Assembly (NCBI RefSeq): GCF_004006315.1 | Contig: NZ_CP026530.1 | Span: 1,416,501 to 1,480,500 of the forward strand | Source: Nautilia sp. PV-1 | Lineage (GTDB): Bacteria > Campylobacterota > Campylobacteria > Campylobacterales > Nautiliaceae | DNA length: 64,000 nt | Reading direction: 5' to 3' | Shown: piece by piece, positions 1-64,000 of the stretch | Position numbering within the stretch: the stretch's first letter is position 1 | How the letters are laid out: each line of letters begins with the position of its first letter | The notes under the pieces: generated by a model | What the model was told of the DNA's origin: nothing | Database searches by the model: none | Seen by the model: the letters and a program-made list of their open reading frames with translations, nothing else | Made by a program: the position numbers and the translations under genes

Positions 1-135
1 TTTGTCAATGTTAAGCTTTTTAGCCTTTAGCTCCAAGTTGTTATTTAAACTTTCTTTAAGCACGGTATCGAAATTAACCGTTTTAGCTAAAAGCAGACTT
101 GACAAAGCGGCTGAAATAAACAAGAATTTTTTCAT
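1..135 (-). CDS. TolC-family outer membrane efflux protein, N-terminal fragment
   Basis: Only the first 45 codons lie in the window; the gene runs off its left edge. The protein opens with a short Sec signal peptide (MKKFLFISAALSSLLLA) and continues with a helix of the type FDTVLKESLNNNLELKAKKL, which resembles the first amphipathic helix of TolC-family outer membrane channels. A GGAGCGGT ribosome site sits directly before the ATG. If the call is right, the product is the outer membrane channel of an RND or type I exporter. The family is judged from the N-terminus only, so another periplasmic helical protein remains possible. Confidence 0.6.
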   Translation of the reverse strand, partial: MKKFLFISAALSSLLLAKTVNFDTVLKESLNNNLELKAKKLNIDK

Positions 136-282
136 ACCGCTCCTTTAATAATTTTGTCGAATTTTATCAAATTAAGAATGAATTACTTATGTTATAAGAA
201 TAAATTATAAGATTTTTTTTATCTTAATTTTAAAAGTGTAAAAATTTACACATTTTACAATGCAAAACATGTATTTATTTTA

Positions 283-296
283 TGTGTCTGACACTT
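283..296. repeat. TGTCAGACAC-type palindromic repeat, copy 1
   Basis: The sequence TGTGTCTGACACTT is a near-perfect odd palindrome in the intergenic space between the TolC-like gene and the 3' end of typA. Related units lie near 50086, 58391, 63698 and 63802, always between genes. Confidence 0.5.
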
Positions 297-327
297 ATAA
301 AAGGAAATAAAGAAATAAGAAAAAGAA

Positions 328-2136
328 TTATTTTTTATTTTTTGACATTCTTTTTCTTACTGAAGGATCAAGGTATTTTTTTCTAACACGGATAGACTGA
401 GGAGTAACTTCCACAAGCTCATCGTCTTCTATCCACTCAAGCGCTCTTTCAAGCGTCATTTCAACAGGAGGAACAAGTTTGATAGCTTCATCACTGCCGC
501 TGGCTCTCACGTTTGTAAGGTTTTTACCTTTAATAGGATTAACTTCAAGGTCGTTGCTTCTGCTGTGTTCTCCCACTATCATACCGTTATACACTTTATC
601 ACCAGGTTTTATAAACATTCTTCCTCTCTCTTGCAGGTTGAATATCGCATAACCTACGGCAACCCCGTTTTCCATAGAAATAAGCGCACCGTTTTTTCTT
701 GTATAAGGTTTTGTAGTCGCAGGTCTGAAATCTAAAAATGAGCTGTTAAGAACACCCTCACCTTTAGTATCTGTCATAAATTCACCTCTGTATCCGATAA
801 GCCCGCGTGCAGGCATTTCGAATTCGATTCTTGTAGAACCGTCGCTTAAAGGCATCATGTTTTTCATAATTCCGCCACGGGTTCCGAGTTTTTCGATTAC
901 CGCACCGCTGTACTCTTCAGGAACGTCAACCACTACGTATTCATACGGCTCTAACTTAACACCGTTTTCTTCTTTGATAATTACTTCCGGACGTGAAAGT
1001 GAAAACTCAAAATCTTCTCTTCTTAAGTTTTCAGCAAGGATGGCTATCTGAAGCTCACCTCTTCCTGATACTTTAAATTTACCTTCGCCTAGCTCTTCAA
1101 TTTTCATTGCGATATTTGTTTCCATCTCTTTAAAAAGTCTGTCTCTAAGCTTAGGAGCGGTTACGTTTTTACCTTCTGTTCCTGCAAGAGGAGAATCGTT
1201 AACGCTCATAATTACGCTGATTGTAGGCTCTTCGATATGTAGAGGGTCAAGACCTACAGGATTGTCTTTGTCTGCAATAGTATCTCCGACATCAAGTGCA
1301 CTGAACCCAGCAATAGCAACAATATCCCCCGCACTTGCTTTATCAATCTCAACCCTGTCAAGTCCAAGAAAACCTAACAGTTTGGTAATTCTGCCGTTTA
1401 TTTTTTCTCCACTAGCTTTAACCAGCGTTACGCTTTCACCTTTACTTACACTCCCGTTGAAAATTCTTGCAATACCTATTCTACCTACGAAATTATCGTA
1501 ATCAAGTGTAAATACCTGCATTTGAAGAGGTTTATCCTCTTCACCGGTAGGTGCAGGAATATGTTCCACTATAGCTTCGAATATCGGAGTCATATTTTCA
1601 TTGTCGTCTTCAAGCTCCCATTTTGCTATACCGTTTTTAGCTGCAGCATAAATAATAGGAAACTCAAGCTGGTCTTCACTCGCACCCATACTTACAAAAA
1701 GGTCAAAAACCTCATCCACGACTCTGTCCGGCTCTGCAGCTGGTTTATCTATTTTATTTACTACTAAAATAGGTTTTAATCCCAGTGAAAGAGCTTTTTT
1801 TACAACGAATTTAGTCTGAGGCATAACCCCTTCTTGTGCGTCAACAAGAAGCAGAACGCCGTCAACCATTTTTAAAACCCTCTCAACTTCTCCTCCGAAA
1901 TCGCTGTGTCCCGGCGTATCGATAATATTAATTTTGTAATCGTTCCATTTTATTGCGGTATTCTTACTTAAAATAGTAATACCTCTTTCTTTTTCCAGGT
2001 CGTTAGAATCCATTACCCTTTCGCCTAGTTCTTTTCTTTCGTCAAGAGTTCCTGACTGTTTTAGAAGTTCGTCAACCAGTGTAGTTTTACCATGGTCAAC
2101 GTGTGCGATAACCGCAATATTTCTAATATTTTTCAT
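328..2136 (-). CDS. typA: Ribosome-associated GTPase TypA/BipA
   Basis: A translation-factor GTPase related to EF-G that binds 70S ribosomes and helps ribosome assembly and stress adaptation. The 602 residues match the usual family length of about 605-615. The G-domain motifs are intact: P-loop AHVDHGKTT near residues 11-19, [10 protein letters not shown] for G3, and NKID for G4. Domain II, an EF-G-like domain (residues about 390-480, with [11 protein letters not shown]) and the TypA C-terminal region follow. The ATG start is preceded by AAAAGG. It is transcribed alone, diverging from the chemoreceptor gene. It is a core gene and nothing is missing. Confidence 0.97.
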
Positions 2137-2317
2137 TAATTGCCTTTTATTCTGAAATTTTTCCGCAATTATATCTAATTATGTTCAATATAGATAACAA
2201 TAAATATAATTAAAACCATACATTAAAATAAAAAAAATTTATAAACGGACATTTTACTAATATATTTAAAAAAAAATAGATATGATTCGAGCATTAAAAA
2301 ATTAATCAAGGATTAAT

Positions 2318-4018
2318 ATGAGCTCAAAACTAAAAATTGTTTTACTGATAATACTCGCATTTGTTTCCATTCTAGTTCCGGGATACTTTATAATCCAAAA
2401 TCAGATATACAAACTTGCCGAACAGGAAAATATAGACAAGGCAAGAAAAGCAGCCGACCAGCTTATAGCAATGAGAGGTTATATGGCCAAAATAGCTCCA
2501 CACGTTACACGAAAAGACAAATCTATTTCAAGATGGGCATGTACTCCTGCATATTCCGGAAGAAACGTCGCTAAAACGGTTACCGAAAAATCAGGTTTTT
2601 ATATAAAACAGACTTCCTTAAAATACAGAAACCCTCTAAACAAACCAAATAAATATGAAAAAAGAATCTTAAAACTCATTGAAGAAAAAAAACTGCCGGA
2701 ATATTATGAAATCGGGAAAAATGAAAAAGGAGAACAGGTTATAAGATACGCAAAACCGCTGTATATTAAAAAAGCGTGTTTAAAGTGTCACGGTGTGCCT
2801 CACAAAGACGTTCCTGAAAATTTATACAAAGCCCTGGTAAAAGATTACGGACCTGTTGCCTTTAACTATAAAGTAGGAGATATCAGAGGAATCGTTTCAG
2901 TGGAAGTTCCAATGACTCAGGTTAAAAAATCTATAGCAAAAACACAGGAAATAATGCTTGTCGGAGGAATTTTAGCTTTAATACTATTTATTGCAATAAT
3001 AATTATCGCTATTAATATCTTTTTTGAAAAAAACATAATAAAACCGGTTACCGAATACTCCAACGTTTTAACCGCAAATGAAGACGATTTAACTATAACT
3101 CTGGACGAAAAAGGTTCAAAAGAAATAAAAGGTATTGCCAAAGCTATTAATAAATTTATAAAAGCATTAAAAGATATTATCAATAAAATCAAATACTCAA
3201 CACAAAAACTGCTTAACATTACGTCAAATATTTCAAAAAATGCCGAAAACATCGAATTAAACGTTGAAACTCAGACAAACCTCATAAAAAATCTTAACAC
3301 ATATATTAACAGAGTTCAGCAAAGCGTCGACTCGGCAGAAGACAAAGTGGTAAAAACGGTTGACGATATAATCGACACTCAAAAAACACTTGAAATGACA
3401 ACCAAAAAACTGACAGACGTTGTTAATAAAATACAGCACGAAGTTCAAAATGAAACGGAAATAGCACAGCACATTACAAATCTTGCGGGCCAGTCAAATC
3501 AAATCAAAGATATAATTATAATTATCAAAGAAATAGCTGACCAGACAAACCTCCTGGCACTTAACGCGGCAATCGAGGCCGCAAGAGCGGGAGAACACGG
3601 AAGAGGTTTTGCCGTAGTGGCAGATGAAGTAAGAAAACTGGCCGAAAGAACACAAAAATCTCTTTCCGAAATAGACGCCGGTGTAAATATCATAGTTCAG
3701 GGTATACTTCAGGCCCAGCATACCATAGAACAAAACGTTCAGGAATTTCAAAACACTACAACCGAAACGGACGAACTGATAACGCAAACCAACAGCACCA
3801 TGGAAAAACTTAACACAACCATACAAAACGCACATATAGCAAAAGAAGAAACGTTAAAAATAAACGAACACATTCAGGCCTTAATAGAAACGGCTCATGG
3901 TCTGTTGGAAGAAAGCAAAACGACAGAAGACATCTCAAAAAAACTAAAACAGATTGTAACCGAACTTGAAAGCGTTTCAAACGAACTGAAAAACGAAACA
4001 GAAAAATTTAAAATTTAA
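2318..4018 (+). CDS. Methyl-accepting chemotaxis protein with a c-type haem sensor domain
   Basis: Inner membrane chemoreceptor of 566 residues. TM1 lies at about 7-27, a periplasmic domain at about 28-212, TM2 at about 213-234, then HAMP and a long coiled coil with the conserved hairpin tip near 405-445 ([20 protein letters not shown]). The periplasmic part resembles the Tll0287-like/DUF3365 PAS-type domain and holds CLKCH at 154-158, the CxxCH signature for covalent haem c attachment. Comparable haem-c chemoreceptors are known in Geobacter, where they sense redox state or gas ligands. No C-terminal NWETF-type tether is visible. It lies just upstream of the fliK promoter. The chemoreceptor call is firm; the haem role is inferred from the motif. 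Confidence 0.9.
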
Positions 4019-4022
4019 ATTA

Positions 4023-4036
4023 GGAATAAAAATTGC
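4023..4036 (+). promoter_or_regulatory. Sigma-54 promoter of fliK
   Basis: AGGAATAAAAATTGCTT has the -24 GG (4023-4024) and -12 GC (4035-4036) separated by exactly 10 bases. Predicted transcription start is near 4048. An inverted repeat, TGAGCC (4038-4043) with GGCTCA (4055-4060), is centred on that start and its right arm includes the ribosome site. Confidence 0.8.
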
Positions 4037-4063
4037 TTGAGCCTCTTAAAAAAAGGCTCATGC

Positions 4064-5470
4064 ATGTCTATTATTGAAAGTCTTATTTTAAATACAGCCG
4101 ATGACGGGAGCGTTAAACCTTCAAACGGTTCCAAAGGCAACTTTTTATTGGATTTAATGAAAACATACAAAGACAATCCTGAAGAACTTACTAAACTTTT
4201 TAAAAATTTAAATCTAAACGAAAAAGATCTGGACAAAATAACTTTACAGGATAAAGACGCACAGAGCCTAAAAAAGCTTATTGATGATTTAAAACAATCT
4301 TTAAAAGAAGAAAAAACCGCTAATTTAAAAGATTTTCCAAAACCAGATATAAAAAATTCAAAAGAAAAATTAAATGAAAAAATCGTCAAAGACATTAAAA
4401 CTGACTCAACCGAATCGGAAATACTAAAAAAACTCATTAACGAAACACCAATATCCAATAAAGAGCTTGAAGACAAAATAAATAAACTCTTTACTGACAA
4501 TAAAAAAAATGAATCAGACAACAGCAGTGAAAATATAGCTGAACTAATAAACAGCAATCCAAATACTTCTTTATCAACCGATAAAAACGCTCTGGAAGAA
4601 AAGATAGTAAATGTAACGAAAAAAATGATTACTTCCCAGCAGACACTTGAAAATATAAAATTTTCAGAAAATGACGTAAAAGAATTCAAAGAAATAAAAA
4701 CATTTAAAGAACTTGTGGATTTTGCCAACAAAAAAGAATTAAATATAAGCAAAATAGTTATTTCTTATGAAAAAAATCCTCCTAAACAGAATATTCAGCA
4801 ATTTCTTCCTAAAAACAAAATAGCTTTAAAAACCGACAAATTAAACAGTTTAAAAAAAGATTTAAAATTTAACAATAAAAACACGGTTTCAAAAGAAACC
4901 CCTAAAAACATACTTTCATCTTTAATTAAACAGACCAAAGACACTCTAAAGCCGGAAGAACAGTTAAATATCAACGCTTTAAAAGACACTGTGGCTGACA
5001 ATAAAGAAAAACACACACAAAGCAGAAACGTTAAAACAGATTCAATTACACAAAACAGCGGTTTCAGTGTCGACCAATTAAAACAAAACATACACAAAGC
5101 CAAACAGTCTATTCAGCATTTCAGCAGCAGATTAAAAGAAGCTATTGACAATTATAAACCGCCTATTTCCAAATTATCAATGGAACTTCATCCAAAAGAA
5201 CTTGGAAAAGTAGAAGTAACTCTTGTACACAGGGGAGACAATTTACAGATACAGATAAATTCAAACAACACCGCCGTAAGTTTTTTACATTCCCAACAGC
5301 AGGAGCTTAGACAAAACTTAATTAACATGGGCTTTACCGACGTAAATATGAGTTTTAACCAGCAGCAGGATCAGGGCAATAAAGAATACAGACAAAATCA
5401 AAAATTCGGCAATAACAACAGCGAAGAAAACGACGAGCTCATTATAGAAATACCTTACCAATACGCTTAA
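4064..5470 (+). CDS. fliK: Flagellar hook-length control protein FliK
   Basis: A secreted molecular ruler that sets hook length and switches the flagellar export apparatus from hook to filament substrates. It has 468 residues from the ATG at 4064. An in-frame TTG at 4037 would lie inside the sigma-54 promoter, so it is rejected. The long middle is rich in Lys, Asn and Asp with little order, typical for FliK. The C-terminal third carries the Flg_hook domain (LSMELHPKELGKVEVTL, then LQIQI and LRQNLINMGF) and ends in a Gln/Asn-rich tail. It is followed by flgD and flgE, as in Campylobacter. The domain is clear although the rest diverges fast. Confidence 0.9.
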   Translation: MSIIESLILNTADDGSVKPSNGSKGNFLLDLMKTYKDNPEELTKLFKNLNLNEKDLDKITLQDKDAQSLKKLIDDLKQSLKEEKTANLKDFPKPDIKNSKEKLNEKIVKDIKTDSTESEILKKLINETPISNKELEDKINKLFTDNKKNESDNSSENIAELINSNPNTSLSTDKNALEEKIVNVTKKMITSQQTLENIKFSENDVKEFKEIKTFKELVDFANKKELNISKIVISYEKNPPKQNIQQFLPKNKIALKTDKLNSLKKDLKFNNKNTVSKETPKNILSSLIKQTKDTLKPEEQLNINALKDTVADNKEKHTQSRNVKTDSITQNSGFSVDQLKQNIHKAKQSIQHFSSRLKEAIDNYKPPISKLSMELHPKELGKVEVTLVHRGDNLQIQINSNNTAVSFLHSQQQELRQNLINMGFTDVNMSFNQQQDQGNKEYRQNQKFGNNNSEENDELIIEIPYQYA

Positions 5471-5498
5471 AACAAAAAACTTCTTTTTTTCTTATTTT

Positions 5499-5512
5499 GG
5501 AATACTAATTGC
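5499..5512 (+). promoter_or_regulatory. Sigma-54 promoter of flgD
   Basis: TTGGAATACTAATTGCTTGG carries GG at 5499-5500 and GC at 5511-5512 with a 10-base gap. The start codon of flgD lies 24 bases beyond the GC. Unlike fliK and flgI, no clear inverted repeat follows. Confidence 0.8.
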
Positions 5513-5535
5513 TTGGTTTATAAAAAAGGCTTATT

Positions 5536-6207
5536 ATGGCAGTAACAAGCGTATCAAACACAACTACCGCTTCAAGCAGCGATTTTGTATACAATCCGAA
5601 CTCACAGTTAACTTCAGACCAGTTTATGCAGCTGTTTTTAACCGAACTTGAACATCAGGATCCGACCGATCCCATGGATACGGATAAAATGCTTGACCAG
5701 ACAGCTCAATTATCTACAATGGAAATGAACGACAACATGCAAAAGACGTTAGACAATCTTTCTAATACTCTTCAAGCAACCGGTCAGTTCAGCGCATTGT
5801 CAGCAATAGGTAAAATGGGTGATACCGGAAACAGATATATTAACGTAACCGATGAAGATAAAAGCGTAAACTTTGATCTCTATTTCGGAAACGATATAAC
5901 AAGCGGAAATGTAATAATTAAAGATAAATCCGGAAATATCGTAAAAACATTCCCTCTTGAAGCTCATACAAAAGGGGTTTTAAACTTTGACTGGGATTTA
6001 ATAGGAGATAACGGACAAAGGGTTCCAAGCGATACTTATGAAGTAACCGCGGATTACACAACTCCTGACGGAAAACAAGAAACAACCGCGCTTGGGGCAT
6101 ATCCTATAGAATCTATCCGTTTTGAAAACGGTGAGCCTTATGCAAAATTAGGAAGCAATTATATTCCGTTCAGTCAGATACAAGAAATTTACCAATGGCA
6201 AGAATAA
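5536..6207 (+). CDS. flgD: Flagellar hook assembly scaffold FlgD
   Basis: FlgD caps the growing hook and lets FlgE subunits assemble, then is displaced. This 223-residue protein has the conserved N-terminal block LTSDQFMQLFLTELEHQDPTDPMD near residues 25-48, followed by MLDQTAQLSTMEMND. The C-terminal half is the FlgD Ig/tudor-like region (IKDKSGNIVKTF, then FDWDLIGDNGQRVPSDTY). It lies between fliK and the flgE-type gene, 14 bases before the latter, and has its own sigma-54 promoter. Length is normal for the family. Confidence 0.95.
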   Translation: MAVTSVSNTTTASSSDFVYNPNSQLTSDQFMQLFLTELEHQDPTDPMDTDKMLDQTAQLSTMEMNDNMQKTLDNLSNTLQATGQFSALSAIGKMGDTGNRYINVTDEDKSVNFDLYFGNDITSGNVIIKDKSGNIVKTFPLEAHTKGVLNFDWDLIGDNGQRVPSDTYEVTADYTTPDGKQETTALGAYPIESIRFENGEPYAKLGSNYIPFSQIQEIYQWQE

Positions 6208-6221
6208 GCTAAAGGGATAAA

Positions 6222-8150
6222 ATGACAACATCTTTTTATAACGGGATTACCGGACTGAAAAGTTTTCAATACGGAATTGACATATGGGGAAATAATATTG
6301 CAAATATTAATACCAACGGATATAAAGAAGAAGTTCCTGAATTTTCAACTCTTTTTGCAGACCAGCTGAGTGACCAGCCTATTTCTTCGGATATCGGAAT
6401 GGGAAGCAGACTTTCATCAACAGCCATAAATTTAAGCCAGGGAAGCCTAATTCAGACAGACAATCCTTTTGATCTTTCCATTAACGGAGAAGGATGGTTT
6501 AGCGTATCAAAAGACAATCAGACTTATTATACAAGAACAGGCGCTTTTAAAAGAGACGGAGAAGGATATTTGGTTGACGACAACGGAGATTATCTGCTTG
6601 TTGCCAATGCCAATAATCTTATAAAAAATCCGGACGGAAGCTATAGCGTAAACAGAAGTATAAATACAGACAATCTGATTTCCCAAAACACTCAAATGAG
6701 CCCTATTTCCCTTCCAAATGACGTAATACTTCCGGCCGTAGCCACTACTGAAGCCACTTTAACCGCTAATTTAAATGATAACAGCGTAATTTCAACTACC
6801 ACTCCGGCAACAGAAGAAAGTGATTTTAGCGCTTTGTATTCAAAAGACGGACAGGATCTGCAAATCAGAAACGGAGACTCTCTGGTATTCGGATTCGGAA
6901 ATCCTGCAACATATGACAATAACCTGATATCAACCGATATATGCATTAATGACGATCCGAAAGACGGGAAAGACGCAGTATATGATTTTACATTAAACGG
7001 AAAAACTTTTAATATAGATATGCCTGACGGTTCTACAAAAGAAGAAATTCAAGACGCTTTACACAAAGCATTCGATGATGCCGGTATTCAAAACCAGATA
7101 ACCGATAACGGCATAGAAATTTCTGATCCGAATCAGATAATATTAAAATCCAATAACGTACTAATGCCAAATATTGCGGCAGCTAAAATTTCATACAGTT
7201 CAGATCCCCAAAATCAGTATGAATTTTCAACAATCAGCGATTTCAATAATATAATACAGTCATTGGCAAACGACGCATATCCTGATGAAACCAAAGTATA
7301 TTTAGACAGTGAAGGAAGGATATGCATAGACAATAATTCAGTAAATACAATTAACGCCTATTCTCTAAAAACAGAAGATTCAAATGATCTTTTTATGAAT
7401 AATTTAGGAAGACTTGGAAATGAGATATACGGACAGACTAGTGCAAAAAGTTACGATTTTCTCCAAAATTCGCAAAGTTTCGGAGGAAACATAATCGAAG
7501 CAAACGGGCAAAAAGATACTATGTCTTTAACTTTTACAAAACAGAAAGTATTAAACGGTCAAATTCAATGGAATGGTGAAATATCAATAAAAGATCCGGA
7601 TTCAAACGTTATATCTACACAAAATTTCGAACTTACATTTGATGAAAACGGCCAACTGCTCTCTCCAAAAAGCGTAAATATAACAGACCCTCAGAATATG
7701 ACGTTAAATCTCGATTTGACTTCATATGCAAAATCCGACACAGGACCTTCATATTCATATACACAAAACGGTATAGAAGAAGGTTATTTGAATAATTATC
7801 AAATCAGCTCAAACGGAAATATCGAAGCTCTTTTTTCAAACGGACAAATGTCCGTACTAGGACAGATACCTGTATACCATTTTCAAAACGATCAGGGACT
7901 TGAGAGTATCGGAGGCAATCTTTTTAGAGAAACAGACAATTCAAATAAAGCAATACTTTATACGGACCAAAACGGAAATTATATCAGCGGAAGCTCATTA
8001 TCATCAAACAGCCTAGAAGCGTCTAACGTTAATTTTTCACAGGCTATGACAGAACTTATTGTAATTCAAAAAGCGTATTCAAGCGCAGCCAAAGCTGTTA
8101 CAACAAGCGATCAGATGATTCAAAGAGCAATTGATATGAAAAAAGGATAA
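6222..8150 (+). CDS. Hook-type flagellar protein, FlgE paralogue
   Basis: A rod/hook-family protein of 642 residues. The N-terminal block (YNGITGLKSFQYGIDIWGNNIANINTNGYK) and the C-terminal block (LEASNVNFSQAMTELIVIQKAY, ending DQMIQRAID) are the paired helices that form the inner tube of rod, hook and filament proteins. The middle is a long variable region. It sits where Campylobacter jejuni has its shorter flgE-like gene after flgD. The neighbour at 8211 looks more like the major hook subunit, so this one may be a minor hook or junction component. It has no sigma-54 box of its own and probably shares the flgD transcript. Confidence 0.85.
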   Translation: MTTSFYNGITGLKSFQYGIDIWGNNIANINTNGYKEEVPEFSTLFADQLSDQPISSDIGMGSRLSSTAINLSQGSLIQTDNPFDLSINGEGWFSVSKDNQTYYTRTGAFKRDGEGYLVDDNGDYLLVANANNLIKNPDGSYSVNRSINTDNLISQNTQMSPISLPNDVILPAVATTEATLTANLNDNSVISTTTPATEESDFSALYSKDGQDLQIRNGDSLVFGFGNPATYDNNLISTDICINDDPKDGKDAVYDFTLNGKTFNIDMPDGSTKEEIQDALHKAFDDAGIQNQITDNGIEISDPNQIILKSNNVLMPNIAAAKISYSSDPQNQYEFSTISDFNNIIQSLANDAYPDETKVYLDSEGRICIDNNSVNTINAYSLKTEDSNDLFMNNLGRLGNEIYGQTSAKSYDFLQNSQSFGGNIIEANGQKDTMSLTFTKQKVLNGQIQWNGEISIKDPDSNVISTQNFELTFDENGQLLSPKSVNITDPQNMTLNLDLTSYAKSDTGPSYSYTQNGIEEGYLNNYQISSNGNIEALFSNGQMSVLGQIPVYHFQNDQGLESIGGNLFRETDNSNKAILYTDQNGNYISGSSLSSNSLEASNVNFSQAMTELIVIQKAYSSAAKAVTTSDQMIQRAIDMKKG

Positions 8151-8165
8151 AAACAGAAGCAAAAA

Positions 8166-8179
8166 GGAATGATTTTTGC
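8166..8179 (+). promoter_or_regulatory. Sigma-54 promoter of flgE
   Basis: AAGGAATGATTTTTGCTTGA has GG at 8166-8167 and GC at 8178-8179, 10 bases apart. It lies in the 60-base gap before the 866-residue hook gene, giving that gene its own expression control. Confidence 0.8.
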
Positions 8180-8210
8180 TTGATAAATAAAAACTCAAAA
8201 GGATAGCATC

Positions 8211-10811
8211 ATGATGAGAAGTTTATGGAGCGGAGTCAGCGGACTTAACGCTCACCAGGTGGCAATGGATGTCGAAGCAAATAATATTGCAAATGTTAAT
8301 ACCGTAGGTTTTAAATATTCCAGAACCAACTTTCAAAACCTTTTAAGCCAAACTGTAAAAAGCGCAACGGCGCCTCAGGGAAATTTAGGAGGTAAAAACT
8401 CCCTTCAGGTAGGTTTAGGTACAAGCGTAAGCGCAGTTGAAACAATGTTTAAACAGGGAAGTATTCAAAATACCGATAAAAATACTGATATGGCTATCAA
8501 CGGAGACGGTTTTTTTGTAGTAAGCGGAGACGGAGGTAAAACATATAAATACACTAGAGCCGGAGATTTTACTTTTGACGCAGACGGAAATTTTGTCGAT
8601 CCTAACGGATATATCGTTCAGGGATGGCTGGCAGACCCTGAAACTCATAATATAGACACATCTAGCGGCGTTAAACCTATTTCAATCCCTCCTGGATTAA
8701 CAACTCCTGCAAATCCGACAAGTAAAATTTCAATTAAAGCCAATTTAAACAGCGGTGATCATATTTCTGAAATGTCAGGAACAAGAGCGACTGTAGATCA
8801 GACTGCGGATATTAGCGGCTTATATGACATAAACGGAAATCAAATCAGCTTAACTCCTGATGTTGATAAACTAAAATTCCAGGTCAAAAGACTTGACGGA
8901 CAGACAGATACTGTTACACTTGTTTATGGCAAAAGTGCTGATGATCATGACGGTAAATTTACAACAATTAAAGACCTTATTGATGAATTAAACTACCATA
9001 TAACCCATGACAGCAACGGCGCTTCATTAAGCGATACAACCAGTATTCCTCCATCTCAATATACAATTTATTTAAACGGAAACGGACAGATTACGGATCC
9101 TTCACCTGCCGGAGACGAAATTACTTTAGATACTACGGTTGTTACAAACCAGGACTTAGTAAACGTATTTAAAGCTATAAACGGTGTTTCAAAAACCACA
9201 GGTAATTTAAAAGCTATACAAAACAGCTTTATCGGAGCCGATGACGTTGGAGAACTATTTAATGCAAACGGCGATGCGTTTAACTTAAAAGACGATCAGG
9301 GAATTACAGTAAACATTAACGGATTAGGAGAAACAAGAAAATTTATCTATTCTTCAACACCTATTAACGAAACAGAAGGCTGCGGAAGCGCTACAGGATC
9401 ATATCAGCCTAACAAAAACGTAATAAGCGATTCAAATGAAGGTCTTCACTGGACTTACTACAACGACAATACAAATTCAAGAGCATACTTAAATAACGGC
9501 CAGCAGGTAAGTTTCGTGTTGTCTAACGGTGATACCGTAACTTATACATACGGCAAAGACTTCCAGACATTTGACGATTTATGCTGTCTGTTAAATACAG
9601 ATTTGACTAACAGAAACATCGATGACGTTGTAACTTTCCAGGACGGTAAACTTGTAGAGTCTGACGGAAGCGGAATTACTGACGCTCAAATCAAAGACAG
9701 CAACGGAAATGTTATAGCAGCAGACACGACAACACCTATCGGCAGAATGGCTAAAATGTTTGACGGGCTAGACGGAACAAATGCGGAAACTATGCAGTTT
9801 TATAAAAACGACGTTTACTATTTCCATGATATACAGGATTTAACATATTTATGGCAGACTGCTGTTGACGACAGCGGAGACCCTGCAAACTCTCCAACAG
9901 GAAACAAAGGTATAGTGTCTATTAACAGCGACGGTAAGCTTGATATTAAAAACACTTCTTCAAACTCATTCAATATTACTGTTGCAGGTTATCCTGATGA
10001 TGACAAAGACAATCAGCTATTTACAGATGTATTTTCACCTATAAACGGAAGCGTTGCGGCAGGAGGCGATGCTATATCTCAGGCAATGAATGCGGCAGTT
10101 CATACTACAAGTATAGACGTATTTGACTCTCTAGGAAGCAAACATACGCTAACGCTTCATTTCAGAAAAACACATACTTCTACAAATCCAAACGATCCGA
10201 CTGTTTGGAAATGGTATGCGGAAACACCTGAACCTAGTACCCTTGAACAGCCGGCAAGCGGATATGTGAAATTCAATTCAGACGGTAGTATAAACTCATA
10301 CAATCCGCCAAGCCTGATATTCAATCCGAATAACGGCGCAAGCGCCGGACAGGCTATTCAGCTTGATTTCGGTTCTATGGGTAAATTTGACGGAATAACC
10401 TCTTTTGAAGCGCCAAGCGCTACAAGCGGACAGACTCAGGACGGTTATCCTGGAGGGGATTTGCAACAGCTTGTCGTAGACCAGACAGGTACCGTAATAG
10501 GCGTATTTACTAACGGAAGAAGCTATTCATTAGCACAGGTTGCATTGGCTAAATTTGTTAATAATGAAGGGCTTATGAGTGAAGGAGGAACTCTGTTCAG
10601 CGCTTCACCAAACTCAGGAGAACCTATTATCGGTACGGCGGGTACCGGAGGAAGAGGATCCATTCAGCCGAGCTCTCTTGAAATGAGTAACGTTGATTTA
10701 AGCAGAAGTTTAACACAGCTTATAGTCATACAAAGAGGTTTCCAGGCAAACTCTAAAACAATAACAACTTCAGACCAGATGCTTCAGACTTTATTACAAC
10801 TAAAACAATAA
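8211..10811 (+). CDS. flgE: Flagellar hook protein FlgE (major hook subunit)
   Basis: An 866-residue hook subunit, close to the roughly 840-865 residues of Campylobacter hook proteins. It starts MMRSLWSGVSGLNAHQVAMD, then NNIANVNTVGFKYSR, the signature of the family N-terminus. It ends with LEMSNVDLSRSLTQLIVIQR and NSKTITTSDQMLQTLLQL. The large central region forms the outer, surface-exposed hook domains. Polymerised outside the cell, it joins rod to filament. A sigma-54 promoter precedes it and the Maf glycosyltransferase gene follows. An in-frame ATG pair at the start (MM) leaves one codon of uncertainty. Confidence 0.95.
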   Translation: MMRSLWSGVSGLNAHQVAMDVEANNIANVNTVGFKYSRTNFQNLLSQTVKSATAPQGNLGGKNSLQVGLGTSVSAVETMFKQGSIQNTDKNTDMAINGDGFFVVSGDGGKTYKYTRAGDFTFDADGNFVDPNGYIVQGWLADPETHNIDTSSGVKPISIPPGLTTPANPTSKISIKANLNSGDHISEMSGTRATVDQTADISGLYDINGNQISLTPDVDKLKFQVKRLDGQTDTVTLVYGKSADDHDGKFTTIKDLIDELNYHITHDSNGASLSDTTSIPPSQYTIYLNGNGQITDPSPAGDEITLDTTVVTNQDLVNVFKAINGVSKTTGNLKAIQNSFIGADDVGELFNANGDAFNLKDDQGITVNINGLGETRKFIYSSTPINETEGCGSATGSYQPNKNVISDSNEGLHWTYYNDNTNSRAYLNNGQQVSFVLSNGDTVTYTYGKDFQTFDDLCCLLNTDLTNRNIDDVVTFQDGKLVESDGSGITDAQIKDSNGNVIAADTTTPIGRMAKMFDGLDGTNAETMQFYKNDVYYFHDIQDLTYLWQTAVDDSGDPANSPTGNKGIVSINSDGKLDIKNTSSNSFNITVAGYPDDDKDNQLFTDVFSPINGSVAAGGDAISQAMNAAVHTTSIDVFDSLGSKHTLTLHFRKTHTSTNPNDPTVWKWYAETPEPSTLEQPASGYVKFNSDGSINSYNPPSLIFNPNNGASAGQAIQLDFGSMGKFDGITSFEAPSATSGQTQDGYPGGDLQQLVVDQTGTVIGVFTNGRSYSLAQVALAKFVNNEGLMSEGGTLFSASPNSGEPIIGTAGTGGRGSIQPSSLEMSNVDLSRSLTQLIVIQRGFQANSKTITTSDQMLQTLLQLKQ

Positions 10812-10814
10812 TGC

Positions 10815-10844
10815 TATAATTCGCTAAAAGTCTTTCTTTTAGCG
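10815..10844 (+). promoter_or_regulatory. Extended -10 promoter and leader inverted repeat of the Maf gene
   Basis: TGCTATAAT gives an extended -10 (TATAAT at 10815-10820). Immediately after comes a 9-base perfect inverted repeat, CGCTAAAAG (10822-10830) and CTTTTAGCG (10836-10844), with a 5-base loop. The right arm abuts the GGAG ribosome site of the next gene. It could fold as an RNA hairpin or act as the flgE terminator, although no T-run follows. Confidence 0.55.
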
Positions 10845-10852
10845 GAGTTACC

Positions 10853-12646
10853 ATGCAAAAACTGTTTGAAAAAAATATTAAATTTTTTTATGAAAATTTA
10901 CCTCACTATTATGACCTTATAAAAAATCTAAAACATAGAAATTTTTATATAAAAGATGACAATCTTTATGATACTAACCACAACAAAGTATATCCTACAT
11001 CTATAACTGGAGATTCTAAACAGTTTGCACACATTCCTACACATAATCCTCTGTGGGAAAAAGATTTTTTTTATATACATCCTTTTTACTGGAAAAAAGA
11101 TTTTAATATAACGGGGGATATCATAAACTCCCTTTTCGAAAAGGCAAAAACACTCGATTCTTATACGCATGATGGTTTCTATTTTGACAAAAACTTCTTG
11201 CCCACCACGATCATTTACGGACTGCTCGCCGGAAAACATATTGACCTGCTTGTAAACAATTATGAATTCCAGTCACTGTTTATATATGAGCCTAATCCTG
11301 AATTTTTTGCAGTCAGCCTGTATTATATTGATTATGAAAAAGTGTATTCAAAATTAAAAGACAGATTTTTTTTGTGGGTAAAAGGACATATCGATTATTA
11401 TGCGATTCAAAAATTTTTCCATGAAAGAAAAATAACATCGACATTTTTCAATCTCGAACTGACGACTTACAAACATCCTTTAATGGATGACGCAAAACTG
11501 AAATTCGAAGAAGTCAAACAGACCAAATTAAGAGGCTGGGGAACGTTTGAAGATGAATACAGAGGAATAAAAAACCATTTAAAAAACCTAAATAAATACC
11601 GTACGTTCAAACCCGGAAAACAGCCTAAAAAAATTCCGGTATGCATTGTAGCAAACGGTAAAAGTTTGGAAAAAAATATTGATTTTATTAAAAATAATCA
11701 AAATTCTATGATTATCATAAGTGTCGGAACGGCTATAAAACCGCTTCTAAAAGCCGGAATACACAGCGATTTTCATATAGAACAGGAAAGAATAGAAAAC
11801 CTGGATGATATATTAAAAGACACGCTTCCGAAATATAACGGTCATTTTATAGGGGCAAGCGTAGTCAAACCTGAAGTATTTAAACTGGCAAAAAATCCCC
11901 TGATGTACATGAGAGAAGCCTTTACGCTTTCTCCTAAAGAATATGTAATAAAAGGCTCTTCCCCTATAGTCGGAAACGCCGGATTTGCATTTGCCTCTAA
12001 TATAACTAATGAAATATATCTCTGCGGTATGGATTTAGGTTTCAGATTAAATGAAAAAAAACATGCTTCCGGAAGTTATTACGATACAACAGACGATAAA
12101 GAAGAACAGGGAATTAAAGTTAAAGGAAACTTTTCTGACGATATTTATTCTAATTCTCTGCTTCTTTCATCTAAACAGAATATCGAATTAATGATAAAAA
12201 AATTAAAAATAAAAGTTTATAATTTAAGCGACGGAGCATATATTGAAGGAAGCATTCCTCTAAAAAACAAAACCCTGCCGGGTATAAATAAACAAAAAGC
12301 CCTCAAAGAAATACTGAAAAATTTTAAAAACACATCGTTTAGTATTCCGCAACTAGACTTAAATAAAATTTTGCTGCCTATAAGCAATACACTGAATTTT
12401 GAAATAAAAAGCTATAAAGACTTAACCGGAGTCGTTGATTTTATCAATGATAAACTAGATGAAAGTTTTCTTTACCATCCAAATGAATACACCCTTATAA
12501 GAGGTTCCATTTATCATATTCTAAACAATTTCTATATCACCTCTCACAAAGTAAAAATAAAAGAAATACCGGAACTAATAAAAGTAATACAAAACCAGCT
12601 GCCTCTTTATCAGAAAAAAATCAACACTCTGCTCTCTGATTTCTAA
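10853..12646 (+). CDS. Motility accessory factor (Maf) flagellin glycosyltransferase
   Basis: A cytoplasmic protein of 597 residues in the Maf family (DUF115/MptE-like), which transfers nonulosonic acids such as pseudaminic or legionaminic acid to flagellin before export. The core motif region begins at about residue 265 (PVCIVANGKSLEKNIDFI) and continues with IISVGTAIKPLLKAGIHSDFH and VGNAGFAFASNITNEIYLCGMDLGF, all typical. The N-terminal 250 residues are the less conserved Maf domain. It directly follows the hook gene but has a sigma-70-type leader. No flagellin or sugar biosynthesis genes lie in this window, so the donor sugar cannot be named. Confidence 0.88.
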   Translation: MQKLFEKNIKFFYENLPHYYDLIKNLKHRNFYIKDDNLYDTNHNKVYPTSITGDSKQFAHIPTHNPLWEKDFFYIHPFYWKKDFNITGDIINSLFEKAKTLDSYTHDGFYFDKNFLPTTIIYGLLAGKHIDLLVNNYEFQSLFIYEPNPEFFAVSLYYIDYEKVYSKLKDRFFLWVKGHIDYYAIQKFFHERKITSTFFNLELTTYKHPLMDDAKLKFEEVKQTKLRGWGTFEDEYRGIKNHLKNLNKYRTFKPGKQPKKIPVCIVANGKSLEKNIDFIKNNQNSMIIISVGTAIKPLLKAGIHSDFHIEQERIENLDDILKDTLPKYNGHFIGASVVKPEVFKLAKNPLMYMREAFTLSPKEYVIKGSSPIVGNAGFAFASNITNEIYLCGMDLGFRLNEKKHASGSYYDTTDDKEEQGIKVKGNFSDDIYSNSLLLSSKQNIELMIKKLKIKVYNLSDGAYIEGSIPLKNKTLPGINKQKALKEILKNFKNTSFSIPQLDLNKILLPISNTLNFEIKSYKDLTGVVDFINDKLDESFLYHPNEYTLIRGSIYHILNNFYITSHKVKIKEIPELIKVIQNQLPLYQKKINTLLSDF

Positions 12647-13968
12647 CATTTAAAAAAAATATTTATTTTTTTTATTTTTATAAGCTCTTTTTCCAAACTT
12701 TCAAGCACATCATCCGCATTTTCCCTTGAATATACCGTTTTAACTACAAACGTACTTTCTAAATTCTGAACTATACTAAACTCAAAAGATTTGACCGTAT
12801 CGTATATTTCTCTCGCTCTTTCACATGCTTTTACCTCAATATCATTAGATACTATTACAAAACTTCCTCCTTTATATCGTGCAAAAAGTTCTTCTTTTTT
12901 TAAAACAGATTTAATTAAAGAAACAAGCTCTAATAAAGTAATATCCCCAAAATGATGCCCGTAAAATTTATTAATATTCTTAAATCCTCTTATATCAAAC
13001 ATTATAAGAGAAAAAGCTTTATTGTTTTTTAATTTTTCTTCAATAACCTCTTTTAATTTTTCTTTATTCAACGTACCGGTCAGTTTGTCATAATCTTTGT
13101 TCAAATCATGTAATTTATTTTTTTGCAGAAACTTCAGTTCGTTTTTTAAAGAGTATATCCATAAAAGCACCATAATCATTAAACTCGTAAATATTAAAAA
13201 ATAAAGAAAAATCTCATTTGATGTAAAAAAATATTTCTTTACGGGAGTAATATACCTTTCATAAATAGCTTCTTTTTCATTATATGTTATTTCATCTATC
13301 GCTTTATTTATTTTAGGAAGAAGATAAGCATATTTTTTTGAAAGCATAAATCTTACTTTAAACTTAATCGGTATTTCCCCGGCGACTTTTAAATTATTAT
13401 ACTCGTATTTGTTTATTTTGTATGCAACAACAGGCAAAATATCTACAGCACCGAATACTTCGGAATTATTTACCATTTCCAGCGCCTTGTCAGTGGATTT
13501 TACAAAAATATAATTAAGATAAGGATAATTCTTCATCATCAGTTTAGCAGCTGTAAAATTATCACCCAATGCAATCTTTTTATTTTTTAGAAAATTAATT
13601 TCAAAAATAAAACCTATATTATTTTTAGTAGCTATAACCAGAGGATAAGTAACATATGGCTTTGAAAAAACAGCATATATTTTTCTGTCATCGGTAATAC
13701 CGGTACTTACCGTTAAAGCGGCTTTGTTATTTTTAATATTTTCTAAAACATCGCTCCATTTTTTTACAACTTTAAATTTATATTTTATACCCGCTTTTTT
13801 GGCCACAAGTTTCCAAAAATCTATTCCGATACCCTGCAGTCTGCCCCCGTAAATCATATTAAAAGGTTCCCAATTGTCTGTAGTAACTACGGTTATAATA
13901 TTGTTGTTTTTTGCGGCATAAGCAAACTGTAATAATATAAAAATCAAAAAAACTCTTACAATCCCCAA
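12643..13968 (-). CDS. Periplasmic solute-binding receptor with degenerate GGDEF domain
   Basis: A membrane receptor of 441 residues. A signal peptide (about 1-19) leads into a type 3 solute-binding domain (about 25-245, with DNWEPFNM, GIGIDFWKLVAKKAG and LTVSTGITDDRK). One transmembrane helix follows at about 254-272, then a cytoplasmic GGDEF-fold domain. The fold markers LTGTLNKEKLKE and FDIRGFKNINKFYGHHFGD are present, but the signature is KGGSF at 366-370 instead of GGDEF/GGEEF. Diguanylate cyclase activity is therefore unlikely. It may instead bind nucleotide or signal to a partner. Its start overlaps the end of the polX gene by 13 bases, so the two are probably cotranscribed. The ligand is unknown. 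Confidence 0.85.
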   Translation of the reverse strand: MGIVRVFLIFILLQFAYAAKNNNIITVVTTDNWEPFNMIYGGRLQGIGIDFWKLVAKKAGIKYKFKVVKKWSDVLENIKNNKAALTVSTGITDDRKIYAVFSKPYVTYPLVIATKNNIGFIFEINFLKNKKIALGDNFTAAKLMMKNYPYLNYIFVKSTDKALEMVNNSEVFGAVDILPVVAYKINKYEYNNLKVAGEIPIKFKVRFMLSKKYAYLLPKINKAIDEITYNEKEAIYERYITPVKKYFFTSNEIFLYFLIFTSLMIMVLLWIYSLKNELKFLQKNKLHDLNKDYDKLTGTLNKEKLKEVIEEKLKNNKAFSLIMFDIRGFKNINKFYGHHFGDITLLELVSLIKSVLKKEELFARYKGGSFVIVSNDIEVKACERAREIYDTVKSFEFSIVQNLESTFVVKTVYSRENADDVLESLEKELIKIKKINIFFKC

Positions 13969-15596
13969 AGTTTCCCTACCCTTTCATAATTCCAAAAATT
14001 AACGGCATCTTTTTTTTCACACCACCCTCTTCTGGCCTGATAAATACCGTATTTAATATTTTTATAATTTCCGGTTATTATTATTTTTACCCCGCATTCA
14101 ATGGCTTTTTTGATTAATATATCGCTTAAATCCAGATATTTCGGATTGGAATTAACTTCCATCACCACATTATTCGAATATGCTGCGTTAAAAACCTCAT
14201 CCCAGTCCAAATCCACACCGGCATCTGTCAACACTTCTCTTAAAGAAGGTCTCAATAAAATATTGATTTTTTTTGAATTCAATACTTTAAGATACCTTTG
14301 CGTCTGATCTTTAGCAGAAAGCTCAGTTTTTTTCATTAATGCGGCGATAATATCGGCATTATTCAATACATCCTCTGGAATTTCAAAATCCCCGTTTTCA
14401 TCCACACTTACTTCAGCCGCTGTGATTAATTTAATATTTTTACTGTTTTTAAGCGTTTTTACTTTATTTATAAGTTCATACCTGTTCGAAACGTTAAGTA
14501 TCAGATATTCTTTGTTTACTTTTACAAAATCATCTATGTATTTTTTAACCTCATCCATGTCTTTAACCGTACACATATATCCTTTTATCTCTTCTTCTTT
14601 TATAAGTTTCGGCAACGCATTGATTCTCGATGCTTCTATTTCCCCTCTGTTCTCTCTCAGTTCCGGCTCTATATAATTAAGTCCCACGCTTTTATATATA
14701 TCGCTTTCTTTTGACGAAGCGATTTTTTCATTACCTTTATAAACACCGTATTCATTAATTTTAAGGCCTTTTTCAATAGCAAGTTTTCTAATTTCTATAT
14801 TATGTGCTTTTGAACCGGTAAAATAGTGTAAAGCCGCCCCGTAGCTGTCTTTGGCAACGGCTCTTAAATCAATCTGAAGGCTGTTGTCAAGAAAAACGGT
14901 AGAACGCGTCAGCCCTTTTGAATAAATCTCTTTAACCCTGTGGAATTTAACAAAATAATCGCTAACCCGCTGATAGTCATCTGCTATAACCAGAATGTCC
15001 AAATCCCCCACACTCTCTTTTTTTCGTCTAAAGCTTCCTGCTATGTCCACAATCTGAACGCCTTTATAATCCAAAAGATATTCCCGCATTTCATATGCTA
15101 TATTTTCTACATCCGCCCATAAAAACCTTATTCCGGCTTTTTTCAGCTGTTTAAATCCCTTTAGTATTTTTTCTATAAGTTTAGGGCCGAAACCCGGAAG
15201 TTTTTCAAGCTCGCCGCTTAAAGCGTACTTTTTAAGTTCGTCCATATTTTTTATACCGAACGTTTCATAAAGAAGTTTTACTCTCTTTGGCCCCAGCCCT
15301 TCGATACTTAAAAGCTCGGCAACCCCCTGGGGTATTTCTTTTTTAAGCTCTTCTAATTTATGAAATTTTCCTGTTTTTACTATTTCTTTTATATACTCGC
15401 TTAAATCGTGGCCGATACCGGGAAGCTTTGTTAAATCAAAGCCTTCGTTAACAAGTTTGTTAAAGTCTTTTGCAGAATTTTCTATTATTCTTGCGGCATT
15501 TCTGTAGGCTCTTACCTTAAACGGGTTTTCACCTTTAATCTCAAGCAGATCAGCGGTTTTTGAAAGTATACCTGCAATTTCTTTATTGCTTATCAT
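13956..15596 (-). CDS. polX: Family X DNA polymerase (PolX) with degenerate PHP domain
   Basis: A repair-type polymerase of 546 residues (bacterial PolX is usually about 570). The 8 kDa-like helix-hairpin-helix region spans about 1-150 (LPGIGHDLSEYI, IEGLGPKRVKLL, LPGFGPKLIEKI). The polymerase core keeps its metal-binding aspartates in GSFRRKKESVGDLDIL (D198, D200) and QIDLRAV (D243). The C-terminal PHP domain, normally a Mn-dependent 3'-5' exonuclease, has lost its ligands. The usual LHxHTxxSDG is GYMCTVKD near 339, the HPxGR region is LRPSLRE, and the terminal TDAH is TGNY near 508. Only flanking fold motifs such as ARRGW remain. Polymerase without proofreading is inferred. Confidence 0.9.
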   Translation of the reverse strand: MISNKEIAGILSKTADLLEIKGENPFKVRAYRNAARIIENSAKDFNKLVNEGFDLTKLPGIGHDLSEYIKEIVKTGKFHKLEELKKEIPQGVAELLSIEGLGPKRVKLLYETFGIKNMDELKKYALSGELEKLPGFGPKLIEKILKGFKQLKKAGIRFLWADVENIAYEMREYLLDYKGVQIVDIAGSFRRKKESVGDLDILVIADDYQRVSDYFVKFHRVKEIYSKGLTRSTVFLDNSLQIDLRAVAKDSYGAALHYFTGSKAHNIEIRKLAIEKGLKINEYGVYKGNEKIASSKESDIYKSVGLNYIEPELRENRGEIEASRINALPKLIKEEEIKGYMCTVKDMDEVKKYIDDFVKVNKEYLILNVSNRYELINKVKTLKNSKNIKLITAAEVSVDENGDFEIPEDVLNNADIIAALMKKTELSAKDQTQRYLKVLNSKKINILLRPSLREVLTDAGVDLDWDEVFNAAYSNNVVMEVNSNPKYLDLSDILIKKAIECGVKIIITGNYKNIKYGIYQARRGWCEKKDAVNFWNYERVGKLWGL

Positions 15597-15876
15597 TTAT
15601 TTCCTCTAGCTTTTTAATAATATCGCCTTTATAAGGCAAAACTAAAGTTTTTCTTTTACTTGTTTCGCCTTTTATTTCTATTTCGCTTTTGGCAACTTTA
15701 AACTGTTTGCTTATAAATTTAATCAGTTCTTTATTTGCTGCCCCTTCTACCGCTGGAGCTTTTATATTAATCTTAATCGTATCGTCTCCGTATAATCCGG
15801 CTATTTTGTTTTTTGAAGAATTAGGCTGGGCTTTAACATAAATATGTATTTTTCCATTTTTAATTTCATAAAACAT
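15583..15876 (-). CDS. DUF167 (YggU/UPF0235) family protein
   Basis: A small cytoplasmic protein of 97 residues from a widespread family with no firm function. The family signature is clear: VKAQPNSSKNKI near residues 14-25, then KINIKAPAVEGAANKELIKFI and KGETSKRKTL. Its end overlaps the start of polX by 14 bases, so translational coupling is likely. Length and motifs are normal. Confidence 0.9.
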   Translation of the reverse strand: MFYEIKNGKIHIYVKAQPNSSKNKIAGLYGDDTIKINIKAPAVEGAANKELIKFISKQFKVAKSEIEIKGETSKRKTLVLPYKGDIIKKLEEINDKQ

Positions 15877-15933
15877 TGTCCGCCTTTTATTTTTTATATG
15901 ATATTATTCAATTATATTAAAAAAGGAGAAAAA

Positions 15934-16359
15934 ATGAAAAAATTTATTTTCACAATCATTTTAGGGGTTTCTTTGAATGCAGGGGTTTATACAAATCAGC
16001 TGATTAAATGTATGGTTAAAAACACCACTCCTCAAAACATTACAACTCTTAAAAAATGGATGTTTTTTGCTTTTGCACAGGACAGCGACCTAAAAAAATA
16101 TGCAAAAATCTCTCTTAAAGACAAAAAAGAAGTCAATAAAGAAATGGGGAAATACGTAACAAAACTTCTTACAGACAAATGTGCCGCAGAACTGAAAAAC
16201 GCCGTAAAATACGAGGGTGCGAAATCTATCTCAATAGCTTTTGAATATTTAGGAAGAATAGCGGGTTCGGCAATCACTTCTTCACCTGATGTAAAACTCT
16301 TTTTCAGTGATCTGACTAAATACGTTGATATGAAAAAACTTGACAAGATTTTAAAATAA
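15934..16359 (+). CDS. Small secreted protein of unknown function
   Basis: Not recognised. The 141-residue product has a clear signal peptide (MKKFIFTIILGVSLNAGVYT) and a mature part that is lysine-rich, mostly helical in character, with two cysteines (CMVK and KCAAEL) that could form a periplasmic disulphide. The ATG at 15934 is chosen because AAAAAGGAG precedes it; an upstream in-frame start at 15844 would overlap the divergent DUF167 gene and lacks a ribosome site. It stands alone on the plus strand between two minus-strand blocks. Function unknown. Confidence 0.7.
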   Translation: MKKFIFTIILGVSLNAGVYTNQLIKCMVKNTTPQNITTLKKWMFFAFAQDSDLKKYAKISLKDKKEVNKEMGKYVTKLLTDKCAAELKNAVKYEGAKSISIAFEYLGRIAGSAITSSPDVKLFFSDLTKYVDMKKLDKILK

Positions 16360-16363
16360 TTTA

Positions 16364-16792
16364 TTAATAAATAAAAGGAATAAGCTTATATGTCTTAGAC
16401 ATATATTCCTTATAACCTTTGTCTTTTATCCACAGATTTTCTTCATAATTCATTTTAAAAATCATATCTGAAAAAACAATCATCCACAAAATAAACTGTG
16501 TCCAGGAAATATCAAATAAAAAAAGTCCGAAAGTCATTAAAATTACCGAAAGATACATAGGGTGTCTGATATATTTGTAAATTCCGTGCATTATCAAAAC
16601 GGAATTTTCTTTTATATCCGGTCTTATATTTATATTTGAAGGAGGATTGTAATATAACGCGGCTATACCTATACAAAAACCGGCCAAAAACACCGCAGCC
16701 CCGGTAAAAGAAAAATGAAAATGCAGTAAAACGTTTACAAACATTAAAAAAGACACAAAAAACTGAATAAACACAAGAATATAACTAATCAA
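16364..16792 (-). CDS. Isoprenylcysteine carboxyl methyltransferase (ICMT/PEMT)-family membrane protein
   Basis: An integral membrane methyltransferase-like protein of 142 residues with about four hydrophobic segments. The conserved C-terminal core is present: GIYKYIRHPMYLSVILMTFG, followed by YEENLWIKDKGYKEYMSKT, which in the family bind S-adenosylmethionine and the membrane substrate. Bacterial members methylate mostly unknown lipids or small molecules. Its start overlaps the end of waaA by 8 bases, so it is the last gene of the long minus-strand run. The substrate cannot be inferred. Confidence 0.82.
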   Translation of the reverse strand: MISYILVFIQFFVSFLMFVNVLLHFHFSFTGAAVFLAGFCIGIAALYYNPPSNINIRPDIKENSVLIMHGIYKYIRHPMYLSVILMTFGLFLFDISWTQFILWMIVFSDMIFKMNYEENLWIKDKGYKEYMSKTYKLIPFIY

Positions 16793-17918
16793 TTATACTG
16801 TCCAAAATACGCTTTATATTTACAATGTTTTTTATATATGTGGGTTTTGCCTTTTTTAATACGTCTTTTATTTTTTCAGGCTCCGTTATTACGATATTTT
16901 CAACTTCTTTATACAGGGCTTTTTGATTAAATATATATTTTCCGCTGATTACCGGTTTAATAAAATATGCCGGTTCAACAGGATTGTGTCCTCCGACGTT
17001 GTCCACAAAACTTCCGCCTAAAATCACAATATCCGCAGCCGCGTATAAATTTACAAGTTCTCCCATTTTATTCATTAAAATTAAATCGCCGTTTAATTCG
17101 CATTTGTCGTTTTGAGTTTTTAAATCCGTTGCCTTTATTGTTTGTCCATACTTTTTCATAAGTTCATAAACCTCTTCAAATCTTTCAGGATGTCTTGGCA
17201 CTACAACAACCTGATATTCGTTTAAAGGCAGATTGTTTAAAATAAGCTCTTCTTCGTTTTTATGGGTTGAAGCCACCACTATTAAAGGTTTTTGTTTAAT
17301 ATATTCCGTAGTAATAGCAGGTTTGAAGTATGTTTTAATATTTCCGACAACTTCTACGTTTCTGGCACCTAACTCCTGAAGTCTTTTTTTATCTTCCTCG
17401 CTCTGTGCTAAAACCGTATCTATATTTTCAAATATTTTTTTGTAAAACCATTTGAATTTTAAATACTTTGGATAACTTTTTTCGCTTATTCTTGCATTTA
17501 AAAGAACCGTTTTAGAACATCTTCTTTTAGCAATAAAAAACAGCATATACCAAAGTTCCGCTTCCATTACAACCAGTGTTTCACAGGGTTTAATCCAAAA
17601 AGGCAGAAAAATCTCATATGGAAGAAATCTCACATCGGCGTTTTTATATTTTTTTGCTTCTTCATATCCCGTATTCGTAATAACGCTTATATTTACCTTG
17701 TCAAATTTTTCTATAACGGGTTTTAACGCTTTGGTCTCTCCTAAAGAGCATGAATGAAACCAGCAGTGTTTTTCATTAAAAGGAGGATTTTTATATAAAA
17801 AAAATCTTGCAGGAATCGATTTTTTGTATTTTGTTTTAAAAGAAAGAATAATTAAAAAAGGAAGAGAAATAAAATAGATAATTAAAGAAAAAAAGTAGTA
17901 AAAAAAAGTAAAAAACAC
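16785..17918 (-). CDS. waaA: 3-deoxy-D-manno-octulosonic acid (Kdo) transferase
   Basis: A membrane-anchored GT-B glycosyltransferase that adds Kdo to lipid A precursor at the cytoplasmic face, starting the lipopolysaccharide inner core. It has 377 residues, slightly shorter than E. coli WaaA (425). The N-terminal helix anchors it. Motifs include the GET region (FHSCSLGETKALKPVI near 53-68) with the catalytic-type glutamate, VMEAELWY, STHKNEEELIL, and the C-terminal GGSFVDNVGGHNPVEPAYF. It ends just before the methyltransferase and follows the zinc-ribbon gene by 3 bases. Confidence 0.94.
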   Translation of the reverse strand: MFFTFFYYFFSLIIYFISLPFLIILSFKTKYKKSIPARFFLYKNPPFNEKHCWFHSCSLGETKALKPVIEKFDKVNISVITNTGYEEAKKYKNADVRFLPYEIFLPFWIKPCETLVVMEAELWYMLFFIAKRRCSKTVLLNARISEKSYPKYLKFKWFYKKIFENIDTVLAQSEEDKKRLQELGARNVEVVGNIKTYFKPAITTEYIKQKPLIVVASTHKNEEELILNNLPLNEYQVVVVPRHPERFEEVYELMKKYGQTIKATDLKTQNDKCELNGDLILMNKMGELVNLYAAADIVILGGSFVDNVGGHNPVEPAYFIKPVISGKYIFNQKALYKEVENIVITEPEKIKDVLKKAKPTYIKNIVNIKRILDSIID

Positions 17919-17921
17919 TTT

Positions 17922-18647
17922 TTATTCTTCGTTTACTTTATCTTCTTCTTCTATATAAAGAACTCTTCCGCAGTGAGGACACGTCACTATTTCTTCCCCT
18001 TTTATAACTTCAGAGAATATTTTGTCGTTTATTTTCATATTACAACCTGTGCATGCCTGTTTTTTTACAGGTGTAACTGCGGTAATTCCAGCCCATCTTT
18101 TTATTTTTTCATAAAACGCGTAAATTTTCGGGCTCATCTGTTTTACAAGTTTTTCTTTTGCTTTATAAATTTCTTCTTTCTGTTTTTCAACGGTTTCAAG
18201 TTTTTTAGCCACATCCATGCTCAAAATCGTAATTTCGGCTTCAAGTTTCTCAATTTCTTCCTGAATCGATTTTTTTTCTTCTTCTTTTAATTCAAGCTGT
18301 TTTTCAAATTTTTCAATTTCTTCGTTAGCGACTTCAATCTGTTCTCTTGCCAGTTCTTCTTCGATCTGTAAGGCTTTAAATTCTTTTTCGCTTTTTACTT
18401 TTGCCTGTTTTTCTTCAATATTTTCAAGTTTTTCTTTAAGTTCAGCTATCAAAAGCTCGTTTTTGCCTCTTTTTAATTTTATATTTTTAATCTCTTCTTC
18501 AAGTTTTTCAAGTCTCTCTTCTAAAAGATTTTTCTGATTTTCAAGTTTAAGCAAAGGAGCTTTTATACCCGCTTCTACCGGCTCTAATTCAGTAAGTTTT
18601 CTTTCAAGTCTGTTTAATTCAATAAGCTGTTCAAGAAATTTGTTCAT
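17922..18647 (-). CDS. Coiled-coil C4 zinc-ribbon protein (DUF164/CdsZ type)
   Basis: A 241-residue protein made of a long antiparallel coiled coil (about 1-175, dense in Glu, Lys and Leu) followed by a C-terminal zinc ribbon with CTGCNMKIN and CPHCGRVLY, four cysteines arranged CxxC-N-CxxC. Family members in Chlamydia and Helicobacter are structural or regulatory adaptors; the exact partner here is not known. It belongs to the conserved nif3-zinc ribbon-waaA order of Campylobacterota. The coding strand is strongly purine-rich because of the many Glu and Lys codons. Confidence 0.88.
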   Translation of the reverse strand: MNKFLEQLIELNRLERKLTELEPVEAGIKAPLLKLENQKNLLEERLEKLEEEIKNIKLKRGKNELLIAELKEKLENIEEKQAKVKSEKEFKALQIEEELAREQIEVANEEIEKFEKQLELKEEEKKSIQEEIEKLEAEITILSMDVAKKLETVEKQKEEIYKAKEKLVKQMSPKIYAFYEKIKRWAGITAVTPVKKQACTGCNMKINDKIFSEVIKGEEIVTCPHCGRVLYIEEEDKVNEE

Positions 18648-18725
18648 TCTCTGCCTTTTTTAAGTGGAATTATAACATAATTATATATTTGAAAATTTTG
18701 CAGTTGAAAATAGAAAATGCCTTAT

Positions 18726-19445
18726 TTAATTATAAATAAACGGATTTTTTGAATTGCTTTTTATCACCTCAACGGCTAAATCTTTTAACTCTTTTCCCAT
18801 GATATCGGCAAAAAATTTTTCACTTTCATAATGTCCTATATCTATCAGACTGACGCCTCTTACTTTTGCGTCCATGGCTTCATGGTATTTGATGTCCCCG
18901 GTTAAAAACAGGTCGGATTTAACATAAGGAAGCAGCGACATTCCGGCACCTGTAGTCAGAGAAACAGTTTTTATAAAATTATGGTATTTTACCGTTTTTA
19001 AACATGTTAAATTTAATCTATTTCTTATTTCTTCGGCAAATTCGCCAAAAGGTTTATTCACTTCTGCCCTGTAAATAAAATCAAAACTTTCTCCCTTTAA
19101 CCCCAGTATCTCTTCAGCTACAAAACGGTTTAGATGAGTTTTGTCAAAATTTGTATGCATAGCTATAAAAGAAATATTTTTTTGAATAAGCTTAATCAGC
19201 AGTTTTGTGGAAAAAGAAGTCGGAATCACATTTTTAAGAGGTTTAAAAATAAGCGGATGATGTGCTATTATCAATGAATTTTCATCCGCATTTTCAATGA
19301 CTTCTTCATCAAGATCCAGTGTTAAATACACCTTTTCGATCTCATTTTCGTAACTTCCGACCAGCAGTCCGCTGTTATCCCATTCCTCCTGCAACTCAAA
19401 AGGACTGATTTCATTTAAAAAATCATAAATCTTTTTCAGTTTCAT
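18726..19445 (-). CDS. Nif3-like dinuclear metal-centre protein
   Basis: A 239-residue Nif3/YbgI-family protein; the family forms hexameric toroids with a two-metal site, and some members are linked to GTP cyclohydrolase I type 2 activity. Metal ligands are visible in AHHPLIF (near 65), AMHTNFDKTH (near 95) and DIGHYESE near the C-terminus. The start is ATG 19445 (MKLKKIYDFLNEISPF). An upstream in-frame start would add residues encoded by a short GAATTGAG-type repeat and overlap glyQ more deeply. The repeat instead forms its leader and supplies the ribosome site. Confidence 0.9.
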   Translation of the reverse strand: MKLKKIYDFLNEISPFELQEEWDNSGLLVGSYENEIEKVYLTLDLDEEVIENADENSLIIAHHPLIFKPLKNVIPTSFSTKLLIKLIQKNISFIAMHTNFDKTHLNRFVAEEILGLKGESFDFIYRAEVNKPFGEFAEEIRNRLNLTCLKTVKYHNFIKTVSLTTGAGMSLLPYVKSDLFLTGDIKYHEAMDAKVRGVSLIDIGHYESEKFFADIMGKELKDLAVEVIKSNSKNPFIYN

Positions 19446-19479
19446 AATTCTCAATTCTCCATTCTCATTTCTCAATTCC
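19445..19479 (-). repeat. GAATTGAGAATG-type short repeat, copy 1
   Basis: On the minus strand this reads as GGAATTGAGAAATGAGAATG, then GAGAATTGAGAATTA. It overlaps the last codons and stop of glyQ and forms the leader of nif3. Two more copies lie at 45810 and 46424. Confidence 0.7.
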
Positions 19480-20307
19480 AACGTATGTTTCGGCAACGCC
19501 TTTTGCAAGCTCCCTGATTTTTAAAATATAGTTTTGTCTCTCAGTCTGGGAAATCGCTTTTCTTGCATCAAGCACGTTGAATATATGGGATGCCAGAATA
19601 GTATAGTCATAAGCCGGAAGAGGAAGATTTGCTTCAAGACATCTTTTGGCTTCATTTCTCGCATCTTCAAACCATCTGAAAAGCATCTCTACATTTGCAA
19701 CCTCAAAGTTGTATTTAGAGAATTCATACTCGCTTCTTTTATGCATATCCCCGTATGTTGTATTTTCGTTCCATTTAATATCATATACATTGTCAACACC
19801 CTGAAGATACATTGCAAGTCTTTCAGTTCCGTATGTAATCTCTACAGGAACCGGAAACGTTTTAAGTCCTCCAACCTGCTGGAAGTAAGTAAACTGCGTA
19901 ACTTCCATACCGTCAAGCCATACTTCCCATCCAAGTCCCCATGCTCCTAGAGTCGGAGACTCCCAGTTGTCTTCTACGAATCTTACGTCGTGTTCTTTAA
20001 GATTAAGCCCTAAATATTCAAGACTCTCAAGATACATCTCCTGAATATTATCCGGGCTCGGTTTCATTATAACCTGAAACTGATAATAGCTCCCTAAACG
20101 GTTAGGGTTTTCTCCGTATCTTCCGTCTGTAGGACGGCGGCTTGGAGCCACATACGCAACGTTCCAAGGCCCTTTGTCAAGGCTTCTTAAAAGAGTCGCG
20201 GGATGAAACGTTCCCGCACCGCTTGGAAAATCGTAAGGCATTACTATATTGCATCCTTTGTTTTTCCAAAATTCCTGAAGTTTTAACAGTAAATCGCTAA
20301 AATACAT
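19465..20307 (-). CDS. glyQ: Glycine-tRNA ligase alpha subunit
   Basis: Catalytic alpha subunit of the bacterial alpha2beta2 glycyl-tRNA synthetase. It has 280 residues, near the family norm of about 300 with a shortened tail. Conserved blocks include [12 protein letters not shown] at the start, [49 protein letters not shown] and [19 protein letters not shown]. The beta subunit glyS is not in this window. The final residues (VGIEK) and the stop fall inside a short dispersed repeat, so the native C-terminus may have been replaced there. Confidence 0.97.
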
Positions 20308-20316
20308 ATCAATCCT

Positions 20317-21174
20317 TTATTTGTCATTTTTCAAAAATACATAATCGCCGACACCGGCCTTACATGCTCTCGCCACTACTTCACACTTAACCTTAAACAG
20401 ATAAAACACTTCTCTTTGGCATTCACCAAACAGGCATTCAAAATTGCCCATTCCTTTGCTTATAACAATATCGGCTTCATAAAAAAGCTGTTTTGCGTTT
20501 TCACCGGCAAACTTAAGATGAAAACCCGGAGTCGGAACCCCGCTGTCAACAACTTCGGCCAGACGCATAATTTCAAGTCCGTCAAGGTCTCTTAACGTTA
20601 TGTCGTTTATTATTGGTTTGCCTCTTGTAAAATAATATATTTTTTTTACCTTTTTTTTAAGCTCGCTTATTAATACTTCGTCAAAAACATTCTCTCCCGC
20701 ATTGTCTCCAAGATAGACAATGCTTTGAGCTTTATCAAGTCTGTTTTTAAATTCATCATAATCGTTATGTTTAAAATCAATCTCAAATATACTTTCAATC
20801 TCTTTTTTAAGATCATATTCCTGATTAACTCCGAGATCTATAACATTTCCGGCTACTGCGATTTTACATGCGTCAAAAATTCTGTCTTCTGAGTTTTCAA
20901 GTCTTTTTTCAAGAATGTTTTTAAATCTAAGCGCTTCTTTTACAGCCGCTTCTTTTTCCTTGGAAAAAGGATCTTCAATCCCTGTTGTTTCGGATATAAA
21001 CTCATAAACCTCCGCAGCTATTTCAGGAGGTGTCACATCCAAAGAATATTTACTTATAATTTTTGCAACGCCTCTTAATATTTCACTTGCTTTTTCCTCA
21101 TCAAGGTTAAGACGCTTTGTAAGGTTAAGCGTCTGCGTATATATGCACAGATAACATTCGCGGCTTATTTTCAT
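20317..21174 (-). CDS. DUF89 (ARMT1-type) damage-control phosphatase family protein
   Basis: A 285-residue metal-dependent phosphatase-like protein of the DUF89 family, thought to remove damaged phosphometabolites. The N-terminus has the prokaryotic subfamily CYLC pair (residues 7-10). The core markers are IVYLGDNAGENVFDEVL near 150-167, with the metal-binding DNAGE, and later DIVISKGMGNFECLF. The start overlaps the glutaredoxin-like gene by 4 bases (ATGA), so the two are coupled. This pair appears inserted into the otherwise standard Campylobacterota order between the DUF3972 gene and glyQ. Confidence 0.85.
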   Translation of the reverse strand: MKISRECYLCIYTQTLNLTKRLNLDEEKASEILRGVAKIISKYSLDVTPPEIAAEVYEFISETTGIEDPFSKEKEAAVKEALRFKNILEKRLENSEDRIFDACKIAVAGNVIDLGVNQEYDLKKEIESIFEIDFKHNDYDEFKNRLDKAQSIVYLGDNAGENVFDEVLISELKKKVKKIYYFTRGKPIINDITLRDLDGLEIMRLAEVVDSGVPTPGFHLKFAGENAKQLFYEADIVISKGMGNFECLFGECQREVFYLFKVKCEVVARACKAGVGDYVFLKNDK

Positions 21175-21410
21175 TTAATTCCAAGCTCCTTTTTAATAAC
21201 AGGCTCGTTAAATCCGCACACCCATCTGCTGCCTACCAAAATAACAGGAACTCCCCTGCACCCGTGTCTTTCACAGTCTTTTGCAGCTTTACGATCTTTT
21301 GATATGTCTATTTTTCTGTATTTAACTTTGTTTTTTCTGAAAAACTGCTCGGCTTTTGTGCACCAAACACATCCCGGCGCCGTAAAAAGCACAACTCTTT
21401 TCGCACTCAT
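21171..21410 (-). CDS. Glutaredoxin-like thiol-redox protein
   Basis: A 79-residue thioredoxin-fold protein with the redox pair CVWC near residues 14-17 (FTAPGCVWCTKAEQFF), the cis-proline segment GVPVILVG, and an extra pair of cysteines in CERHGC. It is short but complete for a bacterial glutaredoxin. It probably reduces disulphides or delivers electrons to a nearby enzyme. An AAAGGAGG-type site precedes the ATG. It overlaps the DUF89 gene by 4 bases. Confidence 0.85.
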   Translation of the reverse strand: MSAKRVVLFTAPGCVWCTKAEQFFRKNKVKYRKIDISKDRKAAKDCERHGCRGVPVILVGSRWVCGFNEPVIKKELGIK

Positions 21411-21467
21411 AAAACCTCCTTTTCACCTTCTATAATTATTAAATTTGTAAATAATTTATTCTAAAGC

Positions 21468-21923
21468 TTATTCCTCTTCGCTTTTTTTAAGCACTTTGCC
21501 CCACATAAGTTTATATTTTTTCCTGCAGAATTCAAGCTCCTGCTGGCATATTTCAAGCTGTTTTTGCAGTCTTTTTATTGTTTCCTGCGAATCTTCATAA
21601 ACTTCCTGAATCGAATAAATCGAATTTTTTAAAAAGTCGTTTTCTTCTTTAAGAGCGTCTATAGTTTCGTCTTTGCTCATCAAAACCTTCTCATGAAGGG
21701 TCAAAAGCATTCCTATGGTTCTTTCGGCCACGTCGCTGCTCTGTTCTATTACTTCAAGCTCTTCAACCGGCACAATCGCATTTGCAAGGGATTCTATTTC
21801 TATATAGATTACCCCGTCGCTTTTTTTACATCTAAGCGATTTATCCCTGCATGCTTTTATAACTTCAGATTTACTCTTTCCGCTTAATTTGCAAAATTCT
21901 TCTAAAGTAAGCCAGGTCTGCAT
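21468..21923 (-). CDS. DUF3972-type protein: DNA-binding-like head with coiled-coil tail
   Basis: A 151-residue protein typical of Campylobacterota, found beside purE. The first 50 residues (MQTWLTLEEFCKLSGKS, then EVIKACRDKSL) resemble a MerR/excisionase-type helix-turn-helix. The rest, about 75-140, is a coiled coil (LQKQLEICQQELEFCRKKY). No enzymatic motif is present. The start overlaps the last base of purE, so they are coupled. Family assignment is from memory of the conserved gene order; the function is unknown. Confidence 0.7.
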   Translation of the reverse strand: MQTWLTLEEFCKLSGKSKSEVIKACRDKSLRCKKSDGVIYIEIESLANAIVPVEELEVIEQSSDVAERTIGMLLTLHEKVLMSKDETIDALKEENDFLKNSIYSIQEVYEDSQETIKRLQKQLEICQQELEFCRKKYKLMWGKVLKKSEEE

Positions 21924-22420
21924 CAGTCTAGTCTTACTTCCACTTCTTTTGAATCCATCTCAACTTTTTTAGCTCCGGCTACCCTGTCTTCTTCAAGTTT
22001 GGCTTTTAATTCGTCATCGTTGTTCGCAAGTATCTGAAGGGCAAGATAAGCCGCGTTTTTTGCTCCGGCTTTTCCTACGGCAAGAGTGGCGACCGGCATG
22101 CCTCCTGGCATCTGAACAGTACTCAAAAGCGCGTCAAGTCCGTCCATCATACCGGTAGGCATAGGAACGCCGATAACAGGTCTTGTTGTAAGAGATGCCA
22201 CTACGCCGGCAAGGTGAGCCGCCATACCCGCACCGCATATAAACACTTTGACTCCTCTTTCTTCAGCTTCTTTTACATAGCTGTGTGTTCTTTCCGGCGT
22301 TCTGTGCGCCGATGTGATAATAAGCTCGTAAGGTATTTGGAATTTTTCCAGTATTTTTACAGCTTCCCTCATTATTTCATAATCGCTTTTGCTTCCCATA
22401 AGTATCGATATAAATCTCAT
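21923..22420 (-). CDS. purE: N5-carboxyaminoimidazole ribonucleotide mutase
   Basis: Class I PurE, 165 residues, converts N5-CAIR to CAIR in purine synthesis in the cytoplasm. Signature segments are GSKSDYEIM near residue 9, TSAHRTPERTHSYV near 41-54 with the catalytic histidine region, ICGAGMAAHLAGVVASLTTRPVIGVP, and GLDALLSTVQMPGGMPVATLAVG. Length is normal. It follows the U32 gene by about 38 bases. Confidence 0.97.
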   Translation of the reverse strand: MRFISILMGSKSDYEIMREAVKILEKFQIPYELIITSAHRTPERTHSYVKEAEERGVKVFICGAGMAAHLAGVVASLTTRPVIGVPMPTGMMDGLDALLSTVQMPGGMPVATLAVGKAGAKNAAYLALQILANNDDELKAKLEEDRVAGAKKVEMDSKEVEVRLD

Positions 22421-22458
22421 ATCAGCTCCTTTTTATTTTACAACGCCTAATCTATCTA

Positions 22459-23745
22459 TTACACCCCGTTAGGACTGTACTCTACTTTTTTTCTTAAAAA
22501 GGTCAAATAAGGCAGCTTCGCCGGCAGTTTAACCGGATTTAAATTACCGCTGTGAACCGCTTCTAAAACCTTCCCGTTTTTTGTTTCGATTTTATTAAAT
22601 TTCAGCATCCATTTACCGTTTTCCTGCCAGATTTCACCGATTTCATTTTTTACAGGTGAAATTTTAGCATTTTTAGGAGCCAGTATTTCAACAGTGTCTC
22701 CCGGAAATGTTTTATATTTGCACATAAATGTTTCTTCATCTTCGTTAACTATACCGCTGACCTGCCATTCTCCATGCGTCAGTGAGGTTTCAAGATTTTG
22801 AGTATCATGTCTTTCATAAGGCCTTTTAACAAGATAAGCATCTGTAAGCCCTCTGTTTTTAGTAGTAAGAATTTCATTCATAAAATGAGCCCTGTCAAAC
22901 TCCCTGCCCTCATAAAACGCATCAATCGCCTCTCTGTAAGCTTTTGTAACCACTCCCACATAATAAGGTGCTTTCGTTCTTCCTTCTATTTTAATGGAAT
23001 CGATTACTCCGCTTTTTAAAATTTCCGGAATATGCTCAATCAGACACAAATCTTTGGCATTCATAATATACGTACCGTCTTCCGGGTATTCTTCGAGTTT
23101 AAACATCATACCCGTTTCAGGATTTTCGGCATACAGCACATACGGATACCTGCAATCATTTGCACAGCTTCCTTTGTTAGGATTTCTTCCGAACTGAACC
23201 GCGCTTAAAAGACATCTTCCGCTGTAGGCAAAACACATTGCCCCGTGTACGAAAGTTTCTATTTCCACATCAGGAACTTTTTGTTTAATTCTCTGCAAAT
23301 CCTTAAGTGTCGATTCTCTGGCAGCTATTATTCTTGTAACACCCAAATCCCTGTATGCTTTATAATCCCATGAATTAAGGGCGTTTGCCTGGGTTGAAAG
23401 ATGTATGTCTATTTCCGGGGCAAGTTCTCTCGCTCTCATTAAAACCCCGAGAGATGAAATTATCATAGCGTCAACGCCTATTTCTTTAAGTTTCAAAATA
23501 TGCTCTTCCACCAAAGGCAGCTGATTTTCAAACGGGAAAGAATTTACCGTAGCATATACTTTTACTCCTCTGTCATGAGCGTATTTTACGGCTTCGGCAA
23601 AATTTTCATAGTTAAACTCTTTTCCGCTGTGACATCTAAGTGAAAAATGGCTAACCCCGGCATACACCGCATCGGCACCGTAGGCTATAGCTATTTTTAG
23701 TTTTTCAAAATCACCCGCAGGTGCCAACAATTCAACTTTCTTCAT
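22459..23745 (-). CDS. U32-family peptidase-like protein (TrhP/YegQ type)
   Basis: A 428-residue protein of the U32 family. Members such as TrhP (YegQ) take part in hydroxylating uridine 34 of tRNAs with prephenate; older annotations call them collagenase-like proteases. It starts VELLAPAGDFEKLKIAIAYGADAVY, a family hallmark, and has the cysteine cluster CFAYSGRCLLSAVQFGRNPN then GSCANDCRYPY, which in TrhP is thought to hold an Fe-S cluster. It is immediately downstream of cheZ. The specific reaction is inferred from the family. Confidence 0.9.
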   Translation of the reverse strand: MKKVELLAPAGDFEKLKIAIAYGADAVYAGVSHFSLRCHSGKEFNYENFAEAVKYAHDRGVKVYATVNSFPFENQLPLVEEHILKLKEIGVDAMIISSLGVLMRARELAPEIDIHLSTQANALNSWDYKAYRDLGVTRIIAARESTLKDLQRIKQKVPDVEIETFVHGAMCFAYSGRCLLSAVQFGRNPNKGSCANDCRYPYVLYAENPETGMMFKLEEYPEDGTYIMNAKDLCLIEHIPEILKSGVIDSIKIEGRTKAPYYVGVVTKAYREAIDAFYEGREFDRAHFMNEILTTKNRGLTDAYLVKRPYERHDTQNLETSLTHGEWQVSGIVNEDEETFMCKYKTFPGDTVEILAPKNAKISPVKNEIGEIWQENGKWMLKFNKIETKNGKVLEAVHSGNLNPVKLPAKLPYLTFLRKKVEYSPNGV

Positions 23746-24420
23746 CTATTTAGCTCCTCCAAACTGCGCAATAAGCGCTTCAATATCGTCTTCGTCAACA
23801 AGTTCGTCATTTTCATCGCCGGAAATATGAGTAGCGCTTTTTACTCTTTCGCTGTCGTCGATTTTACCTTCAAAAAGTCTGTTCATATATTTGATAAGCG
23901 CTCTCATTATGTTTATAACTCTTTCTATTTTCTGTCTGTGGATATCCTGATACTGCATAATATCCATAGCCATCATAATCTCATCCTGGGTCGCTTCCCC
24001 GGATTCTATGGCTTTTTGAACCTTTTCAATCATTTCATTGACTCTGTTAAGCTCTTCTTTAAACGTTTTTATATGCGGAAACGCGTTTGAAAGTTTTGTA
24101 AAAAGCTCTTTTTCATGTTCCAAAAATTTAAGCACTTCGCTTAATTCTTCCACAGCATCTGCCATTGAGGCGGAAATATTATCCATTATATCAAGAATCT
24201 GCGTAGCTTTTTCTTCACTCTCTTTTGTTACTTCGTCTAGCTGAGCTACGACTTTGTGCTTTTCATCTGCCGGAGGAGGCATTATTTCTTCTTTATGCTC
24301 TTCTGCTTCTTCTGTTTCATTTTTATCTGTATTATCTTCTGCAGTTTCGTTATCTGTATCTTCCACATCCAGATCATCAATACCGCCTGCCATTAAAGCA
24401 TCCAGTTCTTCTTGCGTCAT
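23746..24420 (-). CDS. cheZ: CheZ-type chemotaxis phosphatase (Campylobacterota form)
   Basis: A 224-residue relative of CheZ that dephosphorylates CheY-P. After a Glu/Asp-rich linker (about 15-60), a long helical hairpin covers about 75-190 and carries MDIMQYQDIHRQKIERVI near 155-172, matching the catalytic QDxxxQ region of CheZ. Both ends look like CheY-docking peptides: MTQEELDALMAGG at the N-terminus, similar to the FliM/FliY N-terminal motif, and DDIEALIAQFGG at the C-terminus, like the CheY-binding tail of E. coli CheZ. It heads the U32-purE run and diverges from hisJ. Confidence 0.85.
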   Translation of the reverse strand: MTQEELDALMAGGIDDLDVEDTDNETAEDNTDKNETEEAEEHKEEIMPPPADEKHKVVAQLDEVTKESEEKATQILDIMDNISASMADAVEELSEVLKFLEHEKELFTKLSNAFPHIKTFKEELNRVNEMIEKVQKAIESGEATQDEIMMAMDIMQYQDIHRQKIERVINIMRALIKYMNRLFEGKIDDSERVKSATHISGDENDELVDEDDIEALIAQFGGAK

Positions 24421-24448
24421 GGCTCACCTCTTTTTTAGATTTATTATA

Positions 24449-24454
24449 TATAAT
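24449..24454 (+). promoter_or_regulatory. -10 element of hisJ
   Basis: TATAAT lies 21 bases before the hisJ start codon in the 54-base gap between divergent cheZ and hisJ. No good -35 is evident. Confidence 0.5.
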
Positions 24455-24474
24455 TTCATTTAAAAAGGCAAAAC

Positions 24475-25248
24475 ATGCTCATAGACCTTCACAATCACAC
24501 TCCTCTTTGCAAACACGCAACAGGAGAGCCTGAGGAATATATTCAAAAAGCAATTGAAAAAGGAATCGGCGTATACGGCTTTGCAGACCATGCCCCAATG
24601 AATTTTGATCCGAAATACAGAATGAATTTCGATGAAATGGATAAATACGAACAAAAAATAATTTCCCTTTCACAAAAGTATGATAATATTAAAATCCTGC
24701 TGGGATATGAAGTGGACTTTACGCCCGAAACAGACAAAAGGGTACTGGAACGAGACGTCGACTATTTTATCGGCAGCATACATTTCCTAGACAACTGGGG
24801 ATTCGACAACCCGGAATTTATAAAAGAATGGGACGGAAGAGACGTCGATGACGTTTATAAAGAGTATTTTTACCTGATAGAAAAAATGGCCGAGTCAAAG
24901 CTTTTTAACATAGTCGGACATATTGATCTGGTAAAAGTATTCGGACATAAACCCGTTAAGCCTGTAAAGGACATAGCCAAAAATGCAATAAAAGCAATTA
25001 AAAAATCAGGCATGGCGGTCGAACTGAATACGGCCGGACTAAGAAAACCGGTAAAAGAGCTGTATCCGGGTGACGAAATACTTGAAATGCTTTTGGAAGA
25101 AAACATCGACATTACTTTTTCCAGTGACGCCCATTCTCCTGAACAGGTAGGGTTTATGCTCAGTGAAACTGTTGAAAAAGCAAAAAAAATCGGTTTTAAT
25201 AAAGCGGTTTATTTTGAAAAAAGAAAAAAAATAGAAGTTAACATTTAA
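24475..25248 (+). CDS. hisJ: Histidinol-phosphatase, PHP type
   Basis: A 257-residue PHP-domain phosphatase that makes L-histidinol from histidinol phosphate. Metal ligands are intact: DLHNHTPLCKHA at residues 4-15, FADHAP near 38, GYEVDF, HFLDN, HIDLVKVFG and SDAHSPEQVGF near 215. Unlike the PHP domain of PolX in this window, every expected histidine and aspartate is present. It is followed after 9 bases by an MFS gene. Confidence 0.92.
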   Translation: MLIDLHNHTPLCKHATGEPEEYIQKAIEKGIGVYGFADHAPMNFDPKYRMNFDEMDKYEQKIISLSQKYDNIKILLGYEVDFTPETDKRVLERDVDYFIGSIHFLDNWGFDNPEFIKEWDGRDVDDVYKEYFYLIEKMAESKLFNIVGHIDLVKVFGHKPVKPVKDIAKNAIKAIKKSGMAVELNTAGLRKPVKELYPGDEILEMLLEENIDITFSSDAHSPEQVGFMLSETVEKAKKIGFNKAVYFEKRKKIEVNI

Positions 25249-25257
25249 AGGAGCGAA

Positions 25258-26505
25258 ATGATATATCTTAGCTTATTGATGGCAATCAGATTTTTGGGGC
25301 TTTTTATAGTAATGCCTCTTTTGGCTCTGTATGCCTTAAACCTTCAGCATGCGAACGCATTTAATGTAGGTATTGCGCTGGGAGCATATGCGCTCTCTCA
25401 GGTTTTTTTACAAATTCCGTTCGGAAAAGCGGCGGATAAATTCGATAAAAAGAAAATATTAATATTAGGCCTTACGCTTTTGGCTTTGGGAAGTCTGGTA
25501 TGTGCTTTTTCTACAAACATATACATGCTTATTTTCGGAAGACTGCTTCAGGGAGCAGGCGCTATAGGCGGTGTAATTCTTGCGTATATTGCCGATCTTA
25601 CGGATGAAAACACAAGAGCGAAAGCATTTGCGAGAATGGGACAGTTTATTGCTTTAAGTTTTGCTCTTTCTATGGTTTTAGGCCCTACTATAGGAGCGAA
25701 ATGGGGAGTTGACAAACTGTTTATTTTAACAGCACTTTTGGCAGTTTTTTCCATATGGCTTGTAATAGCAAAAATTCCAAATCCTCCAAAAATAGTACAT
25801 CATCAGCCTCACTCTTCTTTAAAAGAAATCCTAACGCATAAGGAACTTTTAAAACTGTTTTTAAGCGGATTTTTACAAAAAGGTCTTATGACAGTGTTTT
25901 TTATGCTGACACCGATTATTTTTACCACAAAACTCGGCTGGGATAAAACAGATTTATGGAAAGTATACATTCCCGCGCTTGTTTTAGGTATATTTGCCCT
26001 GCCGCTTGGAGCAATTCTTGCAGAAAAAAAACAAAAAGCCAAAACCGTATTCGTGCTCAGTTCAAGCGCGATAACATTATCTCTTATACTCTTTTTAATC
26101 GGAAACAAGTACACATATTTTGCAGCCGTAATCGTATTTTTCTTCGGTTTTAACCTTTTAGAACCCGTCTTGCAGAGTTTCGTAAGCAAAATTGCCAGGG
26201 CGCATGAAAAAGCAACGGCTCTTTCCACTTCAAACACCATTCAGTATATCGGTATTTTTTTAGGAGGTGCGGGAGCTGGTCTTTTCATTCATAACCATAT
26301 GCTTAAAGAATTTCTGGTCGTTTCAGCTTTAGTAGGTCTCTTTTGGGTATTTATTTTAATTAAAATGAAACCCGTAACAAAACTAAAAGTGGTAACTTAC
26401 GATAATTTTGACAAAAGTTTTATTGAAGAATTAAAAACAGAAAAAAACGTTTACGATTTTTATGAAAAAGACGGTGTTTTAATAGTAAGATATTTCAACA
26501 ACTAA
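25258..26505 (+). CDS. Major facilitator superfamily exporter, YajR-like
   Basis: A 12-helix inner membrane transporter of 415 residues. Motif A appears as GKAADKFDKKKIL near residue 61-73, and motif C-like sequence as VLGPTIGAKWG near 140, indicating a proton-driven drug exporter type. A cytoplasmic tail of about 45 residues after the last helix (TYDNFDKSFIEELKTEK, then VLIVRYF) recalls part of the YAM domain of YajR. Substrate unknown. It probably shares a transcript with hisJ; the next gene is driven by a separate sigma-54 promoter. Confidence 0.85.
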   Translation: MIYLSLLMAIRFLGLFIVMPLLALYALNLQHANAFNVGIALGAYALSQVFLQIPFGKAADKFDKKKILILGLTLLALGSLVCAFSTNIYMLIFGRLLQGAGAIGGVILAYIADLTDENTRAKAFARMGQFIALSFALSMVLGPTIGAKWGVDKLFILTALLAVFSIWLVIAKIPNPPKIVHHQPHSSLKEILTHKELLKLFLSGFLQKGLMTVFFMLTPIIFTTKLGWDKTDLWKVYIPALVLGIFALPLGAILAEKKQKAKTVFVLSSSAITLSLILFLIGNKYTYFAAVIVFFFGFNLLEPVLQSFVSKIARAHEKATALSTSNTIQYIGIFLGGAGAGLFIHNHMLKEFLVVSALVGLFWVFILIKMKPVTKLKVVTYDNFDKSFIEELKTEKNVYDFYEKDGVLIVRYFNN

Positions 26506-26545
26506 TACCTTCTTTTTTCTTCTTTCTCTTATTTTATAAATTTTT

Positions 26546-26582
26546 GGAACACCTTTTGCTACCTTTTGAAAAATTCAAAAGG
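26546..26582 (+). promoter_or_regulatory. Sigma-54 promoter of flgI with inverted repeat at the start site
   Basis: TTGGAACACCTTTTGCTA has GG at 26546-26547 and GC at 26558-26559 with 10 bases between. A perfect 9-base inverted repeat, CCTTTTGAA (26562-26570) and TTCAAAAGG (26574-26582), is centred on the predicted start point near 26571. Its right arm is also the AAAAGG ribosome site of flgI. Confidence 0.8.
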
Positions 26583-26588
26583 ATTTGA

Positions 26589-27584
26589 ATGTCATTTATA
26601 ATAGACAGATTTGAAAAGCTTCTGGGATTTATGTTTTTAATAGTTTTTTATATGTTCATAAGCACAAACCTTTTTGCGGCAAAAATCAAAGATATTTCAA
26701 ATATAGTGGGTGTAAGGGACAACCAGCTTATAGGTTACGGCCTTGTAGTAGGTCTTGACGGAAGCGGCGATTCATCTTCCAAATTTACCAATCAGACACT
26801 TTCAAACCTTCTTAAAAACGTAAACGTAAAACTTGATCCGAAAGATATTAAATCCAAAAACGTTGCGGCGGTTATGGTTACGGCCACTCTTCCTCCGTTT
26901 GCAAGGGAAGGAGACAAAATAGATATAACCGTTTCGTCAATAGGCGATGCCAAATCTCTTCAGGGCGGTGTTTTACTGATTACTCCTCTTAAAGGCGTAA
27001 ACGGAAAAATTTACGCCCTTGCACAAGGGCCTATAAGTATGGGCGGATTTAATTTAAAAGGCGGAAAAAATCAAAAACATTTCACCACTACGGTAAAAGT
27101 AATAAAAGGCGCAACAGTTGAAAGAGCGGTTACCTGGGATTTGTATGATCAAAAATATGCAACGCTCTCTCTTAAAAGAAGCGATTTTGACCTGGCTATA
27201 AATATTCAAAATAAAATTAACCAGTATTTTAAAACAAAAGCGGCGGTTGCCGTTGACCCTAGAACGGTAAAACTTAAAAAACCGGCCAATTTAACCATGC
27301 CGGAATTTTTGGCAAAAGTACAAAACATAAATATTCCGACTAAAATGCCAAATATTATAGTTATAGATGAAAGAACCGGAACGATCGTTGCTGGAAGCAA
27401 TATAATGGTGCAGCCTACCGTAATTACTTACGGAAGCTTTGTAATTAAAATAAAAAAAGAGACATCAATTTTGGATTTGACCCAGATGTTTCAAAAATTC
27501 AAAGCTACGCCTCAGGATATGATCGCGATTTTGGAAAATTTAAAAGCCAGCAACGCAATTGACGCAAAACTGGTGGTTAATTAA
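26589..27584 (+). CDS. flgI: Flagellar P-ring protein FlgI
   Basis: Forms the periplasmic P ring that acts as a bushing around the flagellar rod. It has 331 residues, with a signal sequence ending near residue 35 (STNLFAAKIKDI). Conserved blocks are IKDISNIVGVRDNQLIGYGLVVGLDGSGD and later NVAAVMVTATLPPFAREGDKIDITVSSIGDAKSLQGG, which is diagnostic. It is the first gene of flgI-flgJ-flgM-flgN-flgK and follows its own sigma-54 promoter. Slightly shorter than the E. coli protein (365), as usual for this phylum. Confidence 0.96.
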   Translation: MSFIIDRFEKLLGFMFLIVFYMFISTNLFAAKIKDISNIVGVRDNQLIGYGLVVGLDGSGDSSSKFTNQTLSNLLKNVNVKLDPKDIKSKNVAAVMVTATLPPFAREGDKIDITVSSIGDAKSLQGGVLLITPLKGVNGKIYALAQGPISMGGFNLKGGKNQKHFTTTVKVIKGATVERAVTWDLYDQKYATLSLKRSDFDLAINIQNKINQYFKTKAAVAVDPRTVKLKKPANLTMPEFLAKVQNINIPTKMPNIIVIDERTGTIVAGSNIMVQPTVITYGSFVIKIKKETSILDLTQMFQKFKATPQDMIAILENLKASNAIDAKLVVN

Positions 27585-27593
27585 GGAGAAAAG

Positions 27594-27869
27594 ATGAGCA
27601 GTTACGAAATAAACATTTCAACACATCATAAAATTGACATATCTAAAACCGAAAATTTAAAAAAGCTCAAACAGGACTGCGACGCGTTTGAAAGTGAAAT
27701 ATTAAATTTTTATCTTAAACAGGCTTTAAATTCTAAAAGCGAGCTGTTTCCTGAAAGCCCTGGAGAAAAAATATATAAATCTATGTATCAGGAACAGCTT
27801 TCTAAAGATTTAAGCGGCAATTTCGGTTACAGCAAACTTTTATTTGATTATTTGAAAAAAAGGATTTAA
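27594..27869 (+). CDS. flgJ: Rod-binding protein FlgJ (N-terminal domain only)
   Basis: A 91-residue protein matching only the rod-binding half of enterobacterial FlgJ; the muramidase half is absent, as normal in Campylobacterota. The recognisable block is LKQDCDAFESEILNFYLKQAL, followed by EKIYKSMYQEQLSKDLSG. In the periplasm it helps rod assembly. It begins 9 bases after flgI, and the sigma-28 promoter of flgM overlaps its stop codon. Confidence 0.88.
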   Translation: MSSYEINISTHHKIDISKTENLKKLKQDCDAFESEILNFYLKQALNSKSELFPESPGEKIYKSMYQEQLSKDLSGNFGYSKLLFDYLKKRI

Positions 27870-27892
27870 TAAAATTTTTTATTTGCCGATAT
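27866..27892 (+). promoter_or_regulatory. Sigma-28 (FliA) promoter of flgM
   Basis: GCCGATAT at 27885-27892 fits the sigma-28 -10 consensus GCCGATAA. A weak -35-like TTTAATAA lies at 27866-27873 with an 11-base gap. It sits between flgJ and flgM, so the anti-sigma-28 gene appears to be expressed by its own target factor. Confidence 0.7.
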
Positions 27893-27927
27893 AGTTGGGT
27901 AGAATAACAAGAAAAAAAGGCAAATAA

Positions 27928-28107
27928 ATGATTAACAGAGTAGGAGCACATACTCAGATGATATCTACCCAGCAAAAAAAAGCTCAAAACATTCAAAAAC
28001 AAGAAAAAACAGGAAGGGTAGAAGAGATTAAAGCACGTATTCAAAACGGCGAATATAAAGTCGATTTGGATAAAACCGCAGAAGCTTTGGCTAAAACACT
28101 TCTATAA
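27928..28107 (+). CDS. flgM: Anti-sigma-28 factor FlgM
   Basis: A 59-residue protein that binds FliA (sigma-28) and is removed by export or partnering when the hook is complete. It begins MINRVGAHTQMI and ends with the typical sigma-binding helices RVEEIKARIQNGEYKVDLDK and TAEALAKTLL. An AAAAAAAGG site precedes the ATG. It lies between flgJ and flgN in the usual Campylobacter order. Its small size means automated calls may miss it, but the C-terminal signature is clear. Confidence 0.92.
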   Translation: MINRVGAHTQMISTQQKKAQNIQKQEKTGRVEEIKARIQNGEYKVDLDKTAEALAKTLL

Positions 28108-28143
28108 TCTCTCCCCTTCCTGAAAAACTTAAAAGGAAGGGTT

Positions 28144-28554
28144 ATGCTTATACAGACACTTAAAGAAACAATAAACACACTTGAAAATCTAATATCAATT
28201 ACACTTGAAGACATAAACAATATCAAAAACGCAAAACATGATGAAGTATTCGCCAATACTGAAAAAAAAGAAAAACTTGCACATCACTTTTCAAATCTTA
28301 AATCTAAAATAGACCAGATACTTGTATCAAGAAACAAACCTCTAGAAGAAATATTCTCTCCGGAAGAAGAAAAGCTTTTTAATGAGTTCAGAGAAAAACT
28401 TTTCGAATTTCATAAAGAACACAAAAGATTTTCAAAACTCGCGTTAAGCGTGGCTAATTTTTACAACACGCTTGTAAATAAATTGAAAGACGGTGAAAGT
28501 ATAAATTACAACAATGAATCATTCTGTAATTCAAACTTAAAAATAAAGGCTTAA
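28144..28554 (+). CDS. flgN: FlgN-type export chaperone
   Basis: A 136-residue helical protein placed between flgM and flgK, where FlgN is expected. FlgN guards the hook-associated proteins FlgK and FlgL in the cytoplasm and hands them to the export gate. Sequence is mostly helical with heptad character (LKETINTLENLISITLEDI, then HFSNLKSKIDQIL), and ends with a polar tail. Sequence identity within this family is low, so position weighs heavily. The stop lies 1 base before the flgK start codon. Confidence 0.8.
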   Translation: MLIQTLKETINTLENLISITLEDINNIKNAKHDEVFANTEKKEKLAHHFSNLKSKIDQILVSRNKPLEEIFSPEEEKLFNEFREKLFEFHKEHKRFSKLALSVANFYNTLVNKLKDGESINYNNESFCNSNLKIKA

Positions 28555-28555
28555 A

Positions 28556-30739
28556 ATGGCTATTTCAACTTCGTTTTCAACGGCTCTTACAGGACTTAAA
28601 GCGCATCAAAACGCAATAGACGTAACTTCAAATAACATATCAAATGCTTCAAATCCGGATTATGTGAGAGAAAGAGCCGTTTTTTCAACCCTTCCGGCAA
28701 TCAATTCCGCACCGGGCGATATAGGAACCGGTACAAAAATAAGTTCGGTATACAGAATTACAGACACTTTTTTATTTAACAGATACACCTCAACATCTGC
28801 GACATATTCCAATCTTGACACACAGGAACAATATCTTAAAGAAATAGCCACATATTTTCCAGACGTAACGGATAACGGACTATATAAAGATATGGAAGAT
28901 TTTTTCAATGCATGGCAGACATTTGCAAGCAACCCGAACGACGGATCCGTAAAAGTGGATCTTGCAGCTAAAACTCAGGCAATGACCGATGATATGAAAT
29001 CATTAAAAAACAAACTCAAAGACATACAAAAAAGTATAAATGACGAACTTAATACAAAACTTGACGAAGCCAACAGTATAATCAAACAGATAGCAGACCT
29101 TAACAAAGAAATAACTGCACATGAAGCCAATCAGGAAAATCATGCAAACGAACTTAGAGACAAAAGAGACGCCCTGGAAAAACGTTTAAAAGAGCTGCTT
29201 GACGTAAATGTTTACAAAAGCGGAGTAAAATCAACTGACGCTCAAGGAGCAGAAACAACGGACTATGCGGAAGATTATCAGATTTCTCTCGGAGGATATC
29301 CTTTAGTTGACAACTCTACATATCATGAATTAACTATTGATTCGTTAGCCGGAAACCCGATGATAGGTATAGAAAAACAGGACCATTCTGTTGCAGATAT
29401 AACAAAATCTGTAAAAGGCGGTGAAATCGGAGCGCTTCTTAGTTTAAGAGGAACCGAATTCAACAGCGAAGGCAATCCTACAGACGGAACTTTGGGAAAA
29501 CTTATGAGTTCTTTGGATTCTCTTGCTAACGGATTAATAAGAAGCGTCAACTCTATATATTCATATTCCGCACAGCAGTCTGTGGAAACTGACGTTATAA
29601 GTTCTCCCGAAACGATTCCGCCTGATTTGACCGATACGTCTTTAGATTCTTTATACAGCATGTATCATGTATTAAAATCTCCTGTAAGAGACGGTAACAT
29701 TACTTTCAGCGTATATGACGACCAGGGAAATTTAGACACTTCCAAACAGATAAAAGTCGCAGTCAAAAGCAGCGACAGCATCAATGACGTTATTAACAAT
29801 ATAAATACCGCTTTTACAAACAACGGTGTGACTGATGTGGAAGCAAAACTCGTAAACGGGCAGTTAAAACTGGTCAACACTTCCGACGGTCAGGAAACAT
29901 CAAAAGTACTGGTGCAGGATGACGGAGCTCAGCTTTTTACAGCTCTGAATCAGATAGAATACGAACCTCTAAATCAGGTCAACAATACGCAGATGCCGCT
30001 TCCTCTTAAAAACGGAAGCTTTGATATAGTTGTGTATGACGACAGCGGAAACGCCATAGCTAAAAGAACGATTACGGTAAATATGGATTCTAAAGACCCT
30101 AGATATTCCACTATAGAAGGGATTATGGCACAGATAAATACTCCCGGTATTGACGACAACAATGACAACAACCTAAACAATGACGTTGATGACTATTATC
30201 AGGCACAGTTTTTAGGCGGAAAACTTATTCTTTCTAAAAAAACAGACCAAAACACTTATGTAGGACTTGATAATGATACGGCAGATTTCGGAGGAGCTTT
30301 CGGCGTTAATAAATTTTTAGACGGAAAAGACGCTTCAACAATTGAACTCAGAAAAGATTTTCAAAATGACCCTAGTCTTATAAGGGCAAGTAAAACACCT
30401 AATTCGGGTGATAATACAATTGCTAACGATATGCTGCAGCTTCAATATGAAAATGTAAACTTTTACGTTAACGGAACAACTCAGGAAAACACAATTTACG
30501 GTTTTTACAGAGGACTTACATCTGACCTGGCTAATCAGACACAGACTGTCTCTAGTAAAAAAGAAAGTACTCAAACTCTTTTGACAAGTGTTAAAAACGA
30601 ATATTATTCACTAAGCGGAGTCAATATAGACGAAGAACTAGTTAATCTTGAAAAATTTCAAAGGGGCTATCAGGCAAACGCTAAAGTCATAACGACTATA
30701 AATCAGATGCTTGACGCCCTCTTTTCAATAAAACAGTAA
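28556..30739 (+). CDS. flgK: Flagellar hook-associated protein 1 (FlgK)
   Basis: Forms the first hook-filament junction ring outside the cell. The 727-residue protein has the family N-terminus (FSTALTGLKAHQNAIDVTSN, NNISNASNPDYVRERAVF) and C-terminus (SGVNIDEELVNLEKFQRGYQ, then NAKVITTINQMLDALF). The N-terminal D1 helix with LNKEITAHEANQENHANELR and DKRDALEKRLKELL is also typical of FlgK. Expected partners FlgL and flagellin are outside the window. Its stop abuts the stop of a convergent gene with no gap. Confidence 0.96.
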   Translation: MAISTSFSTALTGLKAHQNAIDVTSNNISNASNPDYVRERAVFSTLPAINSAPGDIGTGTKISSVYRITDTFLFNRYTSTSATYSNLDTQEQYLKEIATYFPDVTDNGLYKDMEDFFNAWQTFASNPNDGSVKVDLAAKTQAMTDDMKSLKNKLKDIQKSINDELNTKLDEANSIIKQIADLNKEITAHEANQENHANELRDKRDALEKRLKELLDVNVYKSGVKSTDAQGAETTDYAEDYQISLGGYPLVDNSTYHELTIDSLAGNPMIGIEKQDHSVADITKSVKGGEIGALLSLRGTEFNSEGNPTDGTLGKLMSSLDSLANGLIRSVNSIYSYSAQQSVETDVISSPETIPPDLTDTSLDSLYSMYHVLKSPVRDGNITFSVYDDQGNLDTSKQIKVAVKSSDSINDVINNINTAFTNNGVTDVEAKLVNGQLKLVNTSDGQETSKVLVQDDGAQLFTALNQIEYEPLNQVNNTQMPLPLKNGSFDIVVYDDSGNAIAKRTITVNMDSKDPRYSTIEGIMAQINTPGIDDNNDNNLNNDVDDYYQAQFLGGKLILSKKTDQNTYVGLDNDTADFGGAFGVNKFLDGKDASTIELRKDFQNDPSLIRASKTPNSGDNTIANDMLQLQYENVNFYVNGTTQENTIYGFYRGLTSDLANQTQTVSSKKESTQTLLTSVKNEYYSLSGVNIDEELVNLEKFQRGYQANAKVITTINQMLDALFSIKQ

Positions 30740-31318
30740 TTATTTTTTTAAAACTTTTCTTAAATTGTTCAATGTTTCATAACCGGCTGAAATAATTTTA
30801 GAATTAAAAATAAAAGCCGGAGCCCCGTTAGGGTCTACCTCAGCCTGATATATAATTTTTATTCCGTCTTTAGTTTTTTGGGCTTTAAAAACAACGTCGT
30901 CTTTCATTTCAACACAGTCCGGTTTTTTAAACTCTTTTTTTATTTTTTCAGGCAGCTTATTATACGGCACACTGTTCATAGTTAAAACAAAAACTCCGTT
31001 TTGATCATTTTTACTGATTTTATAAAAAGCAAATCTGTTACTCAATGGAAAAGGGAAATCCAGCACTTTTAACACATAACCGTCTTTTACTTCTATTTTG
31101 TCTATCTTTTTTTGCCATTTCGGATAATTTTTAAAATCTAAAAGTGTATTTTTGACTTTTTCAAAAGGTATACCTTTTACACTCATCACCGCCTTAAACG
31201 CGTCATATTTGGAATTTTTCACATCCTGGGTATATACCTGTATTCCGTTTTGGTCTTTTTTAAGCTCCCATGAAAATAAAAACACGGCGCACATTACCAA
31301 AAAAAGCACTTTTTTCAT
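30740..31318 (-). CDS. Periplasmic START-domain lipid-binding-like protein
   Basis: A 192-residue protein with a signal peptide (MKKVLFLVMCAVFLFS) and a START/Bet v1-like fold. The markers are NGIQVYTQDVKNSKYDAFKA, LLDFKNYPKWQKKIDKIEV and an IIYQAEVDPNGAPAFIFNSK segment near the C-terminus. Bacterial START proteins are thought to bind hydrophobic ligands; none is named here. It is transcribed alone and its stop codon touches that of flgK. The family is fairly clear, the ligand unknown. Confidence 0.8.
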   Translation of the reverse strand: MKKVLFLVMCAVFLFSWELKKDQNGIQVYTQDVKNSKYDAFKAVMSVKGIPFEKVKNTLLDFKNYPKWQKKIDKIEVKDGYVLKVLDFPFPLSNRFAFYKISKNDQNGVFVLTMNSVPYNKLPEKIKKEFKKPDCVEMKDDVVFKAQKTKDGIKIIYQAEVDPNGAPAFIFNSKIISAGYETLNNLRKVLKK

Positions 31319-31358
31319 TATAATCCTTTTTGGAAAATTGTAACATAAAAGGAAAACT

Positions 31359-32084
31359 TTGAGTATAAAAAACAGACTCGATGAATTAATTCAAAACAAT
31401 ATATATGAAGTAAACGAAAAAATTCCCGACCCCGTGTTGATAGCACATAAATATAAAGACGAATACTCATCTTTAATTGCGGCGCTTTTCGCTTACGGCA
31501 ATGTTAAAGCTATTCTTAAATTCTTAAACAGTATCGATTATTCTTTATGTAATGTTAAAGAAACGGACAGTTTATATTACAGGTTTCAGTCAAGCGAAGA
31601 TGTTTACCAGTTTTTAAAAACGGTATTAGTTATGAAAAAAAACTTTAGTCTGAACGAACTTTTTTTAAAAGGCTATAAAAAAGAAAACAATGTAATAGAC
31701 GGAATAAGGGAAATCATAAAAAAAATATACGAAATAAACCCGTACCGCTCTAAGGGATATGAATTTTTAATAGGAAAAATTCCTCCTCAAAAAACAAAAG
31801 GAACAAGCCCTTACAAAAGATGGAATATGTATATAAGATGGATGGTGAGAGACACATACCCTGATATCGGCTTATGGAAAAACGTAAAAAAAAGCGATCT
31901 TATTATTCCTCTTGATACCCATACACATAAAGTTTCTTTGAAACTGGGCCTGTTAAAAAGAAAAACTTACGACCTAGAAGCGGCAGTAGAACTTACTGAT
32001 AAACTAAAAGAATTTGATCCCGAGGATCCGATAAAATATGATTTCGCCCTCTACAGAATAGGACAGATGAATATTAAATTCTGA
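31359..32084 (+). CDS. TIGR02757 (DUF2400) family protein
   Basis: A 241-residue protein of a conserved bacterial family without assigned reaction. Telltale segments are IPDPVLIAHKYKDEYSSLIAAL (family PDP motif near residue 22), YYRFQSSEDVYQFL, RWNMYIRWMVRDTYPDIGLW and IPLDTHTHKVSLKLGL. The family has been compared to helix-hairpin-helix DNA glycosylases, but that is weak. The start is TTG at 31359, with AAAAGGA in place 6 bases before. It stands alone before atpB. Confidence 0.85.
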   Translation: MSIKNRLDELIQNNIYEVNEKIPDPVLIAHKYKDEYSSLIAALFAYGNVKAILKFLNSIDYSLCNVKETDSLYYRFQSSEDVYQFLKTVLVMKKNFSLNELFLKGYKKENNVIDGIREIIKKIYEINPYRSKGYEFLIGKIPPQKTKGTSPYKRWNMYIRWMVRDTYPDIGLWKNVKKSDLIIPLDTHTHKVSLKLGLLKRKTYDLEAAVELTDKLKEFDPEDPIKYDFALYRIGQMNIKF

Positions 32085-32188
32085 TGTGAAATAATATTTA
32101 CAATTTCTCACTTTTTTTTCAATTTTCGCACGATTTCACTATTAATTAACAATTAATTTTGATACAATTACAACAAAAAAGGAAATTT

Positions 32189-32872
32189 ATGGAAGGTAGA
32201 ATTTGGTTATTTTTCGGATTTCTGGGTCATGATCCGATGGTTCAACTAGTAGTACATACACTTCTTGCCGCAACGCTTGCGCTTATAGTTGCAAGACTTG
32301 CTACAAAAAATCTTCAAATCGTTCCAAGCGGATGTCAAAACGTAATGGAAGCGGTTGTTTCAGGTATTTTATACATCGGTTCTGATGTGGCAAGCGAAAA
32401 AGTTGCAAGAAAATATCTTACACTTGCTGGAAGTTTGGCGATTTTTATCTTTTTCGGAAACCTTCTTGAAATCATTCCTGGATTCGAACCTCCTACAGGA
32501 AACGTAAATCTTACACTTACACTGGCGCTTATCGTATTTTTATACTATCACTATGAAGGTATAAAAGCGCAAGGTTTAGGTCATTATATCGCCCATTTTG
32601 CAGGTCCTGTAAAATGGCTTGCGCCTTTAATGTTCCCTGTTGAAGTTCTTTCACATTTTTCAAGAATCATTTCTTTGGCTTTCAGGCTTTTCGGTAACAT
32701 TAAAGGTGACGACCTGTTCTTATTAGTACTGTTAATGCTTGCTCCTTATGTGTTCCCGTTAGCAGGTTTTGCTCTTATGACATTCTCTGCAATGCTTCAG
32801 GCATTTGTATTTATGGTACTTACATACGTATATATTTACGGTGCTGTAACCGGTCAGGAAGAAGCGTTATAA
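32189..32872 (+). CDS. atpB: F0F1 ATP synthase subunit a
   Basis: Membrane subunit forming the two proton half-channels next to the c-ring. From ATG 32189 it has 227 residues; an in-frame TTG 30 bases upstream is rejected because AAAAAAGGA sits just before the ATG. The essential arginine is in FSRIISLAFRLFGNIKGDD (the second R of SLAFRL), with five to six transmembrane helices and conserved PSGCQN and AFVFMVLTYVYI segments. In Campylobacterota atpB is usually separated from the other atp genes, as seen here. Confidence 0.95.
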   Translation: MEGRIWLFFGFLGHDPMVQLVVHTLLAATLALIVARLATKNLQIVPSGCQNVMEAVVSGILYIGSDVASEKVARKYLTLAGSLAIFIFFGNLLEIIPGFEPPTGNVNLTLTLALIVFLYYHYEGIKAQGLGHYIAHFAGPVKWLAPLMFPVEVLSHFSRIISLAFRLFGNIKGDDLFLLVLLMLAPYVFPLAGFALMTFSAMLQAFVFMVLTYVYIYGAVTGQEEAL

Positions 32873-32876
32873 TTTA

Positions 32877-32913
32877 GGAACGGCTTTTGCTTAGAGCTCC
32901 TAAAAAGGAGCTC
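32877..32913 (+). promoter_or_regulatory. Sigma-54 promoter with inverted repeat, upstream of an unknown small gene
   Basis: TAGGAACGGCTTTTGCTTAG has GG at 32877-32878 and GC at 32889-32890, 10 bases apart. A perfect 7-base inverted repeat, GAGCTCC (32894-32900) and GGAGCTC (32907-32913), is centred near the predicted start at 32902, and its right arm holds the ribosome site. The layout is the same as for flgI. Confidence 0.78.
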
Positions 32914-32914
32914 T

Positions 32915-33172
32915 ATGAAAATATCTTCCGGAATATCTTTTCAAAACACTTCAACTGCAAATTCTTTTCAAAACATTATGAACAATTTAAATTACGAAGA
33001 CAAAAAAACGCTCAAACAGGCACTTATGCAAATTCCGGGCAAAGAACTCCCTAAAATATTAAAAGAATTAAATAAAATACCGGTAGATGAGCATTACATA
33101 AAAAACCTGATCAACTTCATAAATACTAATATGCAAAAAAACAATAATGAAGGTTTTTTAATTTATGCTTAA
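32915..33172 (+). CDS. Unknown small protein under a flagellar-type sigma-54 promoter
   Basis: Not recognised. The 85-residue protein has no signal peptide or membrane segment. The first 25 residues are Ser/Asn/Thr-rich (MKISSGISFQNTSTANSF), resembling the disordered N-terminus of exported flagellar proteins. The rest is helical and Lys-rich, with a central IPGKELPKILKELNKIP segment. Its sigma-54 promoter matches those of fliK, flgD, flgE and flgI, which suggests it belongs to the middle flagellar gene set. The next gene overlaps its end by 8 bases. A minor hook/rod component, chaperone or regulator are all possible. Confidence 0.7.
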   Translation: MKISSGISFQNTSTANSFQNIMNNLNYEDKKTLKQALMQIPGKELPKILKELNKIPVDEHYIKNLINFINTNMQKNNNEGFLIYA

Positions 33173-33677
33173 ATATATGATAACAGACCCAAGATATACA
33201 TTAAAAGAAATAAAAGAAGCAATTATTAAATACAGACCTGATTTTGTCTGCTACAGAAACAAACTTTATTTCGACGAAAAAGAGATTATAGAATTTACCG
33301 AATTAGCAAAAAAATACACTAAAATATTTATAAACTATGATTCTCTCAACAAACAAGAACTCATAAATCTCTTTGACGGAATACATCTGCCTTCTTCAAA
33401 AATCAACAAAATAAACGAGTTTGAAAAAAAAACAGTTATTGTATCTACCCACAATATTGAAGAAGTCAAAAAAGCAGAAAAAGCTGATTATATAACTTTT
33501 TCTCCGGTATTTGAGAGCAAAGGAAGAAAAGGCCTGGGAATAGAAAAATTAAATGAAATATGCCGCCATCACAAAAACGTAATAGCGTTAGGAGGCATAA
33601 TAAGCAATAAAGAAGTCGAAAAAATAAAAAGCTCAAAAGCTGTGGGATTTGCAAGTATAAGGTATTTTTTTACATAA
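33165..33677 (+). CDS. ThiE/TenI-like thiamine-pathway protein
   Basis: A short TIM-barrel protein of 170 residues (ThiE and TenI are usually about 200-215). Recognisable segments are YMITDPR at the start, FVCYRNK matching the family substrate motif, DGIHLPSS, ADYITFSPVFESKGRKGLG and VIALGGI. Whether it is a thiamine phosphate synthase or a TenI-type thiazole tautomerase cannot be decided from motifs alone; the small size and altered phosphate-site residues favour a divergent TenI-like protein. It overlaps the preceding sigma-54-driven gene by 8 bases and the convergent tyrA by 8 bases. Confidence 0.75.
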   Translation: MLKYMITDPRYTLKEIKEAIIKYRPDFVCYRNKLYFDEKEIIEFTELAKKYTKIFINYDSLNKQELINLFDGIHLPSSKINKINEFEKKTVIVSTHNIEEVKKAEKADYITFSPVFESKGRKGLGIEKLNEICRHHKNVIALGGIISNKEVEKIKSSKAVGFASIRYFFT

Positions 33678-34497
33678 TTTTATGCAGTTCGTTACCCTTT
33701 TCCATCCATATTTTAAGCTCGTCCCATTTTTCCTCTTCTATCATATTTTTTGCCTTTTTAAGTTCGCTTTTAAAAGCTTCTATGGAATCCAGAAGGTTTT
33801 GTTTATTTTCTTTAAAAATATCCCCCCACATATGCGCGTTACTTTTCGCAAGCCTGCTCATATCCCTGAATCCACCGGCTGCTAGTGTTACAATATGCTG
33901 TTTATCTTCCTGTTTTAATACGGCATTTGCTATGGAAAAAGAAACAATATGCGGCATATGGGAAATAAATGCGGCATGTCTGTCATGCTCTGAGGCATTC
34001 ATATGTTTCACTCTCATTTTTAAATATTTATATATTCCGCAGGCTCGTTCTTTTTGAACGTCGCCGCTGTTTTCAATATCGCATACGACCATAATTTTAT
34101 TTTCATACAAATCCGCTACGGCTGCCATCGGTCCTGAATATTCAGTCCCGGCCATAGGATGTGAAGCCACTAAATTTTTTCTTATATTTGAAGGACATTC
34201 TTTTATAATACTCTCTTTTGTTGATCCAAAATCGATAATAGTGCAGTTTTCTTTAAGTTTCATATCAGCCAGCTGTTTTAAACACGCAATAATACCTCTG
34301 ATAGGTATGGCCAATATTATTACATCAACCCCGCTTAAATCTTCAAATTCCCCTACTCTGTCGATAAGCCCCAGTTTTAAAGCATCTCTTTTATGCTCTT
34401 CATTATGGTCTATACCGATAATTTCATTGAAATAACCTCTCATGGCAAGACCGAAACTTCCGCCCATTAATCCCAAACCTACAATACCGCAAGTCAT
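33670..34497 (-). CDS. tyrA: Prephenate dehydrogenase
   Basis: NAD-dependent enzyme of tyrosine synthesis, 275 residues, with no fused chorismate mutase. The Rossmann motif GIVGLGLMGGSFGLAMRG opens the protein. VDVIILAIPIRGI, IIDFGSTKESI and ASHPMAGTEYSGPMAAVADLYENK are typical, the last holding the catalytic histidine. HMPHIVSFSIANAVL is the family helix in the C-terminal domain. It is a single gene on the minus strand, convergent with the ThiE-like gene. Confidence 0.93.
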   Translation of the reverse strand: MTCGIVGLGLMGGSFGLAMRGYFNEIIGIDHNEEHKRDALKLGLIDRVGEFEDLSGVDVIILAIPIRGIIACLKQLADMKLKENCTIIDFGSTKESIIKECPSNIRKNLVASHPMAGTEYSGPMAAVADLYENKIMVVCDIENSGDVQKERACGIYKYLKMRVKHMNASEHDRHAAFISHMPHIVSFSIANAVLKQEDKQHIVTLAAGGFRDMSRLAKSNAHMWGDIFKENKQNLLDSIEAFKSELKKAKNMIEEEKWDELKIWMEKGNELHKIM

Positions 34498-34593
34498 ATT
34501 ACCTCTTTTTTAAATGAATTATACCATTAGTATGTAAAACTAAAAGAAGAGTTTTTACAAAATTTTTATTAAAATCATTACATTTTTTTTTGG

Positions 34594-34599
34594 TATAAT
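34594..34599 (+). promoter_or_regulatory. Extended -10 of bamA
   Basis: TGGTATAAT, an extended -10 element, lies 29 bases before the bamA start, between the divergent tyrA and bamA genes. A GGGG ribosome site follows. Confidence 0.55.
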
Positions 34600-34627
34600 T
34601 GCCGTTATTATTAAAACAAGGGGTATT

Positions 34628-36805
34628 ATGAAAAAAACGTTACTTTTACTGCCGATGCTATTGTTTGCCAATATTGACAATATAGAATATAAAGGTTTAA
34701 TACATATTTCTCCTGTCACTGCCAACAGTATTATCAAAATAAACAAAGGTGACAGTTTCAATGTTAAAAAAATTGACGAAAGCATTAAAGCATTATATAA
34801 AACAGGTTATTTTGAAACTATAAAAGCTGTAAAAAAAGACAATACACTGATTTTTGAATGTACGGAAAAACCGACAATTCTTGAAATCAATTTTGAAAAT
34901 CTTTCTCCTGATTTGAAAAAACTGCTAAAAGAAAAAAGTTTTATGCCGAAAAAAGGCGAAATTTATTCTGAACAAAAAATAGACAATTTAAAAGAGTTTA
35001 TAAAAGCATATTACCTTTCAAAAGGCTATTTCAATACTATTGTAAATGTGGATAAAAAATTTATTACCCCTACAACAGTTAAACTTACAATAGCAATTAA
35101 AAAAGGCGAAAAATTAGTTATTAAAAACGTTAATTTTTACGGTGCCAAAAAAATTCCGAAAAGCGAACTACTTGACCAGACTGAAAACAGACCAAGAACA
35201 TTTTGGAGTATAATACCGTTTACCAACAGCGGAAAATTAAATATCTATAAATTAATCTCAGACAAGCAGGCTTTGCAGAATTATTATCTGAATTTAGGAT
35301 TTATGGACGCATATGTAAGCGATCCCCTGGCCAAATCGAATTTTGACAATTACAGTGCTACTATAGATTATTCAATTCATGAAGGTATTAGATACATAGT
35401 AAAAAAAGTCAGCGTTAAATATCCTGAAAACATAAAAGTAAAACTTCCAAAATTAAATTTAGAAGCAGATAAATATTTCAATGTCTCTGCTTTAAGGGAA
35501 GATCTTAAAAACATAAAACACGCTTTCCAAAATGAAGGGTACGCATACGCAAAAGTTTATCCTGAAATCAAAAAAGACGGTTCAAACGCAATAATCACTT
35601 ATGTGGTAATACCTGGAGAAATAGTATATATAAGAAACGTTATAATTAACGGAAACTCAAAAACTTTAGACAGGGTAGTCAGAAGAAGCGTATATCTTGC
35701 TCCGGGAGACAAATATTCTTATAAAGACCTGACCGATACCAAAAACGCCCTTCAAAGAAGCGGTTATCTTGAAGATGTTAAAATAAAAGAAAAAAAAGTT
35801 TCAAACAATCAGATAGACCTGTTTGTTAATGTAAAAGAAGGCCTTAGCGGATCTTTAAAAGCCGGAATCAGTTACGGAAGCTATTCAAAACTTGGATTTA
35901 ACTTCTCTATTTCTGAAAAAAACGTTTTCGGAAGCGGACAGAGCTTAAGCGCTTCTATGGACTTTTCAAGCGTAAGCAGAACATACAAAATATCCCTGTT
36001 CAATCCTAGAATATTTGATACGAAATATTCATTTAACACATCTATATTCGACACTAAATTCGACGGTATATCTTATACCTCAAAACAAAAAGGTTTCACA
36101 GTAGGTGTAGGTAAACAGCTTTCAAGATTCGTAGGGGCCAATATTACTTACGGTTACACAAGAACAACCCTGACAGATTACAACACTACAGAATACACAA
36201 TGCCTAAAAGTACAAAAAGCTACATTGTATCAACAGTGAGCTTTAACAACACAGATAATTACTTCTTTCCGACAACAGGTCAAAAAGCGTCATTATCTGT
36301 AGAATTTGCAGGTATCGGAGGAGATGAAAAATATGTCAAAACAATGGGACAGTACAAATTCTTCTATCCTTTAAAAGACAAAACTTACCAGACATACGCC
36401 GTATTAAAATACAGAGTTATTGCAGGAGCTATAGTTAACAACGGATACCTGCCTATAAACGAAAAATTTTATTTAGGAGGTATGAGCAGCGTAAGAGGTT
36501 TCAGCTCATACTCAATATCTCCTGTTGACAGCGAAGGAAATAAAATAGGAGGTAAGTACGAATTTATCACCGGTCCTGAAATATCAACACCTCTTAGTAT
36601 TAAAAACAAATTATGGCTGAGCGGATTTATTGACTACGGTGCAATAGGAGAAAACAATCTTGATATTACAAGAAGTTCGTACGGTGTGGCATTAAACTGG
36701 ATCACTCCAATGGGACCGCTTAGCTTTGTATGGTCATGGCCTATCAAATATGAAAACGGAGACGACCTTCAAAGATTCGACTTCAGCATAGGGGCAAGTT
36801 TCTAA
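34628..36805 (+). CDS. bamA: Outer membrane protein assembly factor BamA
   Basis: The central beta-barrel assembly protein. The 725-residue precursor has a signal peptide (about 1-16), five POTRA domains (about 20-400, with INKGDSFNVKKIDESIKALYKTGYF in the first) and a 16-strand barrel ending in FDFSIGASF, where the terminal phenylalanine is the barrel insertion signal. The loop 6 motif appears as SVRGF, matching the family VRGF/Y. It is divergent from tyrA and convergent with lnt. Length is slightly below E. coli BamA (810), normal for the phylum. Confidence 0.95.
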   Translation: MKKTLLLLPMLLFANIDNIEYKGLIHISPVTANSIIKINKGDSFNVKKIDESIKALYKTGYFETIKAVKKDNTLIFECTEKPTILEINFENLSPDLKKLLKEKSFMPKKGEIYSEQKIDNLKEFIKAYYLSKGYFNTIVNVDKKFITPTTVKLTIAIKKGEKLVIKNVNFYGAKKIPKSELLDQTENRPRTFWSIIPFTNSGKLNIYKLISDKQALQNYYLNLGFMDAYVSDPLAKSNFDNYSATIDYSIHEGIRYIVKKVSVKYPENIKVKLPKLNLEADKYFNVSALREDLKNIKHAFQNEGYAYAKVYPEIKKDGSNAIITYVVIPGEIVYIRNVIINGNSKTLDRVVRRSVYLAPGDKYSYKDLTDTKNALQRSGYLEDVKIKEKKVSNNQIDLFVNVKEGLSGSLKAGISYGSYSKLGFNFSISEKNVFGSGQSLSASMDFSSVSRTYKISLFNPRIFDTKYSFNTSIFDTKFDGISYTSKQKGFTVGVGKQLSRFVGANITYGYTRTTLTDYNTTEYTMPKSTKSYIVSTVSFNNTDNYFFPTTGQKASLSVEFAGIGGDEKYVKTMGQYKFFYPLKDKTYQTYAVLKYRVIAGAIVNNGYLPINEKFYLGGMSSVRGFSSYSISPVDSEGNKIGGKYEFITGPEISTPLSIKNKLWLSGFIDYGAIGENNLDITRSSYGVALNWITPMGPLSFVWSWPIKYENGDDLQRFDFSIGASF

Positions 36806-36812
36806 TTCTCTC

Positions 36813-38060
36813 CTATCTTACAATATAAGATTTAAACCCGTTAACACTATGATAAACTATTTTCCCGTATTTTATTGCAAAAACTTTTATAAGCATCTGC
36901 TGCAGCGAAGGCTGAATTGAAGGTGTAAACCATGCATCGTTACTCAAAGCAATCACATACTTAGGCTTCAGTTTATATAAACTCTCAACAGTCGCTTCAT
37001 AGCATATGGCATTTATGAAATTATAAGCCGCAATTTTAAAAACACCGAATTTACTGCTTGTGGAATAGTCGCTCGCATCTCCGAAAAACAGCCGGTTAAT
37101 CTCTTTTTGAAAAAAAGGCAGAGGAATATATTCGCCAAAAGGAACCAATACATGTTTATCCAGTATATCGACTTTTCCTTTTTCAAATACATAAGTTGAA
37201 TTATAATACTTATGATTTTTATAATGTAAAGCTCCGGTAACTATAGTTATCTTGTTAGAAAGAGCTAAAAGCTTCTGCAAAAGCTCTGGATACAGGTTCA
37301 AAAAAAGAGGAAAAGCGGATTCAGGCAGAATCACAACGTCTTTATGCATATTTATTGCATTATTTATAATATGAAAATTATTTCTGATTTCTACAGGGAT
37401 ATAATTTTTCAGCCACTTTTTATCCTGAGGCACATCGGTGCTTGCAACATAGATATCTAATTTGGGCAATTTTACTTCAGCCGGTTTAAACAGCAGCGCT
37501 GCTGCCAAAAGAGCTAAACTTATCCATTTCAGCTCTTTATAAAACACAATAGCGGTAAAAAACAGCAACAGAACAATTTTTGACACGCCGAATATAGAAT
37601 TGACAAACAATACTTCGGGTTTAAACCAGTCAAAAGTAAAAGGCGTAACATAATCAAATCCGAAAGCGAATACTGCAATTAAAAAAATCTTTGCTGCATA
37701 ACTATTTTTTTTATAAACGAACCCGTAAATTTTATATATTAAAAAAAACAAAACGGCATAAAATAGAGCTATCAATACATCAATTACAGGTATCATCCAC
37801 GAAAGATTATAATACCTGAAACTAAGCCCTATCCACCAAAACCAAAAAAGCCCTATAAAAAACCCTGTTCCGAACCATGCATGTTTTTTATGAAAAAACA
37901 GATAAAAACTCAGCAATAAAATAAATGTAAACAAAATTTTTAAGCCAAAATTAACCCCTAATTCATATTTCAGCAAAAAAAAGTTAATATATATAGGTAA
38001 TGAGAAAAAAATTGCAAGTATTAAAGAATTTGTGTTAAAATTCTCTTTAAAAAAGGACAA
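36813..38060 (-). CDS. lnt: Apolipoprotein N-acyltransferase
   Basis: An inner membrane enzyme that adds the third acyl chain to lipoproteins. About 415 residues from the TTG at 38060. An ATG at 38120 is also in frame but would overlap the divergent yajC by 58 bases, so it is less likely; the true start remains uncertain. Six or more hydrophobic helices cover about 15-210. The nitrilase-like domain follows with the catalytic triad in context: Glu in VVILPESAFP, Lys in LDKHVLVPFGEYIPLP, Cys in NAICYEATVESL. SNDAWFTPSIQPSLQQ is also typical. Shorter than E. coli Lnt (512). Confidence 0.9.
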   Translation of the reverse strand: MSFFKENFNTNSLILAIFFSLPIYINFFLLKYELGVNFGLKILFTFILLLSFYLFFHKKHAWFGTGFFIGLFWFWWIGLSFRYYNLSWMIPVIDVLIALFYAVLFFLIYKIYGFVYKKNSYAAKIFLIAVFAFGFDYVTPFTFDWFKPEVLFVNSIFGVSKIVLLLFFTAIVFYKELKWISLALLAAALLFKPAEVKLPKLDIYVASTDVPQDKKWLKNYIPVEIRNNFHIINNAINMHKDVVILPESAFPLFLNLYPELLQKLLALSNKITIVTGALHYKNHKYYNSTYVFEKGKVDILDKHVLVPFGEYIPLPFFQKEINRLFFGDASDYSTSSKFGVFKIAAYNFINAICYEATVESLYKLKPKYVIALSNDAWFTPSIQPSLQQMLIKVFAIKYGKIVYHSVNGFKSYIVR

Positions 38061-38062
38061 AC

Positions 38063-38371
38063 ATGAATTTCTTATACGCACAAGCACCCGCAGGAGGTCA
38101 ACCTTCACTTTTAGCATCACTACTTCCCTTAATTATTTTATTCGCTATTTTTTATTTTCTTGTAATTCTACCACAACAAAGACAGGCGAAAAAACATAAA
38201 CAGATGGTTGAAGAGCTTAAAAAAGGCGATAAAATCATCACAACAGGCGGTATTATTGCAGAAGTCGTTAAAAACGAACCTGACTTTTTAAAAGTCAGAA
38301 TTAACGACAGCGTTGAAGTAAAATTAGATAAAAGTGCAGTTGCAAGAAAGCTAAATGATGAAAAAGCTTAA
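38063..38371 (+). CDS. yajC: Sec translocon accessory protein YajC
   Basis: A 102-residue single-pass membrane protein of the SecDF-YajC complex. A hydrophobic helix at about 15-38 is followed by the signature VILPQQRQAKKHKQMVEELK and GDKIITTGGIIAEV. A strong AAAAAAGGA ribosome site precedes the ATG. The end overlaps secD by 17 bases, the standard order yajC-secD-secF. Confidence 0.95.
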   Translation: MNFLYAQAPAGGQPSLLASLLPLIILFAIFYFLVILPQQRQAKKHKQMVEELKKGDKIITTGGIIAEVVKNEPDFLKVRINDSVEVKLDKSAVARKLNDEKA

Positions 38372-39914
38372 TTACAGATTAGTAATATTCATATTAGCGG
38401 CTATTTTCGGAATTGTTTTTACAATTCCGTCTTTTATCAATAAAGAGCCGAAAATCAATCTTGGTCTGGATCTGCAGGGCGGTATGTATTTAGTTTTAGG
38501 TGTAAAAGGAAATGAAGCGGTAAAAAGCAAAATTAAAACTATAGCATCTACAATTAAATACATAACTGACAAAAAAGAGCTGTTTATTGACAATTTAAAA
38601 ACGACTGACAACAGTGTAAAATTCGAACTTATCGATAAAGACGACGCTCCTAAACTTGATAAAGAATTAAAAATTCTTAAAGGTGTCGTCATTCAAAAAA
38701 CCCCTAAAAACGGTTCAATCGAATATGTAATTAAACTAACGCCTGAAGCTATTAAAAAAACAAAAGAAGACGCTTTAAATCAGGCTATTCAGACAATAAG
38801 AAGCAGACTTGACGCATTCGGTCTGGCAGAACCTACCGTTACAAAACAGGGTAAAGATAAAATATTAGTGGAATTGCCGGGTATTAAAACGCCAAAAGAA
38901 CAAAAAAGCGTTCAGCAGCTTATTTCTACTTCAGCACATCTTGAACTTTATGCCGTTGATGACGAACACAGAGCCGTAACGCCAAAAGACGCGGCAAAAT
39001 ACGGAGATATTCTGCTTCCTAGCAAAAGCAATCCTAATATAAAATATCTGTTAAAAACGCCTCCTGTATTAGACGGCAGTATGATTACGGACGCAACGGT
39101 CGGATTTACCCAAAAAACAAACCAGCCTGCGATTTTCTTTACGTTAAATTCTCAGGGAGCTCAAATCTTCGGAGACTTTACCGGTAAAAACGTAGGAAAA
39201 AGACTTGCTATTGTAGTTGACAACAAAGTATATTCAGCACCTGTTATCCAGGAAAGAATAGGCGGAGGAAGCGGTCAGATTACAGTCGGAAGTCCGGAAG
39301 AAGCACACGTACTTGCAATTGCTCTTAGAAGCGGTTCACTTCCGGCTCCCGTAATGCTTCTGGAAAAAAGAAGTGTTGGTGCAAGCCTTGGAGCAGACTC
39401 TATCAGACAGTCCATGATCGCTTTGATCACAGGTTTTGTAGTGGTCGTGGTATTTATGGCCTGGTATTACAGCACTGCAGGTATTATTGCAGATATTGCG
39501 CTTGTTGTAAACCTGTTTTTAATTATTGCGATTATGGCGCTTTTCGGTGCCACCCTTACGCTTCCTGGTATGGCCGGTATTGTCCTTACTGTCGGTATGG
39601 CCGTGGATGCAAACGTTATTATTAACGAACGTATCAGAGAGCTCATACGGGAAGGAAAACCTATAAAAACAGCTATAGAAGGGGGTTATGCAAATGCTAT
39701 GAGTGCAATTCTTGACGCCAATATCACAACACTGATCGCGGCACTCGCTCTTTTTGCTTACGGAACGGGAACAATTAAAGGTTTTGCCATCACCATGGCT
39801 ATCGGTATTATGGCGAGTATGCTTACAGCAATCCTTGGAACACACGGAATCTGGGAATATCTGCTTGCCAGCGGTAAAAAAATAACAACAAAATCTTTTG
39901 GTATGAAGGTATAA
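38355..39914 (+). CDS. secD: Protein translocase subunit SecD
   Basis: A proton-driven translocation factor that pulls exported proteins on the periplasmic side. The 519 residues have one N-terminal helix, a large periplasmic part with GLDLQGGMYLVLGV (near 38) and IRSRLDAFGLAEPTV, then five C-terminal helices with the conserved ALRSGSLPAPV, GMAVDANVIINERIRE and AIEGGYANAMSAILDANITT. It starts with two consecutive ATG codons inside the end of yajC and is followed after 1 base by secF. Confidence 0.97.
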   Translation: MMKKLNYRLVIFILAAIFGIVFTIPSFINKEPKINLGLDLQGGMYLVLGVKGNEAVKSKIKTIASTIKYITDKKELFIDNLKTTDNSVKFELIDKDDAPKLDKELKILKGVVIQKTPKNGSIEYVIKLTPEAIKKTKEDALNQAIQTIRSRLDAFGLAEPTVTKQGKDKILVELPGIKTPKEQKSVQQLISTSAHLELYAVDDEHRAVTPKDAAKYGDILLPSKSNPNIKYLLKTPPVLDGSMITDATVGFTQKTNQPAIFFTLNSQGAQIFGDFTGKNVGKRLAIVVDNKVYSAPVIQERIGGGSGQITVGSPEEAHVLAIALRSGSLPAPVMLLEKRSVGASLGADSIRQSMIALITGFVVVVVFMAWYYSTAGIIADIALVVNLFLIIAIMALFGATLTLPGMAGIVLTVGMAVDANVIINERIRELIREGKPIKTAIEGGYANAMSAILDANITTLIAALALFAYGTGTIKGFAITMAIGIMASMLTAILGTHGIWEYLLASGKKITTKSFGMKV

Positions 39915-39915
39915 C

Positions 39916-40887
39916 ATGGAATTGTTTAGAGACGAAAAAATATATGATTTTATGAGCAAAAGGATATTTTTCGTATCCGTATCTCTTATACTGATAGTTT
40001 TAAGCATTATTTCAATGATGACAAAAGGGTTCAACTGGGGAATTGATTTTAAAGGCGGTGTTGAAGTACAGGTAAGATTTGAAAAAAAGGCCGACCTTGC
40101 AAAAATAAGACAGCTTGTATCAAAAAAATATCCCGGAGCGAGTATTACGACATTCGGTAATCCGAACGAAGTTTTAATCAGACTCAGCGTTAAAAAAGCT
40201 TCAACCAACGTTCAAAACGACGTAGGAAATAAAATTGCCGAAATATTAAAACCTTTAGGCAAAGTGGATATAAGAAGAGTTGATATAGTAGGCGCAAAAG
40301 TCGGAAACGAATTAAAAGAAAAAGGCCTTGAAGCGTTTATTTTTTCAATAATAGGTATTTTGATTTATGTTGCTTTCAGGTTTGAATGGCGTTTTGCTGT
40401 TGCTTCAGTTTTAGCACTCTTCCATGATACTATTATTTCACTTGGAGCCGTAAGTTTTTTCCATATAGAAGTAAACCTTGACGTTCTTGCAGCTATTTTA
40501 ACGTTAATGGGTTATTCCCTTAACGATACAATAGTCGTATTCGACAGGATCAGAGAGCAGGTAAGAGACAGTAAAATAAAAGATTTGGCGCTTTTAATTA
40601 ACGACGCCGTTTCAAGAACACTCAGCAGAACGGTATTAACTTCACTGACAACATTCTTCGTTGTGTTGACACTGTATCTGTTCGGGGGAGAAATAATAAA
40701 ACCGTTCAGTTTCACTCTTTTGGTAGGTATTATTGTAGGTACATACTCATCAATTTTCATTGCTTCTCCTCTTCTTATCTGGATGGGATTCAAAATTGAC
40801 GATTACAGAAAAAAACTAGCCGAAAAAGAGAAAAAAAGAAAAGAAAAAGAAAAAATGAGACAAATGTATCAGGGCGGAGTCGTATAA
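39916..40887 (+). CDS. secF: Protein translocase subunit SecF
   Basis: Partner of SecD, 323 residues, six transmembrane helices. Conserved segments are GINWxxDFKGG-type NWGIDFKGGVEVQVRF near 37-52, DIVGAKVGNEL, and YSLNDTIVVFDRIRE near 205-219 with the functionally key aspartate region. The C-terminal cytoplasmic tail is a Lys/Glu-rich helix (KEKKRKEKEKMRQM). It directly follows secD. Confidence 0.97.
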   Translation: MELFRDEKIYDFMSKRIFFVSVSLILIVLSIISMMTKGFNWGIDFKGGVEVQVRFEKKADLAKIRQLVSKKYPGASITTFGNPNEVLIRLSVKKASTNVQNDVGNKIAEILKPLGKVDIRRVDIVGAKVGNELKEKGLEAFIFSIIGILIYVAFRFEWRFAVASVLALFHDTIISLGAVSFFHIEVNLDVLAAILTLMGYSLNDTIVVFDRIREQVRDSKIKDLALLINDAVSRTLSRTVLTSLTTFFVVLTLYLFGGEIIKPFSFTLLVGIIVGTYSSIFIASPLLIWMGFKIDDYRKKLAEKEKKRKEKEKMRQMYQGGVV

Positions 40888-40919
40888 ACAATGAAAAATT
40901 TATCAATTAAAGGATAATT

Positions 40920-41261
40920 ATGGATTGGGGAAAGGTAATATACGTTTTTTTTCAGTTAATGAGTTTAACAAGTGTGGCGGGGTTTTTATATGACCACAAT
41001 AAAGTTGCGCTGTTTATTGCGCTCAGTCTGAACCTTATCTCCACAGTCCTAAAGATAGGCGTAAAAAACATTTTTGCAGCTGAACTGTTCGCAGCAAGTT
41101 TAGTTGCGGATTTACATCTTATACCCGCATTTATCTATCTTGAAATCAAAAACGATCTTCCTGCTGCCTACGCAATGGCAATAGGAGCCATGATCGCAAA
41201 CATCGTAACAATTATATTAAGTTTCATAGAACTTGCTAAAACCAAAAACGACTGGGAATAA
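40920..41261 (+). CDS. Small integral membrane protein between secF and leuS (possibly DUF6394)
   Basis: A 113-residue protein with about three to four hydrophobic segments (VIYVFFQLMSLTSVAGFLY, then KVALFIALSLNLIST, then AMAIGAMIANIVTIILSFIE). A short membrane protein in this position between secF and leuS is familiar from Campylobacterota. I recall it as DUF6394 but cannot verify the number. No catalytic motif is seen. Cotranscription with secDF is likely from the 32-base gap. Function unknown. Confidence 0.75.
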   Translation: MDWGKVIYVFFQLMSLTSVAGFLYDHNKVALFIALSLNLISTVLKIGVKNIFAAELFAASLVADLHLIPAFIYLEIKNDLPAAYAMAIGAMIANIVTIILSFIELAKTKNDWE

Positions 41262-41283
41262 CATAAATTTTAAAGGGAGCTAA

Positions 41284-43743
41284 ATGAGAGAATACAATCC
41301 TAGCAGTATAGAAAAAAAATGGCAGAAAATCTGGGACGAAACAGACGCTTTCGAACCGAAAGAAGATTACACTCTTCCTAAAAAATATATCCTGAGCATG
41401 TTCCCGTACCCTAGCGGCAGAATTCATATGGGGCATGTAAGAAACTATTCTATAGGCGACGCAATTGCCAGATATTACAGAAAAAATGGATATAACGTAT
41501 TACATCCTATAGGCTGGGACAGTTTCGGAATGCCGGCGGAAAATGCGGCTATCAAGCATAAAACGCATCCGAAAAAATGGACTTATGAAAATATAGACTA
41601 TATGAGAAACGAACTTAAAAATTTAGGTCTTTCATTCAGCAAAAAAAGAGAATTTGCCACAAGTGACCCTGAATATACCAGATGGGAACAGGAATTCATA
41701 ATCAAAATGTATGAAAACGGTCTTCTTGAAAGACGCACGCAAAAAGTCAACTGGTGCGAAACATGCCATACGGTTCTGGCAAATGAACAGGTTATCGACG
41801 GATGCTGCTGGAGATGCGACAATCCTATTGAAATCAAAGAACTTCCGGGATGGTATATTAAAATTACAAAATATGCGGACGAACTGCTTGAAGACATTGA
41901 TACGAAACTCAGAGGCAACTGGCCGGACAGAGTTCTGACAATGCAGAAAAACTGGATAGGCAAATCTACGGGGCTTAAGTTTAAATTCAGCCTATCAGAC
42001 GAAAGCAAAGAAAAACTAAACGGCAAATTTGACGGTTACGAAGTATTTACAACACGTCCTGACACTATTTACGGTGTAACATATTCAGCACTTGCGCCTG
42101 AACATCCTATTGTTGATTATATGCTTGAAAATAATCTTTTTGATAAAGAAACGGAAGAAAAAGTAAAACACATAAGAAGCATACTTCCAAAAGACAGACA
42201 GGCTATGGAAAAAGACGGTGTGTATCTGGGAATTGACGTAGTACATCCTCTAACAGGCGAAAAAGTACCTGTATGGCTTGCAAATTTTGTTTTGGTTGAA
42301 TACGGAAGCGGTGCCGTTATGGCCGTTCCGGCTCATGACGAAAGAGATTTTGAATTCGCGACTAAATTCAACCTTCCTATAAAATGGGTAATTAAACCCC
42401 AAAACGGCGAACTTGACAAATCACAGGCTTACACAGGGGAAGGCGTTTTAATTAACAGCGGAGAATTTACCGGAATGAAAAACACCGAAGCAAAAGAAGC
42501 CATTATTAAAAAGATGGAAGAGCTTGGAATCGGTAAAAAAGAAGTAAACTACAGACTCCGTGACTGGGGAATCAGCCGTCAGAGATACTGGGGAGCGCCT
42601 CTTCCGTTTATCAAATGTCCAAACTGCGGTATAGTGCCTGAAAAACTTGAAAACCTGCCTGTAACACTTCCTGAAGACGTTGAAATTACAGGAAGCGGAA
42701 ACCCTCTTGAAACACATCCTACATGGAAATATACAAAATGCCCTAAATGCGGAAGCGATGCTGAACGCGAAACGGATACAATGGATACGTTTGTACAGAG
42801 CAGCTGGTATCAGTTCAGATTTACTACGGATTTTCATAAATATCCTGACGTTCCTTTCAGAAAAGAAGACGTTAAGTATTTTGCGCCGGTAGATCAGTAT
42901 ATAGGCGGAATCGAACATGCGATTTTACATCTTCTTTATGCAAGATTCTTTACAAAAGCCCTCAGGGATTTAGGATATTTTGATATAGACGAACCGTTCA
43001 AAAAACTCTTAACTCAGGGGATGGTTCTAAAAGACGGCAGCAAAATGAGTAAATCAAAAGGAAACGTGGTAGACCCTGATGAAATCGTTGCAAAATACGG
43101 AGCAGACACTGCAAGACTGTTTATACTTTTCGCCGCACCGCCTGAGCAGGAGCTAGAATGGAGCGACAGCGCAGTAGAAGGAGCATTCAGATTTATCAAC
43201 AGATTATATTTAAACACGGAAAAAGCATATAAAACGGATAAACTTCCTGAAATAGACGTGTCAAACCTTACAAAAGAAGAAAAAGAGGCAAGAAGAAAAG
43301 TCTATGAAACATTAAAAAGAAGCGAAGAGACATATACCAAAACGTTTGCTTTCAATACGCTTATAGCAAGCGCAATGGAGAGTTTAAACGCTCTAAATAA
43401 AATAGACAATAAAGACATATTTACAGAAGGTTACTGGATTATATTAAACGTACTTGAACCTATTATTCCTCACGTTGCACATGAAATAAGCGACGAATTG
43501 TTTAATTTAAACAATTTCAAACCTGTAAAAATAGACGAAAACGCCCTTAAAAAAGATGAAATAAACTATCCTGTAAGCGTAAACGGCAAAAAAAGAGCTG
43601 AAATCAGCGTAAGTGCAGAAGCTTCAAAAGAAGAAGTACTCTCACAGGCCAAAGAAGCAGTAAAAAAATATATCGACGGTAAAGAGATAGTAAAAGAAAT
43701 ATTTGTTCCTGGAAGAATAGTAAACATCGTCGTTAAAGGATAA
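41284..43743 (+). CDS. leuS: Leucine-tRNA ligase
   Basis: Class I synthetase of 819 residues. The HIGH-type motif is [16 protein letters not shown] near 40-55, and KMSKS appears in [18 protein letters not shown] near 582-598. The editing CP1 domain lies between about 220 and 415 ([19 protein letters not shown], with [12 protein letters not shown]). Cysteines in CETCH and CWRCDN, and in CPNCG and CPKCG, probably form zinc-binding knuckles. The order secF-small membrane protein-leuS-lptE is conserved. Confidence 0.97.
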
Positions 43744-43745
43744 AT

Positions 43746-44279
43746 TTGAAAAAAATTTTTTTTAAAAAATTTCTTCTCTCTTTTTTTATTTTTAATTTTT
43801 CACTTTTTATTTTAACAGGATGCGGTTACAAACCAAGCTCAGTCTATCAAAAAAAAATAATAGGTAACGATATACAGGCCGTTGTTGACATTTCATCGAA
43901 AACGCCTAAAGAAAGCGCCTTTTTAAAAGATGCGCTTAATGATGCTGTATATTCTGTATTTGGAGCGAACCTGGTAAACAGCAACGCAAATACAAAAATA
44001 ATACTTTCAATAAATTCTTCTTCTCTAAATCCTCTTGATTATGACCAAAACGGTTTTCCTATTCTTTACAGAAGCGCCGTAACTTTAAAAGCGGTAGTTA
44101 TCGATAAATTCAACAAAAAACACGTATATACTGTAAACGGCAATTATGATTTTGCCGTTTCCGCAAACAGTATTATAAACGATCAGACGAAATTTGATTC
44201 ATTCAAACAGGCTTCCATAAATGCGTTAAACAAGCTGCTTGCCGAAATCACAAAAGACGGAGTTAAAAATGACAATTAA
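43746..44279 (+). CDS. lptE: LPS-assembly lipoprotein LptE-like
   Basis: A 177-residue lipoprotein: hydrophobic signal with the lipobox LFILTGCGY (acylated Cys near residue 26), then a mature domain resembling LptE, the plug of the LptD channel that delivers LPS to the outer leaflet. Evidence for LptE is mainly the position right after leuS, the lipobox and the RlpB-like mature part (AFLKDALNDAVYSVF, LYRSAVTLKAVVID). The start is TTG at 43746 with AAAGGA before it. It overlaps the diguanylate cyclase gene by 11 bases. Confidence 0.82.
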   Translation: MKKIFFKKFLLSFFIFNFSLFILTGCGYKPSSVYQKKIIGNDIQAVVDISSKTPKESAFLKDALNDAVYSVFGANLVNSNANTKIILSINSSSLNPLDYDQNGFPILYRSAVTLKAVVIDKFNKKHVYTVNGNYDFAVSANSIINDQTKFDSFKQASINALNKLLAEITKDGVKNDN

Positions 44280-45807
44280 AGAAATAGCAAAAAAAACACT
44301 GGCACATTTTAAAGAAAGCGGCTACGTATTTACTCCAGACGAATATAAAAATGTTTTTTGTAAAGAAGCCAAAAAAGCAAGGGTAATAATAAAAGACTGC
44401 AACAAAGTCGCCGAATACATCACCAAACTGGATAAAAAATATCAGATAATTGCAAAAAACTACAATATAAAAAATTTGGATGAGCTTATATTGTTTTTGA
44501 TCAATTATTTAAACAGGGAAGATGCCAGCAAAGAAAAAGAAAACCTGGAAAATCTTTTTATTTATACTAAAAGAGCTTTAGATGTAATTGCCGTGCTGCC
44601 GATAATCAAGTCCAAAACAATAGCAGTTAAACATCTGGATTTCTTAAAACCTTATATGGAAAAAGAGGAATATGACAAATTAAGAAACGACTGGTTTGAA
44701 TTCTTAAGCGAATTCGACTCCTCAATAGTACATAAAGGTGCGAGAATAGCCGGAATAAAAAGCGAAGACGCCCTAGAAGTAATAGACGCTCTTATCAAAA
44801 AATTCGAAGAATCCCCGGATCTTGAATTTCTTGTAGATTCAATTATTTATACTCTGACTCCAAGCTATGCCCCGTTTATGAGCAATGAAATTGCCATTCT
44901 TAAAAAACAGATTAAAGAAAACCATTCTTTTATATTAAGCAAAGCTTTTGCGGAAGATCTGAAAATACTTACCCAAAAAAGAATCAGACTGGACAAAGAA
45001 GAACTAAAAAGAAAACTTAAAGACTTAGATCAGATTGCCGAGAGACTCTCTATCAAAATCCTTAGAATTCTGGAAAAAACAGACGGATCGTCTCAGGAAA
45101 TAAAAAACATAACCATCGAGCTGCAAAACTGGAGAAAAGACGAAGGAGATTTTGAAACAGTAAAAGAAAAACTCTTAACAATCGCCACGTCTATAGACAA
45201 AGAATTAAACCATTTCACTGAAGAGATGAAAAAAGAAGACGAAGAAATAGAAAAATTAAGACAAAAAGTACATTTCCTTGAAGGAAAACTTAAACAGCTG
45301 AGCAAAGAGGTAAAAACGGATTTCTTAACAGATATAGCAAATAAAAAAGCCGTAATGGACGAACTAAAAAAACAGGAATCAATATATAAAAGATACGGTA
45401 CAAACTACTCAGTTGTGTTTTTTGACATAGACCACTTTAAAAATATAAACGACACTTACGGCCATGACGCGGGAGATGTTATTTTAAAATCTCTGGGACT
45501 GCTTTTTAAAAGATATGCGAGAGATATTGATATGATAGGAAGATTCGGAGGTGAAGAATTTGTGGCCATTCTTCCGAATACAGACAAAGAAGGTGCTTAT
45601 AAGTTCGCCGAAAAATTAAGACAGATAATACAAAAAACAAAATTTATGTATAAAAACACCAGAATAGACGTTACGGTTTCCGGAGGGGTCGCAAGCAGAA
45701 ATGAAACCAATTCAAGCGAAGAAACACTGAAACTAGCGGACAAACGCCTGTATCTTGCCAAAAGAAACGGAAGAAACAGAGTCTGTGCAGACGACAAATG
45801 CGTTTAA
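44269..45807 (+). CDS. Diguanylate cyclase with long helical N-terminal region
   Basis: A cytoplasmic enzyme making c-di-GMP, 512 residues from the ATG at 44269; an in-frame TTG at 44239 is rejected as it lies inside lptE without a ribosome site. Residues about 1-345 are helical and without a recognised domain, with a coiled coil near 300-345. The GGDEF domain (about 350-505) is intact: FLTDIANKKAVMDEL, VVFFDIDHFKNINDTYGHDAGD and the signature GRFGGEEF. An inhibitory-site RDID stands five residues before GGEEF, so product feedback is likely. Contrast the degenerate domain at 12643. Confidence 0.9.
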   Translation: MTIKEIAKKTLAHFKESGYVFTPDEYKNVFCKEAKKARVIIKDCNKVAEYITKLDKKYQIIAKNYNIKNLDELILFLINYLNREDASKEKENLENLFIYTKRALDVIAVLPIIKSKTIAVKHLDFLKPYMEKEEYDKLRNDWFEFLSEFDSSIVHKGARIAGIKSEDALEVIDALIKKFEESPDLEFLVDSIIYTLTPSYAPFMSNEIAILKKQIKENHSFILSKAFAEDLKILTQKRIRLDKEELKRKLKDLDQIAERLSIKILRILEKTDGSSQEIKNITIELQNWRKDEGDFETVKEKLLTIATSIDKELNHFTEEMKKEDEEIEKLRQKVHFLEGKLKQLSKEVKTDFLTDIANKKAVMDELKKQESIYKRYGTNYSVVFFDIDHFKNINDTYGHDAGDVILKSLGLLFKRYARDIDMIGRFGGEEFVAILPNTDKEGAYKFAEKLRQIIQKTKFMYKNTRIDVTVSGGVASRNETNSSEETLKLADKRLYLAKRNGRNRVCADDKCV

Positions 45808-45809
45808 CA

Positions 45810-45846
45810 ATGGAGAATTGAAAATTGAGAATTGAGAATGAAAAAT
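45810..45846 (+). repeat. GAATTGAGAATG-type short repeat, copy 2
   Basis: ATGGAGAATTGAAAATTGAG followed by AATTGAGAATGAAAAAT lies between the cyclase and folC. It supplies both the GGAG ribosome site and the TTG start codon of folC. Same family as 19445 and 46424. Confidence 0.7.
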
Positions 45847-47009
45847 ATGATATTTTTGAATTTTTAAACCTAAAGCCTCTTTTTTACAAAAAAATCGATC
45901 TTGAAAGAATGCCAAAAACATACAAACTGATAAAAAACAGCATAAACATACCTCCCGTTATACATATAATAGGCACGAACGGCAAAGGCAGCACAGGCAG
46001 ATTTTTAGCCCATACTCTTCTAAAAAGAGGCTATAGCGTTGGACATTATACATCACCTCATATTTTAGAATTTAACGAAAGAATATGGATTAACGGTGAA
46101 AATATCAGAAATGAAAAACTTGAAGAAATTCATCAGCGTCTCCAGACACTGCTGCCGAAACATATTATAAACTCCCTGAGTTATTTTGAATACACCACCC
46201 TGCTTGCGGCGCTTGCTTTTGAAGGACTTGATTTTGTAATAATGGAAGCAGGATTAGGAGGAGAATTTGACGCGACAAATGTATTTAACAAAAAAATTTC
46301 ACTGGTAACTACGATAGATTACGATCACCAGAGTTTTTTGGGAAACACAATTGAAGAAATTGCCACAACAAAATTAAACTCAATCGAAAAAGAAGCAATT
46401 ATCGGAAAACAGATACATAATAAATTGAGAATTGAGAATGAAGAATGGAGAATTACTGATTTTGCAAAAAAAATCAAACCAAATTCTAAAATATATGATT
46501 ACTTGGAGTTTTTTAAAAAAAATGAAATAAAAGATTTAAAAAAAGAGTTTAAATTCGCGCCTTTTCTGTTTGAGAATTATCTGCTGGCCATGAGCTTTTT
46601 AAAAAAAGAAAATATTCATTTCAGTATTGACGACATCAAAGACCTGACACTTCCCGGAAGAATGCAGGAAATCGAAAAAAGCCTTTGGATAGACGTAGGA
46701 CACAATCCGTTAGCGGCCAGAGAGATAGTTAAAACACTTCAAACGAAAGTCAATCTCGTTTATAATACTTACAGTGATAAAGATTATGAAGAAATACTTA
46801 AAATATTAAAACCGAAAATCAACAAACTTTACCTCATCGATGTTGAAAACGAAAGAATTGAAAAACCTGAAAACATCAGAAAAACAGCACAAAACCTCGG
46901 CATTGAAATAAAAGAGTTCAAAGAAATAAAAAAACCTATGCTGGTTTTCGGCAGTTTCAGTGTAGTTGAAGAATTTTTAAGGAGAAACTTTGCAGGCAAA
47001 AATATATGA
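45825..47009 (+). CDS. folC: Bifunctional folylpolyglutamate/dihydrofolate synthase
   Basis: A Mur-ligase-fold enzyme adding glutamate to folates, 394 residues. The ATP loop is HIIGTNGKGSTGRFLAHTLL near 46-65; HYTSPHILEFNERIWINGE and MEAGLGGEFDATNVF are diagnostic, and DVGHNPLAAREI marks the C-terminal domain. The start is a TTG at 45825 within a short repeat; no other in-frame start is available nearby. A second copy of the same repeat lies in frame inside the gene and encodes about 11 residues (KLRIENEEWRI near 201-211), which look inserted. The end overlaps mfd by 20 bases. Confidence 0.93.
   Translation: MRIENEKYDIFEFLNLKPLFYKKIDLERMPKTYKLIKNSINIPPVIHIIGTNGKGSTGRFLAHTLLKRGYSVGHYTSPHILEFNERIWINGENIRNEKLEEIHQRLQTLLPKHIINSLSYFEYTTLLAALAFEGLDFVIMEAGLGGEFDATNVFNKKISLVTTIDYDHQSFLGNTIEEIATTKLNSIEKEAIIGKQIHNKLRIENEEWRITDFAKKIKPNSKIYDYLEFFKKNEIKDLKKEFKFAPFLFENYLLAMSFLKKENIHFSIDDIKDLTLPGRMQEIEKSLWIDVGHNPLAAREIVKTLQTKVNLVYNTYSDKDYEEILKILKPKINKLYLIDVENERIEKPENIRKTAQNLGIEIKEFKEIKKPMLVFGSFSVVEEFLRRNFAGKNI
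46424..46455 (+). repeat. GAATTGAGAATG-type short repeat, copy 3, in frame inside folC
   Basis: ATTGAGAATTGAGAATGAAG and AATGGAGAATTA are embedded in folC and read through as LRIENEEWRI without breaking the frame. It is nearly identical to the copy at 45810, about 600 bases upstream. Confidence 0.7.
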
Positions 47010-49923
47010 ACATCTTCTAAATCAAAAGACGGATATAGTAACCTCTTCTCAAAAAGAGGCTCTGCTTGGTGGAGAAGTTTATAAATATTTAAATATCCCC
47101 TACGTTGTCTTTCCGGATTTCAGAGCGGTTTTAGGAGATGATTTAAGAAGTTTCAGAACGGAAATTTTTGAGCTTAACAACGCTTTATATAAATTTTATA
47201 ATGAAAACTCATATTTTATTTCGCCATATACCACCGTATTAAAAAAGCTGCCGGTAAAAAAATATTATAAAGACATTGTCTTGGAATTCGGTGACGACAT
47301 TAATCTAAATGAACTGAAAGAAAAACTGGTTCTTTGGGGATACGAACATGTGGATATAGTAAGTGAAAAAGGAGAAGTAAGCTTCAGGGGAGACATATTT
47401 GACATATGGCCGATAAACCTGGATAAACCCGTAAGGGTTTCCCTTTTTGATACTGAAATAGAGAGTATAAGAATTTTCGAAGAAACGGACCAGAAAAGCA
47501 TTGAAGAAATTGAAAGTTTCAAAATAATACCGGCCATAGCGGCACTGGACAAAAATGAATACAATGAAATACTGGATAAAATCAACAAAAGCGAATTTTC
47601 CGCATTTTACAAGGATTTTTATTCATTAGGCTTTTGGTACCTGCAAAGGGATTTTCTTGACGGTTTTTCGATACTTTACGATATAAGCCAGGAAATTCAG
47701 GAATATAAAGAGTTTCATAAAGAATTTAATACATATATTGAAAAAGCTCCTTTAATCCCTAACGGGAAATGTAAAGATATTACTGTAAAAAACATTAAAG
47801 AATATCTCTCATTACACAAAAACCAAAAAATAGAAATACTGGCTAAAAACGAAGTGTTATTAAAAGAAGCTGATATTTATGAAGACATAAAACTGAAAGC
47901 CCCTTTGGTCAAATGGATAAAAAGTTCCGCTCACGTAAATATTTCATGCCCCGAAAAAACAGTAATTTCATTAAATCCGCCTGAATTTGAAAAAAGAAAA
48001 AAAACCTCCCTGGTTCTTGACGAACTGAAAAAAGGTGATTTCGTTGTTCATGAATCACACGGCATCGGAAAATTTAACGGACTGAAAAAAGTTGAAATAT
48101 TAGGAAAAGTAAGCGAATATGCGGAAATATTATACGCAAACGACGACAAACTGCTTTTACCTGTAGAAAATCTAAATTTAATAGAAAAATATATTGCCCC
48201 CGGAGGTGTAATTCCGGCTCTCGATAAACTCGGAAAAGGCACATTCGCTAAAAAAAGAGAAAAAATTAAAGAAAAAATTTTCGCAATGGCTGCCGATATT
48301 ATCAAACTCCAGGCACAAAGGGAACTTATAAAACCGGCTCCTTTAAATTTTGAAGGCGTAAAAGAATTTATCGATAAAGCGCCTTTTATTCATACACCGG
48401 ACCAAAAAGAGACAATAAACGCTATTTTAGAAGATTTTAAAACAAAAGTAATGGACAGACTGTTAAGCGGAGACGTCGGATTCGGAAAAACGGAAGTGGC
48501 GATGGTTGCAAGTTTTGTAGTGGCAAAATCCGGCTATCAGGTGGCCGTTATAGCACCTACTACAATTTTGGTCAACCAGCATTTCGAAAGTTTTAAAGAA
48601 AGATTTAAAGATTATCCCGACATAAAAATAGCCAAACTGGACAGGTTTACATCTTCTAAAGAAAAAAAAGAAATAACCGAAGGCGTAAAAAACGGAGAAA
48701 TAAAAATTTTAATCTCAACTCATGCGGGTTTAAATCTTAAATATAAAAATTTAGGTCTGGTTATAATAGACGAAGAACATAAATTCGGCGTAAAACAGAA
48801 AGAAAAATTAAAAGAACTGGCAAAAGACGTTCATACACTTTACATGTCTGCCACTCCGATACCGAGAACCCTGAACATGGCGCTTTCTCAGGTTAAATCT
48901 ATTTCCACCCTGGAAACGGCTCCAAAAGGGAAAAAATCTACAAAAACATTTGTAAAAGAATGGAATGAAAATCTCATTAAAGAAGTTATTTTAAGAGAAC
49001 TAAGGCGCGGAGGACAGATATTTTATATTTACAACAACATAGCTTACATAGAACAAAAGAAAAAAGAGCTTCAAAATATTCTTCCGGATCTTAGAATACT
49101 TGTTTTACATGCCAAACTCACTCCTTCACAAATCGAAAAAGGCCTTGTGGATTTTATAGCGGGCAAATACGACCTGGCGCTTACAACCACCATAGTCGAA
49201 AGCGGAATACATATACCTAATGTAAACACCGTAATAGTGGAAAACGCCGACAAATTCGGAATAGCTGATCTTCATCAGATAAGAGGCAGAGTGGGAAGAG
49301 GAAAACACGAAGGTTATGCATACTTTTTAGTTAAAAATAAAGACGAATTAAGTGAAGACGCAAAAAAAAGGCTTTTGGCGCTTGAAGAAAATTCATTCCT
49401 CGGAAGCGGACAGGTGCTTGCCATGAGAGATCTGGAAATCAGAGGCGGCGGCAACATATTGGGTGCACAGCAGTCAGGACAGATAAAAGGCGTAGGTTAT
49501 TCCATGTATGTAAAAATGCTTGAAGACACTTTAAAAGAGCTAAGCGGCAATAAAATTCAGGAAAACGAAACAGAAGTAAAACTTAACATTAACGCATACA
49601 TATCAGACGAAGTAGTTAAAGAAGACAGATTAAGACTTGATTTATACAAACGTTTTTCAAATGCAAAAACAATTAAAGAAATATACGAACTCGAAAAAGA
49701 AATGATAGACAGGTTTTCAAAACTGGACAAGCCGACACGCAATTTTATTGAAAAAATGAAAGTCAAAGTGCTGGCTCAGGACAAAGGAATAAAATCTATA
49801 TCCAATTACGGTGAAAACATAACTATTATCTATTCTGACGACAAAAAAGAATTTATAAAAGCGCCTGCAAAAGACGACGATATAATTTTAGAAACTATTA
49901 TTACGAAACTTAAAGATATTTGA
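46990..49923 (+). CDS. mfd: Transcription-repair coupling factor Mfd
   Basis: An SF2 translocase that releases stalled RNA polymerase and recruits UvrA. It has 977 residues, shorter than E. coli Mfd (1148) but usual for this phylum. The RNA polymerase interaction domain is near 335-400 (GDFVVHESHGIGKFNGL). Helicase motifs include LLSGDVGFGKTEVAMV, VIAPTTILVNQHF, the DEEH box, MSATPIPRTLNMAL and IHQIRGRVGRG-type HQIRGRVGRGKHEGYAYFL. The C-terminal TRCF domain follows. It starts at TTG 46990 with AAGGAG in place and overlaps the end of folC. Confidence 0.96.
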   Translation: MQAKIYEHLLNQKTDIVTSSQKEALLGGEVYKYLNIPYVVFPDFRAVLGDDLRSFRTEIFELNNALYKFYNENSYFISPYTTVLKKLPVKKYYKDIVLEFGDDINLNELKEKLVLWGYEHVDIVSEKGEVSFRGDIFDIWPINLDKPVRVSLFDTEIESIRIFEETDQKSIEEIESFKIIPAIAALDKNEYNEILDKINKSEFSAFYKDFYSLGFWYLQRDFLDGFSILYDISQEIQEYKEFHKEFNTYIEKAPLIPNGKCKDITVKNIKEYLSLHKNQKIEILAKNEVLLKEADIYEDIKLKAPLVKWIKSSAHVNISCPEKTVISLNPPEFEKRKKTSLVLDELKKGDFVVHESHGIGKFNGLKKVEILGKVSEYAEILYANDDKLLLPVENLNLIEKYIAPGGVIPALDKLGKGTFAKKREKIKEKIFAMAADIIKLQAQRELIKPAPLNFEGVKEFIDKAPFIHTPDQKETINAILEDFKTKVMDRLLSGDVGFGKTEVAMVASFVVAKSGYQVAVIAPTTILVNQHFESFKERFKDYPDIKIAKLDRFTSSKEKKEITEGVKNGEIKILISTHAGLNLKYKNLGLVIIDEEHKFGVKQKEKLKELAKDVHTLYMSATPIPRTLNMALSQVKSISTLETAPKGKKSTKTFVKEWNENLIKEVILRELRRGGQIFYIYNNIAYIEQKKKELQNILPDLRILVLHAKLTPSQIEKGLVDFIAGKYDLALTTTIVESGIHIPNVNTVIVENADKFGIADLHQIRGRVGRGKHEGYAYFLVKNKDELSEDAKKRLLALEENSFLGSGQVLAMRDLEIRGGGNILGAQQSGQIKGVGYSMYVKMLEDTLKELSGNKIQENETEVKLNINAYISDEVVKEDRLRLDLYKRFSNAKTIKEIYELEKEMIDRFSKLDKPTRNFIEKMKVKVLAQDKGIKSISNYGENITIIYSDDKKEFIKAPAKDDDIILETIITKLKDI

Positions 49924-49947
49924 TATAATTTTATCCCCCCTTTTTTT

Positions 49948-50037
49948 GGAGAGATGGCCGAGTGGTTTAAGGCGCACGCCTGGAACGCGTGTGTGGGTTA
50001 ACGCCCACCGAGGGTTCGAATCCCTCTCTCTCCGCCA
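49948..50037 (+). tRNA. tRNA-Ser (anticodon GGA)
   Basis: A complete class II tRNA with encoded CCA. The acceptor GGAGAGA pairs with TCTCTCC, the anticodon loop CTGGAAC gives anticodon GGA, a long variable arm (GTGTGGGTTAACGCCCAC) and T loop GGTTCGAATCC follow. A TATAAT lies about 20 bases upstream, at the mfd stop. The accessory helicase cassette begins on the other side, 115 bases beyond the CCA. Confidence 0.95.
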
Positions 50038-50085
50038 TTACTTCAAACTTACGTAAATTCAGTATTTTTAAAAAATAAACAAGGT

Positions 50086-50132
50086 AAGTGTCAGTTGTTT
50101 TTAGCGGATTTTTACTGATAATTTAACTGACA
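50086..50132. repeat. TGTCAG-type inverted repeat, copy 2
   Basis: AAGTGTCAGTTG at the left and AACTGACA (50125-50132) at the right form an inverted repeat (TGTCAGTT with AACTGACA) around a 28-base spacer, between tRNA-Ser and the helicase gene. The left end matches the other TGTCAG-type units in the window. Confidence 0.5.
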
Positions 50133-50151
50133 ATTTTAAATGACTTATATT

Positions 50152-53100
50152 CTAATCTACTTTAATCAAAATAATATTGAAAACCCCTTGAAGAATCTCT
50201 TTTTTTTCATGAGTATTATAATTTTCTGTAAAATAATATACTAAATTAACCAGATTTATATTTTTTATTTTATATCCTTGATTTAATTTTATTTTTATTT
50301 TATTTATTCCTTTATCTGGTTTAGATTCTGATAATTGTGTGATAAAATTGTGCGAAAAAATTTTATTTCCTTTCAAAAACAAAGGGGAATTGGACAAATA
50401 AACTTTTTTTAATTCTTCTTGACAATCAAATGATTCCCCCAAATGTATATCACCTAAACCTAATTCTAAAATTATTTCTTCAGGTTTCAAATAGGAATTA
50501 TTGTCAGTTTTATATATATGTTTATTATTTTCAATAAATTTATTATAAAAATAATTATGATTTGTATAAATAAACAAACTTTTTTTTGCCCTTGTTACTG
50601 CCACGTAATATTTTCTTATTAAATTTTCATCTAAATTTTCATTATATTTGTTGTTTTCATCCATAATTATTACATTTTCAAACTCTTTGCCTTTTGCTTT
50701 ATGGATGGTGCTGATTGTGATTCTTGAAGTAGAGGATTTAAAAAATTCATCGTCCAAATCATCAATAAGAGCTTTCCAAGCCTCATAAGTAAAACTTTCT
50801 TTATTTTTTACATATGAAATCAGTTCATAAACATAATGGAAATTTCTTGAAAAGGAAAGGTGTGAAATTCTCGCTAATGCTTTGTTTAATATTTCTTCTG
50901 TAAGTATTTTCTCTTCTTGAAGATTTTCTATTATTGCATTGTCAAATTCCTTAATTTCAAACAAATCGCTCCACTTGAATTTTTGTTTATCAAGTATAAG
51001 TTTAGATTTAATGTTGTATTTGTTTAAAAGAGACTTTAGTGTCAAGGCAGTGTCGTTGCTGTGTGTTAATATTGCAATTTCCCGTTCAATTCCTATGTCC
51101 ATTATTTTTGCAACTACCGGTTCATAGAGATTTGGTGAAAAAAATTTGATTATCTCTATAATTCCTTTTTCTTTTTTTACAGGCACTATATCCGTTCTTT
51201 TTTTTCTGGATTTTATCTTTTTTATAAATTCATTGGAATATTCGACTATATTCTCTGTACTTCTGAAATTTTTACTTAAACTGAAACTCACCTTTTCTTT
51301 TGTATCCAAAAGCTCCCAAAAATCATCAAAAAACTTAACTGATGAACCTGTAAAATCCATTATCATCTGGTCGTCGTCACCAACAGCAACTATTTCTCTT
51401 ATTCCCGAATATTTAATTATCTCTTTAACAATTTCAAACGTTTTAGGGGTAATATCCTGGTATTCGTCTAAATACAACACCGATTTTACAGGAATTATTT
51501 CTTTTTTTATCTCAGGTTCCAAGCACAAAAATTTATCAAATATATAATTATTGTCTTTTTGAGTACTTATATTTTTACTGTTTTCTCCGAGAATATAATA
51601 TAAATAAGAATGAAACGTATGAATATCCAGTTTATATACATCATTTCCTATCAAATCATATAGCCTGTCTTTAAACTCAATCATTGCGGTTCTGGTATAA
51701 GTCAGCATTAAAAACAGTTCCGGATTTACTTTTTCGTTATTTAAAATAAGATTAGCAATTTTATTTACAAGCGTTTTTGTCTTTCCGCTTCCAGGACCTG
51801 CCAATACAAGCATTTGCCTTTTTTTGCTGTTTACAATTTCTTTTTGTTCATCGGTTAAACTTTCAAAAATCTGTTTATGCTTTGTTTTGGTAATGAAATA
51901 TCCAATATATTGTTTTACAAATTTAATGTGTTTTTTAATAAAATCATCTATAGGCATTAAAAAATAATTTTTTAGAAATTCGGAAGTGTTTGAATTTGTC
52001 TGTCTTATTAAAAATTCGTTCATGATATGTATTTTTTTTCTTTTGTTTTCATAATACGGTTTTTTTCTTTTTTCATACATTTCATTTGTGTATTGGTTTA
52101 TGTGTTTTTTTACTTTTAAAATATATTGAGGATAATAAATAAAAACACCGTCTATTAGTGTTATAGCTTTTGCATAATGCAAAAAAACAAGATAATCATT
52201 AATTTCTTTTTCTTTCAAATTCGGAAATTCTTTTTTTATGTCAGAAAATTTGACGGTTGTTTTGTTTTCTAATATTTTTTTGTAAATTCTATACGAATAA
52301 TTAAGTCTGTTATTGATTTTTTCTTTAAATTTATCAATATTTTGTGTTTTTAATTTCCATAAACTAAGTTTCTTATCAAGTCTTTTAATTTCGGTATATT
52401 CTTTCCAGTTGTTTAAAATTCTCTCTAATATTTCTATGATTTTCTTATTGTTTTGTTTATTGTATTTTTGAAATCTTTTGTCTTCGCTTTGTTTAAAATT
52501 TTCAGCAATTTCGCGCAGTTTTAAAATTTCTTCACCGTTTGTTATATTTTCTATTAAAAATCTCTCCAAAGCAAAATAGAGCCACTGAACCGGTTTGTTA
52601 ATTTTAAAATGGATATCCACTTCTTCACTTATTATCTCTTTATCTTTTAACTCTTTTACGGCTTCAATAATTTCTTTTTCGTTTCTGCCTAATAAAAATG
52701 CGGCTTCGGCTATGTCAAGCGTTTTTCTTGATTTTTTCTTTATTAGGTTATAAATTTCAAAAGCAAGATTGATTTCTTTGCTACCAACATCCAGTAATTT
52801 TCTTACCTTTACAATATCGGTTATTTCTATCGCTGTTGCATAAATATTGTAGTTGTTGCTTTCTCTTTCAATTAAACCTTCTTCTGTCAGTTCTGTAATA
52901 ATGTCGTTAAGTCTTTGTTTATATTCTTCGGAATCTATATCTATATTTAATTTTGATTTTAAGGCAAGTTCTACGGGAGTTATGTATATTTTGTCTTTTT
53001 TATAGTCTTTTATAGCCTGATAAACAGCTTGAATTTCTTCTCTTGTAATAATTGAGCTTTTTAATCTATGCAAATATTTGTCGAAGTCTCCCTCATAATA

Positions 53101-55158
53101 CAAACTGATACATTCGGCTTGAGGTACAAGTTTTTTATCCCTTCCGGCTCTTCCGGATTCCTGCATATAATCTTCTATGTTTTGTGACGGGGTAAAATGA
53201 ATTACACTTTCAATATCAGGCTTATCAACTCCCATACCAAAAGCCGTGGTTGAAACTATAATATCTATATGATTGTCAAGAAAATTTTGCAAAATTTCTT
53301 CTCTGTTTTCTTTTTTTGAATGGAAACTCTCAACTCTTAAACCGCTTTCAATATTTAATCTTTGTGCTACTTCATCGCAATCCTTAATACTGTTTGGAAT
53401 ATAAATAATTTGTTTAGGTTTCACCAACTTTAAAAGTTCTTTATATTTTTCCTCAAAAATATCTTTTTTATTTTCAGCATTGATTTTTATAACTTTATAA
53501 ATTAAATTATTTCTTTTGTTATCGGCTATAAATTCTTCAAATCTGATATTTAATTTATCATAAAAATAATCTTTAATATCTTTAATAACTTCCTTTGAAG
53601 CGGTTGCACTAAATAATGAAATAGGTGGTATTTCTTCATTATATATTTCTTTTAAAAAATCGGCTATATATCTGTAATCAGGTCTGAAATCGTGTCCCCA
53701 CATTGATATACAATGTGCTTCGTCTATTACAACCCTTGATAAATCTCTTTTTTTTAAAATACCTCTTATTGTCTTAAAACGCAAGGATTCGGGCGCAATA
53801 TACAACAAATTCACAATACCATTTTCCACATCCTCGATAAGCTTTTTTCTTTCACTTGGAGATAAAAATCCGCTTAATGCTCCGGCTTTTACGGATGTAT
53901 TGTATTTTTTATTAAATCCTTCTATCTGGTCTCTCATTAATGACCGTAGTGGAGAGATGACAAGTGTAAGTCTTTGAAAATTTTCGGCTTCAAATATAGC
54001 CGGTATCTGATAACAAAGGCTTTTTCCTCCTCCTGTGGGTAAAATTGCGAGAATATTTTTATTGTTTAATGCCGTGTTTATAATATCTTCCTGGGAAATT
54101 TCCCTGTTTTCAAAAATGTTTTTTTCAAGAGGTTTGAATTTTCTAAATTCAAATTCATTACACTCAAGTAGATTCTGGACATAGTTTTTTAAAGATTTTA
54201 TTTTTTTTAATACCAATTTTTTTTCAACTTTATATAAATTTTCAATATTTTTGTATGCAAAAGGCGGCACAGGCTTTTTTAGGTATTTTGACATTAAAAT
54301 AATTGCAATTTCAAATGAATTTCTTAATATATACTCTTTGTCTATATTTTCAAAATAATTATTGATTATCTCAAAAACCACTTTTTCATCAATTTTTACC
54401 AAATCCAATCCGGTATACTTGAAAAATCCTTTATAATATTCATTATCTTTGAGAAAATAAAAAAGAGTGTGCTTCAATTCTTTGGGTAATGTTTTAAAGG
54501 TTTCGCATAATTCTACAAACAATTGAAGTGATTCTTTTGCGTCTTTTAAAGGGTTGTTTTGTTTTTCTTCGCGTTTATATTCCTTATCCAGCGAAAGAGA
54601 CGATTTTTTACTAAACAAAATTGATAAATACAATGTGTCAATGAAATTTTTCTTCCTTAATGCGTTCTGAAAATTTTTTGTAAAATTTACTTTTTTATAA
54701 TAAAAAGAATAACTCAACAAAACAGGGACATCATAATTTATAATATTATGTCCGCATATAAAATTAATACTTTCATTATTTAAAATAAATTCCTGAAATC
54801 CGTTTATTGTAAATAAATTACCGCCTGGTTGAGTTGCCACTATTTTTTCATCGTTTATTGTGTCAATATCTATAAAAATCAATTTAAAATCCATTGCTAT
54901 TTTAATATACTGAATTAATTCTTTTTCACTTATTCCAAAATTTTCAAAATTTTTGCATTTAATAACAAGATGTCTTTTTGAAGTGTTTTTGATATTATTT
55001 ATGTCTTCTTCAAGCCAGTATTTTTGAGAGGGCAGGTTGTAATTATCCATATCATCGTAATCTATAAATTTCCAGTCTTTTTTATAAACAAAGTAATTGT
55101 TTTTGATTAAGTTTGTTATTTGTTTATAATCGGCCTCTCCAATATCCAATAATTTCAA
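50152..55158 (-). CDS. Giant fusion: exonuclease-like domain, RecQ-type helicase and UvrD-type helicase
   Basis: A 1668-residue protein with two complete helicase engines. Residues about 90-215 resemble a DnaQ-like 3'-5' exonuclease: IFIDIDT (95-100), GHNIINYD (136-143) and PLKDAKESLQLF; the first motif has Asp-Ile-Asp instead of Asp-x-Glu, so activity is uncertain. A RecQ-like SF2 core spans about 350-700: LPTGGGKS (373-380), DEAH (479-482), FSATAS, and QESGRAGRD (667-674). The RecQ four-cysteine zinc site is absent; winged-helix-like segments follow. A UvrD/Rep SF1A core covers about 1098-1540: AGPGSGKT (1120-1127), DEYQD (1231-1235), GDDDQMIMDF, TIHKAKG, YVAVTRAKK. The start is TTG with AGGGGA before it. 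The gene looks more AT-rich than its neighbours and is probably transferred. Repair or defence roles are inferred. Confidence 0.88.
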   Translation of the reverse strand: MKLLDIGEADYKQITNLIKNNYFVYKKDWKFIDYDDMDNYNLPSQKYWLEEDINNIKNTSKRHLVIKCKNFENFGISEKELIQYIKIAMDFKLIFIDIDTINDEKIVATQPGGNLFTINGFQEFILNNESINFICGHNIINYDVPVLLSYSFYYKKVNFTKNFQNALRKKNFIDTLYLSILFSKKSSLSLDKEYKREEKQNNPLKDAKESLQLFVELCETFKTLPKELKHTLFYFLKDNEYYKGFFKYTGLDLVKIDEKVVFEIINNYFENIDKEYILRNSFEIAIILMSKYLKKPVPPFAYKNIENLYKVEKKLVLKKIKSLKNYVQNLLECNEFEFRKFKPLEKNIFENREISQEDIINTALNNKNILAILPTGGGKSLCYQIPAIFEAENFQRLTLVISPLRSLMRDQIEGFNKKYNTSVKAGALSGFLSPSERKKLIEDVENGIVNLLYIAPESLRFKTIRGILKKRDLSRVVIDEAHCISMWGHDFRPDYRYIADFLKEIYNEEIPPISLFSATASKEVIKDIKDYFYDKLNIRFEEFIADNKRNNLIYKVIKINAENKKDIFEEKYKELLKLVKPKQIIYIPNSIKDCDEVAQRLNIESGLRVESFHSKKENREEILQNFLDNHIDIIVSTTAFGMGVDKPDIESVIHFTPSQNIEDYMQESGRAGRDKKLVPQAECISLYYEGDFDKYLHRLKSSIITREEIQAVYQAIKDYKKDKIYITPVELALKSKLNIDIDSEEYKQRLNDIITELTEEGLIERESNNYNIYATAIEITDIVKVRKLLDVGSKEINLAFEIYNLIKKKSRKTLDIAEAAFLLGRNEKEIIEAVKELKDKEIISEEVDIHFKINKPVQWLYFALERFLIENITNGEEILKLREIAENFKQSEDKRFQKYNKQNNKKIIEILERILNNWKEYTEIKRLDKKLSLWKLKTQNIDKFKEKINNRLNYSYRIYKKILENKTTVKFSDIKKEFPNLKEKEINDYLVFLHYAKAITLIDGVFIYYPQYILKVKKHINQYTNEMYEKRKKPYYENKRKKIHIMNEFLIRQTNSNTSEFLKNYFLMPIDDFIKKHIKFVKQYIGYFITKTKHKQIFESLTDEQKEIVNSKKRQMLVLAGPGSGKTKTLVNKIANLILNNEKVNPELFLMLTYTRTAMIEFKDRLYDLIGNDVYKLDIHTFHSYLYYILGENSKNISTQKDNNYIFDKFLCLEPEIKKEIIPVKSVLYLDEYQDITPKTFEIVKEIIKYSGIREIVAVGDDDQMIMDFTGSSVKFFDDFWELLDTKEKVSFSLSKNFRSTENIVEYSNEFIKKIKSRKKRTDIVPVKKEKGIIEIIKFFSPNLYEPVVAKIMDIGIEREIAILTHSNDTALTLKSLLNKYNIKSKLILDKQKFKWSDLFEIKEFDNAIIENLQEEKILTEEILNKALARISHLSFSRNFHYVYELISYVKNKESFTYEAWKALIDDLDDEFFKSSTSRITISTIHKAKGKEFENVIIMDENNKYNENLDENLIRKYYVAVTRAKKSLFIYTNHNYFYNKFIENNKHIYKTDNNSYLKPEEIILELGLGDIHLGESFDCQEELKKVYLSNSPLFLKGNKIFSHNFITQLSESKPDKGINKIKIKLNQGYKIKNINLVNLVYYFTENYNTHEKKEILQGVFNIILIKVD

Positions 55159-55185
55159 TTTATTTTCCCCTAAAAAATTTAAAGA

Positions 55186-55564
55186 TTAATATGAAACACC
55201 TAAATAATTTTCCAATTCTTCTAATTGCCAACCTACTTGCTCATAAAAAACAGTAGAAGTATGTTCTAAAAAAGGAATAACTTTATCTAAACTCTTTTTT
55301 AAACCATATACATCAAGTGTTTTTTTGTAATAAAAAAATTTTTATGTCAGGTTTTATTGTTTTTAAATAATAAATATTTTGAAAGTATTGTTTAATTACA
55401 ATAATTATTCTGTAATTATAATTTTGCAGTCTATCTACAAATGAAGAAATTTTTTCGCCCAATTCAAATTTTTTTAGTTTTTTGATTTGAGACTTAATTA
55501 ATTTCTCACTTTCTATTTCAACAGTATTTTTTATTATTTCAAACATTTTTATAATCTCTTGCAT
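55186..55564 (-). pseudogene. Small gene upstream of the helicase fusion, interrupted by a frameshift
   Basis: Not recognised. From ATG 55564 (preceded by GGGGG) an 83-codon frame runs through a helical, Lys-rich protein (MQEIIKMFEIIKNTVEIESE) and stops at 55313. In the +1 frame an open stretch continues without a break for 44 codons (TLDVYGLKKSLDKVIPFLEH, then FYEQVGWQLEELENYLG) to a stop at 55186, 27 bases before the helicase start. The switch must lie within a short window holding T7 and A7 runs near 55320-55345. Removing one base would give one protein of about 130 residues. Either a real mutation, a sequencing error at the homopolymer, or programmed slippage. Confidence 0.65.
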
Positions 55565-55852
55565 TTTATCCCCCAAAAGACAGTTAAAGAATTATATCGA
55601 AATTTAAAAAGCAACTTATTTTAAATCAACTTTCCTTTATATTAAATTAATTTTTGAAAAAATATAATTTATTTTTTAATATTTTTTGAGGTTTATTGTA
55701 TATTTTTTCTTCAACACTTTCAGATCCATTATTTTTCTTCGATTCATATTATATAGCAATTAAATTTTCTTACTCATTTTTTCTATATATATTGAAATTA
55801 AAAATAATAATGTTAAAATAAAAAGAATGAATTATTTACCTGAAGGAATATA

Positions 55853-56500
55853 ATGATTTCAAAAATATTTATCGATACGCTGATATTAATTACGGTATTT
55901 AATCCTTTAGAAGCGGCTATTGTTCTACTGTCTATAAGAAATCCATATGATAATGATACAAAAATAGCTTTTATTTCTTCGCTAACTGTATTTGTTTTAT
56001 CTTTTATAATACTTTTTGTTTCTTCTTTCTTATTTACTCATATTCATTCCGACATACTGCCCGGCAATGAAACCCTTTATATAAACGTTGTCAAAATAAT
56101 AGGTGGGATACTGCTTTTTTTTGTGGGATGGATTATGATAAACGGAAAAAGAGCAAGCAATATGGTACTTAATAAAAAAGAAAAAAAATTCGCAAAAGAA
56201 AAAGAAGAAATTGCAATAATACCAATGGCTGTACCAGTTATATTAGGACCTGGAGTGTTTACCGTGCTGCTTGTACTTGGAGACAGGGCAAAAAACACGA
56301 TTTCTAAAGAAGAACTTTTTATCTCACTGGTGCTGTCAATGCTTGTAATGTATCTGACGTTAAAATATGCCGAAAAAATTATTAAATTTCTAGGTCTTCA
56401 CGGTATTAAAATAATATCTTTGCTTACGGGTCTGTTTATTATGTTTATTTCTATAATTTTCTTTATAAACGGGTTAAAAGGAATTTTAAGCTTTATGTAA
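55853..56500 (+). CDS. MarC-family inner membrane protein
   Basis: A 215-residue protein of the MarC/UPF0056 family with six predicted transmembrane helices. Family segments are TVFNPLEAAIVLLSI near the N-terminus (usually NPLG/NPxG), IIGGILLFFVGWIMINGKR, and IPMAVPVILGPGVFTVLL, the conserved P-x-x-x-GPG. Function of the family is not established; older claims of drug resistance were not confirmed. Its end overlaps the convergent dnaX by 15 bases. Confidence 0.9.
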   Translation: MISKIFIDTLILITVFNPLEAAIVLLSIRNPYDNDTKIAFISSLTVFVLSFIILFVSSFLFTHIHSDILPGNETLYINVVKIIGGILLFFVGWIMINGKRASNMVLNKKEKKFAKEKEEIAIIPMAVPVILGPGVFTVLLVLGDRAKNTISKEELFISLVLSMLVMYLTLKYAEKIIKFLGLHGIKIISLLTGLFIMFISIIFFINGLKGILSFM

Positions 56501-57964
56501 AATTTTTTCTATTTTTACATCGCTTCCGAATATTTCCCTTACTTTATTTATAACTTTTTCCGAATTGTCTGTAAGTATTGATTCTGCAGGTTTTTTTCTT
56601 TTTGTTTCAATTTGTGTTAATTCATTTTTTTTTTCACATCTGAGAGGTTCTATTTTTGTGCCTATACCGAATATTTCATTAATCAGAGGCCTTATAACCG
56701 GTGAAAAAAATCTTTTAAACATTTCTTTACATTCACTGTCCGGGCAGCTTTCCCATTTTAAAACTTTGTTTTCAAAAGAGATAAATTTAACGCTTGTTTC
56801 AAAACATACTCCGAGGTCTATATCTTTTTCTTTTATTTTTGTTATAAGTTTTTTAAACAGATCTTCCGGAGAATCAAAAACTTCTTCTTTTTTAGGCTCG
56901 TAATTTTTAAGATCGATTTTGCGTTCAAAACTTTTAATCAAATCATCTATTTTATGAGGCTTCATTGCTTCAATCATTCTAAAAAACATTATCGAAAGCA
57001 CAAATTCGTTATCTGTGTTATATTTAATCAGTTCTTTAGTATCGGCTACGATATTAAAAAATCTCTGAACCGTAATTAGAGGCAGACCGCCTTCGAAAAG
57101 AGCGTCTTTTAAGTATATGATAATTTCATCTATTATTGATTCTATATCGTAATCTTTTATTTCGCTTATAATTTCCTTCACTCTTTTTTTATCAGCGTTT
57201 TTAATATTTTCGAACAGTTCCGTAATTGTTTCAGGATTAACGACACCCAGCATATCCACAACGCTGTCTAAATCAATTCTTCCTTTTGAAAATGCTATAG
57301 CCTGATCAAGCAGCGTCAGCGAATCCCTTACAGAACCTTTTGCGGCTTTGATTATAAGCCTTAATGCGTCTTCATCAAATTCTACATTTTCTTTTACTAA
57401 AATTTTTATAAGATAATTATGTATTATAGAATCTTTTATTTTATTAAACCTGAAATGCTGAACACGGCTTAGTATAGTTGCGGGAAGTTTCAAAGGATCC
57501 GTTGTAGCCATTATGAACTTAACGTATTCAGGAGGCTCTTCAAGCGTTTTAAGCAAAGCGTTAAACGCTTCGTTTGTCAGCATATGAACCTCGTCAATTA
57601 TAAATATCTTATATTTACCTACGCTAGGTTTATATTTGGTATGTTCGATAAGTTCTCTTATATCCTCTATTTTACGATTGCTGGCCGCATCCATTTCGAT
57701 AATGTCAATATGTCTGTTTTCATTAGCCATAACGCAGTTTTCGCACTCTTCACAAGGATCCGAAGTAGGCCCTCTGTCACATTGAAGAGCTTTTGCAAGT
57801 ATTCTTGCCGTAGTCGTTTTACCCGCTCCTCTGAGTCCCGAAAACAGATAAGCGTGTGCGAGTCTGTTATTGTCAAGAGAATTTACTATCGTTTTGACGA
57901 TTGCATCCTGACCGATAATTTCTTCAAAACGTTTAGGTCTGTATTTTAATGCTAAAACCAACAA
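56486..57964 (-). CDS. dnaX: DNA polymerase III subunits gamma/tau
   Basis: The clamp-loader ATPase, 492 residues. The N-terminus is classic: LALKYRPKRFEEIIGQDAIV, Walker A SGLRGAGKTTTARIL near 43-57, four zinc cysteines (CDRGPTSDPCEECENC), Walker B IIDEVHML and sensor 1 IMATTDPLKLPATILSRVQHFRF. Domain III ends near 360; a short tau-like tail follows. At codons 444-447 there is a run of ten A (T10 on the plus strand, 56625-56634). Slippage by one base in either direction would meet a stop within three codons, giving a product about 45 residues shorter. Confidence 0.96.
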   Translation of the reverse strand: MLVLALKYRPKRFEEIIGQDAIVKTIVNSLDNNRLAHAYLFSGLRGAGKTTTARILAKALQCDRGPTSDPCEECENCVMANENRHIDIIEMDAASNRKIEDIRELIEHTKYKPSVGKYKIFIIDEVHMLTNEAFNALLKTLEEPPEYVKFIMATTDPLKLPATILSRVQHFRFNKIKDSIIHNYLIKILVKENVEFDEDALRLIIKAAKGSVRDSLTLLDQAIAFSKGRIDLDSVVDMLGVVNPETITELFENIKNADKKRVKEIISEIKDYDIESIIDEIIIYLKDALFEGGLPLITVQRFFNIVADTKELIKYNTDNEFVLSIMFFRMIEAMKPHKIDDLIKSFERKIDLKNYEPKKEEVFDSPEDLFKKLITKIKEKDIDLGVCFETSVKFISFENKVLKWESCPDSECKEMFKRFFSPVIRPLINEIFGIGTKIEPLRCEKKNELTQIETKRKKPAESILTDNSEKVINKVREIFGSDVKIEKILHKA

Positions 57965-57975
57965 CTGTTCCTTTA

Positions 57976-58272
57976 TTATTTTCTAGATAAGATAGCTTCG
58001 ACTATTGCATACGCAACACTGTCTTTATTTTCGATAAAATCGTTTGTGAGCATTTCGTCAGTAAAGTCAAAATCAAAAAATGTCTGATTGTTTACAAATT
58101 CCTGAAGATCAAAATTATTATTTATCGCAAAAAATTTATTTACCAAATTTCTTACTTCGTCGCTGACTTCTTCTCTTTCAAGAAGATTTTTTAGATACTG
58201 TACTTCTTTATTTGCATTAGTTTTCAAAAGTTTACTGATAAAATTGTACTTATCTTTATTGCACCAAATCAT
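57976..58272 (-). CDS. Unknown small acidic protein upstream of dnaX
   Basis: Not recognised. A 98-residue, Asn/Asp/Glu-rich protein, mostly helical, with no signal peptide or membrane helix. Notable segments are LKNLLEREEVSDEVRNLVNK and QTFFDFDFTDEM. It ends 11 bases before the dnaX start and is probably cotranscribed, as a small dnaX-linked gene is common. A role in replication cannot be claimed from sequence alone. The reading frame is well separated from neighbouring features, so it is likely real. Confidence 0.65.
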   Translation of the reverse strand: MIWCNKDKYNFISKLLKTNANKEVQYLKNLLEREEVSDEVRNLVNKFFAINNNFDLQEFVNNQTFFDFDFTDEMLTNDFIENKDSVAYAIVEAILSRK

Positions 58273-58390
58273 ATTTTAAAACATTCCTTTTTTTAACTTA
58301 AAAGCCTTTAATAATTATAACCCGATATAATTGTAATGTCAATTAAAATTTAATATTGGATAAATATTTCTTATATGTCTAGATATAAAC

Positions 58391-58404
58391 AGTGACAGAC
58401 ACTT
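58391..58404. repeat. TGTCAGACAC-type palindromic repeat, copy 3
   Basis: AGTGACAGACACTT lies between the small dnaX-linked gene and the tRNA gene. It matches copy 1 with one base changed, read in the same direction (GACACTTAT shared). Confidence 0.5.
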
Positions 58405-58421
58405 ATATTTGAAGAATTAAA

Positions 58422-58498
58422 TGGTAGTGAGGGGGAGACTTGAACTCCCGACCTCCGGCTTATGAGACCGGCGCTCTAGCCAGCTGAGCTACCCCACC
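58422..58498 (-). tRNA. tRNA with CAU anticodon (elongator Met, or Ile2)
   Basis: A 77-nucleotide tRNA with encoded CCA on the minus strand. The acceptor GGTGGGG pairs with CCTCACT, including two G-U pairs; D arm GCTCAGCTGGCTAGAGC; anticodon loop CTCATAA gives CAU; T arm GGGAGTTCAAGTCTCCC. The first acceptor pair is not the C-A mismatch of initiator tRNA, so it is elongator Met or the lysidine-modified Ile2 tRNA; sequence alone does not settle which. Confidence 0.92.
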
Positions 58499-58515
58499 AA
58501 GTTATGTGGAGTGAA

Positions 58516-58521
58516 ATTATA
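58516..58521 (-). promoter_or_regulatory. -10 element of the CAU tRNA
   Basis: On the minus strand GGTTATAATTT provides TATAAT about 18 bases before the tRNA 5' end. Confidence 0.5.
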
Positions 58522-58676
58522 ACCACTTTTTATTTAAAATTCAAGAATTTTTTTAGCAAATTTAAAAAACATATTTGAAAAGCTTTTTTGAATATTCGCA
58601 TGAACGCAAAAAGTTACTAAACGTAACACAAAACATTAAATGAAATGTAAAGTAATATTAAAATAACTTAAAATGC

Positions 58677-58682
58677 TATAAT
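58677..58682 (+). promoter_or_regulatory. Extended -10 of dctP
   Basis: TGCTATAAT, an extended -10, lies 21 bases before the dctP start in an AT-rich leader; AAAAAAAGGAG follows as ribosome site. No clear -35. Confidence 0.55.
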
Positions 58683-58702
58683 TAACAAAAAAAGGAGAAA
58701 AA

Positions 58703-59692
58703 ATGAGATTATTTAAAGGACTGTTAAGTATAGCAGTGGCAATGAGTTTTTCGTTTGCGGCTGATTATGTAATCAAGTTTTCGCACGTTGTATCGCCAAA
58801 TACGCCAAAAGGTAAAGCGGCTGATTATTTTGCAAAGAGAGTTGAAGAATTAAGCCACGGAAAAATAAAGGTTGAAGTATATCCTAACGCCCAGCTTTGC
58901 GGAGACAAAGTCGTTCTTAGAAAAATGAAATTCAATGCGGTTCAGATGGCTGCGCCTAGTTTTTCAAAATTTACAGGACTGGTACCTCAGCTGGCACTGT
59001 TTGACCTGCCGTTTTTATTTAAAGACGCAAACCATTTACATAAAGTATTGGACGGTGAAGTAGGACAAAAACTTTTAAAAATGGTAGACGCAAAAGGCTA
59101 CGTTGCGCTTGCTTACTGGGATAACGGTTTTAAACAGCTGACTGACAGCAAAAGACCGCTTATTAAACCAAGCGACGCGGCCGGATTAAAATTCAGGGTT
59201 ATGAGTTCTAAAGTTTTAATTGCACAGTTTAAAGCGCTTAATGCAATTCCTGTAGTTTTACCGTTCAGTGAAGTATATTCTGCATTACAGCAGGGTGTTG
59301 TTGACGGACAGGAAAATACAATTTCAAATATCTATACAAAAAAATTCTATGAAGTTCAGAAATATATGACTATTTCAAATCACGGATATCTCGGTTACAT
59401 GGTAGTTATCAGCAAAAAATTCTGGAACAAGCTTCCAAACAATCTAAAAGCGGTAGTCAAAGAAGCAATGAAAGAAGCTACTGCAAAAGAAAGAATCTGG
59501 GCAAAACAGCTTAACGACTCTCAATTTGCAAAAATTAAAGCTTATGCGGATAAAACAGGCAAACTTCAAATCATAAAACTTACAAAAGAACAAAGAGAAG
59601 CGTGGGTAAAAAAATTAAGAACTATTTATCCTAAATTCTACGGAATGATCGGAAAAGATTTAATTGAAAAAGCAATTAAAGCCGGTGAATGA
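58703..59692 (+). CDS. dctP: TRAP transporter solute-binding protein DctP
   Basis: Periplasmic receptor of a tripartite ATP-independent transporter, 329 residues with a signal peptide (about 1-19). Family features are IKFSHVVSPNTPKGKAADYFA near the mature N-terminus, LFDLPFLFKD, the ligand-binding arginine in AAGLKFRVMSSKV, and VYSALQQGVVDGQENTISNIY. Such receptors bind carboxylates, often C4-dicarboxylates, but the ligand is not fixed by sequence. It overlaps dctQ by 4 bases. Confidence 0.93.
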   Translation: MRLFKGLLSIAVAMSFSFAADYVIKFSHVVSPNTPKGKAADYFAKRVEELSHGKIKVEVYPNAQLCGDKVVLRKMKFNAVQMAAPSFSKFTGLVPQLALFDLPFLFKDANHLHKVLDGEVGQKLLKMVDAKGYVALAYWDNGFKQLTDSKRPLIKPSDAAGLKFRVMSSKVLIAQFKALNAIPVVLPFSEVYSALQQGVVDGQENTISNIYTKKFYEVQKYMTISNHGYLGYMVVISKKFWNKLPNNLKAVVKEAMKEATAKERIWAKQLNDSQFAKIKAYADKTGKLQIIKLTKEQREAWVKKLRTIYPKFYGMIGKDLIEKAIKAGE

Positions 59693-60258
59693 AATTTTTA
59701 GACGTAATAGACAGAATTATCGGTTTAATTAACGAGTTTATAGCAAGCTTCGGCATAGCTGCCGGAGTTTTGCTGGCTTTCATAAACGTTGTGGCAAGAT
59801 TTGCTTTTCACGAAGGAATAGACTGGGCTTTTGAACTTACAAACTATCTTTTTATATGGTCTGCATTTTTCGGAGCTAGTTACTGTTTCAGAAAAGAATG
59901 CCATATCAGAGTAACTATTCTGCTTGATATACTTCCGCCTAAACTGGCTAAACTTTCGTCACTTCTGGCACATTTGATTACTCTTGGTTATCTGCTTGCT
60001 GTTGCGTATTACGGATATCTGTTTATATTTGACCCGGATTTCGGTCTTAAAGCAAGCGGGGAAATAAGCGTGGATTTAAATATTCCTATGTGGATACCGT
60101 ATCTTGTGATACCTATTGCTTTTCTTACGGCTGCATACAGGGTATTTGACAAAACAATAGAGCTTATAAAAACTCCGGCCGATCAGGTTGTAACCAAAAC
60201 GGAACATGAAATGATTATTGAAGAAATGGAATTACAGATGAAAGAGGTTAAAAAATGA
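59689..60258 (+). CDS. dctQ: TRAP transporter small permease DctQ
   Basis: The four-helix small membrane subunit, 189 residues. Conserved context includes NVVARFAFHEGIDWAFELTNYLFIWSAFFGASYCFRKECHIRV, here noted only by key parts: VARFAF, the WAFELTNYL core and the HIRV turn. A cytoplasmic tail of about 35 residues is charged. It overlaps dctP and dctM by 4 bases each, so the three are translationally coupled. Confidence 0.92.
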   Translation: MKFLDVIDRIIGLINEFIASFGIAAGVLLAFINVVARFAFHEGIDWAFELTNYLFIWSAFFGASYCFRKECHIRVTILLDILPPKLAKLSSLLAHLITLGYLLAVAYYGYLFIFDPDFGLKASGEISVDLNIPMWIPYLVIPIAFLTAAYRVFDKTIELIKTPADQVVTKTEHEMIIEEMELQMKEVKK

Positions 60259-61541
60259 TAGTAGGTGTATTATTCGGAATATTCTTTCTGCTCCTGTTTT
60301 TAAGCGTGCCTGTCGGAGTCGCTTTAGGAGCGTCTACATTCCTGACTTCATATTTTTTTGAAGGGCCGGAAAGTTTAATCGATCTTGCCAGCGCCGTATT
60401 CAGCAAACTAGACAAATACGCCCTTATGGCGATTCCTATGTTTATCTTAGCGGGAAATCTGCTTAGCAAAGGAAGCAGCGCAAGGAGAATAGTAGATTTT
60501 GCCAGAACGTTTGTAGGGCATCTTCCGGGAGGTCTTCCTATTGCAGCCATATTTGCCAGTATAATTTTTGCAGCCGTTTCAGGCAGCTCTCCTGCGACTG
60601 TTGCGGCAATCGGTTCTATTATGTTCGGAGCCATTACCGCTGCCGGATATCCTAAAAGCTACGCAGTCGGAACAATTACTGCATCAGGAAGTCTGGGAAT
60701 ACTAATTCCTCCTAGTATCGTAATGATTATATACGGCGTTACAGCTGAAATAAGTATAGGTAAACTGTTTATTGCAGGTATCATTCCCGGGCTTTTAATC
60801 GGTTTTATGCTTATGGCCGTAACATACATAGGAGCTAAAAGACTTGGATTCAAAAAAACAAAACCGGCAAGCTGGAAAGAAAGATGGCAAAAATTTAAAG
60901 AATCGTTTTGGGCGTTAATGACAATAGTCATTATTATAGGCGGTATTTACGGCGGTATATTTACGCCTACTGAAGCTGCTGCTGTCAGTGCCGTATGGGC
61001 TTTGTTTATTGCTATATTTATTTATAAAGACATTAAAATCACAGAACTTAAAACAGTGTTTTTAGAAAGCGCCAAAACAAGTGCGATGATTATGTTTATC
61101 ATTGCAAACGCTTCAATATTCGCATATTTCCTTACATTAGAAAACATACCTCAGATGTTAAGCGATTTTGTTGTTCAGATGCATCTGAATAAGGTTATGT
61201 TTTTAGTAGCCGTAAATATTTTATTACTGATTGCAGGTAATTTTATGGAACCAAGCTCAATCATAATGATAATGGTCCCTCTTCTGCTACCTGTGGCTAA
61301 AATGCTGGGAATCGACCCTATACATTTCGGAGTTATTATTACAATCAATATGGAACTCGGAATGTTAACGCCACCGGTAGGGCTCAACCTGTTTGTAGCA
61401 AGCGGTATAACGGGACTTTCTATAAAAGAAGTTGTAAAAGCTGTACTGCCTTGGTTTTTTGTAATATTTATAGGGCTTCTTCTTATCACTTACATTCCTC
61501 AGATATCTTTATGGCTTCCTAATGTAATGATGGGTAATTAA
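60255..61541 (+). CDS. dctM: TRAP transporter large permease DctM
   Basis: The sodium-coupled transport subunit, 428 residues with about 12 hydrophobic segments. Markers are AIPMFILAGNLLSKGS, VSGSSPATVAAIGSIM, GTITASGSLGILIPPSIVMI, IFTPTEAAAVSAVWAL and ELGMLTPPVGLNLFVASGI, all typical of the family. It completes the dctPQM operon. No two-component regulator for the transporter is found in the window. Confidence 0.95.
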   Translation: MIVGVLFGIFFLLLFLSVPVGVALGASTFLTSYFFEGPESLIDLASAVFSKLDKYALMAIPMFILAGNLLSKGSSARRIVDFARTFVGHLPGGLPIAAIFASIIFAAVSGSSPATVAAIGSIMFGAITAAGYPKSYAVGTITASGSLGILIPPSIVMIIYGVTAEISIGKLFIAGIIPGLLIGFMLMAVTYIGAKRLGFKKTKPASWKERWQKFKESFWALMTIVIIIGGIYGGIFTPTEAAAVSAVWALFIAIFIYKDIKITELKTVFLESAKTSAMIMFIIANASIFAYFLTLENIPQMLSDFVVQMHLNKVMFLVAVNILLLIAGNFMEPSSIIMIMVPLLLPVAKMLGIDPIHFGVIITINMELGMLTPPVGLNLFVASGITGLSIKEVVKAVLPWFFVIFIGLLLITYIPQISLWLPNVMMGN

Positions 61542-61673
61542 CCCTCTTTTTTACCCTGCTTTTTATTTTAATTAGATTTTAAATATCATAATATAAAAAT
61601 ATTTATAAATTAAATCAATTAACTTTATTTAGTAATAAAGACTAAAGTTTTCTAAAAAAATTGTTAAAAAATA

Positions 61674-61702
61674 TTGACTTTTTCATATTTTTCTATTATA
61701 AT
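61674..61702 (+). promoter_or_regulatory. Sigma-70 promoter of groESL
   Basis: TTGACT (61674-61679) and TATAAT (61697-61702) are separated by 17 bases, the strongest classical promoter in the window. No CIRCE operator (TTAGCACTC inverted repeat) is seen between it and groES, so HrcA control is not supported here. Confidence 0.82.
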
Positions 61703-61741
61703 TCCGTCAGTTAAAATAAATAACTGCTAAAGGAGGCGGAA

Positions 61742-63662
<1,921 letters not shown>

Positions 63663-63697
63663 TCATTCCTTTCCTTTTCTTTTCTGTATAACACACC

Positions 63698-63711
63698 AAG
63701 TGTCAGGCACC
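63698..63711. repeat. TGTCAGACAC-type repeat, copy 4
   Basis: AAGTGTCAGGCACC, followed by AATAAAT, lies between groEL and rplS, about 100 bases before copy 5 in the same orientation. Confidence 0.5.
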
Positions 63712-63801
63712 AATAAATATTCCTTATCAAACTAATACACTAATTGCAGATTCAATTCCACTTGTTTAAACAAAACAGATAACTATAAAATAGAAATAAT
63801 T

Positions 63802-63815
63802 TAGTGTCAGACGCC
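63802..63815. repeat. TGTCAGACAC-type repeat, copy 5
   Basis: TAGTGTCAGACGCC, followed by AAATAA, resembles copy 4 in sequence and orientation; the pair brackets about 90 bases of otherwise unremarkable AT-rich DNA. Confidence 0.5.
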
Positions 63816-63846
63816 AAATAACACAAAAAAGAAGAAAAAGAAGAAA

Positions 63847-64000
63847 TTAATCTCTTCTTTCTTTAATTCTAGCTTTTTTACCAGTTTTTCCTCTTAGATA
63901 GTAAAGTTTAGCTCTTCTAACTTTACCTTTTCTAACTACTTCGATTCCTGCAATGCTTTCGCTGTATAGAGGGAAAATTCTTTCTATTCCGATATTGTTA
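63847..64000 (-). CDS. rplS: Ribosomal protein L19, C-terminal part
   Basis: Only the last 50 or so codons lie in the window. The sequence [20 protein letters not shown], then [27 protein letters not shown], is the diagnostic C-terminus of L19, a protein of the 50S subunit at the interface with 30S. The N-terminal half is beyond the right edge. Confidence 0.95.

Follow-up and report, generated by a model that had tools for sequence, protein, structure and literature searches.

A Sigma-54-Linked Gene in the atpB-thiE Junction of Nautiliaceae, with an SD-Covering Inverted Repeat Nested in Its Promoter

An ORF in the atpB-thiE Junction

The window analyzed here, a stretch of 64,000 nucleotides, belongs to the genome of Nautilia sp. 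PV-1 (G000; a single contig of 1.79 Mb) and contains a small ORF of 85 residues (85-aa ORF) that follows atpB and runs into a ThiE/TenI-like gene (Table 1). The latter has a TMP-TENI domain above cut-off (55.2 bits versus 27) and falls short of the NCBIfam ThiE equivalog cut-off. Orthologues of the 85-aa ORF are found in five Nautiliaceae genomes (G000, G001, G002, G012, and G018), with atpB upstream in all five, and the ORF is real. Among 11 relatives that lack it and were searched, all ten in which atpB was found have the ThiE-like gene within about 45 nt of atpB, and no sigma-54 box was seen in the 170 nt inspected in these ten. Promoter, hairpin, and 85-aa ORF are located inside an atpB-thiE junction. 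The 8-base overlap between the ORF and the ThiE/TenI-like gene, described in the first-pass annotation as an odd coupling, is confirmed (ORF end 33172, TenI-like start 33165); position explains the coupling, as the ThiE-like gene directly follows atpB where the ORF is absent.

Table 1. Coordinates in the window of the 85-aa ORF, its neighbors, and other sigma-54 leaders
Feature	Positions	Strand	Remarks
85-aa ORF	32915..33172	+	short form of a sigma-54-linked xxYA family
atpB	32187..32872	+	PF00119; co-directional, 5' of 85-aa ORF; stop codon 32870-32872
ThiE/TenI-like gene	33165..33677	+	PF02581; adjoins atpB directly in relatives without the 85-aa ORF
Sigma-54 promoter of 85-aa ORF	32877..32890	+	-24 GG 32877-32878, -12 GC 32889-32890
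Predicted transcription start of 85-aa ORF	32902..32902	+	12 bases past C of GC; in hairpin loop; inferred from sigma-54 geometry
Left arm of inverted repeat	32892..32901	+	-10 to -1, within promoter
Right arm of inverted repeat	32906..32915	+	over SD AAGGAG (32905-32910), reaches start codon
flgI sigma-54 promoter, same design	26546..26589	+	GG 26546; left arm 26562-26570, right arm 26574-26582
fliK sigma-54 promoter, same design	4023..4066	+	GG 4023; left arm 4038-4044, right arm 4054-4060, start codon 4064
flgD sigma-54 leader without the design	5499..5538	+	behind fliK
flgE sigma-54 leader without the design	8166..8213	+	behind hook gene

A Sigma-54 Promoter Containing an Inverted Repeat

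The sigma-54 box of the 85-aa ORF, AGGAACGGCTTTTGCTT, starts 4 bases beyond the stop codon of atpB and has the form GG-N10-GC (GG 32877, GC 32889); such a box lies at -24/-12 just 5' of the ORF, with the same geometry, in 5/5 orthologues. Sigma-54 control, as proposed at first pass, is borne out by this conservation and by a box in six of 15 long-form relatives of the protein. A tighter pattern, GGMAYNNNNWTTGCT, matches the genome of 1.79 Mb at 21 sites, versus four for the reversed pattern, and the 21 include those of fliK, flgD, flgE, flgI, flgB, flgG, flgL, flagellin, and fliW. Membership of the 85-aa ORF in the flagellar regulon is supported. Sigma-54 transcripts usually start about 12 bases past the C of the GC, and with this spacing the RNA of the 85-aa ORF is predicted to begin in the loop of a hairpin and to have a 13-nt leader. 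The accessible part of the text of PMC3656092 states no start-site distance.

The hairpin is encoded by a perfect inverted repeat, UAGAGCUCCU-AAAA-AGGAGCUCUA, between the -12 element and the ATG. Opening the SD is computed to cost 14.0 kcal/mol in RNA reading through from atpB versus 2.9 in RNA started at the sigma-54 promoter; relative to shuffled sequences, a 111-nt read-through RNA folds with z -2.99 and the own-promoter RNA with z 0.36. No terminator-like site was found between atpB and the ORF. The SD-covering repeat exceeds chance in 5/5 orthologues by both swaps and shuffles: none of 70 left 12-mers taken from other genes matches the stem quality of the 85-aa ORF, each of the five orthologue leaders outdoes every one of 70 substitutes drawn from leaders of other genes, and as good a stem was seen in 0/400 shuffles in G000 and in at most 0.3% in any orthologue. 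The five stems differ in sequence, and base pairing is kept in 44 of their 45 cells, with changes on both sides in five of the nine stem pairs; a leader's own left arm is better than an arm from another orthologue in four cases of five. These pairs were counted directly from the stems and not by formal covariation on MAFFT alignments, which was dropped because the right arms were misaligned. By sigma-54 geometry, the left arm lies 5' of the predicted start in 5/5 orthologues.

The Same Design in Other Sigma-54 Leaders

We collected 111 distinct sigma-54-like sites from 11 Nautiliaceae genomes and retained 75 leaders in ten genomes, dropping 26 sites without a start codon in range and ten in unrecognised or coding positions. 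Labels of G000 proteins were checked for flgG, FliW, FlgH, the aminofutalosine-deaminase-like gene, FlgL, FlgB, flagellin, and FlgI; PseB was checked on G003, and FliK, FlgD, and the hook genes on the window. The flgF label (only general rod/hook domains) and the labels in other genomes come from N-terminal similarity judged by eye, and flaB is named from its position behind another flagellin.

With a pass defined as the swap test at 5%, passing leaders are those of the 85-aa ORF (5/5), flgI (3/4), flaB (4/6), fliK (2/4), flgH (1/6), and an aminofutalosine-deaminase-like gene (1/6); there were zero passes for flgB, flgD, flgE, flgF, flgG, flgL, fliW, pseB, and the single long-form gene. The left arm is wholly upstream of the predicted +1 in 16 of the 18 strong SD stems, the other two being flgG. 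All six flaB leaders, each behind another flagellin, exceed 4 kcal/mol; their arms are interchangeable between orthologues, and this and the flagellin upstream count against the insulation reading proposed below. The likeness to the fliK and flgI leaders noted at first pass holds for the box and the SD-covering inverted repeat; beyond the box there is no likeness of sequence. The promoter-nested SD hairpin, the more telling of the shared features, goes unmentioned in the first-pass annotation.

A PseD/Maf-like flagellin-modification gene (window 10820-10853) has an 11-bp inverted repeat directly after a TATAAT box, with a right arm that reaches the SD; G002 (L203) retains the stem with a changed inner part. 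Here a promoter of sigma-70 type may have the same design. The flgN leader (window 28114-28141) has an 8-bp SD-hiding stem that is conserved in G002 (L204); no promoter was seen between flgM and flgN (28144) despite the stem, which counts against the proposed reading. The flgL leaders of G012, G018, G004, and G008 (L148, L129, L194, and L199) have hairpins 3' of the predicted start, within the transcript. A sigma-54 box precedes the aminofutalosine-deaminase-family hydrolase in six Nautiliaceae genomes (L113 1500-1540 in G000; L110, L143, L151, L192, and L195); the gene is divergent from an aroQ-like gene, and with it the sigma-54 set includes an enzyme like those of the menaquinone pathway.

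Association with the Orientation of the Upstream Gene

The presence of the stem follows the orientation of the gene upstream. Of 26 leaders that have a co-directional foreign gene at most 130 nt upstream, 11 pass, versus one of 40 leaders that are divergent or in-regulon (Fisher p = 6e-5). The difference in energy persists when the rows for the 85-aa ORF are removed (p = 0.002), and counted by gene it has p = 0.012. The fliK leader has the stem in G000 and G002, where a chemoreceptor gene is upstream, and none in G003 and G007, where typA is divergent. None of the three co-directional flgL leaders more than 130 nt away pass. Exceptions, co-directional without a passing stem, are flgI of G002, pseB in three genomes, and flgL in five; the co-directional row for flgF of G004 was retained, and probably rests on a spurious antisense ORF.

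The same tendency is seen in nine genomes of other families. Of their 26 scorable leaders, the eight that are co-directional score above the 14 that are divergent (p = 0.003), with four leaders (distant or in-regulon co-directional) left out and the distance limit picked by hand after seeing the rows. In G023, from another Campylobacterota family, flgI (L210, L219, or L228) has an 11-bp stem with its left arm at -12 to -2; a second hairpin is nested within the loop of this stem.

Proposed Mechanism and Alternatives

We consider it likely that the 85-aa ORF is a gene of the sigma-54 flagellar regulon for an accessory protein, set in the atpB-thiE junction, whose promoter-nested anti-SD arm silences read-through RNA only. 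The promoter would hold the anti-SD arm between -12 and +1. RNA reading through from atpB would contain both arms and form a 10-bp hairpin, hiding the SD and leaving the ORF untranslated; RNA started at the sigma-54 promoter would begin in the loop, without the left arm, and be translated. In Nautiliaceae the same nested design would insulate flgI, flaB, fliK if it follows a co-directional gene, and, to a lesser degree, flgH. For the family as a whole we lean, on balance, toward a promoter-built cis switch that insulates flagellar sigma-54 genes from adjacent operons and is gained and lost as genes move.

The repeat might instead be a regulated RNA hairpin (a thermometer, or a target of CsrA or an sRNA) within a longer transcript started upstream, and be opened by a signal. 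FliW is present, some flgL leaders do have hairpins within the transcript, and, by the accessible part of PMC4626219, CjNC1 and CjNC4 of Campylobacter jejuni act at the SD of sigma-54 leaders. Against this, the sigma-54 box puts the predicted start in the loop in 5/5 orthologues, the GGA is in the stem and not in the loop, and presence of the repeat follows the orientation of the upstream gene. A thermometer in particular is unlikely given the stability of the hairpin of the 85-aa ORF, which is still -11.7 kcal/mol at 55 C. We regard regulation by such a hairpin as improbable.

A role for the repeat as DNA, as an operator or an aid to melting in sigma-54 open complexes, would fit the usual position of the left arm in the melting -12 to -1 segment (16/18 strong stems). 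It fits poorly with stem sequences that vary between genes and orthologues, with the majority of sigma-54 promoters, which have no repeat, and with the covering of the SD by the right arm, and appears very unlikely. We give equally little credence to a weak terminator or RNA-end stabilizer for atpB with incidental SD pairing: the repeat is directly behind atpB, but no T-run follows it, it was not called a terminator, and similar repeats follow unrelated genes at the same promoter position.

If silencing of read-through RNA is correct, the DNA from -12 to +1 encodes an antidote to stray transcription, and late flagellar genes can live in housekeeping operons such as atpB-thiE without mistiming. 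Compact genomes put tightly timed genes behind busy ones, and translation from a gene's own transcript only would solve the mistiming without a terminator or regulator. It would also follow that sequence alone predicts which flagellar genes are protected, that the design has been gained and lost repeatedly with gene order, and that it constitutes a portable insulator part.

Relation to Known Systems

In the leaders of IS10/IS50 transposase genes and of phage T4 late genes, transcription starts inside a hairpin, and only RNA from the gene's own promoter exposes the SD. Those are mobile or phage genes, whereas the design described here lies in a chromosomal flagellar regulon; the accessible part of PMC8450116 (ISPpu9) does not state the IS10 read-through rule. 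In Bacillus subtilis, a hairpin that cannot form in transcripts begun at sigG's own promoter is predicted to block translation of those arriving from the spoIIG promoter upstream, according to the portion of PMC5942855 available to us. The read-through-block logic is the same, and in both cases the gene belongs to an alternative-sigma regulon. The sigG case, as described there, concerns a single gene in the sigma-F/sigma-G system and a stem of 20+ bp, whereas the Nautiliaceae stems are 7-10 bp, sit between -12 and +1 in the sigma-54 promoters of several genes, and are present or absent with neighbor orientation.

From the same phylum come the sRNAs CjNC1 and CjNC4 of C. jejuni, which in an E. 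coli reporter act at the SD to repress sigma-54 leaders (PMC4626219, in the part available). Like the control proposed here, theirs is post-transcriptional and at the SD of sigma-54 flagellar genes; unlike the cis repeat within the Nautiliaceae promoters, they are trans-acting as that source describes them. We recognised no account of the design for sigma-54 or flagellar genes in our searches of open-licence PMC papers. The logic is the one proposed for sigG; what appears new within that literature is the placing of short stems between -12 and +1 in several sigma-54 promoters, in step with neighbor orientation.

The Protein Family

The 85-aa protein stays below the cut-off of every Pfam and NCBIfam family, in keeping with the first-pass remark that no known flagellar family is recognised in it. 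A profile made from the orthologues and searched across Campylobacterota, a check suggested at first pass, finds a broader family of ~90-110-aa proteins in other families of the phylum. In these long forms the N-terminus is rich in Q/N/G, the core is helical, and the C-terminus is usually xxYA; a sigma-54 box lies within 60 nt in six of 15 distinct long forms (L067, L070, L084, L154, L274, and L277). G000 itself has a long-form paralogue without a box (L269 1501-1812; G000 C1:272173-272481). This would place a previously unnamed small protein family in the Campylobacterota sigma-54 regulon.

Members occur in 11 of 60 relatives. Co-occurrence with flagella, also put forward at first pass, is seen: FliD is present in ten of the 11, and the remaining genome, 63% complete, has flgF, flgG, flgH, flgI, and flgL leaders. 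FliD is found in 50 of the 60 relatives overall, so that its co-occurrence with the family alone is weak evidence; no member was found among the 60 in a genome shown to lack flagella. The annotation had suggested a phylum- or order-specific hook, rod, or checkpoint part, and the restriction to a lineage stands. An essential part of that kind is unlikely, given the patchy occurrence within Nautiliaceae, where the gene is absent after atpB in 10/10 relatives checked.

A separate question from that of the hairpin is whether the protein is flagellar, or a non-flagellar one captured by a sigma-54 promoter, from a family not flagellar at root. The nine of 15 long forms without a box, L269 of the same genome among them, would agree with capture; a box in six of 15 long and 5/5 short forms, versus ~0.0004 per gene expected from the genome-wide count, speaks against it, as does the failure to find a member in any genome shown to lack flagella. 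We hold capture to be rather doubtful. Our best guess from sequence is that the 85-aa protein is a small helical member of a Campylobacterota family and an accessory, possibly exported, flagellar protein. By the accessible part of PMC4626219, C. jejuni Cj0428 is sigma-54-dependent, has no known function, and can be deleted without a motility defect; the two proteins, sigma-54-linked and of unknown function in the same phylum, are likened by description and not by sequence.

Structure prediction from an alignment of four sequences gives four helices with a mean pLDDT of 68, a low-confidence helical bundle with disordered ends (pLDDT <50 for residues 1-13). The disorder at the N-terminus is compatible with export through the flagellar apparatus. 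Foldseek with this model gave no match at E <1; VIA peaked at Z 5.7, against unrelated helical chains and at a level that chance can give, and a PDB sequence search gave weak unrelated matches only. Two profile matches were set aside as weak helical similarity: NCBIfam flagellinolysin (6/11 members, best E 2.3e-4; 14 bits for the 85-aa protein versus a cut-off of 205) and Pfam Metal_resist (5/11 members, best E 1.6e-4). Identity with FlgM was rejected, as FlgM has its own gene at 27928. FliK (4064-5470), the 85-aa protein, and nearly all long-form relatives of the latter end in YA preceded by a hydrophobic residue.

Follow-up and report, generated by a model that had tools for sequence, protein, structure and literature searches.

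A DnaQ-fold/RecQ/UvrD triple fusion in a remnant tRNA-targeting element of Nautilia sp. PV-1: a candidate anti-invader protein

Beside a tRNA-Ser gene of the vent bacterium Nautilia sp. PV-1 lies a single reading frame that joins two complete motors of different superfamilies, both from 3'-5' families, to an exonuclease fold in one chain. The fusion belongs to a real, mobile and uncharacterized family with a shared architecture, intact ATPase motifs and a patchy distribution. On the sequence evidence set out below, we lean toward the gene being the cargo of a tRNA 3'-end-targeting integrative element and acting against invading DNA; a DNA-processing role of this kind is our best guess, held with moderate confidence. 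More tentatively, the family may constitute an undescribed cross-phylum, single-gene anti-invader system, in which a WRN-like unit is coupled to a UvrD motor and a DEDD domain with a His-to-Asn change senses 3' ends, acts as a brake or is an altered nuclease. The locus reveals a Nautilia family of tRNA-targeting elements that bring exchangeable, defense-like cargo, and the fusion offers a compact test both of cooperation between paired motors and of a DEDD domain without the catalytic His or Tyr. Features are listed in Table 1, with positions in the window (the whole 64,000-nucleotide stretch of PV-1 DNA analyzed) unless another source is named.

Table 1. Features of the PV-1 tRNA-Ser(GGA) locus and of related elements
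Feature	Position	Strand	Remarks
tRNA-Ser (GGA)	49948..50037	+	ARAGORN
Attachment core CTCTCTCCGCCA	50026-50037		last 12 bp of tRNA-Ser(GGA); equivalent core directly repeated at two other PV-1 elements
Attachment arm	50038..50137	.	TGTCAGT at 50089, ACTGACA at 50126, mutated middle ACTGATA near 50114
Triple-fusion protein, 1668 aa	50152..55158	-	intact single reading frame
C-terminal beta-rich domain, residues 1560-1668	50155..50481	-	from model; kept in most of family
UvrD/PcrA-type SF1A core, residues 1098-1540	50539..51867	-	
Linker, residues 700-1016	52111..53061	-	model secondary structure, weak wHTH matches, profile A9
RecQ-type SF2 core, residues 345-690	53089..54126	-	
DnaQ/DEDD-like domain, residues 93-222	54493..54882	-	D97, D99, D143, D174, N201, D206
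Small upstream reading frame, first part, 83 aa	55313..55564	-	ATG at 55564; weak matches to helical domain
Native right flank	55853..57964		marC (+, 55853-56500), dnaX (-, 56486-57964); same convergent pair in G007
Element at tRNA-Ser(GCT) (L024, L119)	PV-1 genome 382441-393080		repeated core CCCGCCCTCTCCGCCA, integrase
Element at tRNA-Asp	L025:10011-15224		perfect 13 bp core repeats GTCGGCTCCGCCA, integrase, ACTGACA words at both ends

The reading frame opens with a TTG preceded by AGGGG, and because the longest open frame in composition-matched shuffled DNA (27% GC) was 140 codons, a chance origin for 1668 codons is ruled out. A preliminary description, made from the letters alone, had placed a DnaQ-like part, a RecQ core and a UvrD core in this one frame with all helicase motifs intact, and the profile searches and a motif check agree. 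Pfam reveals DEAD and Helicase_C at residues 356-674 and UvrD N and UvrD_C at residues 1101-1533 (PF00580, 102 bits; PF13361, 63 bits), and the RecQ core scores 272.9 bits against the NCBIfam model TIGR00614, above its cut-off of 219.8. GGGKS, DEAH and QESGRAGRD are present in the RecQ core, and AGPGSGKT, DEYQD, GDDDQ and YVAVTRAK in the UvrD core. The reported lack of RecQ zinc-binding cysteines is also confirmed: no such cluster follows the RecQ core, C683 being the sole cysteine between residues 595 and 1211 (the only one past the core before residue 1212), and the family alignment has no corresponding column cluster after the core. A structural model of residues 1040-1668 (pLDDT 87) retrieved PcrA, UvrD and Rep, with PcrA (1pjr) as the top match (E = 2.7e-27) and GajB further down the list, and a model of residues 1-1062 (pLDDT 77) matched RecQ-family structures. 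In both sequence and fold, the best matches of the RecQ part are RecQ, WRN and BLM. The linker between the motors is predicted to contain about four winged-helix-like units, and the region around residues 965-1085 carries the family signature on which profile A9 is based. Residues 1-88 resemble no relative, and residues 1-76 were modeled with very low confidence.

No Pfam family matches the DnaQ-like part, and the list from the fold search with the 1-1062 model was dominated by RecQ structures, so that this search gave no separate confirmation of the exonuclease fold. A family profile of this part compared with the PDB matched DEDD exonucleases (E = 1e-4). The preliminary description had singled out residues 90-215 for a structural check, and the model shows, at residues 93-222, three strands, a helix, a strand, helices and a strand in succession, as in a DnaQ-type fold; the family keeps the motifs D-x-E, GHNxxxxD, IDTL and NxPxxD in this domain. 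The order of elements in the model, the conserved motifs and the profile match together support a DnaQ/DEDD-type fold. D97, D143 and D206 are kept in every covering row of the 51-member alignment and E99 in 48 of 50, and the PV-1 copy is the only one of the 51 with D-x-D rather than D-x-E as motif I. In DEDD enzymes, a His or Tyr four to five residues before the last Asp activates the water (PMC11194089). This position is Asn in 48 of the 51 aligned members, Ser in three and never His, and it is Asn or Ser in all 63 pattern-readable members of a wider set, so that neither the DEDDh nor the DEDDy residue is found in the family. The earlier term "exonuclease" thus holds for the DEDD fold and its metal-binding acids (D-x-D in motif I here) and fails at the catalytic His/Tyr position. 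The domain would be either an altered or weak nuclease or a binder of 3' ends. Between the exonuclease fold and RecQ, 44 of the 51 relatives carry a four-cysteine cluster (one apart, then CxxxxCxxC), possibly a zinc or iron-sulfur site, which is missing from the aligned Campylobacterota (including PV-1) and cyanobacterial members. At two Clostridia-type loci (L058:9857-14304 and L068:7605-12461), an ORF of its own encodes the exonuclease-fold part and precedes the one for the helicase part; either the gene is genuinely split there or a frameshift interrupts it.

The cassette starts 115 bases after the tRNA-Ser gene, as first described. The intervening arm has words spaced 25 and 12 bp and shares 83-87% identity with the sequence that follows tRNA-Ser(GCT) and tRNA-Asp in PV-1 and tRNA-Ser(GGA) in relatives, where the ACTGACA words show the same spacing; it is an attachment arm typical of a family of elements with tyrosine integrases. 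Of the core genes said to flank the cassette, mfd, dnaX and marC do stand beside the locus, marC and dnaX as native neighbors outside the insert. Inclusion of marC in the cassette was considered and rejected, as the convergent pair also occurs in a relative, G007 (marC 72% and dnaX 75% identical), where ~30 kb separate tRNA-Ser from dnaX and an element occupies the same tRNA-Ser. Because the pair is native, the PV-1 insert spans only ~50138-55850. Among 23 genomes searched, G007 alone has a close relative of this marC copy (72%), the others having paralogues of at most 42% identity or none. In a sister species of the same genus, mfd, tRNA-Ser and dnaX are all present but the insert is not, and the GC content of the PV-1 insert is 26% against a mean of 34%. 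Mobility at a tRNA gene, as proposed in the preliminary description, is borne out by the arm, by the insert-free sister species and by two complete elements of like kind elsewhere in PV-1. Neither a second core repeat nor an integrase was found at positions 49901-58600: the tRNA-side arm survives with a mutation in one of its words, the integrase end is lost, and the locus is the remnant of a tRNA-targeting element, not a complete one.

The small frameshifted gene described upstream of the fusion on the same strand is present, its second part lying in another frame and ending at 55186, 27 bp before the fusion TTG. The first 67 residues resemble a helical domain found N-terminally in longer, unrelated proteins of Campylobacterales (E to 5e-7), and no homologue occurs in any related fusion locus; on these grounds we rejected it as a conserved partner, and the small partner gene of the preliminary description falls away.

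The family has ~56 full-length members, the PV-1 copy counted, drawn from genomes and plasmids of Bacteroidota, Clostridia, Proteobacteria, Cyanobacteria, Verrucomicrobia and Campylobacterota, with lengths of ~1000-1900 aa (most 1500-1900). It is sparse and mostly single-gene, with a DEDD-type exonuclease fold, a RecQ motor, a winged-helix linker, a UvrD motor and a beta-rich C-terminal domain in this order. Its architecture is constant over the 51 aligned members, and at the positions sampled the lysines of Walker A, the acids of Walker B and the arginines of motif VI are invariant wherever covered. At NCBI, members of ~1600 aa are labeled "RecQ family ATP-dependent DNA helicase" (e.g. WP_151029446.1 of Aliarcobacter and WP_022275194.1 of Bacteroides), with an annotation that covers the RecQ core only, and our literature search found no description of the DEDD-fold/RecQ/UvrD architecture. 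About 12 further members lie on viral-classed contigs (IMG/VR) near integrases, methyltransferases and ParB-like genes; since no virion genes appear within the 25 neighbor families listed, some of these contigs may be plasmids or integrated elements. The matches listed for phage records are mostly plain RecQ cores.

The patchiness implied by a mobile module is evident: the linker signature occurs in 20 of 299 Campylobacterales genomes, and PV-1 itself is the only one of 21 genomes in its bacterial family with an intact fusion. In another member of that bacterial family, G008, a wreck remains with most of the gene gone. Comparison of the PV-1 copy with the G008 fragments gives a dN/dS of ~0.22, and the gene was therefore constrained, under purifying selection, during much of their separation. 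The four Campylobacterota members group together in the tree, and the exact placement of PV-1 is unsure because its branch is very long (2.44, the median being 0.33). That branch, the G008 wreck, the D-x-D motif, the frameshifted neighbor and the lost element end would suit a degenerating passenger that is currently functionless, a state that the intact 1668-codon frame, the full set of ATPase motifs and the dN/dS make very improbable for the PV-1 copy. The patchy distribution, the mobility and the decay in G008 also argue against the view that the fusion is an accessory enzyme of repair or recombination, retained for stress as a WRN equivalent in bacteria to which a UvrD motor has been added. 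We consider such an enzyme unlikely, even with an exonuclease fold joined to RecQ as in WRN, best matches to RecQ, WRN and BLM, and a precedent for exonuclease-helicase fusion in DinG (PMC12345164).

The two apparently complete PV-1 elements measure ~10.5 kb at tRNA-Ser(GCT) and ~5.2 kb at tRNA-Asp. In both, the tRNA 3' core recurs at the far end with an integrase just inside, and the ACTGACA words at each end keep constant intervals of 25 and 12 bp. Genes for a PD-(D/E)XK nuclease (PF14281) and a PP2C lie in the tRNA-Ser(GCT) element, and the G007 element at tRNA-Ser(GGA) carries a C5 cytosine methylase, Vsr and an AAA protein; the cargo of these two is of a defense sort. Three elements share a ~440-aa protein with no informative Pfam family (L025:11975-13300, L024:17233-18546 and L118:9884-10660, the last apparently split), possibly a mobilization protein; a likeness of the 441-aa gene to relaxases seen by eye gained no support from Pfam and was set aside. 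Neither complete PV-1 element contains the triple-fusion gene, which is therefore not needed for transfer. This absence, together with the many chromosomal copies that have no mobility genes in view nearby, makes it rather unlikely that the fusion maintains or establishes mobile elements as an unwindase aiding replication, ssDNA conversion or recombination. Such a function is suggested by a member beside parA/parB and a replication initiator on an Aliarcobacter plasmid, by members near ssb and parA on Bacteroides plasmids and by one at L214 that adjoins an integrase-like gene, recognized by eye.

No conserved partner or operon accompanies the family, the biggest groups of shared neighbors covering 6 of 56 loci and looking generic. 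We tallied PADLOC matches among the four closest genes (two per side) of family members and of housekeeping UvrD/PcrA genes as controls. Family neighbors match 113 and 132 models (sets of 98 and 93 proteins) and control neighbors 34 (96 proteins), an excess that is suggestive, these being model counts inflated by many models per protein and the two sets of loci differing taxonomically. Among the matched neighbors are type I and III restriction-modification, type IV restriction and AbiEi; hsdR/M/S adjoin the member on an Allochromatium plasmid, and a LeoA-like dynamin and a WYL regulator lie beside that at L217. From these neighbors a defense role appears plausible, but several Campylobacterales copies stand amid housekeeping genes. 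In two genomes, similar ~497-aa genes share a few bases with the beginning of the helicase gene (L216:5451-6944 and L217:11983-13473); by eye they look like RecB/Cas4-type nucleases, and PADLOC gave no match for the L217 copy. A by-eye reading of the L220 neighbors as Wadjet was dropped when PADLOC returned no match at 1e-10. PADLOC 2.0.0 has no model of the fusion itself and matched its helicase cores only (DpdF, PsyrT, GajB, RTasHel); membership of Gabija, Dpd or PsyrTA was rejected, the similarity being confined to motor cores with no conserved partner.

In the anti-invader mechanism that we favor, the element would target the 3' ends of tRNA genes and, having lost its integrase end in PV-1, would now be stuck there. 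When foreign DNA enters or replicates, the fusion would load at an end, a gap or a fork, and the two motors of the protein, with a presumed 3'-5' polarity, would strip or unwind the duplex. At a fork they would work from opposite strands; alternatively, they would act one after the other along a single strand. The 3' strand set free would be bound, and perhaps trimmed, by the exonuclease-fold domain, and the invader would be left uncopied or exposed to host nucleases. The preliminary description had envisaged action on both strands in series; both motors do fall in 3'-5' families, which makes this arrangement just one among several possible geometries.

Like the RecQ helicases (E. coli RecQ, RECQ5 and BLM), which are its best sequence relatives in the PDB, the fusion has an SF2 core with all motifs, but it lacks the RecQ zinc cysteines and carries an exonuclease fold and another motor besides. 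WRN, whose exonuclease is of the DEDDy kind, likewise has a DEDD-type fold ahead of RecQ in a single chain, whereas the UvrD part is found only in the fusion, where the last catalytic position is Asn. The SF1A core is shared with UvrD, PcrA and Rep and with GajB of Gabija. GajB works together with GajA, whereas the fusion family has no recurrent partner gene of any kind. SaDinG, with a DEDD exonuclease fold at the N-terminus of an SF2 helicase, has the same order of parts as the fusion (PMC12345164), but its unwinding runs 5'-3', it lacks a UvrD part and it belongs to the canonical DEDDh enzymes.
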